Part shown: positions 1-32,795 of the stretch, piece by piece
Layout of the letters: the number at the start of each line of letters is the position of its first letter
Numbering within the stretch: position 1 is the first letter of the stretch
DNA from: an uncultured Pelagibacteraceae bacterium
GTDB lineage: Bacteria > Pseudomonadota > Alphaproteobacteria > Pelagibacterales > Pelagibacteraceae
DNA length: 32,795 bases
Assembly: GCA_902564245.1 (NCBI GenBank)
Contig: CACFAF010000011.1
Location: forward strand, 1 to 32,795
Direction of reading: 5' to 3'
Translations under genes and position numbers: made by a program
The notes under the pieces: generated by a model
What the model saw: only the letters and a program-made list of their open reading frames with translations
Databases searched by the model: none
Told to the model about the DNA's origin: nothing

Positions 1-770
1 TTTTTGAAGGTGAAAGAGTTTATGATGGCACCATCTATAAACTAGAAGAACATACGTCAAGATTTTTTTATTCTGCAAAAAGAATGGGATTTGAAATCCC
101 TTATTCTGAAAAAGATATTAATGAAGCAAGTAAGAAAATTATTTCAGTTCAGAATGTTCAAAATGGATATGTGAGACCAATAGCATGGAGAGGGAGTGAG
201 ATGATGGCGATATCAGCCCAACAAACTAAAATTCATGTTGCCATTGCTACTTGGGAGTGGGGTTCATATTTTGATCCAAAATTAAAAACAAACGGAATTA
301 AATTGAATATTTCAAAATGGAGAAGGCCCTCACCAGAGTCTATACCATGGGATACAAAAGCATCAGGGCTTTATATGATATGTACTCTGTCTAAACATGA
401 GGCTGAGCAACAGGGATACAATGATGCTTTGATGTTGGATCATGAAGGAAATATTGCTGAAGCCACTGGAGCAAATATTTTTTTTAAAGATAAAGATGGA
501 AGTTTGCATACCCCAATACCAGATTCTTTTTTAGACGGCATAACTAGAAGAACGGTAATTGAAATAGCAAAATCAAAAAATATAAAAGTTTATGAGAGAA
601 AAATTACTATAAATGAATTATCAAATTTTATAGGTTGTTTTTTAACAGGCACAGCAGCAGAAGTTACTCCTGTTTCTTGCATTTCTGAATTTAAGTTTAA
701 AGTTTGTGATATGATAATTGATTTAAACGAAAGCTATCAAAAACTAGTTAGAAAGAAAAAAGCAGCTTAG
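1..770 (+). CDS. ilvE: Branched-chain amino acid aminotransferase, 5' truncated by window
   Basis: PLP-dependent class IV aminotransferase that transfers the amino group between glutamate and branched-chain 2-oxo acids, the last step of leucine, isoleucine and valine synthesis. The reading frame is open back to base 3 (FEGERVYDGTIYKLEEH before the Met at 84), so the ATG at 84 is internal and the true start lies outside the window. Counting from that Met, the likely Schiff-base lysine is K92 in TKASGLYM, followed by the cofactor-contacting segment EGNIAEATGANIFF and the GITR turn near the dimer interface, all in the usual class IV order. The family is normally near 290-310 residues, so only a short N-terminal piece is missing. 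D-amino-acid transaminase and ADC lyase are relatives, but the FEGERVY start region and overall length favour IlvE. Its stop shares four bases with the convergent pgsA stop. Confidence 0.88.
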   Translation, partial: FEGERVYDGTIYKLEEHTSRFFYSAKRMGFEIPYSEKDINEASKKIISVQNVQNGYVRPIAWRGSEMMAISAQQTKIHVAIATWEWGSYFDPKLKTNGIKLNISKWRRPSPESIPWDTKASGLYMICTLSKHEAEQQGYNDALMLDHEGNIAEATGANIFFKDKDGSLHTPIPDSFLDGITRRTVIEIAKSKNIKVYERKITINELSNFIGCFLTGTAAEVTPVSCISEFKFKVCDMIIDLNESYQKLVRKKKAA

Positions 771-1351
771 TTTTTACTATCCTCTGATATTGCGTGAATT
801 ATTCCTTTTCTCAAATATTCATAACCAGTATATAAAGTAAGAAAAGCTGATAACCACAAAAGAATAATTCCAATTGTTTGTGCGTTATAATCTTGGAAAT
901 TTAAAATTTTATTTCCTGTTTCTCCAGTTAATAAAAGAGAAATAGCTACCATTTGTAAAAAAGTTTTTAATTTAGCTAAGTTTGAAACTGGTAATTTAAT
1001 TTTCCCTTTGGCTAAAAATTCTCTTAAACCAGAGATTAATATTTCCCTTGTTAATATTATAATTGCAGCAATTACTTCATAATTTCTAATTGTTCCATCC
1101 ATTACTAAAAGTATTAATGCTGCTGCTACAATAATTTTATCTGCTATTGGATCAAGTAGTTCACCAAGTTTTGACTCCTCACCTAACATTCTAGCTAACA
1201 TTCCATCTAAAAAATCAGTAAATGATGCAACAACAAATAAAGCGAAAGCTGTTAAGTCTCCATAAAAACCAGGTAGATAAAAAGCTAGAACAAAAAAAGG
1301 GACTATTATTATCCTTCCTATTGTTAAAATATTTGGAATTTTTTTAAGCAT
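767..1351 (-). CDS. pgsA: CDP-diacylglycerol--glycerol-3-phosphate 3-phosphatidyltransferase
   Basis: Inner-membrane enzyme making phosphatidylglycerophosphate from CDP-diacylglycerol and glycerol-3-phosphate, the committed step to phosphatidylglycerol. The 194-residue protein carries the full CDP-alcohol phosphotransferase signature: D46, D49-G50, A53-R54, G63, D67 and D71 with canonical spacing. Hydrophobic stretches at about 10-28, 33-50, 73-83, 90-110 and 158-175 fit a polytopic membrane enzyme of normal length. It is the last gene of the minus-strand run beginning with uvrB, two bases after uvrC; a uvrC-pgsA pairing is common in proteobacteria. Phosphatidylserine synthase shares the motif, but the N-terminal NILTIGRIIIVP segment is typical of PgsA. 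Confidence 0.92.
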   Translation of the reverse strand: MLKKIPNILTIGRIIIVPFFVLAFYLPGFYGDLTAFALFVVASFTDFLDGMLARMLGEESKLGELLDPIADKIIVAAALILLVMDGTIRNYEVIAAIIILTREILISGLREFLAKGKIKLPVSNLAKLKTFLQMVAISLLLTGETGNKILNFQDYNAQTIGIILLWLSAFLTLYTGYEYLRKGIIHAISEDSKN

Positions 1352-1353
1352 AA

Positions 1354-3189
1354 TTATTCATGGAAAAAATTATATATCTTTTTTGCAACTTTTTCTTCAA
1401 CTCCTTCTACAGTTTTTATCTCATCTAGGCTTGCGGATTCAACTGCACGAGCTGAGCCAAAATGATTCAATAATGCTCTTTTTCTAATAGATCCAATCCC
1501 TTGTATTTGGTCTAGAAGTGACTTTGTTATTCCCTTTTTTCTTTTTGCTCTATGGGCACTTATTGCAAATCTATGAGACTCATCCCTAATTCTTTGGAGA
1601 AAAAAAAGTGTAGGGTCATTTTTTTCAAACTTATAATCCTTACCATTATGAAAAAAAGTTTCATTTCCGCTATTTCGATATTTACCTTTTGCGATGGCTA
1701 TAACTGGAATATCGTGTAAACCTAGCTCATTCATAGTTTCTCTAGCTGATGAGTATTGCCCTTTACCTCCATCTATCATTACTAAATCTGGAAATGATAG
1801 AAAATTATCCTTCTCTTGAATTGCTCTTTTAAATCTTCTATTTAAAACTTCTCGTATCATTCCATAATCATCTTGTTCATTGTCTTTTTTTTTTATATTA
1901 AATTTTCTATACCTTTTTTTAACAAATCCTTCTTCTCCAAATGTGATTAAAGCTCCGACACTATTAGTTCCCTGAATATGACTGTTATCATAAACTTCTA
2001 TAAGACTTATATTTGTTTCAAGATTAAACTTTTTAGAAATTGAGTCAAATAGGCCTTTATTATTTTGGCTTTCATAAAGTTTTCTATTCAAGCTATCTTT
2101 TGCATTTTTAATAGCTTGATTAATAACTTTTAATTTTGATCCTTTTTTTGCAACAGAAATATTAACTTGCTTACTTTCTTTTTTAGAAAGAGTTTGTTCA
2201 ATCAAATTTTTTTCTTCAATATTTTCAGATAGTATTATTAAGGATGGGACGCTTTTATTTTCATAAAACTGAGAAACAAAAGAATTTAAAATATTGCTTA
2301 ATTTTTCATCTGGATCATGTTTAGGAAAAAAAGCTTGGTTACCCCAATTCTGTTTAGATCTGTAAAAAAATACTTGTATACAAGTTTTACCCGATTCTTT
2401 GTACCCAGCAATTACATCTGCTTCCATTAAGTTTGCCTCATTAATTCTCTGAGATGATTGAATAATATTTAAAGCTTTAATTCTATCTCTTAATATTACA
2501 GCTTTTTCAAAATCTAAATCTTCACTTGCCTTCTCCATTTGATTTGAAAGATTTTTTTGTATTTTTCTTGATTTGCCTGAAACAAACTCAATTGAATCAT
2601 CAACAGACCTTTTATATTCCTCTTTTTTAATATAACCAACACATGGTCCAGAACATCTTTTTATTTGATATAAAATACATGGTCTTTCTCTATTTTTAAA
2701 AACAGTATCTTCACAAACTCTTAAGTGAAAAATTTTTTGTATCATTTTAATTGTCCAATTTGCTGAACCTGCAGATGCAAATGGTCCAAAATAAAATCCT
2801 TCTTTAGTTTTTTTACCTCTATGTCTTTTTATTTGCGGCCATTCATCCTTGTTTCCAATAAAAATAAATGGAAAAGATTTGTCATCTCTTAAAAGAATAT
2901 TAAATTTAGGTTTATATTTTTTTATTAAGTTTGCCTCTAAAAGTAGAGCTTCACTTTCATTAGATGTGGTTGTTATCTCAATTTTCTTAGTTTGGGACAA
3001 CATCCTTTCCGTCCTTATTATATGATTTTTTTCAGTGATATAGCTTTTTAATCTGTTTGGAAGATTTTTAGCTTTTCCAACATACAATATTTCATTTTTT
3101 GTGTTAAGCATTCTGTAAACACCTGGAAGCTTCGGTATTAATGGTAGTTCTTTTTTGATTACTTCTTTTCCTGCTTCAGGACTAATCAT
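1354..3189 (-). CDS. uvrC: Excinuclease ABC subunit C
   Basis: Dual-incision nuclease of nucleotide excision repair; it is loaded by UvrB at a lesion and cuts on both sides. Domains in order: GIY-YIG nuclease (GVY at 23-25, YVG at 36-38) for the 3' cut; a four-cysteine group C159-x11-C171-x7-C179-x3-C183, the spacing of the iron-sulfur cysteines reported in E. coli UvrC; a UVR motif at about 212-245 for UvrB contact; an RNase H-like 5' nuclease with D401, D440, D473 and H546, which line up with E. coli D399/D438/D466/H538; and a C-terminal helix-hairpin-helix pair (about 555-611). At 611 residues it is full length. Its start overlaps the end of folB by 8 bases, and uvrB heads the same operon. 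Confidence 0.96.
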
Positions 3190-3601
3190 GACTTCTTTTT
3201 TTAGAAATTTGAATTCCTACAGATGAACAATCTTTCATTATTTCTAATTTTTCGATCTGAAGACTAATTTTATCAATTCTTTTATCTTTAAACAGTTCGT
3301 CGAAAACGTCTTCAGCAAGTGTTTCAAGAAAGTTATAATGCTTATTTTTAACTAATTTTTTTATCAATTTTACAATTTTTGCGTAATTCACAATTGATTT
3401 AATATCTTTATCATTAGAAGGTTTTTTATCCTCATAGTTTATATCTAAAGTAAATTTTACTTTTTGAGACTTTTCTTTTTCAAAATCGAAGTATCCAAGT
3501 TTTAAATTTAGTATTAAATCTTTAATTAATACTTTTTTTTCATAGTTAAATAATTTTTTTTTTCTATCTATTTTAACTATTTTAAGATTATTTCTTTTCA
3601 C
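3182..3601 (-). CDS. folB: Dihydroneopterin aldolase-like protein
   Basis: Small tunnelling-fold enzyme expected to cleave 7,8-dihydroneopterin to 6-hydroxymethyl-dihydropterin and glycolaldehyde in folate synthesis, or to epimerise dihydroneopterin triphosphate if FolX-like. In the 139-residue protein, E41 (in GYFDFE), Y73 (in NYAKI) and K118 (in QIEKLE) correspond by alignment to E. coli FolB E22, Y54 and K98, so the active site looks intact. An N-terminal extension of about 20 lysine-rich residues precedes the conserved core; a later start at an internal codon cannot be excluded. It overlaps the downstream uvrC by 8 bases and the upstream SDR gene by 4 bases, suggesting translational coupling. 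Sitting next to a pteridine-reductase-like gene supports a pterin role. Confidence 0.8.
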
Positions 3602-4353
3602 TCTTTACCTTTCATAATATCTGGTGTTTGCCAATTTAGATTTTGTCCACTATCAATAGCTAACACTTGTCCAGTAATAGACCTATTTTTTATAAAAAAG
3701 TCAACTGCATTACAAATTTCTTCCACATCAACTTGTTTTTTAAGTGGAGTAGACATGTACTGTTTCTTGAAATGTTTTTCCGTTTGTCTTTTATTTTTAA
3801 TTGTTGGCCCGGGCGCAATTCCATTAACTCTTATATGTGGTGATAAGCTCATAGCACTTGTTTTTGTAAGAGTATAAAGTCCTGTTTTACTTATAGTGTA
3901 AGAAAAAAAGAATGGAGTTAATTTAAAAACTCTTTGATCAATAATATTGATTATGTTGTTATTCTTAACTTTGATATTTTTTGCAAATCCTTTTGATAAT
4001 AGAGCTGGAGTTCTAAGATTTGTTCTTAAATGACGACCCCAGCTAACAGAACTAAAATTTTCAAGTTTATCATTTTCAAATAAAGAGGCGTTATTAATTA
4101 GACAATCAAAATATTTTAATTTTGATTTAGCAAATTTTAGAATTTTATTTACATCTGTCTCTTTACTTAAGTCTCCCTTAACTAAATAAACTTTTGTTTG
4201 TTTTTTAGATAATTCTTTTTTTAATTTTTCAGCATTAGATCTAGATTTATTAAAGTGTATAACAATTTCTACTCCACGGCCTGAAAGTCTTTTTGCTATA
4301 GCAGCACCTATTCGAGTTGCACCTCCAGTAATGATTATTTTATTTGCTTCCAC
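3598..4353 (-). CDS. Short-chain dehydrogenase, pteridine reductase/FolM-like
   Basis: NAD(P)H-dependent reductase of the SDR superfamily, probably acting on dihydropterins or dihydrofolate. The cofactor loop is TGGATRIG (9-16), with arginine at position 14 as in NADPH-using PTR1/FolM enzymes. NNAS is at 87-90. The position of the usual catalytic serine is taken by D139, followed by Y152 and K156; the D-x12-Y-x3-K spacing equals the Asp181/Tyr194/Lys198 triad of Leishmania PTR1. The 251-residue length is normal. It lies between folB and uvrB, overlapping them by 4 and 19 bases, which places it in a pterin pair inside a DNA-repair operon. It could be a second, FolA-independent dihydrofolate reductase or a dihydromonapterin reductase; a generic 3-oxoacyl-ACP reductase role is less likely given the triad. 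Confidence 0.8.
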
Positions 4354-6506
4354 TTTTTCTTTCCTTTTTGTGCTCTGGTTCCAGGCATTCCCATGGTAGA
4401 TCTCCCCTTGGGATAGAGTTTATTTTTAACATCGTACTGTCTTATTTTTGGATTTAAAGTAATTTCTAGCTCAGTACTTTCCAATTTTCTTATCTCATCT
4501 CTAATTTTTGCAGCTTCTTCAAATTCTAAATTAGAGGCAGAGTCTTTCATCTTTTTATTTAATGCTTTTAAATGTTTTTTTAGGTTACCACCTATATTTG
4601 ATCCGTCACTAACTTTTATATAATCTTTCTCATAAACACTTTCTAAAATATCACTTATTTCTTTCTGTATTGATTTTGCATCAATTTTATTTTTTTTATT
4701 ATAGTCAAGTTGTATTTGCCTTCTCCTACTCGTTTCATGAATTGCTTTTTTTATACTTTTAGTTTCTTTATCAGCATACAGAATAACTTTTCCTTCAACA
4801 TTTCGTGCTGCTCTACCAATAGTTTGTATAAGTGAAGTTTCAGATCTTAAGAAACCTTCTTTATCAGCATCCAAAATTCCAACTAATGCACATTCTGGTA
4901 TATCAAGTCCCTCTCTTAATAAGTTTATTCCAACCAAAACATCAAATACTCCCATTCTTAAATCTCTCATGATTTCAATTCTTTCAAGAGTATCAATGTC
5001 TGAATGTAAATATCTTACCTTTATCCCATTTTCATGAAGATACTCAGTCAAATCTTCAGCCATTTTTTTGGTTAATGTTGTTACCAATACTCTGAAGTTT
5101 CTCTCAACAATTTTTTTACATTCATGCATTAAATCATCAACTTGATTTTTTGCTGGTCTAATTTCTACATTTGGATCTATAAGACCAGTAGGCCTTATTA
5201 CTTGATCTATAAATTTTCCCTTAGTTTGTTCTAATTCCCATGGGCCGGGAGTAGCAGAAACAAAAACAGTTTGAGTTCTCATCATATCCCATTCTTCAAA
5301 TTTAAGAGGTCTATTATCCATACATGATGGAAGTCTAAATCCATATTCTGCAAGTGTGCTTTTTCTAGATCTATCTCCTTTAAACATTCCATTTAGTTGA
5401 GGGACTGTTACGTGAGACTCGTCTACAAATACCAAAGTATTATCTGGAAAATATTCAAATAGAGTAGGAGGTGGTTCACCTTTTTTTCTACCAGATAAAA
5501 ATCTAGAGTAATTTTCAATTCCAGCACATGAACCAGTCGCTTCAATCATTTCTAAATCAAATTTTGTTCTTTCCTCTAATCTTTGTGCTTCTAATAATTT
5601 ATTTTCTGATTTGTGTTTTTTTAAAGTTAATTCTAATTCTTTTTTAATATTAATAATCGCTTGCTCTACAGTTGGCTTAGGAGTTATATAGTGACTGTTT
5701 GCATAAACTTTAATTAGATTTAAATCTCTTACCTGATCTCCAGTTAAAGGATCAAATTCTTCAATCTTTTCTAATTTATCTCCAAACAAACTTAATCTCC
5801 AAGCTCTATCTTCCAAATGTGAAGGAAAAATTTCAAGATATTCTCCTCTTGCTCTAAAAGTACCTCTGTAGAAGTTTTGATCATTTCTTTTATATTGAAG
5901 AGCAACTAAAGATTTAATTATTTGTTCTCTGTTATAATCATAGTTTTTTTGTAATGTTAAAGTCATCTTGCTATATGCTTCAACAGACCCAAGACCATAA
6001 ATACAAGATACACTGGCAACAATTAAAACATCATCTCTTTCTAAAAGAGATCTTGTGGCCGAGTGTCTCATTCTATCTATTTGTTCATTAATTGAAGCCT
6101 CTTTCTCAATATAAGTATCCGATCTAGGCACATAAGCTTCAGGGGTATAATAATCATAATATGAGACAAAATATTCAACAGCATTCTCTGGAAAGAAACT
6201 CTTCATCTCACCATAAAGCTGAGCGGCGAGTGTTTTGTTTGGAGCCAAAATCAACGCCGGTCTGTTTGTTGCCTCAATCACCTTTGCCATAGTAAAGGTT
6301 TTTCCAGATCCTGTTACTCCAAGAAGAACTTGATTGAATTCACCTTTATTTGCGCTTTCAACCAATTTTTTTATAGCTTCTGGTTGATCTCCAGCTGGTT
6401 TAAAGTCAGATTTAATTTTAAATTTTTTGCCACCTTCAAGTTTTCCACTAATTTTTGGATTTTTACTCTGGATTTCTGTAATTAAATCTTGATATGTATT
6501 TTCCAT
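4335..6506 (-). CDS. uvrB: Excinuclease ABC subunit B
   Basis: DNA-damage-verifying helicase-like ATPase of nucleotide excision repair that forms the pre-incision complex with UvrA and recruits UvrC. Walker A GVTGSGKT is at 63-70; the damage-probing beta-hairpin region, rich in Tyr ([15 protein letters not shown]), follows; then DESH (Walker B) and helicase motifs such as QTIGRAARN; and a C-terminal UVR motif (about 640-675) that pairs with UvrC. At 723 residues it is longer than E. coli UvrB (673), with about 30 extra residues at the N-terminus and a basic lysine-rich tail. It is the first gene of the minus-strand operon; only 36 bases separate it from the divergent aminotransferase gene, so both promoters must be compressed there. 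Confidence is high from motif content. Confidence 0.97.
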
Positions 6507-6542
6507 ATATTAAACAACGTAGTAGAATAATTATATATTTCA

Positions 6543-7730
6543 ATGAGCATAATATCAGATAGTTTAAAAAAGATTAAACCATCACCAACTATAGCTGTTA
6601 CTCAAAAAGCGAGAGAATTAAGAGCGGCTGGAAAAGATGTAATTGGACTAGGAGCGGGTGAACCAGATTTTGACACACCAAACAATATTAAGAATGCAGC
6701 TATTAAAGCCATTAGGGGAGGAGATACCAAATATACTGCAGTTGATGGAACGCCAGCTTTAAAAAAAGCTATAATTAAAAAATTTAAAAAAGAAAATAAT
6801 TTAAAGTACACACATGATGAAATAACTGTAGGAACAGGGGGCAAACAAGTTCTTTACAATGCATTTATGGCAACTTTAAACAGAGGGGACGAAGTAATTA
6901 TTCCAGCACCTTTTTGGGTTTCTTATCCGGATATGGTTCTATTAGCTGGCGGTAAACCAAATATTGTTAAATGTAATGAGTCGGACAATTTTAAACTAAC
7001 ACCAAAAAAACTTAGAAAAGCTATTTCTAAAAAAACAAAGTGGTTAATATTAAATTCACCATCAAACCCAACAGGCGTGAGTTATACTAAAGCTGAAATA
7101 AAAAAATTATCTAAAGTATTAATTAAATACAAAAAAATTCAAATTTTAAGTGATGATATTTACGAGCATATTACATATGATAAAAAAAAGTTTTTCACCA
7201 TTGCTCAAATATCAAGTTTAAAAAATAGAACTCTTACTATGAATGGTGTAAGTAAATCTTATGCTATGACAGGATGGAGAATAGGTTATGCAGGAGGACC
7301 AAAGGAAATTATAAAATCTATTCGTAAAATTCAATCTCAATCAACTTCAAATCCTTCTTCAGTAAGTCAAGCGGCAGCAGTCGAGGCATTAAATGGAACT
7401 CAAAAATTTATAAAAGTAAGATCTAAAGAATTTAAAAAAAGAAGAGATTTTGTTGTTAAAACTTTAAATGAAATTAAAGGAATTAATTGTTTAACACCTA
7501 ATGGAGCATTTTATGTATTTCCAAGTTGTAAAAGTCTTTTAAATAAAAAAACTAAATTGAAAACAGATACTGATTTTGTTCAAAAGTTACTTGAAAAATC
7601 AAATGTAGCTGTAGTGCAAGGTTCAGCTTTTGGATTAGAAGGTTACTTTAGAATTTCCTATGCGACTTCAATGAAAAATTTAAAAAAAGCTTTGGGTAGA
7701 ATAAAGTCTTTTTGCGAAGGTTTGGTATAG
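6543..7730 (+). CDS. aspC: Class I pyridoxal-phosphate aminotransferase, aspartate aminotransferase type
   Basis: PLP enzyme most likely exchanging the amino group between aspartate and 2-oxoglutarate, linking oxaloacetate to nitrogen metabolism. The 395-residue protein shows the fold-type I landmarks of the prokaryotic (Ib-type) aspartate aminotransferases: GAGEPDFDTP near 38-46, the cofactor-binding NSPSNPTG (171-178), the aspartate of SDDIYEHI near 204-205, the Schiff-base lysine K238 in NGVSKSYAMTGWRIGY, and a C-terminal arginine in YFRISYA for the substrate carboxylate. Relatives of this subclass can also use prephenate or other dicarboxylic acceptors, so substrate breadth is uncertain. 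It stands alone, divergent from uvrB and convergent with trxB, with one base between the stop codons. Confidence 0.88.
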   Translation: MSIISDSLKKIKPSPTIAVTQKARELRAAGKDVIGLGAGEPDFDTPNNIKNAAIKAIRGGDTKYTAVDGTPALKKAIIKKFKKENNLKYTHDEITVGTGGKQVLYNAFMATLNRGDEVIIPAPFWVSYPDMVLLAGGKPNIVKCNESDNFKLTPKKLRKAISKKTKWLILNSPSNPTGVSYTKAEIKKLSKVLIKYKKIQILSDDIYEHITYDKKKFFTIAQISSLKNRTLTMNGVSKSYAMTGWRIGYAGGPKEIIKSIRKIQSQSTSNPSSVSQAAAVEALNGTQKFIKVRSKEFKKRRDFVVKTLNEIKGINCLTPNGAFYVFPSCKSLLNKKTKLKTDTDFVQKLLEKSNVAVVQGSAFGLEGYFRISYATSMKNLKKALGRIKSFCEGLV

Positions 7731-7731
7731 C

Positions 7732-8676
7732 TTAGTGAGATAAAAACTTTTCAGCCTCAAGTGCAGCCATACATCCCATTCCTGCAGCTGTTACAGCTTG
7801 TCTGAATATTTTATCTTTGACATCACCAGCAGCAAAAACACCAGCTATATTAGTTTCTGTAGAGTCTGGTTTTGTTGCTAAATAGCCCTCTTTATCCATA
7901 TCTAATTGATTTTTAAATAGTTGGGTTGCTGGATCATGTCCAATTGCAATAAATAATCCATCAATTTTCAATTTTTCTATTTTATTGGTTTTTACATTTT
8001 TGATTTTTAATCCCTTAACATTTTTAGGGTCATCTTCTCCAATAACTTCTTCAACAACACTATCCCAAATAATTTCAATTTTTTTATTATCCATCAATTT
8101 TTTTTGAAGCATTTTTTCAGCTCTTAATGAATCTCTTCTATGAATTAATTGCACTTTTGAAGCAAATTTTGTTAGAAACATTGCCTCTTCAACTGCTGCA
8201 TTTCCTCCACCTACAACTGCAACTGTTTTATCTTTAAAGAAAAATCCATCACATGTTGCACAAGCAGATACACCAAAACCTCTATATTTTTGTTCAGACT
8301 CAATATTTAACCATCGTGCTTGAGCTCCAGTTGAAATTATAATTGAATCTGCAGTATATTTTTGCCCACCATCACCAATAGCTTCAAATGGTTTAGATTT
8401 TAAATTTACAGATGAAATGTGATCTTCAATCATTTCTGTTCCAACAGCTTTAGCTTGATCTCTCATTTGCTCCATCAACCAAGGTCCTTGGATTACTTCT
8501 GCAAAACCAGGATAATTTTCTACATCAGTTGTAGTAGTTAATTGTCCACCTGGCTCCATCCCAGAAATCATAATAGGTTTTAGCATCGCTCTTGCAGCAT
8601 AAACCGCTGCAGTGTATCCGGCTGGACCAGATCCAATTATTAACACTTTTGTGTGTTTAGTTGGATTTTGATTCAT
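7732..8676 (-). CDS. trxB: Thioredoxin-disulfide reductase
   Basis: FAD flavoenzyme that reduces thioredoxin with NADPH, keeping cytoplasmic thiols reduced. The 314-residue protein has the FAD dinucleotide fold GSGPAGYTAA (15-24), the redox pair C139-A-T-C142 followed by DG, an NADPH-binding GGGNAAVEEA motif soon after, and the C-terminal FAD segment GVFAAGDV. These are in the order and spacing of the low-molecular-weight bacterial enzyme. It is transcribed away from the ELM1-like gene with only 21 bases between starts and converges on the aminotransferase gene with one base between stops. Confidence 0.97.
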   Translation of the reverse strand: MNQNPTKHTKVLIIGSGPAGYTAAVYAARAMLKPIMISGMEPGGQLTTTTDVENYPGFAEVIQGPWLMEQMRDQAKAVGTEMIEDHISSVNLKSKPFEAIGDGGQKYTADSIIISTGAQARWLNIESEQKYRGFGVSACATCDGFFFKDKTVAVVGGGNAAVEEAMFLTKFASKVQLIHRRDSLRAEKMLQKKLMDNKKIEIIWDSVVEEVIGEDDPKNVKGLKIKNVKTNKIEKLKIDGLFIAIGHDPATQLFKNQLDMDKEGYLATKPDSTETNIAGVFAAGDVKDKIFRQAVTAAGMGCMAALEAEKFLSH

Positions 8677-8697
8677 ATCAAAGCTATATAGTAATTA

Positions 8698-9648
8698 ATG
8701 AGTAAATTAAAAGGGTTATTATTGACTGAAGGGATGCATGGCATGATAAGCCAAGTTGAAGGTCTAGCCAAAGCTTTAGATATTGAATTTATTCACCAGA
8801 AAATTGAACTAAATAATTTTTGGAGGCTAATTCCACCAAAAATTACTCCAATTCAAAGCTTCGTTTTTAAAAATAAAATAGAAAGAAATTTTGATATTGT
8901 CATATCTTGTGGCAGAAAAAGTGTTATTCCATCAATTTATTTAAAAAAAAAATTTAAGAATAAGATTGTCAATATACATATTCAAGATCCTAAGGTTTCT
9001 TTAGATAAATTTGATTTCATAGTTGCCCCAGAACATGATGAACTAAAAGGAGAGAATGTTATAACGAGTAAAGGAGCAATTCACTATTTAAGAAATAATG
9101 AGCTAAATGAAAATGAAAATTATTTAAAACACAAAATTAATAAAAAAAAATTAGTTACTTTTATTGTAGGTGGACCAAATAAATATTATGATTATAAAAA
9201 TACTATTTTAGATCAAATATTTTTGAAAATTAAAAATAATTTTATTAGTAAAGATTATCAATTAATTTTTATTCCCTCAATGAGAACTCCACAGAATATA
9301 ATTGACAAAGCAAAAAATTATTTTGATGAAAAACAAATAATTATAACTGATATTGACAAAAGAGCCTACCTTTCATCGTTAAAATTAGCAGATCACATTA
9401 TAGTCACATGTGATTCTACATCAATGATTTCAGAAGCAGCTATGACTGGAAAACCGATTTATGTAGCCCAAATGCCTTCCATTAAGAGAAATGATAGGTT
9501 TAAAAAATTTTTTGAATTATTTAAATCTCTGAACATTATAAAAGATTTAGAAAATTCAGTTGAAGACTGGAATTATGAAAAACTTAATGAAACTGATAGG
9601 ATATCAGGTTATATAAAAGAAAAATTAAAAAAATATGACTTTTCTTAA
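8698..9648 (+). CDS. ELM1-like (DUF1022) family protein
   Basis: The 316-residue protein resembles the family named after plant ELM1, a mitochondrial fission factor, whose bacterial members have unknown function. Seen features: an N-terminal LTEGMHGMISQVEGLAKAL segment typical of the family, an ISCGRKSVIPSIYLKK loop, IHIQDPKVS, then FDFIVAPEHDEL, and a C-terminal TCDSTSMISEAAMTGKPIYV segment that looks like the nucleotide-sugar-binding half of GT-B glycosyltransferases. No signal peptide or membrane span is obvious. It overlaps the following oxygenase-like gene by 14 bases, so the two are probably co-translated. A cell-envelope glycosyltransferase role is an inference from the GT-B-like tail, not a demonstrated activity. 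Family assignment is from recognition of the motifs, without a profile search. Confidence 0.72.
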   Translation: MSKLKGLLLTEGMHGMISQVEGLAKALDIEFIHQKIELNNFWRLIPPKITPIQSFVFKNKIERNFDIVISCGRKSVIPSIYLKKKFKNKIVNIHIQDPKVSLDKFDFIVAPEHDELKGENVITSKGAIHYLRNNELNENENYLKHKINKKKLVTFIVGGPNKYYDYKNTILDQIFLKIKNNFISKDYQLIFIPSMRTPQNIIDKAKNYFDEKQIIITDIDKRAYLSSLKLADHIIVTCDSTSMISEAAMTGKPIYVAQMPSIKRNDRFKKFFELFKSLNIIKDLENSVEDWNYEKLNETDRISGYIKEKLKKYDFS

Positions 9649-10297
9649 TTCTATTTTAAATCAATCAAAAAAACATGATTTCCCTTTTGATCATTGGGAA
9701 TATAATAATGCATTAAGTGATGACACCATTAAGGAAATTATAAATGCTGATATTCCAGATGTAAGTAAACATAACTTAAATTATGATGGAACTAGAGCGA
9801 TTGATGGTGGTGCAGCAGAATTTAGAGAAGGAATTGCATCAGGCGGCAAAGCAATAAAATTTAGATGTTTTATAACAAAAGATAATGCTTTTGAATTTCC
9901 AAATCTAGTTAAGTTTATAAATGAACTTCAATCAAAAGTAACTCATAAGGCAATTTCAAAAATGATAAATAAAGATTTGTCTAATTCATATGTAAGAGTT
10001 GAAGTTATATGCGATAGGGAAGGATTTTGGTTAAAGCCACATTGTGATATAAAAGAAAAACTGATGTCAGGATTAATTTTCATAAATAATAACAATGAAT
10101 CTGAAGATTTGGGCACAGATTTTTATAATGAAAAATTAGAAAAAGTTAAGACAGTTCCCTATAAACATAATTATGGTTATTTATTTACCAGCGGTCCAAA
10201 TACTTGGCACGGTATGGAAAAGAAAAGAATCATCAAAGAAAGACGTTGTATTCAGGTTAATTATGTTACTTTTAAGACTGATTGGAAAGTAGATTAA
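9635..10297 (+). CDS. Putative 2-oxoglutarate/Fe(II)-dependent oxygenase
   Basis: Protein of 220 residues with a pattern expected for a 2OG-Fe(II) dioxygenase: H136-x-D138 in KPHCDIK, followed by a strand SGLIFINNN, a distal H192 in NTWHGME and R203/R204 in KERRCIQVNYV. These would supply the 2-His-1-carboxylate iron site and the 2-oxoglutarate salt bridge of the jelly-roll fold. Proteins of this kind hydroxylate peptides, sugars or small molecules; the substrate here is unknown. It overlaps the upstream ELM1-like gene by 14 bases and abuts the convergent carB stop with no gap. There is no signal peptide, so it is probably cytoplasmic. Without a structural match the call rests on the HxD...H...R spacing. 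Confidence 0.62.
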   Translation: MTFLNSILNQSKKHDFPFDHWEYNNALSDDTIKEIINADIPDVSKHNLNYDGTRAIDGGAAEFREGIASGGKAIKFRCFITKDNAFEFPNLVKFINELQSKVTHKAISKMINKDLSNSYVRVEVICDREGFWLKPHCDIKEKLMSGLIFINNNNESEDLGTDFYNEKLEKVKTVPYKHNYGYLFTSGPNTWHGMEKKRIIKERRCIQVNYVTFKTDWKVD

Positions 10298-13200
10298 TTA
10301 AATATTTTGTAGTGAATTTACTTCTAGTTTTTTTGTTTTAAGAGATTTTATTCCTTCAATACATGCAAGTGCTGTTGACATATTGGTGCAGTAAGGAACT
10401 TTATTTTTAAGAGTTGCTCTCCTAAGAGCTATAGCGTCACTAAGTCTGTGCTCAGTATTTCCACCACCCGTATTAATCACTAAAGCTATTTTTTTAGAAT
10501 CTAAAACGTCAACAATATGGGGTGATCCACTGCTAACTTTATTTATTAATCTACACTTCATATTATGCTTTCTTATATATTCCGCAGTCCCTTTTGTAGC
10601 ACATAATGTAAAATTTAATTTTATTAACTCTTTAGCGAGACCAATACCCTCATCTTTATGAGAGTCTTTTAAAGATATAAATGCAAGTCCATGTTTTGGC
10701 AATGAATTAGCAGACGCGATTTGACTTTTAGCAAAGGCCATACCAAAATTTTTATCAAATCCCATCACCTCACCTGTAGATTTCATTTCAGGGCCCAGTA
10801 ATAAATCACTGTTAGGAAATTTATTAAATGGAAATACGGCTTCTTTAACTGCATACATTCCCCTAGACTTATCTTTTAAATTAAATTTGGATAATTTTTC
10901 ACCAGCCATTACCCTAGATGCAATTTTAGCCAAAGGTAAGCCTTTTGCTTTTGACACGAAAGGTACTGTTCTGCTAGCTCTTGGATTTACTTCAATTACA
11001 AAAATCTCATCTTTTTTAATTGCAAACTGAATATTCATAAAACCTTTAACTTTTAAAGCTAATGCTAATTTTTTTGTTTGATTTTCAATTTCTTTAATTA
11101 AGTATGGTTTGATTGATATTGGAGGTAAGCTGCAAGCCGAGTCTCCCGAGTGAATTCCTGCTTCTTCAATATGCTGCATTATTCCAGCAACATGTACTTG
11201 CTTTCCATCGGATATTGCATCAACATCAACTTCCATAGCATGATCAATAAACTTATCAATTAAAATTGGGTTTTTTTCAGCCACTTTAAATGCTTCTTCA
11301 ACAAAGTTTTTAAGTTGACTTTTTTCATGAACAATTTCCATTGCTCTTCCACCTAAAACATATGAAGGTCTAACCATTAAAGGTAAACCAATTTTTTCAG
11401 CTATTTGGATTGCTTGTTTAAAAGTTTTAGCAATCCCACTTTCTGCTTGTTTTAGTCTTAATCTATAAAGAAGATTTCTAAATCGATCTCTATCTTCTGC
11501 CAAATCAATTGAAGTATATTGTGTTCCTAAAATAGGAAGTTTGTTATCATGTAAAAATTTAGCTAGTTTAATCGGAGTTTGACCACCAAATTGTGCAATA
11601 ATACCAACTAAGTCTCCTTTTTCTTTTTCTTTTTTAATTATATTGAATACGTATTCTTCTTTTAAAGGCTCAAAATATAATCGATCACTAGTATCGTAAT
11701 CAGTTGAAACCGTTTCAGGATTACAGTTAACCATAATTGTCTCGAAACCCACATCTTTCAATGAGAAACTTGCCTGACAACAACAATAATCAAACTCTAT
11801 TCCTTGCCCTATTCTGTTAGGACCACCACCTAGAATAATAATCTTTTTTTTAGAAGATGGATCTGCTTCACATTCTGAATTAGTTGAAAAATTTCGCTGA
11901 TATGTTGAGTACATATAAGGAGTGAATGATTTAAATTCTGCTGCACAAGTATCAACTTTTTTAAATACAGGTAAAACTTTAAGTGCAGTTCTTTTTCGTC
12001 TTACAAAATCTTCAGAAGTATAAGTTAACTCTGCTAATTTTTTGTCAGAAAAACCGATTGATTTTATTCTATTAAATTTGTTGAAATCCTTTGGCAATCC
12101 TTTGTTTTTGATCTTAATTTCATTATCAATAATTTCTTTAATTTGCTCTAAGAACCATGGATCAATTTTAGATAGTGCAAATATTCTTTTTAAATTAATT
12201 TTTTTTCTAATTGCTTCTGCAACAAGTAAGAGTTTATTTGGAATATTTTCTTTAAGCTTTTTTTCAATTTGTTTTTTATTAAGACCAAATATTCTATCTA
12301 AACCTGAAAAACCAGTCTCTAGAGACACCAATGCTTTTTGAAAAGACTCTTTGAAGTTTCTTCCAATTGCCATTGCTTCTCCAACTGATTTCATTGATGT
12401 ACCCAAAGTTGCTGGAGAGGTTGAAAATTTTTCAAAAGTAAATCTTGGAACTTTTGTTACAACATAGTCAATGCTCGGTTCGAATGAAGCAGGTGTTACT
12501 TTAGTAATTTCATTTTTTAATTCATCTAATGTATAGCCAACTGCAAGTTTAGCTGCAACTTTTGCAATTGGAAATCCAGTTGCTTTTGATGCAAGAGCTG
12601 ATGATCTTGATACCCTTGGGTTCATTTCTATTACAACCATTCGACCGTTTTTAGGATTGATTGCAAATTGAACATTTGAACCACCTGTTTCAACTCCAAT
12701 TTTTCTTAAACATGCAATAGAAGCATTTCTCATTACTTGATATTCTTTATCAGTTAGAGTTAGTGCAGGAGCAACCGTTACAGAATCTCCTGTATGTATT
12801 CCCATCGGGTCAACATTTTCAATTGAACAGATGATTATACAGTTATCTTTTTTATCTCTTACAACTTCCATTTCAAATTCTTTCCAACCTTCTAAACATT
12901 CTTCAACCAATACTTGACTGACAGGAGATTCATGTAATCCATTTTTGATAATCTTTAAGTATTCTTTTTTATTTTTAGCTATTCCTCCACCAAGTCCTCC
13001 AAGCGTAAATGCAGGTCTAATAATTGAAGGTAAACCAATTTTTTTTAAAACTTTAGATGATTGTTTAATGTTGTTGACGATTTCAGATTTAGGTAAATCT
13101 AAACCAATATCGATCATATTTTTTCTAAATTTCTTTCTATCCTCTGCATTAGCAATTGCCTTAGAGTTTGCTCCTATTAGTTCAATTTTATATTTTTTTA

Positions 13201-13522
13201 AAATTCCTTTTTTTTCAGCCTCCATTGCAAGGTTCAGTGCTGTTTGGCCACCCATTGTTGGAAGAATTGCGTCAGGCTTTTCTTTTTTTAGAATTTTTTC
13301 TAAAACATCTAATGTGATGGGTTCAATATATGTTTTGTCAGCAACATCAGGATCGGTCATAATTGTTGCAGGATTTGAATTAATTAAAATTACTTTAAAA
13401 CCTTCATCTTTTAAAGCTTTACACGCTTGAGTTCCTGAATAATCAAATTCACATGCCTGGCCAATAATAATTGGTCCAGCACCTACAACTAATATTTTCT
13501 TAAGATCTTTTCGTTTTGGCAT
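10298..13522 (-). CDS. carB: Carbamoyl-phosphate synthase large subunit
   Basis: Makes carbamoyl phosphate for pyrimidine and arginine synthesis from bicarbonate, ammonia delivered by CarA, and two ATP. At 1074 residues it is the size of E. coli CarB and has the internal duplication: [19 protein letters not shown] at the start of half one and [19 protein letters not shown] at the start of half two. Each half is followed by an ATP-grasp domain with VRPA/VRPS and EMNPR/EVNPR motifs. The C-terminal part (from about 930) is the MGS-like allosteric domain, which contains [10 protein letters not shown]. Its first 23 bases overlap the end of carA, indicating coupled translation. Large antisense open frames inside it are codon-bias shadows. 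Confidence 0.97.
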
Positions 13523-14696
13523 TTTTTTTCATGTTATTAATAAATTCTTGAAATAAATAAACGCTATCTTGTGGTCCAGGATTTGACTCTGGATGGTATT
13601 GTACAGAAAACACTGGTTTATTTTTTAGTTTAATACCCTCTATACTGTTATCGAATAGTGATTTATGAGTGACCTCAATATTTTTAGGTAAATTTTCTTT
13701 GACAACTTCAAAACCATGATTTTGACTAGTAATTTCTACATTGCCATGAATTAAATTTTTAACAGGATGGTTTGCACCTCTGTGACCTAGTTTCATTTTT
13801 TTTGTTTTACCACCTAATGTTAGAGCAAGTATTTGATGTCCAAGACAAATACCAAATAATGGTAAGTTTTTTTTAATCAGATCTTTAATTATTTTAATTG
13901 CATATTTCCCTGTTGCAGCCGGGTCTCCTGGACCGTTTGATAAAAATATACCATTTGGTTTAAGAGCTAAAATTTTTTCAGCAGATGTTTTACACGAAAC
14001 TACAGTTACTTTACAATTGAAGTCAGAAAAATATCTTAAAATATTTTTCTTTATTCCGTAATCTATTGCAACTACATGAAAAGAATTTTTACTATTTTTT
14101 TTATAACCAACTTCTTTTTTCCATGTTTTAAGTCCCTTCCAAATATAATTTTTTGGTGTAGTCACTTTTTCTGCAAGATCTAGATTTTTTAGTCCACTCC
14201 ATTTTATTGTAGAGTTAGTAAGTTTGCTGAGATTAAATTTACCATTTTTTGAATAAGCAATAGTTCCTTTAGGAGCTCCTTTATCTCTTATAAAATTAGT
14301 TAAACTTCTAGTATCTAAACCTGTAATTCCAACTATTTTATGTTTCTTAAGCCAAGCATCTAAGTGTTGAAAAGATCTATAATTTGATGGTGAGGTTATT
14401 TCTGAATTAATAATTACCCCTTTCGTCCATATTTTATCAGATTCAAAATCTTCTTTGTTAGTTCCAACATTTCCAATATGAGGAAAGGTAAAATTTATAA
14501 TTTGCCCAGCATAAGATGGGTCTGATATAATTTCTTGATATCCAGTTAATGAGGTATTAAAGCAAACCTCACCTGTTGCATCTCCTTGATAACCAATTCC
14601 AATACCTTTAAAAACTCTCTTATTTTCAAGAACTAAGACGCCCGTATTAATTTCTGAAATTTTTTTTGAGTTAGTTTTTTTTACTTTTTTGATCAA
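13500..14696 (-). CDS. carA: Carbamoyl-phosphate synthase small subunit
   Basis: Glutamine amidotransferase subunit that hydrolyses glutamine and channels ammonia to CarB. The N-terminal CPSase small-chain domain (about 18-160) includes [14 protein letters not shown] and DPSYAGQI; the class I amidotransferase domain follows, with LSNGPGDP near 252-259, nucleophile C284 in GICLGHQ, and the H368/E370 pair in QYHPE. At 398 residues it is slightly longer than E. coli CarA because of a lysine-rich N-terminal extension of roughly 15 residues; a later start is possible. It is the promoter-proximal gene of carAB; a candidate promoter lies about 22 bases upstream of the start. Confidence 0.96.
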
Positions 14697-14717
14697 TTAC
14701 AACTCATGAGTTAAAGG

Positions 14718-14746
14718 TTATTACAATAATTGCTTTATTATCGCAA
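14718..14746 (-). promoter_or_regulatory. Candidate sigma-70 promoter for carAB
   Basis: Read on the minus strand, TTGCGA (complement of 14741-14746) and TAATAA (complement of 14718-14723) are separated by 17 bases, each matching four of six consensus positions. The distance to the carA start is about 22 bases. In such A+T-rich DNA this level of match can arise by chance, so the call is weak. Confidence 0.33.
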
Positions 14747-14760
14747 GAGGGATGTATTAT

Positions 14761-14782
14761 AAAATTGTAAAAAAACAATTTT
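14761..14782. promoter_or_regulatory. Inverted repeat between carA and yqeY, possible operator
   Basis: An exact 8-base inverted repeat, AAAATTGT, six A residues, then ACAATTTT, lies in the 126-base gap between the divergent carA and yqeY starts. The symmetry and position suit a dimeric regulator, but a weak A+T hairpin with no function is equally possible. Confidence 0.3.
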
Positions 14783-14822
14783 TCTTTTGAAGAATTTTTT
14801 CTTTGCAGTAGATTAAAGAATT

Positions 14823-15284
14823 ATGGCATTAAAAGAAAAAATCGAGACCGAATATAAAAATGCTTTAAAATCTAAAGATAAAACTAAAATATCAACCTAT
14901 AGGTTAATATTATCTTCAATTAAAGATTTAGACATAGCCAACAGATCAGGTCCTAATAAAAAAGATACTGATGATGAGGATATTAAAAAGCTTTTAAAAA
15001 AAATGGTTAAACAGCGAACCGAATCGATCGATATTTATAAAAAAAATAACAGAACAGACCTTTTAGAAGTTGAGAAAAATGAGCATGATATTTTAAGTAG
15101 TTATCTTCCAAAACAGCTTGATACAGAGGAAACCAAAAAAATCTGTTTAGAGATAATCTCTAAAGTTGGAGCAAGCTCAGTTAAAGATATGGGTAAAGTA
15201 ATGGGTGAATTGAAAAAAAATCATGCTGATGAAATTGATTTTGCAAAAGCAGGTCCACTAATTAAAGAATTATTGAATAAATAA
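14823..15284 (+). CDS. yqeY: GatB/YqeY domain protein
   Basis: The 153-residue protein matches the stand-alone YqeY family, related to the C-terminal tRNA-binding domain of the GatB amidotransferase subunit. Family landmarks seen are the N-terminal LKEKIETEYKNALKSKDK with ILSSIKDLDI, the central KKMVKQRTESIDIYKKNNR helix, EHDILSSYLPKQL, and the C-terminal KDMGKVMGELK segment. Its biochemical role is not settled; a link to tRNA or translation is inferred from the GatB domain. It shares one base with dnaG (TAATG), and a yqeY-dnaG-rpoD order is common in bacteria. TTGAAG at 14787 and TAGATT at 14809 are a weak promoter candidate that would give an almost leaderless transcript. Confidence 0.9.
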   Translation: MALKEKIETEYKNALKSKDKTKISTYRLILSSIKDLDIANRSGPNKKDTDDEDIKKLLKKMVKQRTESIDIYKKNNRTDLLEVEKNEHDILSSYLPKQLDTEETKKICLEIISKVGASSVKDMGKVMGELKKNHADEIDFAKAGPLIKELLNK

Positions 15285-17065
15285 TGAAATATCCAAAAGA
15301 GTATCTTAATGAAATTAAAACTAGGTTAAAAGTTTCAACAGTTATATCCAAAACTGTATCCTTAAAGAAAAGAGGAAAAGAGTATGTTGGTTTATCTCCA
15401 TTTAAAAATGAAAAAACACCATCTTTCACCGTTAATGATGAAAAAGAATTTTATCATTGTTTTGCAACATCTGAGCACGGCAATATTTTTGACTTTGTGA
15501 TGAAAACTCAAAATCTCAAATTTGGCGAAGCAGTTAAGCACTTAGCTCAACTAGCTGGCATGCAACCATATATGTTTTCAAAACAAGATGAAGAAAGAGA
15601 AAAAAAATGGAAAGAGTACCGTTCAATTTATAGTCAGTATGTTGATTTTTATAATAATGAATTATTAAAAAATGAAACATACTCTGAAGCAAGAGATTAT
15701 TTGAAAAATAGATCTTTAGGTAAAGAAGAAGTTAAAAAGTTCAAAATAGGTTATATAGAAAAAAATCCAAATTTTTTTAGTAAATTTAAAGATCAATTTA
15801 GTGAACAAACATTAGTTGAAAGTGGATTATTTTATTTAGATGATAAAAAGAAAACTTATGTTGAAAGATTTAGAGGTCGATTAATTTTTCCAATAAATAA
15901 TATTTCAGGTCAACCTATAGCATTAGGAGGTAGAATAATTGAAAAATTAGATTATTTAGCAAAGTATATAAATTCACCTGAGACTAATTTTTTTAAAAAA
16001 GGCTCAAATTTATATAATCTAGATTTAGCTAGAAAATTATCAAATAAATTAAATCATATTTATTTAGTTGAAGGTTATATGGATGTTGTTGGCTTAAGTA
16101 AGAACGGAGTTGAAAATGTTGTTGCAAATTTAGGTACTGCTTTGACTGAAAAACAAATTTTAACTTTAAATCAATTTTTTGATGATATTATTATTTGTTT
16201 TGATGGAGATGAAAGCGGATATAAAGCTGCCGTAAGAGCAGCTGAAAATTCAATAAAGGAGCTAAAACCTGAAAAACAAATCTCATTTTTATTTCTGCCA
16301 GACAATGAAGACCCAGATAGTTTTATTAATAAAAATGGTAAAAATTATTTTGTAGATTTTGTCAAACAAAATAAAATTTCTATACATCAATTTATTTTTA
16401 ATCATTATAAAAAACAAACAGATAATAGCCCATCTTCAATGGCAATATTTGAAAAAAATTTAAGATCAATTGTTAATACGATAAAAGATAGTTTTATAAA
16501 AAAATATGTTTTAGAATTTTTTTTAGAAAAAATTGAAGAATTAACACCTCTGGTCAATGCTAACAAACAATATAATAGAAAAAAAATTAAATCTCTAAAA
16601 TCAACACAAAAATATTTTAATGAGACTAAAGCATTCAGTCCAATTGAATTAAAAGAATTCTCTCTTCTATACTTAATAATGAATAATTTGGATATTTTTC
16701 AGAAAAATATTAGTTTGATTGAAAACATAAATTTTTTTACGGATGAAAATAAGCTTATTTTCGATGTAATTTTAAAAAAGTTAAAGTCTGAAGAAAAATT
16801 AGGATTGGATAGTTTAAAAATTGATGAACAATTAGTAGATAAAATATTTAAATTTGCTTCAATAAAGCATATTTTGAATAATCATAAAAATGATCAAGTT
16901 AAAGTTTTAGAATTATTGGATGAATATTTGCATGATTTTAAAATACATGGTTTAGAGATTAGAATTGAGGAACTAGAATCAAGATTTTCCAAAGATTTAA
17001 GTGAAAGCACTTTTAACGAAATTAATGATTTAAAAGAGCAAAAAAAAAAGGAAAATATCAATTAA
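15284..17065 (+). CDS. dnaG: DNA primase with degenerate zinc-binding domain
   Basis: Synthesises RNA primers for replication. The N-terminal domain is recognisable (GLSPFKNEKTPSFTV, FYHCF, HGNIFDF), but the usual C-P-F-H / C-x2-C zinc ligands are S38, K41, C59 and T62, so only C59 remains. The catalytic core is intact: the RNAP-basic/TOPRIM region has VEGYMDVVGL, LGTALT and the FDGDESGYKAA acidic motif, plus the GGRII and KYINSPET segments. The C-terminal helicase-interacting domain (about 440-593) is divergent, lysine-rich and without clear motifs. At 593 residues it is of normal length. It overlaps yqeY by one base and precedes rpoD by 70 bases. The rest of the protein looks functional, so the zinc loss is unlikely to mark a pseudogene. 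Confidence 0.95.
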   Translation: MKYPKEYLNEIKTRLKVSTVISKTVSLKKRGKEYVGLSPFKNEKTPSFTVNDEKEFYHCFATSEHGNIFDFVMKTQNLKFGEAVKHLAQLAGMQPYMFSKQDEEREKKWKEYRSIYSQYVDFYNNELLKNETYSEARDYLKNRSLGKEEVKKFKIGYIEKNPNFFSKFKDQFSEQTLVESGLFYLDDKKKTYVERFRGRLIFPINNISGQPIALGGRIIEKLDYLAKYINSPETNFFKKGSNLYNLDLARKLSNKLNHIYLVEGYMDVVGLSKNGVENVVANLGTALTEKQILTLNQFFDDIIICFDGDESGYKAAVRAAENSIKELKPEKQISFLFLPDNEDPDSFINKNGKNYFVDFVKQNKISIHQFIFNHYKKQTDNSPSSMAIFEKNLRSIVNTIKDSFIKKYVLEFFLEKIEELTPLVNANKQYNRKKIKSLKSTQKYFNETKAFSPIELKEFSLLYLIMNNLDIFQKNISLIENINFFTDENKLIFDVILKKLKSEEKLGLDSLKIDEQLVDKIFKFASIKHILNNHKNDQVKVLELLDEYLHDFKIHGLEIRIEELESRFSKDLSESTFNEINDLKEQKKKENIN

Positions 17066-17135
17066 AACATATAATTTAATTATGGTTTTTTACTAAAATT
17101 GGCCTTATATAAGTCATTTCAAATATATTATAATT

Positions 17136-18986
17136 GTGGAAAGAATAATTACAAAATCGTTTGCAAGATTGATGGGTCGAGGTATCCATAGGGGTTTTAT
17201 TACTCACGAAGAGTTAAATAAATCTCTAGGAAAAAGGAATCTTTCAAATGAAAATCTCGAAAAAGCCTTTATTCATATTCTTGATGAAAAAGTAGTTTTG
17301 GTTGAAAAAAAATCAGATTTTAAAGTTTTAAGAAAAAAAGACAATCTATCTAAAGAGGAAGGTAAATCTATTGAAAAAAGCGATGACCCAATAAGAATGT
17401 ATCTTAGAGAAATGGGTGGAGTTGAGCTTTTGTCCAGAGAAGGAGAAATAGCAATAGCAAAAAGGATCGAAGCTGGAAAAAATGTAATGCTGAATGCATT
17501 ATCTCAAAGCCCGATAACTGCTCAACAATTTTTTGACTGGAATATAAAACTTCAAAAAGATGAGATTTTAGTTAGAGAGATTATAGATATTGACACAAAC
17601 TATATGGAAGATGAGAGCACTGGTCAGAGTGCTAAACAAAAAAGTTCAATTGAAACACCCAAAGAAAAATCCGAAGATAATGATCAAAGTGCAGTTGATA
17701 CAGATGATTCAGATGATGAATTTAATCCAACTCTTGCAGCTATGGAAACAGAAATCAAACCAAAGGTTTTAAAAACTGTTAATGATTTAACTAAGGATTA
17801 TAATAAATTAATCAAATACCAAAAAGAAAAATTAGATTGTACATTAAATTCTCAAACATTTTCCTCTTCTAAAGAAAAAAATTATGAAAAAATCGTAAAT
17901 GATATATTAGAAAATATTAAATCACTACAATTGTCTCCTTCAGTTTTAGAGGAATTAGTTCAAAAACACTATATTGAAAATAAGAAGATAATTTCTTTAG
18001 AAGGCAATCTTTTACGACTTGCAATGAATCATAAGATACAAAGAAGTGAATTTGTAAAATTTTATATTGGAAATGAAATTAATCCAAATTTAAAAAAATT
18101 TTTAGACACCAATCAAGTATGGAAGCAATTTTTTACTAAAAATAAAGATGAATTTAAAAACATAAGAGAGAGATTAATAGAGATTAGTCATAAACTTGGA
18201 ATTTCAGTTACAGATTTTAAAAAACTAGTTAGTAGAATTCAAAAAGGTGAAAAAGAATCAAGAATAGCTAAAAAAGAAATGGTTGAGGCAAATTTAAGAT
18301 TAGTAATATCAATTGCAAAAAAATATACAAATAGAGGACTACAATTTTTAGATCTAATTCAAGAAGGAAATATAGGTTTAATGAAGGCTGTAGATAAATT
18401 TGAATATAGAAGAGGATATAAATTTTCCACTTACGCCACTTGGTGGATTAGACAAGCGATAACTAGATCAATAGCCGACCAGGCAAGAACAATAAGAATT
18501 CCTGTTCATATGATTGAAACTATAAATAAAATTGTAAGAACTCAAAGATTGATTTTGAGTGAGTTTGGTAGGGAAGCTACACCAGAAGAATTATCAAAAA
18601 AATTAAGAATGCCATTAGAAAAAGTCAGAAAAGTTTTAAAAATTTCAAAAGAACCAGTCTCTTTAGAAAAACCAGTAGGGGATGAAGAGGATAGTAGTTT
18701 AGGAGATTTCATAGAGGATACCAAGGCTCTTGCACCTCTAGAGCAGGCAATTAAATCTAATTTAAGTGAAGCTACGACAAAAATACTTTCTACTTTAACT
18801 CCTAGAGAAGAAAGAGTTTTAAGGATGCGTTTTGGTGTTGGAATGAACACTGATCATACACTTGAAGAAGTTGGTTTACAGTTTTCAGTAACTAGAGAAC
18901 GAATAAGACAAATAGAGGCAAAGGCTTTAAGAAAATTAAAGCATCCAAGCAGATCTAAACAACTAAAAAGTTTTTTAGAGAGCTAA
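17136..18986 (+). CDS. rpoD: Primary RNA polymerase sigma factor (sigma-70)
   Basis: Housekeeping sigma factor directing RNA polymerase to -10/-35 promoters. Domains in order: sigma 1.1-like N-terminus ([11 protein letters not shown]), region 1.2 ([21 protein letters not shown]), a non-conserved acidic insert (about 155-215), regions 2.1-2.4 ([38 protein letters not shown]..., then [17 protein letters not shown] near 430), region 3, and region 4 with [30 protein letters not shown] near 570-605. The start is GTG at 17136: the frame is closed by a TAA at 17094 and no ATG lies between, so GTG (or a rarer codon) must be used. At 616 residues it equals E. coli RpoD in size. It follows dnaG as in the classic macromolecular-synthesis arrangement. 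Confidence 0.96.
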
Positions 18987-19013
18987 AATAAAATCAAAAA
19001 TAATAATAAAAAA

Positions 19014-19712
19014 ATGAGTATTTTCCATCTTAATAAAAAGATGGCTAGATTAATAGTTTTACAAAGAATAGAGTTATTAGGGCCATTTCAAAAGAGAATT
19101 AGAAAACTATTTGGAAGGTATTTATTTGGTAATTTTTTTTCAAAGTTTATTTTTAATACAGAAGAAGTTGGCGCTTTATATTTTGACATAATGAATAAGG
19201 AATTTGAGAGTATAAACAACTCTATTGATTTAAAAAATCAAAAAATTCTTTCTATAGGCGGGGGCATGGGAGGGTTGGAAACTCAAATAAATTCAAAATT
19301 TAAAGATAATAAATATTATTTTATAGAAAAAAACTATGTCTCAAAAAAAGTAAAATACGGATGGGATCCAGAAAATAATGAAGGTTATAATAATCTTAAT
19401 TTATTGAAGGATTTTTTAATACTTAATGGCATGAAAGAAGCAGATTTTAAAATTTATGATCAAGACAAAGATGAGCTTCCTAATGTTGAATTTGATATTA
19501 TAACTTCTTTATATTCTTTAGATTATCACTATGATTTTAATATATATATAGATTATATTAAAAAAAACTCTAATAAAAATACAAAAATAATTTTTGACAC
19601 TATTAGACCAGAATTTTTTAGTAATATTTTTAAAAATATAAAAGTATTAAAAATCAATGATGAAACAATTCATAAATCAAAAAGACTTCTCTGCAGTGAA
19701 TTTATTAAATAG
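19014..19712 (+). CDS. SAM-dependent methyltransferase-like protein
   Basis: This 232-residue protein is not recognised to a named family. A glycine-rich segment, ILSIGGGMGGLE (78-89), preceded by a strand and followed by an acidic residue at the end of the next strand (FIEKN, E105), then VEFDIITSLYSLDYHYDF (from 158), follows the motif I, II and IV order of class I SAM methyltransferases. The N-terminal 70 residues are basic and helical with no match I can name. It begins 27 bases after rpoD and its end overlaps the next gene, a probable glycan ligase or polymerase, so a substrate such as a surface sugar is plausible but unproven. Composition is similar to, or slightly more A+T-rich than, neighbouring genes. 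Confidence 0.58.
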   Translation: MSIFHLNKKMARLIVLQRIELLGPFQKRIRKLFGRYLFGNFFSKFIFNTEEVGALYFDIMNKEFESINNSIDLKNQKILSIGGGMGGLETQINSKFKDNKYYFIEKNYVSKKVKYGWDPENNEGYNNLNLLKDFLILNGMKEADFKIYDQDKDELPNVEFDIITSLYSLDYHYDFNIYIDYIKKNSNKNTKIIFDTIRPEFFSNIFKNIKVLKINDETIHKSKRLLCSEFIK

Positions 19713-20955
19713 ATACTTCTTTTTTTTATTTTCCGCTATTCCACTTTCAATTATAGCGGGATCAAGTATAGCTTTAATTAATATTATATTAATTATTTTG
19801 CCCTCTTTTTTATTTTTATTTAAAAAAAAAAATTTGATTTGGATAAAAGATATAAATGTTCAGTTTTTGTTATTACTTTATCTATATTTAATATTTAATA
19901 CTTTTATTTCATTAGATTACACTGAAGCTATTGCTAGAAATTTTGGTTTTATTAGATTTATTTTATTATTTATTGTAATCAATTTTTTCTTTCAACAAAA
20001 AAGCTTTACTAAAGTTTTTAATGTTTGGTTAGTTATATTATTAATTGTTATCTTTGATGTTTTTTTTGAAAGTTTTAATGGAACAAATTTGTTAGGATAT
20101 GGTGAAACCTTTAAATGGGATGCAGCATTTGGAGGAAGAATTGTAAGTTTTTTTAAAGACGAACCTATAGTGGGAGCTTATTTAATAGGTTTTTTTTTGA
20201 TTATAGTTGGTTATAGTTTTAATAAATATAATGATTACAATGCATATTTAAGATTAGCTGTAATATTTTTGTCCCTTGTATTTCTCTTTGCGATAATCAT
20301 TTCAGGTGAAAGAGCAAATTCTATTAAAGCCTTAGTTGGATTTGCCATATTTTATGCTTTGAATAAAAATTTTTCACTTAAAAAGAAAGTAATAATTTTT
20401 ACTTCTATGATCCTAATAATATTTATTTTAGTTTCAAACTCAAATTTTCTAAAAATGCGATATGGTTTTGAGTTTCTTCAAAAATTTTCATCTAAGGAAA
20501 AAATAGAAACTTTATACAAAGAAGATATATATTTACAGTTATATAAATCGTCTTTTAAAGTCTTTCAAAATTATCCTATTTTTGGAGTAGGTAACAAAAA
20601 TTACAGATATGAAACCTGTGATAGCAGAAAGACTAGAAAAGTTCAAATACCAGGATATTATTGTATAACTCATCCACATCAAGTTTACTTTGAATTTTTA
20701 TCAGAGCATGGACTTGTTGGTTTTATAATATTATTAGGCATACTATTTTTTTTAATTTTTAGGAACTTAAAAATAATTTTACTTTCGCGAAATTATATAC
20801 AAATAGGTTGTTTGATTTATTTAATTTTAATATTTTTACCACTAATACCTAGCGGATCTTTTTTTAATGACTTTAATTCTACACTTTTTTGGATTAATTT
20901 TTCCCTTATGTATGCAGTGAATAAAGAAACAAATATTTTTACTTCAAATAAATAA
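19657..20955 (+). CDS. O-antigen ligase/polymerase-like membrane protein
   Basis: Polytopic inner-membrane protein of 432 residues with about eleven hydrophobic segments, the longest soluble loop (about 262-345) lying before the last helices as in the WaaL/Wzy superfamily. The loop region ends in ITHPHQVYFEFLSEHGLVGF, which matches the family pattern of a conserved histidine (H341) followed by E-x-G-x-x-G; R219 in SGERANS is a candidate for the conserved arginine before it. Such proteins transfer or polymerise undecaprenyl-linked glycans in the periplasm. As called, it overlaps the upstream gene by 56 bases; GTG at 19696, in frame, would cut this to 17 and leave the first helix intact, so the start is uncertain. 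Ligase versus polymerase cannot be decided from sequence. Confidence 0.72.
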   Translation: MMKQFINQKDFSAVNLLNRYFFFLFSAIPLSIIAGSSIALINIILIILPSFLFLFKKKNLIWIKDINVQFLLLLYLYLIFNTFISLDYTEAIARNFGFIRFILLFIVINFFFQQKSFTKVFNVWLVILLIVIFDVFFESFNGTNLLGYGETFKWDAAFGGRIVSFFKDEPIVGAYLIGFFLIIVGYSFNKYNDYNAYLRLAVIFLSLVFLFAIIISGERANSIKALVGFAIFYALNKNFSLKKKVIIFTSMILIIFILVSNSNFLKMRYGFEFLQKFSSKEKIETLYKEDIYLQLYKSSFKVFQNYPIFGVGNKNYRYETCDSRKTRKVQIPGYYCITHPHQVYFEFLSEHGLVGFIILLGILFFLIFRNLKIILLSRNYIQIGCLIYLILIFLPLIPSGSFFNDFNSTLFWINFSLMYAVNKETNIFTSNK

Positions 20956-21014
20956 CTTATTTTTCTTTACTTGAATGGAATTTAAAAACAAAGTAAAACC
21001 AAAGTAATTAAATA

Positions 21015-21091
21015 GGGCCTGTAGCTCAGTTGGTTAGAGCAGTACACTCATAATGTATTGGTCCCAGGTTCGAGTCCTGGCGGGCCCACCA
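21015..21091 (+). tRNA. tRNA with CAT anticodon (tRNA-Ile2 lysidine type or elongator Met)
   Basis: A complete 77-base cloverleaf with encoded CCA: acceptor stem 21015-21021/21081-21087 (one G-U pair), D arm GCTC/GAGC, anticodon stem 21042-21046/21054-21058 with loop CTCATAA and anticodon CAT at 21049-21051, variable loop TGGTC, T arm CCAGG-TTCGAGT-CCTGG, discriminator A. It lacks the C1-A72 mismatch and GGG/CCC anticodon stem of initiator tRNA. The C4-G69 and C5-G68 acceptor pairs resemble E. coli tRNA-Ile2 and differ from E. coli elongator Met, which favours the lysidine-modified isoleucine tRNA reading ATA codons, but this is not certain. Confidence 0.95.
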
Positions 21092-21118
21092 TTAATAGAA
21101 AAAAATTAATACTTAATA

Positions 21119-21721
21119 TTATTCTTTTGAAAATTCTTTTAAGCTTAGAAGTAGAGCGTCTATATTATTATCGTTATTTTGAATGATTGAGTTAAATTCC
21201 TCTTTTTGCACTTTTGCAAGACTTACACCTTCAATTACAACATCTATTATTAGAGGATTGTCTGGATTTTTAGTATTAACTCTCCAATCAATTTTTATCT
21301 CTGGTTTGTCATCAGTTGCTACTAAAACACTGGATACCATTGTGTATTTTTGATTTAGTTTTTTTTCAGAGTTAACTTTAATTTTTGGATCTGTATACTC
21401 AGCCAGCCTGCTTGAAAAACTTTTTAAAAAATATTTTTCAAAAATATTTAGATACTCTTTCTTTTTATCCTCTGATATGTTTTTTCTATATGCTCCAAGA
21501 GAATAATATCCAATTCCCTTAATATCTACAGTCCTTCGGGCTATTTCTTTAAGTTTATTTATTTTTTCTTCTTTAGAATAATTATTACCAAGTATGGAAG
21601 ATGCTTCATTAACTGTGATTTGGACAAATTCACTAGGATTTACTGCAAAAGAACTTTTTGTAAATGATAAAAAAACAAATAAAACTAGTAATAGTTTAAA
21701 AAATTTTATCCTATAAACCAT
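21119..21721 (-). CDS. mlaC: MlaC-like periplasmic phospholipid-binding protein
   Basis: Probable periplasmic shuttle that carries phospholipid between the outer-membrane MlaA complex and the inner-membrane MlaFEDB transporter (also annotated as toluene tolerance protein Ttg2D). The 200-residue precursor has a Sec signal (basic start, hydrophobic 8-22, cleavage around SSFA-V). The mature part shows the family pattern: an early helix, then IARRTVDIKGIGYYSLGAYRKNIS, then FEKYFLKSFSSRLAEYTD, a central beta region with KIDWRVN, and IIDVVIEGVSLAKVQKEEFNSII near the end. It follows mlaA by 13 bases in the same operon. No other Mla transporter genes are in this window. Confidence 0.85.
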   Translation of the reverse strand: MVYRIKFFKLLLVLFVFLSFTKSSFAVNPSEFVQITVNEASSILGNNYSKEEKINKLKEIARRTVDIKGIGYYSLGAYRKNISEDKKKEYLNIFEKYFLKSFSSRLAEYTDPKIKVNSEKKLNQKYTMVSSVLVATDDKPEIKIDWRVNTKNPDNPLIIDVVIEGVSLAKVQKEEFNSIIQNNDNNIDALLLSLKEFSKE

Positions 21722-21734
21722 TAATTTTATTTAA

Positions 21735-22523
21735 TTAATTCGTTTTTATTTCTTCCCAGTCACTATCATCCTGGGTATCAATTATTTTATTCGAATTCAA
21801 AATTCTTTGTTTTCTATCTTGTAAATATAAGCTTTTAACAGAAGCATAAAAATCTATTGAATTTTTTTCAAGATTATTAAAAGAGTCAATATTTTTTGCT
21901 CTAAAATCAACTGCTGACGATACTCTGCTTACATAATAATCAGCTTCATTAACGTACTGTGTGTCGTTCGCTACCGTTATGTTATACCAAGGATCTCCAC
22001 CCAACATACTTATTAAAGAACCTGTTGCATCTCTCACAGTAGAAGGTCCTAAAATTGGTAATACTACGTAACATCCTTCTCCTACTCCCCAAGCGCCAAG
22101 GGTTTGTCCATAATCTTCTTTTTGATAATCACTAAAACCTGCTGCAGATGCTACATCAAATAAACCTAACACACCAACTGTAGAATTTATTAAAAGCCTA
22201 ACCGTATTTTTCCCCGCAGTTCTATAATCCCCTTGAAGAATATTGTTAGGTACTGTTACAAGATTTGATAAATTATTTACTACATTGCTAGTCCCAGTTT
22301 TTATTGGAGAAGGCAAACTTCTATAAACTTTTGAAACTGGTTTAAATATAACTTTATCTAAACCTTGGTTAAAAGCAAAGATACCTCTATTTAAACCTTC
22401 AAAACAATCTTTTACTTGTTTCGTGTCATTTTTTGATAAAGAATTCTCTCCATCAGTTCCAGCACTTACGTTGCTAAAGCTAAACAATATTGAAACTAAT
22501 ATAAATAATAGAATTTTTTTCAT
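21735..22523 (-). CDS. mlaA: MlaA (VacJ) family protein without lipobox
   Basis: Outer-membrane component of the Mla lipid-asymmetry pathway; in E. coli it is a lipoprotein forming a ring with a channel for outer-leaflet phospholipid. The 262-residue protein has the family blocks DCFEGLNRGIFAFNQGLDKVIFKPVSKVYR, then PNNILQGDYRTAGKNTVRLLINSTVGVLGLFDVAS, then DYGQTLGAWGVGEGCYVVLPILGPSTVRDATG. The N-terminus is a normal type I signal (hydrophobic 4-17, likely cleavage after VSA at 20-22), with no cysteine near the cleavage point, so lipidation is not expected. The next cysteine is C39 in the mature domain. It heads the mlaA-mlaC operon and is divergent from the amidase gene, 64 bases away. Confidence 0.9.
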   Translation of the reverse strand: MKKILLFILVSILFSFSNVSAGTDGENSLSKNDTKQVKDCFEGLNRGIFAFNQGLDKVIFKPVSKVYRSLPSPIKTGTSNVVNNLSNLVTVPNNILQGDYRTAGKNTVRLLINSTVGVLGLFDVASAAGFSDYQKEDYGQTLGAWGVGEGCYVVLPILGPSTVRDATGSLISMLGGDPWYNITVANDTQYVNEADYYVSRVSSAVDFRAKNIDSFNNLEKNSIDFYASVKSLYLQDRKQRILNSNKIIDTQDDSDWEEIKTN

Positions 22524-22587
22524 TTTTATAAGTATAATAATTATAAAACTAATGTTAATCTAATTTAACTATTTTAAAAGCATTAAA

Positions 22588-23322
22588 ATGCCTCTAAAAA
22601 CAACAATAAACTACTCACCTAATTTTAATATTAAAAAAAGAAAGAAAAACAGCGTAAGATTCTTAATATTTCATTACACTGGCATGAGAAATGAAAAAGA
22701 TGCAATCGATAGATTAACAAATATACAATCTGAGGTTAGTACTCATTATTTTATTTCTAAAAAAGGAAGAATCATAACAATGGTACCAGATTTATATATT
22801 GCTTGGCATGCAGGGATTTCTGCATGGAAATCATATAAGTTGCTAAATTCTAATTCAATTGGAATTGAAATTTCCAATCCTGGTCATGAATTTGGTTATA
22901 AAAAATTTTCAAAAAAACAAATTAATTCCCTAGTTAAATTATGTAGATTTTTAATTAAAAAATATAAAATTAAAAAAGAAAATATTTTAGGTCACTCAGA
23001 TATTGCCCCAAAGCGGAAAAAGGACCCAGGTGAAAAATTTCCATGGAAATTTTTAGCTTCAAAAAAAATTAGTATTTGGCACGGATTAAGTAATAAGAAG
23101 TTAAAAAAAGTAAGAAATATGAGATGCTCAAAAAATTCAGAAAAAGAATTTTTAAAAAATCTTCAAAAATTTGGATATTCGATTAATTCTGCAGTTAAGA
23201 TAAAAAAGTCTACATCTACAAAATTTATAATAAAGGCTTTTCAACGTAGGTTCAGACCTGAGCTGATAAATGGAATAATTGATGAAGAATGCTTACAAAT
23301 AAGTAAAATAATAGTTAAATAA
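22588..23322 (+). CDS. N-acetylmuramoyl-L-alanine amidase (amidase_2/AmpD-type)
   Basis: Zinc amidase that separates the stem peptide from N-acetylmuramic acid in peptidoglycan turnover or recycling. Zinc ligands are H29 in LIFHYTGM, H136 in ILGHSDIAP and D146 in KKDPGEKFPW; E94 in IGIEISNPG and the lysine run at 143-145 lie in the active-site pattern of the AmpD/AmiD family. The C-terminal part (about 180-240: NLQKFGYSI...FIIKAFQRRFRPELINGIID) resembles a peptidoglycan-binding domain of the PGBD1 type, which points to AmiD rather than AmpD. No signal peptide or lipobox is visible, which would place it in the cytoplasm. It lies directly upstream of rnpB and the division cluster. Confidence 0.88.
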   Translation: MPLKTTINYSPNFNIKKRKKNSVRFLIFHYTGMRNEKDAIDRLTNIQSEVSTHYFISKKGRIITMVPDLYIAWHAGISAWKSYKLLNSNSIGIEISNPGHEFGYKKFSKKQINSLVKLCRFLIKKYKIKKENILGHSDIAPKRKKDPGEKFPWKFLASKKISIWHGLSNKKLKKVRNMRCSKNSEKEFLKNLQKFGYSINSAVKIKKSTSTKFIIKAFQRRFRPELINGIIDEECLQISKIIVK

Positions 23323-23331
23323 TATTTTCTC

Positions 23332-23359
23332 TTGAAAATTTCAGATTTAGTTATAAATT
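23332..23359 (+). promoter_or_regulatory. Candidate promoter for rnpB
   Basis: TTGAAA at 23332-23337 (five of six consensus) and TAAATT at 23354-23359 (four of six) are 16 bases apart and would start transcription close to the first base of the P1 helix at 23366. The gene needs its own or read-through transcription from the amidase gene 10 bases upstream of this site. Confidence 0.4.
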
Positions 23360-23365
23360 ATATTT

Positions 23366-23726
23366 GCCAGATAAAAGACTTATCGCTTTAATTAATTTTA
23401 AAGAGGAAAGTCCGGGCTCTACAAAGACACAGTGCCAGGTAATGCCTGGCGGGGGAAACCCTAGGGATAGTGCCACAGAAAATATACCGCCTTATCAAGG
23501 CAAGGGTGAAAAGGTGTGGTAAGAGCACACCGGCTATATTGGTAACAATTAGCGCATGGAAAACCCCACTGGGAGCAAGACTGAGTAGAGATGACATTGT
23601 TGTAAAACTAAAAGCAGTCTTTGGCTAGTCATCTGGGTTAGTTGCTTGAGCTTAAGAGCGATCTTAAGCCTAGAGAAATGGTAAGTTTAAATGACAGAAC
23701 CCGGCTTATATTTTATCTGGCTAACC
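23366..23726 (+). ncRNA. rnpB: RNase P RNA, bacterial class A
   Basis: Catalytic RNA that matures tRNA 5' ends. An 11-base P1 helix closes the molecule (GCCAGATAAAA at 23366 with TTTTATCTGGC at 23711). Conserved blocks are in order: GAGGAAAGTCCGGGCT from 23403, ACAGAAA with the GGCAAGGGTGAAA region, GGTAAGAGCACACCGG near 23519, the CCACTGGGAGCAAG block near 23566, GTTGCTTGAGC near 23641, and AGAGAAATGGTAAG followed by GACAGAACCCGGCTTAT near 23693. Length of about 361 bases suits the A type. The L15 loop reads GGAAAACCCC where E. coli has GGTAAA. The 3' end was set just after P1 and is approximate. A minus-strand open frame across it is an artefact. Confidence 0.97.
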
Positions 23727-23867
23727 TTTCAGAAACTATAGTTTAGAAATCTTCCTCAAAATTAATATAAAAAATATAATTTATTAGTTTTTATTATTTA
23801 ATAGAAATTATGAAATCTTTTTTAAAGTTGGGCCTAAAATCTCATTAAAATCATATAAAATCAGTAA

Positions 23868-23896
23868 TTGACTATATAATTAAAAACCCATAATAT
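23868..23896 (+). promoter_or_regulatory. Candidate sigma-70 promoter of the mraZ division cluster
   Basis: TTGACT (23868-23873) and TAATAT (23891-23896) are separated by exactly 17 bases; the -35 matches five of six consensus positions and the -10 four. A perfect TATAAT also occurs at 23875-23880 but without a good -35. Transcription would begin near 23903, about 36 bases before the mraZ ATG, inside the repeat array. Confidence 0.5.
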
Positions 23897-23910
23897 CCCA
23901 TATATTCCCA
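23887..23910 (-). promoter_or_regulatory. Triple direct repeat resembling MraZ binding boxes
   Basis: CCCA occurs at 23887-23890, 23897-23900 and 23907-23910 with exact 10-base periodicity. On the minus strand this is TGGG(N) repeated three times with 5-base spacers, the pattern described for MraZ sites upstream of mraZ in E. coli (TGGGN repeats, 5-nt spacing). The array overlaps the candidate -10 and start point and lies 28 bases before the mraZ ATG, a position suited to autorepression. The orientation relative to mraZ is inferred only from this sequence. Confidence 0.62.
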
Positions 23911-23938
23911 AATAAGGAATTTATGAAATGTAAAAATT

Positions 23939-24403
23939 ATGTTTTTATCTACTTACGAGAACAAAATAGACAAAAAAGGAAGGGTGTCAGTGCCAGCTAG
24001 TTTTAGATCATATATTTCTAATCTAGGTTATAATGGTATCATCTGTTATCCCTCATTTAATAATCAATGCATTGAAGCATGTTCTCAAGATAGAATTGAA
24101 AAACTTTCAAATAGTATAGACTCACTAAATCCATTTGAAGAAAAAAGGGACTTTTTTGCAACATCAATTTTATCAGAAAGTTCAAATTTACAATTTGATA
24201 GTGAAGGTAGAATTTCACTTACAGAAAAATTATTAAAACATGCAAAAATAAAAAATAGCATGTTTTTTGTTGGGCAGGGAAAAACATTTCAAATCTGGGA
24301 GCCAACAATATTTGAAAAATTTAGGGTTAAAGCTAGAAAAAAATCAAACATATATCGAGCTAGCCTTAAATGGGAAAAACAATTTAATAATGAGGGGAAA
24401 TAA
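23939..24403 (+). CDS. mraZ: MraZ transcriptional regulator of the division/cell-wall cluster
   Basis: Ring-forming DNA-binding protein with two SpoVT/AbrB-like swapped-hairpin domains that represses its own dcw operon in characterised bacteria. The first repeat has YENKIDKKGRVSVPASFR (6-23), the second LQFDSEGRISLTEKLLKHAKI (about 81-101) followed by MFFVGQGKTFQIWEP. At 154 residues it is of standard length. It is the first gene after the repeat array noted upstream and shares one base with ftsZ (TAATG at 24401-24405), so the two are probably translationally coupled. Confidence 0.94.
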   Translation: MFLSTYENKIDKKGRVSVPASFRSYISNLGYNGIICYPSFNNQCIEACSQDRIEKLSNSIDSLNPFEEKRDFFATSILSESSNLQFDSEGRISLTEKLLKHAKIKNSMFFVGQGKTFQIWEPTIFEKFRVKARKKSNIYRASLKWEKQFNNEGK

Positions 24404-25866
24404 TGATTAACTTTAAAGCACCAGAAATAAAAGAATTACAACCAAGATTATTAGTATTAGGAGTTGGAGGAGCTGGAGGAAATGCAATAAATGAAATGAT
24501 TGAAAATGGACTACAGGGAGTTGAGTTTATTGCAGTCAATACAGACGCACAAGATTTAAAACATAGTAAGGCTAAGGCAAAAATTCAAATAGGAACAAAT
24601 GTAACAAAAGGTTTGGGAGCGGGAGCAAAAATTGATATTGGACAGGCTTCTGCAGACGAGTCATTAAATGAAATCATAAATTGTTTACAGGGTGCAAATA
24701 TGGTTTTTATAGCTGCTGGAATGGGTGGTGGAACTGGAACAGGAGCAGCACATGTAATCGCAAGAGCGGCTAAAGAATTAAACATATTAACTGTGGGGGT
24801 TGTTACACTTCCTTTTTTATATGAGGGACCCTCAAGAATGAGAAGAGCTCAACAAGGTTTAGAGGAATTAAGAAAACATGTTGATACTATAATTGTAATA
24901 CCTAATCAAAATTTATTTAAAATAGCTAATGAACAGACTACTTTTAAAGAGTCATTTAATCTTTCAAATAATGTTTTGATGCATGGAGTTCAAAGCGTAA
25001 CTGATTTAATGGTTAGACCAGGAATTATTAATTTAGATTTTGCTGATGTTGAAACAGTAATGGCTTCAATGGGCAAAGCCATGATGGGAACTGGCGAAGC
25101 AGAGGGAGAAGGAAGAGCAATGAAAGCTGCTGAGATGGCTATTAGCAATCCTTTAATTGATGATTATACTCTTAAGGGTGCAAAGGGTTTATTGGTAAAT
25201 ATTACTGGAGGCGAAGATCTAAAACTTTTTGAAGTTGATGAAGTTGTAAATAAAATAAGAGCAGAAGTTGATGTAGAAGCTGAAGTTATAATTGGAGCAA
25301 TAACAGATACTTCACTTGAAGGCAGAATAAGAGTTTCAATAGTAGCAACTGCTTTAGATGGACAACAACCTGAGTCAAAATCTGTAATTAATATGGTTCA
25401 TAGAATACAAAATAGAAATCCAGGTTATTCAGATTTTTCTAATACAGGAAATGCTCAAGCATTTAATTTTTCAAATTCAGTTTCTAGTTCTGCAATTAGT
25501 GGAGCAAATGCTTTAAAGCTTGAAAATGAAGTATTAACAGAAAATAGTCCCGAAGTATCTTCATCTGAAATAATGAATGAAGGCAATGAAACAAATCAAG
25601 AATTAGAAGTAGAAAATGTTTTAGAGGATAGTTCATTGAATGTAGAAGAAGAGTCTTTTACTAAAGAAGCTCTAAGTGATTTAGATGAAAATAAAGAACC
25701 TTCTAATGGTCTAGAAAATTTTGGTTTTGAGGAAGAGACACCAGAATTATTTAACAATGAAGAAGAAAGTACAATTAAGGAATTATCCGAAGCAGAAAAT
25801 GATGAGAACAGCTCTGATGATGATGATTTAGAAATTCCAGCATTTTTAAGAAGGCAAAAAAATTAA
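24403..25866 (+). CDS. ftsZ: Cell division protein FtsZ
   Basis: Tubulin-like GTPase that forms the division ring. The GTPase domain begins with VLGVGGAGGNAINEM (18-32), the tubulin signature GGGTGTG is at 108-114, and the catalytic T7 loop is in NLDFADVETVM around 205-215. After about residue 320 a long, glutamate- and asparagine-rich disordered linker runs to the conserved C-terminal peptide EIPAFLRRQ (477-485), which binds FtsA/ZipA-type anchors. At 487 residues it is longer than E. coli FtsZ (383) because of the linker. It overlaps mraZ by one base and ends in another TAATG at 25864-25868. Its place between mraZ and rsmH, with no ftsQ or ftsA beside it, is unusual. Confidence 0.98.
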   Translation: MINFKAPEIKELQPRLLVLGVGGAGGNAINEMIENGLQGVEFIAVNTDAQDLKHSKAKAKIQIGTNVTKGLGAGAKIDIGQASADESLNEIINCLQGANMVFIAAGMGGGTGTGAAHVIARAAKELNILTVGVVTLPFLYEGPSRMRRAQQGLEELRKHVDTIIVIPNQNLFKIANEQTTFKESFNLSNNVLMHGVQSVTDLMVRPGIINLDFADVETVMASMGKAMMGTGEAEGEGRAMKAAEMAISNPLIDDYTLKGAKGLLVNITGGEDLKLFEVDEVVNKIRAEVDVEAEVIIGAITDTSLEGRIRVSIVATALDGQQPESKSVINMVHRIQNRNPGYSDFSNTGNAQAFNFSNSVSSSAISGANALKLENEVLTENSPEVSSSEIMNEGNETNQELEVENVLEDSSLNVEEESFTKEALSDLDENKEPSNGLENFGFEEETPELFNNEEESTIKELSEAENDENSSDDDDLEIPAFLRRQKN

Positions 25867-25940
25867 TGGTCTTCGAAAAAATAAATGATAGCCACCATAA
25901 TATCGGAAAAAAAAAAACACTTTCCGGTATTGCTAAATGA
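25866..25940 (+). other. Alternative 24-codon rsmH leader frame ending after an A11 run
   Basis: ATG at 25866 overlaps the ftsZ stop (TAATG) and opens a short frame, [17 protein letters not shown], that crosses eleven consecutive A residues at 25907-25917 and stops at 25938. In the +0 frame it ends, but a one-base contraction of the run would fuse it to the rsmH frame at HFPVLLNE. It may be the real rsmH N-terminus affected by a sequencing or natural indel, a slippage site, or a coincidental open frame. Confidence 0.4.
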
Positions 25941-26895
25941 AATAATTAGCATTATTACCCCTCAATATGGTGGCACATTTATTGATTGTACATTTGGTCA
26001 AGGTGGATATTCAGAAAAAATATTAACTTTTCCTAATACAAATATTATCGCAATAGACAGAGATAAAGATGTATTTGAAAAAGCATTACAAGTTGAAAAA
26101 AAATTTAAAGATAGATTTATTTTCAAGAATATTAAATTCAGTCAAATTCAAAATTTGAAGTTAAAGAATGAGAATATTAAAGGTGTTATTTTTGATCTAG
26201 GATATTCTTTTAATCAAATTAAAAACCCAAAAAAAGGGCTGTCATTTGAAAGTACTGGAAATCTAAATATGAGGTTAGGGATAAATGAATTTTCAGCTAA
26301 AGAAACTATTAATAAATTAAGTCAAAGTGAATTAGAAAAAATATTTAAGTATTTTGGTGATGAGAAAGACAGTAAAAGAATTTCCCATAGAATTATTAAA
26401 GAGAGAAAAAAAAAAGAAATAAATACTGAGGATTTAGTTAAGATTATTGAATTATCAAAAAAAAAAAAAAATTACAAAATTCATAGTGCAACTAAAGTTT
26501 TTCAAGCACTTAGGATTTTTGTTAATAAAGAAATTAGTGAATTAATTCATGGCCTTATTTGTGCAACTAAATTAGTTAATAAAGATGGTCTAATTGTTGT
26601 TGTAACTTTTCATTCAATAGAAGACAAAATTGTAAAATACTTTTTTAAAAGTTTATCTGAAGCTAAAAGTATTTCAAGATATGAACCAAAAAAGGGAGAA
26701 AATATTAATTTGTTAAAATTAATTCAAAAAAAACCTATAGTACCTTCACAAGAGGAGATCAAAATAAATCCTCCTTCAAGATCAGCTAAATTAAGATTTG
26801 CAATTAAGAAAGAAAATTTTTTTGATTTTAAAACTGATATCTTAGAAAAATTTAAAAATCTAATAGATATTGAAAATTACTCTAATAAGTTATGA
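25885..26895 (+). CDS. rsmH: 16S rRNA (cytosine-1402-N4) methyltransferase
   Basis: MraW/RsmH methylates N4 of C1402 in the ribosomal P site. The 336-residue frame has [10 protein letters not shown], then the SAM motif [23 protein letters not shown], the [22 protein letters not shown] block (the usual LGVSS region reads LGYSF), LNMRLG, then [15 protein letters not shown] and [16 protein letters not shown] near the C-terminus. The start is doubtful. ATG at 25885 gives [19 protein letters not shown], but ATG at 25866 sits in a TAATG overlap with the ftsZ stop, as at the mraZ/ftsZ junction, and reads in another frame into an 11-A run; removal of one A would join it to HFPVLLNE. It overlaps ftsL by four bases (ATGA). 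Confidence 0.93.
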
Positions 26896-27212
26896 AAAAA
26901 ATAATCATAGTTATAACTGTTTTTTTTTTAATAATAGTTACCACAATTACAAAAAATTCGACTAAAAATTTAGAAAGTAAAATTTTCACAGCCAAAGAAA
27001 ATATTAATGTTTTACAAGAACAATATGAATTAATTGTCTTAGATTTTAACTTTTTATCAACTCCTCAAAAATTATTAGAGTATCAAGCTAAATACTTTGA
27101 AAATGAATTATCTCCAATTGATATTAATGAAATTAAAGAAATAGATCTAAGTACAGATAAGGTAAAAATTTCAAATTTAAATAAAAAAATTATTGAAAAT
27201 GAAAAAAAATAA
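26892..27212 (+). CDS. ftsL: FtsL-like cell division protein
   Basis: Small bitopic division protein expected to form the FtsQLB-type periplasmic coiled coil that activates FtsWI. The 106-residue product has a two-residue lysine start, one transmembrane segment (about 4-20), then a heptad-like stretch (27-52: [21 protein letters not shown]) and the FtsL-typical [22 protein letters not shown] segment. Sequence identity in this family is low; the call rests on topology and on position between rsmH and ftsI. It overlaps rsmH by four bases and the ftsI frame by up to 20 bases. Confidence 0.82.
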
Positions 27213-28890
27213 TCAAGAGAGGTTAGTTTTAGAAAATTATGAAAATGAGTTTTTTTATAAGAAAAAAAAATCTAATCTAAATATTACATTTAATAGAATA
27301 GCATTTATTTTTTTTGTTTTTTTAATGATATGCATTATATATTCAATTAAGGTCTTCTATTTAGGAGCTTTAAAATCTAATATTAAAATACAAAAAAACT
27401 TAACAATTAAAAAAAATTATCGTTCAGACATTATAGATAAAAATGGAAATTTTATTGCGAAGTCAGTTATAACTCAAACAGCTGGAATTGATCCAAATTT
27501 AATTATTGATAAAAAAAAACTTTTAATCAATTTGCAAATAATTTTTCCGGACAAAGATTTTAAAAAAATAAGAGAAAGATTCAAAAAAAAAAAATATTTT
27601 CGTTTACAAAGGCAGCTTAATCAAAGTCAAATTGAAAAACTTAATCTCTTAGGAGATAAATCAATAAGATTTGAAGAACAAATTACCAGATTTTATCCTC
27701 AAAAAAATTTGTTTAGTCATATCATAGGTCAGATAGATGATGAAAATAATGGAATATCAGGACTTGAAAAATTTTATGATTATGAATTGAAGACACAAAA
27801 AGAACCTTTAAGATTAACTATAGATACAGATATTCAATTTTTAATTAGACAAGAGCTTATTAAATTTCAGGAAATTTTTAAAACAATAGGAAGCACATCA
27901 ATACTTATGGATGTAAATAATGGTGAAATTATTTCAATGGTATCTTTGCCAGACTTTGATCTTAACAAAAGACAAAACATAAAAGATAAAAATTATATAA
28001 ATAGAGCGACCAAAGGAGTATATGAACTTGGTTCTGTTTTTAAAACTTTTACATTAGCGGCAGGCATAAATGAGAAAGAGGTAGAACCAGATACTTTATT
28101 TAAAGATTTGCCCAAAAATATAACTTGTGCTGGAAGACCTATCAGAGAGTATGATAATGAAATTCCAACTGAATTAACAGCAGAAGATATTTTAATAAGA
28201 TCAGGTAATATTGGATCTGTTAGAATTGCACAAAAAATTGGAATAGATAAATTTAAATCTTTTTTAGAAAAGATAGGCGTTTTAAATAAAATTGATTTTG
28301 ATATTGAAGAGGTTGGTCAGCCATTACCATTTAAATGGGGTAAGTGCAAATTAGCCACAACTTCCTTTGGTCATGGAATAACTACAACTCCTCTACAATT
28401 GGCAAAAGGATATTCAATTATAACTAATGGTGGATACTATATTAAACCAACTTTAATTAAACAAAATATATTGCAAAAAGAAACTAAAAATAAAATTTTA
28501 AATGATGGAGTATCAAAAAAAATAAATCCAATTTTAAGAAAAATTGTTTCTACTAAAGAAGGAACTGCTGGATTTGCAAATATTAAGGGATATCAAGTTG
28601 GTGGAAAAACAGGTACTGCACAAAAAACTATTGGAGGAGTATATTCAAAAAAAAAAATAAATACTTTTGCAGCTATCTTTCCTACATCTAAACCACAATA
28701 TGTTTTGATAGTTTTATTGGATGAAACTGAGCCTAACAAAGAATATATTTATAACTATAAAGACGGCTCTGGTTGGAAATACAAAGGAACAGCTTTTAAT
28801 ACTGCTGGATGGACATCTGTGGAGGTTGCTGGCAAAATTATAGAGAAAATTGGACCTATTTTAGCCACAAAATATATCAAAGTTAACTAA
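27193..28890 (+). CDS. ftsI: Peptidoglycan D,D-transpeptidase FtsI (PBP3)
   Basis: Class B penicillin-binding protein that cross-links septal peptidoglycan together with FtsW. One membrane anchor lies at about 35-58, then the pedestal domain (from YRSDIIDKNGNFIAKS), and the transpeptidase domain with S281-V-F-K284 (nucleophile), S337-G-N339 and K472-T-G-T475. At 565 residues it is a normal size. The frame opens with TTG at 27193; ATG at 27199 gives MKKNNQERL and a 14-base overlap with ftsL, and is the more likely start. It is followed after four bases by murE/murF. Confidence 0.96.
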   Translation: MKMKKNNQERLVLENYENEFFYKKKKSNLNITFNRIAFIFFVFLMICIIYSIKVFYLGALKSNIKIQKNLTIKKNYRSDIIDKNGNFIAKSVITQTAGIDPNLIIDKKKLLINLQIIFPDKDFKKIRERFKKKKYFRLQRQLNQSQIEKLNLLGDKSIRFEEQITRFYPQKNLFSHIIGQIDDENNGISGLEKFYDYELKTQKEPLRLTIDTDIQFLIRQELIKFQEIFKTIGSTSILMDVNNGEIISMVSLPDFDLNKRQNIKDKNYINRATKGVYELGSVFKTFTLAAGINEKEVEPDTLFKDLPKNITCAGRPIREYDNEIPTELTAEDILIRSGNIGSVRIAQKIGIDKFKSFLEKIGVLNKIDFDIEEVGQPLPFKWGKCKLATTSFGHGITTTPLQLAKGYSIITNGGYYIKPTLIKQNILQKETKNKILNDGVSKKINPILRKIVSTKEGTAGFANIKGYQVGGKTGTAQKTIGGVYSKKKINTFAAIFPTSKPQYVLIVLLDETEPNKEYIYNYKDGSGWKYKGTAFNTAGWTSVEVAGKIIEKIGPILATKYIKVN

Positions 28891-28894
28891 TTTC

Positions 28895-31741
28895 ATGCGA
28901 ATAGGTAATTATTTTAAAAATATTAATTCGAAATATAAGAATCACTTATTTTCAGGCTTAAGTTTTAACAGTTCAGATTGTAAAAAAGATTATATTTTTT
29001 TTGCTATTAAAGGCAATAATCATGATGGCAATAAGTTTATTGAACATGCAATTAAAAAAGGTGCCAAAACAATCGTATCTAATAAAAAATATGAAGGAAT
29101 TAAAAATCAAGTTCTCTTTATAAAGTCAATAAATACAAGAAAAACACTAGCTGAGGTTTCATCTAAAGTTTATGAAAAAAAACCAAAAAACTTGATAGCA
29201 GTTACAGGGACTAATGGAAAATCTTCAATAGCTAATTTTTATTTCCAAATATTAAAATTAAAGAAAAAAAATGTTGCATCGATTGGAACTTTAGGAATTC
29301 ATAAAATTTCAAAAAAAATTGAATTACAAAATACAACTTTAGATCCAATACAATTAGGAAAATGCCTGATAAAGTTAAAAAAGGAAAAAATTGATAATGT
29401 AATATTAGAGGCATCTAGTCATGGTTTAAAACAAAAGAGATTAGATGGTTTGAAGTTTAAAATAGGAATTTTTACAAATTTATCTCATGATCATCTTGAT
29501 TATCATAAATCTTTTAAAGATTATTTAGATTCTAAACTATACTTATTTAAAAAATTACTTATGAAAAATTCAAGTATTGTTACAGACTTAGATATTCCTG
29601 AGTATAAGAAAATTAAATCTATAGCAAGAAAACGAAAAATAAAGTTAAATACTATATCTAATAAATATGGAGATTTATCGATCATTTCTCATAAATATTT
29701 TGGCGAAAAGCAATCTTTAAAAATAAAATATAAAAAAAAGATTTATACCTTTCAAGTAAGCTTGATTGGTAAAATTCAATTAAAGAACCTCTTAATGTCA
29801 ATGATTGCAGCAAACATGAGTAATATTGATTTTAAAAGTATTATAAGTGTTATTAAAAAAATAAAACCAGTATCCGGAAGATTAGAAAAAATTGGTTTTA
29901 TAAAAAATAATTCTTCAGTAATTTTAGACTATGCTCATACTCCAGATGCTCTACGTATTTGTCTACAAAATATAAAAGATCAATTCAAAAATAGAAAAGT
30001 ATCAATTGTCTTTGGATGTGGTGGAAATAGAGATCAATTTAAAAGATCATTAATGGGACGGATAGCTAATGATTACTGTGATAAAATTTATTTAACTGAT
30101 GATAATCCTAGAAAAGAAAATCCAAAGAAAATTAGACAAAATATAAAAAAAAAAATAGATAATTCAAAATTATATGAGATTCCAAACAGAGAAAAGGCTA
30201 TTAATCTGGCAATACAAAATCTTTTATCAGGTGAAATCTTAGTTGTAGCAGGAAAAGGTCATGAGAAAATTCAAGACTATGGAAGTTATAAAAAAATTTT
30301 TTCAGATAAAGATTGTATAATCAAATATGTTAAGAAAAAAAACAAACTTTTAAAAAATGATCTAAAATTTAATATAATTAAAGAAGCGATTAGAAATAAT
30401 AATCTTTCTTCAAATACAAAAATTAGAAAGGCGTCAATAAATTCTAAAAATATTAGAAAGAATGATATTTTTTTTGCTATTAAAGGAAAAAAAAATGATG
30501 GAAATAAATTTACAAATGAGGCTTTAAATAAGGGTGCAAGTTTAGCTATTGTAAGTAAAATTTACGATTTAAAGAAAAAAAATAAAAAAATTATAGTAAA
30601 AAATACTTTAGACTTTTTAACAAAAACCTCAGAAATTATTAGAACAAATTCATCTTCTAAAATCATCGCCATAACTGGAAGCTGTGGAAAAACATCTTTA
30701 AAGGAATTACTAAAAGAGACTCTTAGTCAATTTGGAAAAGTAAATTCCTCTCCAAAATCCTTTAATAATAAATACGGAGTTCCATTAAGTCTTTTTAACA
30801 TGAATTTTGATCATGATTACGGAATATTTGAAGTTGGCATGGATAAAAAGGGTGAGATAGATTATTTATCAAAAATTATAAAACCTGACATTGGTGTAAT
30901 TACTAATATTTCCTATGCTCATGCAAAAAATTTTAAGAATATTAAACAAATCGCAATGGCAAAAGCTGAGATAATTAATAATATCAATGAAGGTGGCACA
31001 ATTATATTAAATTCTGATGACCATTTTTTTAATTTGCATAAAAAAATTTCTATTCGAAAAAAGTTAAAAGTTTATACTTTTGGTATCAATAAAAAAGCTC
31101 ATATTAAATTAAAATTTATTAAAAAAGAAAAAAATAAATTTAAAGTTCATATAATGATAAATAATAAAAAGAAATATTTTTATATTTCGAATAATTTTGA
31201 AAATTATATCAAAAATATACTTGGCGTGATTGCTATAATTTCAGTTTTTAAAGATCCCTTAAAACTAGACAAAAATATTTTTTATAAATTTAGAGTGCCA
31301 GAAGGAAGAGGAGATATTACTAAAATAAAGTTTAAACAGAAAAAAATCAATCTTATCGATGAAAGTTATAATTCAAATCCACTATCTCTTAAATCAGCTA
31401 TTGAAAATTTTAATTCTATAAAAACGAAAAATAAAAAATATATGATACTAGGTGATATGCTAGAGCTTGGTAAACATTCTAAGAACTTACATAGAAAGAT
31501 ATCTCCAATCATTAATTCAACACAAATTGATAAGATCAATATATTTGGCAATCATATAAAGGAAACCTTTAAAAACATTAAACCTATAAAAAAAGGTTTA
31601 ATTTTAAAAGAAAGTTCACAAATAATTGATTTGATTAAAAACAAATTAAATAATAATGATTACTTAATGATCAAAGGATCAAATTCTACTGGACTGAATA
31701 AATTTACTAATCAATTAAAAAAAATGCAAAATGCTTTATAG
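28895..31741 (+). CDS. murE/murF: MurE-MurF fusion: UDP-MurNAc-tripeptide synthetase and tripeptide:D-Ala-D-Ala ligase
   Basis: One 948-residue polypeptide holding two successive Mur ligases that add the third residue and the D-Ala-D-Ala dipeptide to UDP-MurNAc-peptide in the cytoplasm. The MurE half (about 1-480) has GTNGKS (105-110), EASSHGL, NLSHDHLDYH with K214 as the probable carbamylated lysine, DYAHTPDAL and D403-N-P-R406, the motif linked to meso-diaminopimelate selection, then AGKGHE. The MurF half (about 490-948) has SFNNKYGVP, GSCGKTS (595-601), EVGMDKKGEID, DESYNSNP and MILGDMLELG. The two N-terminal domains are visibly alike (IFFAIKGNNHDGNKF at 34, IFFAIKGKKNDGNKF at 525). No stop or frameshift separates the halves. 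It overlaps mraY by 11 bases. Confidence 0.95.
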   Translation: MRIGNYFKNINSKYKNHLFSGLSFNSSDCKKDYIFFAIKGNNHDGNKFIEHAIKKGAKTIVSNKKYEGIKNQVLFIKSINTRKTLAEVSSKVYEKKPKNLIAVTGTNGKSSIANFYFQILKLKKKNVASIGTLGIHKISKKIELQNTTLDPIQLGKCLIKLKKEKIDNVILEASSHGLKQKRLDGLKFKIGIFTNLSHDHLDYHKSFKDYLDSKLYLFKKLLMKNSSIVTDLDIPEYKKIKSIARKRKIKLNTISNKYGDLSIISHKYFGEKQSLKIKYKKKIYTFQVSLIGKIQLKNLLMSMIAANMSNIDFKSIISVIKKIKPVSGRLEKIGFIKNNSSVILDYAHTPDALRICLQNIKDQFKNRKVSIVFGCGGNRDQFKRSLMGRIANDYCDKIYLTDDNPRKENPKKIRQNIKKKIDNSKLYEIPNREKAINLAIQNLLSGEILVVAGKGHEKIQDYGSYKKIFSDKDCIIKYVKKKNKLLKNDLKFNIIKEAIRNNNLSSNTKIRKASINSKNIRKNDIFFAIKGKKNDGNKFTNEALNKGASLAIVSKIYDLKKKNKKIIVKNTLDFLTKTSEIIRTNSSSKIIAITGSCGKTSLKELLKETLSQFGKVNSSPKSFNNKYGVPLSLFNMNFDHDYGIFEVGMDKKGEIDYLSKIIKPDIGVITNISYAHAKNFKNIKQIAMAKAEIINNINEGGTIILNSDDHFFNLHKKISIRKKLKVYTFGINKKAHIKLKFIKKEKNKFKVHIMINNKKKYFYISNNFENYIKNILGVIAIISVFKDPLKLDKNIFYKFRVPEGRGDITKIKFKQKKINLIDESYNSNPLSLKSAIENFNSIKTKNKKYMILGDMLELGKHSKNLHRKISPIINSTQIDKINIFGNHIKETFKNIKPIKKGLILKESSQIIDLIKNKLNNNDYLMIKGSNSTGLNKFTNQLKKMQNAL

Positions 31742-32795
31742 CTTATCAACAAATTTTGTAGAAATATTTACATTTCTTAATGTCTTTCAATATTTGACTG
31801 TTAGAACAGGTCTTGCAGTTTTTACATCTATGTTTGTAGTTTTTATTATAGGCACACCCTTTATAAATTTTTTTTCAACTAAACAAATTTTGGATCCCAT
31901 AAGAGAAGATGGGCCTAGTGAACATATTGTAAAAAAAATTGGCACCCCAACCATGGGAGGAGTATTAATTTTACTAGGACTTATTTCTAGTATTTTGCTA
32001 TGGGGAGATTTATCTAATTATTTTATTTGGTTTTTAATTTTTATAGTTAGCTCATTTGGTATCCTAGGTGCATATGATGATTATAGAAAAATAAAATATA
32101 AAAATTCTTCTGGAGTTTCATTTACATTTAAGATTGTAGTACAAATTTTAATAGCTGTTGTAGGTATAGTTTTTTTAACTTATTTTTCAGATCATTCTAA
32201 ACTTGAATATTTATATTTTCCATTTTTTAAAAACTTAATTATTAATTTAGGATGGTTTTTTATTCCTTTTTCAGTGTTTATAATAGTTGGTTCATCTAAT
32301 GCGGTAAACCTAACTGATGGCCTTGATGGTCTTGCTACAGTCCCAGTTATATTAGTTGCTAGTTGTTTTGCATTTATAAGTTATGTGACTGGTAATATAG
32401 TTTTTTCTGATTATCTTCACATACCTTACATTGAGGGAATTGGAGAAGTTTCAGTTTTTTGTGGTTCAATAATAGGTTCTTGTTTGGGATTTTTATGGTT
32501 TAACGCTCCACCAGCAAAAATTTTTATGGGAGATACAGGCTCACTTGCATTAGGAGGATCTCTAGGATCAGTCGGTATAATTACTAAACATGAAATCGTT
32601 TTAGCAATTACCGGAGGATTATTTGTCTTAGAAGCAATTTCTGTAATAGTTCAGGTTGGTTCATATAAACTTACTGGTAAAAGAGTTTTTAAAATGGCAC
32701 CGATACACCATCATTTTGAAAAAAAAGGCTGGCCTGAATCAACAGTAGTTATCAGATTTTGGATAATATCAATTATTTTAGCTTTGATTGGTTTA
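31731..32795 (+). CDS. mraY: Phospho-N-acetylmuramoyl-pentapeptide-transferase, 3' end cut by window
   Basis: Polytopic membrane enzyme that attaches phospho-MurNAc-pentapeptide to undecaprenyl phosphate, giving lipid I. The frame opens at ATG 31731 (MLYSLSTNFVEIF) and stays open for 355 codons to the last base, so only about five residues and the stop are outside, judging by the 360-residue family norm. Motifs in order: GTPTMGG (about 70-76), the catalytic acidic pair in GAYDDYRK, NAVNLTDGLDGLA, NAPPAKIFMGDTGS and APIHHHFEKKGWPE, with around ten hydrophobic segments between. It overlaps murE/murF by 11 bases, continuing the coupled chain mraZ to mraY. Confidence 0.96.
   Translation, partial: MLYSLSTNFVEIFTFLNVFQYLTVRTGLAVFTSMFVVFIIGTPFINFFSTKQILDPIREDGPSEHIVKKIGTPTMGGVLILLGLISSILLWGDLSNYFIWFLIFIVSSFGILGAYDDYRKIKYKNSSGVSFTFKIVVQILIAVVGIVFLTYFSDHSKLEYLYFPFFKNLIINLGWFFIPFSVFIIVGSSNAVNLTDGLDGLATVPVILVASCFAFISYVTGNIVFSDYLHIPYIEGIGEVSVFCGSIIGSCLGFLWFNAPPAKIFMGDTGSLALGGSLGSVGIITKHEIVLAITGGLFVLEAISVIVQVGSYKLTGKRVFKMAPIHHHFEKKGWPESTVVIRFWIISIILALIGL

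Follow-up and report, generated by a model that had tools for sequence, protein, structure and literature searches.

Results and discussion

Gene order, loci compared and identity of MraZ

The window, that is, the whole 32,795-base stretch of DNA analysed here, carries the RNase P RNA gene rnpB upstream of a cluster with the order mraZ, ftsZ, rsmH, an ORF without a Pfam match, a transpeptidase and a double Mur ligase as assigned by Pfam (Table 1). The transpeptidase is ftsI by position. A single 948-aa ORF (28895-31741) contains two sets of Mur ligase domains (Pfam) and is apparently a fused Mur ligase pair, MurE-MurF by position. By sequence the window belongs to SAR11, among the relatives of Pelagibacter; the closest named relatives of the encoded MraZ are records of Pelagibacteraceae, Candidatus Pelagibacter and other Pelagibacterales (among the best 80 of 516 matches). 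The source genome draft is 1.02 Mb and 86.8% complete, and its one match to PF00091 is ftsZ. The corresponding rnpB-mraZ intergenic stretch of Pelagibacter HTCC1062 appears in a list in PMC2704228.

Table 1. Positions in the window of the genes and sequence features around mraZ.
Feature	Position	Strand	Evidence
rnpB, RNase P RNA gene, upstream neighbour	23367..23724	+	Rfam RF00010, 294 bits
-35 hexamer TTGACT	23868..23873	+	106/108 loci have TTGAC at 17 nt upstream of the -10
MraZ box 1 (predicted), TGGG on minus strand	23887..23890	-	Invariant in 108/108 Pelagibacter loci; ACCA in 15/40 of second set
-10 hexamer TAATAT, occupying the gap between boxes 1 and 2	23891..23896	+	TAnnnT in 108/108
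MraZ box 2 (predicted)	23897..23900	-	Invariant in 108/108 and 40/40
MraZ box 3 (predicted), in or beside the inferred transcript start	23907..23910	-	Invariant in 108/108 and 40/40
Shine-Dalgarno-like AAGGA of leader ORF	23914..23918	+	Duplex -5.3 kcal/mol for the 23923 start, versus +0.4 for the mraZ ATG
Leader ORF (candidate), 25 codons and a stop, +2 frame relative to mraZ, which it overlaps	23923..24000	+	Frame openness
mraZ	23939..24403	+	PF02381, 70.5 bits; best E-value of the model against MraZ structures, 1.1e-11
Shine-Dalgarno-like run inside mraZ before codon 18	23975..23984	+	-8.3 kcal/mol in the window
GTG codon 18 of mraZ, candidate second start	23990..23992	+	GTG in 148/148
ftsZ, one-base overlap with the mraZ stop	24403..25866	+	PF00091, PF12327
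rsmH (mraW)	25885..26895	+	PF01795

Three sets of loci from the order and one from the wider class were compared with the window. The 108 Pelagibacter loci combine 28 from a same-genus genome search (a match in 28 of 37 genomes, the source genome included) with the best 80 of 516 contig matches; the two lists may share genomes and the contig list is biased to close relatives, and 101 of the 108 upstream sequences are distinct. The second set consists of 40 hand-chosen loci, 39 of them from 12 further genera of the family together with the divergent Pelagibacter locus L217, and a sister family (f2) supplied 18 loci. The class sample comprises 48 loci outside the family, taken from the 100 alphaproteobacterial genomes with a match (114 searched).

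MraZ proteins carry a DXXXR motif in each half. The encoded protein matches PF02381 in two stretches, and D11/R15 and D87/R91 are invariant in 27 aligned MraZ proteins. Its AlphaFold model (pLDDT 88.2) was used in a Foldseek search whose 16 best PDB matches were all MraZ (E-values up to 8e-8), including 9r4j and 9sz7, which by title are 2026 cryo-EM structures of Mycoplasma genitalium MraZ on its promoter. By profile, by both DXXXR loops and by the fold of this model, the gene is mraZ.

Of the 166 loci of the order, 164 (108/108 Pelagibacter, 40/40 second set and 16/18 sister family) have ftsZ as the gene after mraZ, on the same strand and with gaps of -1 to 174 nt, and the two loci where it is not seen (L029, L031) end within 50 nt. 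Among the class loci with long flanks, ftsZ follows mraZ in 1 of 29, rsmH does so in 27 of 29, and neither does in one. The single class locus outside the order with ftsZ near mraZ is L146.

A phased CCCA array over the mraZ promoter

The first-pass annotation had described three CCCA words in exact 10-nt phase, overlapping a promoter of the form TTGACT-17-TAATAT, and had taken them for MraZ sites. Our sequence check places the words at 23887, 23897 and 23907 in that phase, reading on the minus strand as TGGGA-5-TGGGA-5-TGGGT, and the pattern CCCA N6 CCCA N6 CCCA occurs once in the window (23887-23910). That such an arrangement is improbable by chance was likewise borne out, since none of 100 dinucleotide-preserving shuffles of the window contained it. 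The promoter hexamers are present as described (23868-23896), but the bare consensus match is no better than chance (six matches in 23300-24450 compared with 6.0 +- 2.6 in shuffles), so the promoter call rests on conservation.

This conservation is strict. All 108 Pelagibacter loci have three CCCA in exact phase, with the twelve box positions invariant, and all 108 have a TAnnnT hexamer between boxes 1 and 2. TTGAC stands 17 nt from the -10 in 106 of them and 16 nt in one. In the remaining locus, L047, the spacer is just 8 nt, unique among the 108, which may reflect a deletion or an assembly error. The alignment of upstream DNA from relatives that had been proposed as a check thus shows the boxes and their phase unchanged while most of the promoter spacer drifts: columns -14 to -5 hold 0.1-0.9 bits over the 108 loci, although some spacer positions are conserved too, as are the four bases directly before box 1, mostly A. 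In the second set, 25 of 40 loci have three CCCA and 15 have ACCA followed by two CCCA, and in the sister family at least three CCCA occur in 18/18 loci, with up to five counted by eye.

In the 1.02-Mb draft genome there are six exact matches to CCCAN6CCCA. Two of these lie within the mraZ array, which is the only three-box site, and the other four sit inside long open frames, the coding placement of the fourth (on the minus strand) being judged from its central position in its locus. For exact two-box sites in this 87% complete genome a wider MraZ regulon is therefore unsupported, and, judged from the distribution of sites, the regulon seems to consist of a single operon. The same has been reported for M. 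genitalium, where the sole chromosomal copy of the Mollicutes motif is at the mraZ promoter (PMC8475190).

Distribution of the array and comparison with known MraZ sites

Within 300 nt upstream of mraZ, at least two phased CCCA are found in 43 of the 48 class loci and at least three in 31, compared with two phased TGGG in 2/48 and three in 0/48 on the opposite strand, the control here being the other strand rather than composition-matched shuffles. In many class loci a box also overlaps the TTGAC (by eye). The array is therefore a widespread alphaproteobacterial element, and as far as sequence comparison goes the operator is ordinary for Alphaproteobacteria, with an orientation unlike that of E. 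coli. The first-pass reading of the repeats as an MraZ operator accordingly keeps its core (the conservation, the identity of mraZ and the position of ftsZ), whereas the idea of a relic special to this genome does not stand, since the element is common in the class.

The likeness to the E. coli sites that had been drawn also holds in part. MraZ sites in E. coli follow a rule of TGGGN repeats with 5-nt spacers, which agrees with the E. coli sequence: the operator at Pmra, the subject of a 2014 study by Eraso and colleagues, likewise has three TGGG in 10-nt phase before mraZ. The word and the phase are thus shared; the E. coli boxes, however, follow the -10 and lie on the coding strand, whereas those of SAR11 occupy the opposite strand on either side of the -10, and the gene after mraZ is rsmH in E. 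coli and ftsZ in the SAR11 window. Coding-strand boxes downstream of the -10 are therefore not what the window has, and that placement is not defining across bacteria. Direct repeats also precede mraZ in Burkholderia cenocepacia, as 7 nt with a 3-nt spacer, but there are four of them and they lie downstream of the -10 (PMC7761207). Mollicutes have direct repeats before mraZ as well, although the word is AAAGTG[T/G], and the M. genitalium cluster likewise contains mraZ and ftsZ (PMC8475190).

Conservation shows selection on the box DNA and therefore does not reveal which protein binds it. That the boxes and the -10 keep one fixed register in 108/108 Pelagibacter loci would also be expected if a different regulator bound the array, or if CCCA were merely part of the promoter. 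We regard such an explanation as very improbable: phased CCCA stand before mraZ across the class (43/48 loci), and the same TGGG word in 10-nt phase precedes mraZ in E. coli, where MraZ is reported to bind the repeats upstream of the operon (cited in PMC8475190 and PMC7761207). The phased repeats are thus predicted, with high confidence, to be an autogenous MraZ operator.

At such an operator, neighbouring subunits of an oligomeric MraZ would each occupy one TGGG box, with a helical turn from box to box, and since the -10 fills the gap between boxes 1 and 2, binding of MraZ there and of RNA polymerase would be mutually exclusive. Bound MraZ would then turn down mraZ, ftsZ and the genes beyond in a negative feedback loop, with mraZ and ftsZ presumably on one transcript. 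Details of the repression may differ from E. coli because orientation and placement differ. Given the predicted MraZ autoregulation and the adjacency of the two genes in 164/166 loci, ftsZ is probably under MraZ as well, so that autoregulation would also set ftsZ transcription here. In M. genitalium, loss of mraZ led to higher mraW and ftsZ transcripts (PMC8475190).

Among the matches listed in a full-text search covering few subscription papers, none dealt with SAR11 MraZ boxes or with the overlapping ORF described below; PMC9275681 and PMC11387232 touch on mraZ only briefly. SAR11 cells rank with the most abundant in the sea, and they retain few regulators. A strictly kept predicted operator before mraZ-ftsZ suggests that direct feedback on a division protein is among the circuits that streamlining has spared. 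The first-pass observation is correct and its reading sound, but the predicted operator is ordinary, and the part of the locus worth following is a second reading frame across the start of mraZ together with a fixed GTG at codon 18.

A second reading frame kept open across the start of mraZ

Every one of the 108 Pelagibacter loci has, between box 3 and the mraZ ATG, an ATG that is out of frame with mraZ and always in the +2 frame. It stands at -7 in 86 loci, at -16 in 11 more and only at -25 in the last 11. The frame that it opens (25 aa in the window) overlaps the first 20-22 mraZ codons across the family, and its first stop falls at mraZ codon 20 or 22 in all 148 loci but one, L018, which has it at codon 14. 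The +2 frame is hence open through mraZ codon 19 in 147/148 loci (107/108 and 40/40), whereas redrawing synonymous codons from the remainder of mraZ would leave it open in about 0.7 (0.5 of 108 and 0.17 of 40 loci). An equally long +2 run elsewhere in mraZ is found at 6 of 540 and 5 of 200 starting points in the two sets, and in the sister family the frame is open through codon 19 in 0/18 loci.

Synonymous codons show how the frame is maintained. The +2 frame stays open only if codons 6, 8 and 11 have C as their third base, and in the family with the leader ORF 426 of the 433 Tyr, Asn and Asp codons at positions 6-11 end in C, compared with 597 of 2567 in codons 25-145. Codon bias at gene starts was considered as the source of this excess and rejected: the sister family has a nearly identical protein motif, yet there the count in codons 6-11 is 28/54. 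Among 14 representatives less than 80% identical, all retain AAC8 and GAC11, a C-ending codon 6, GTG18 and the stop. Judged by these codon patterns, the leader +2 frame is kept open by selection, and we read it as a predicted translated leader ORF.

Ribosome-binding potential gives a mixed picture and in part speaks against a translated leader ORF, with the pairing energies computed using a general 16S tail rather than that of the source genome. The best leader start beats the mraZ ATG in anti-Shine-Dalgarno pairing in only 52/108 Pelagibacter loci, but in 35/40 of the second set. When scores also take the start codon into account, the leader frame holds the best start in 98/108 and 33/40 loci, the mraZ frame has it in 10/108 and 6/40, and the third frame in 1/40; the ten Pelagibacter loci with a best start in the mraZ frame all come from the group with the ATG only at -25. 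The start of the ORF in several other genera lies 37 to 70 nt upstream, in many cases right after box 3 and with a GGAGG-type site. In locus L191 no start codon is found in the leader frame; a run of A8, compared with A7 in L189, breaks the frame there and may be a sequencing error or a slippage site. Within the leader ORF of loci L197-L200, long runs of T give way to runs of A, and these are possible slippage sites.

A leader hairpin pairing the CCC of box 3 with a downstream GG run (23904-23920) was also considered and is not claimed. Its mean stem score was 5.43 in 86 distinct Pelagibacter arm-leader combinations, compared with 4.71 +- 0.12 when tails were re-dealt, but over 47 representatives of both sets the signal is weak (4.83 compared with 4.50 +- 0.18; 38 of 1000 shuffles reach it). 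The window leader folds worse than its shuffles (z +2.14), and part of the pairing signal would follow from the placement of a Shine-Dalgarno sequence after a CCC box.

The frame might instead serve the protein sequence that it encodes. It is open in all 13 genera sampled, with predicted peptides of about 16 to 45 residues, as a small protein of importance in itself would require, but residues vary widely beyond those dictated by mraZ (by eye), and the sole third base of the overlap that is fully fixed and that stop avoidance leaves unexplained is the G of GTG18. We therefore consider such a small protein unlikely.

Slightly less probable still is programmed +1 frameshifting, in which ribosomes from the leader ORF would shift into mraZ and produce an N-terminally extended MraZ. 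The better ribosome site of the leader ORF in 35/40 second-set loci would suit it, as would the sister family, where in 18/18 loci the upstream start with the best score shares the mraZ frame, so that a similar layout would give an extended MraZ; an ancestral extended MraZ is therefore possible, and it keeps this explanation alive. A shift at the mraZ start, however, gives no reason to hold the +2 frame free of stops through codon 19 (147/148 loci), the mraZ ATG never varies among the 148 loci though a shift would not need it, and the leader ATG lies only 7 nt upstream in 86/108 Pelagibacter loci, so frameshifting would add little to MraZ there. The upstream start of the sister family (L029-L046), about 40 nt before mraZ and TTG in 17/18, would add a hydrophobic N-terminal stretch, part of which resembles the leader ORF of L197-L200 (by eye).

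Short ORFs before a regulated gene have been described elsewhere. In Rhodobacter sphaeroides, also an alphaproteobacterium, a short ORF lies in the mraZ 5' leader, but that ORF shares sequence with a terminator, within a leader of 268 nt, and is described as confined to R. sphaeroides species (PMC5089854), whereas the SAR11 leader ORF overlaps the mraZ coding start and is family-wide. The translationally coupled upstream ORF of iraD similarly ties a short ORF to translation of the next gene (PMC5574718); unlike ORFs of that type, the SAR11 ORF crosses the main start out of frame and ends near a candidate internal start, to which it may be coupled.

GTG codon 18 as a candidate second start of mraZ

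Val18 of mraZ is encoded by GTG in 148/148 loci of the two sets, compared with 37 G-ending Val codons among 537 in mraZ codons 25-145 and with a G-ending Val at codon 18 in 2/18 loci of the sister family. Speaking against a feature unique to the family, GTG at this codon also occurs in 15 of the 48 class loci, some of them A+T-rich, and in E. coli. The stretch before codon 18 pairs with the anti-Shine-Dalgarno sequence beyond synonymous expectation in Pelagibacter (-8.34 compared with -5.97 +- 0.15 in simulations) and in the second set (-7.72 compared with -5.79 +- 0.20), and is unremarkable in the sister family (-5.26 compared with -5.19 +- 0.18). In the window the run scores -8.3, close to ftsZ (-8.5), with the mraZ ATG at +0.4 and most other scored starts near 0 (exceptions, -5.6 and -2.2). 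The stop of the leader ORF begins 6 or 12 nt past GTG18. In the 11 loci without a stop at codon 22, which include close relatives and amount by our guess to about six independent cases, a stop at codon 20 is found in 11/11, compared with 45/148 overall.

The fixed GTG18, the Shine-Dalgarno-like run and the stop position fit termination-reinitiation at GTG18. A second mraZ start at this codon, with coupling to the leader ORF and a short MraZ as its presumed consequences, is accordingly put forward tentatively, at somewhat less than an even chance. By the structural model, a protein begun at GTG18 would be without the strands at residues 5-9 and 15-17 and without the D11/R15 loop.

The leader ORF could also act as a brake only, its ribosomes occluding the mraZ ATG and keeping MraZ low, with codon 18 and the run before it incidental. 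The mraZ ATG of the window is almost without a Shine-Dalgarno sequence (+0.4 kcal/mol), and codon 16 is often GTG too (72/148), so that G-ending Val may be favoured for other reasons. By itself, however, a brake leaves GTG18 in 148/148 unexplained, together with a Shine-Dalgarno-like run that exceeds synonymous expectation only in the family with the leader ORF and the codon-20 stop in 11/11 loci that lack the codon-22 stop. We judge this simpler explanation rather unlikely, although it is a more serious contender than either a functional peptide or frameshifting.

On our reading the leader ORF would be translated and would tune mraZ, perhaps via coupled initiation at GTG18. A full two-start arrangement of mraZ is a little more doubtful than the second start itself. 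In it, leader ribosomes would cross the mraZ ATG out of frame, stop no more than 14 nt past GTG18 and restart via the internal Shine-Dalgarno-like run. Initiation at the first ATG would give the full repressor, whereas the form begun at GTG18, without the first two strands and the D11/R15 loop, could dilute or poison the full-length ring. The relay would at the same time keep ribosomes flowing to ftsZ, so that how strongly ftsZ is repressed would be governed by the translation state of the cell. The overlapping ORF thus points to a possible second layer of control, packed in coding sequence and visible via synonymous codons.

The usually conserved Gly14 of the first DxKGR loop is replaced in four of the 40 second-set loci, from two genera, by M, W, W and R in L189, L191, L192 and L201, respectively. 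In the three loci with W, W and R the change reads as GGAGG before GTG18.
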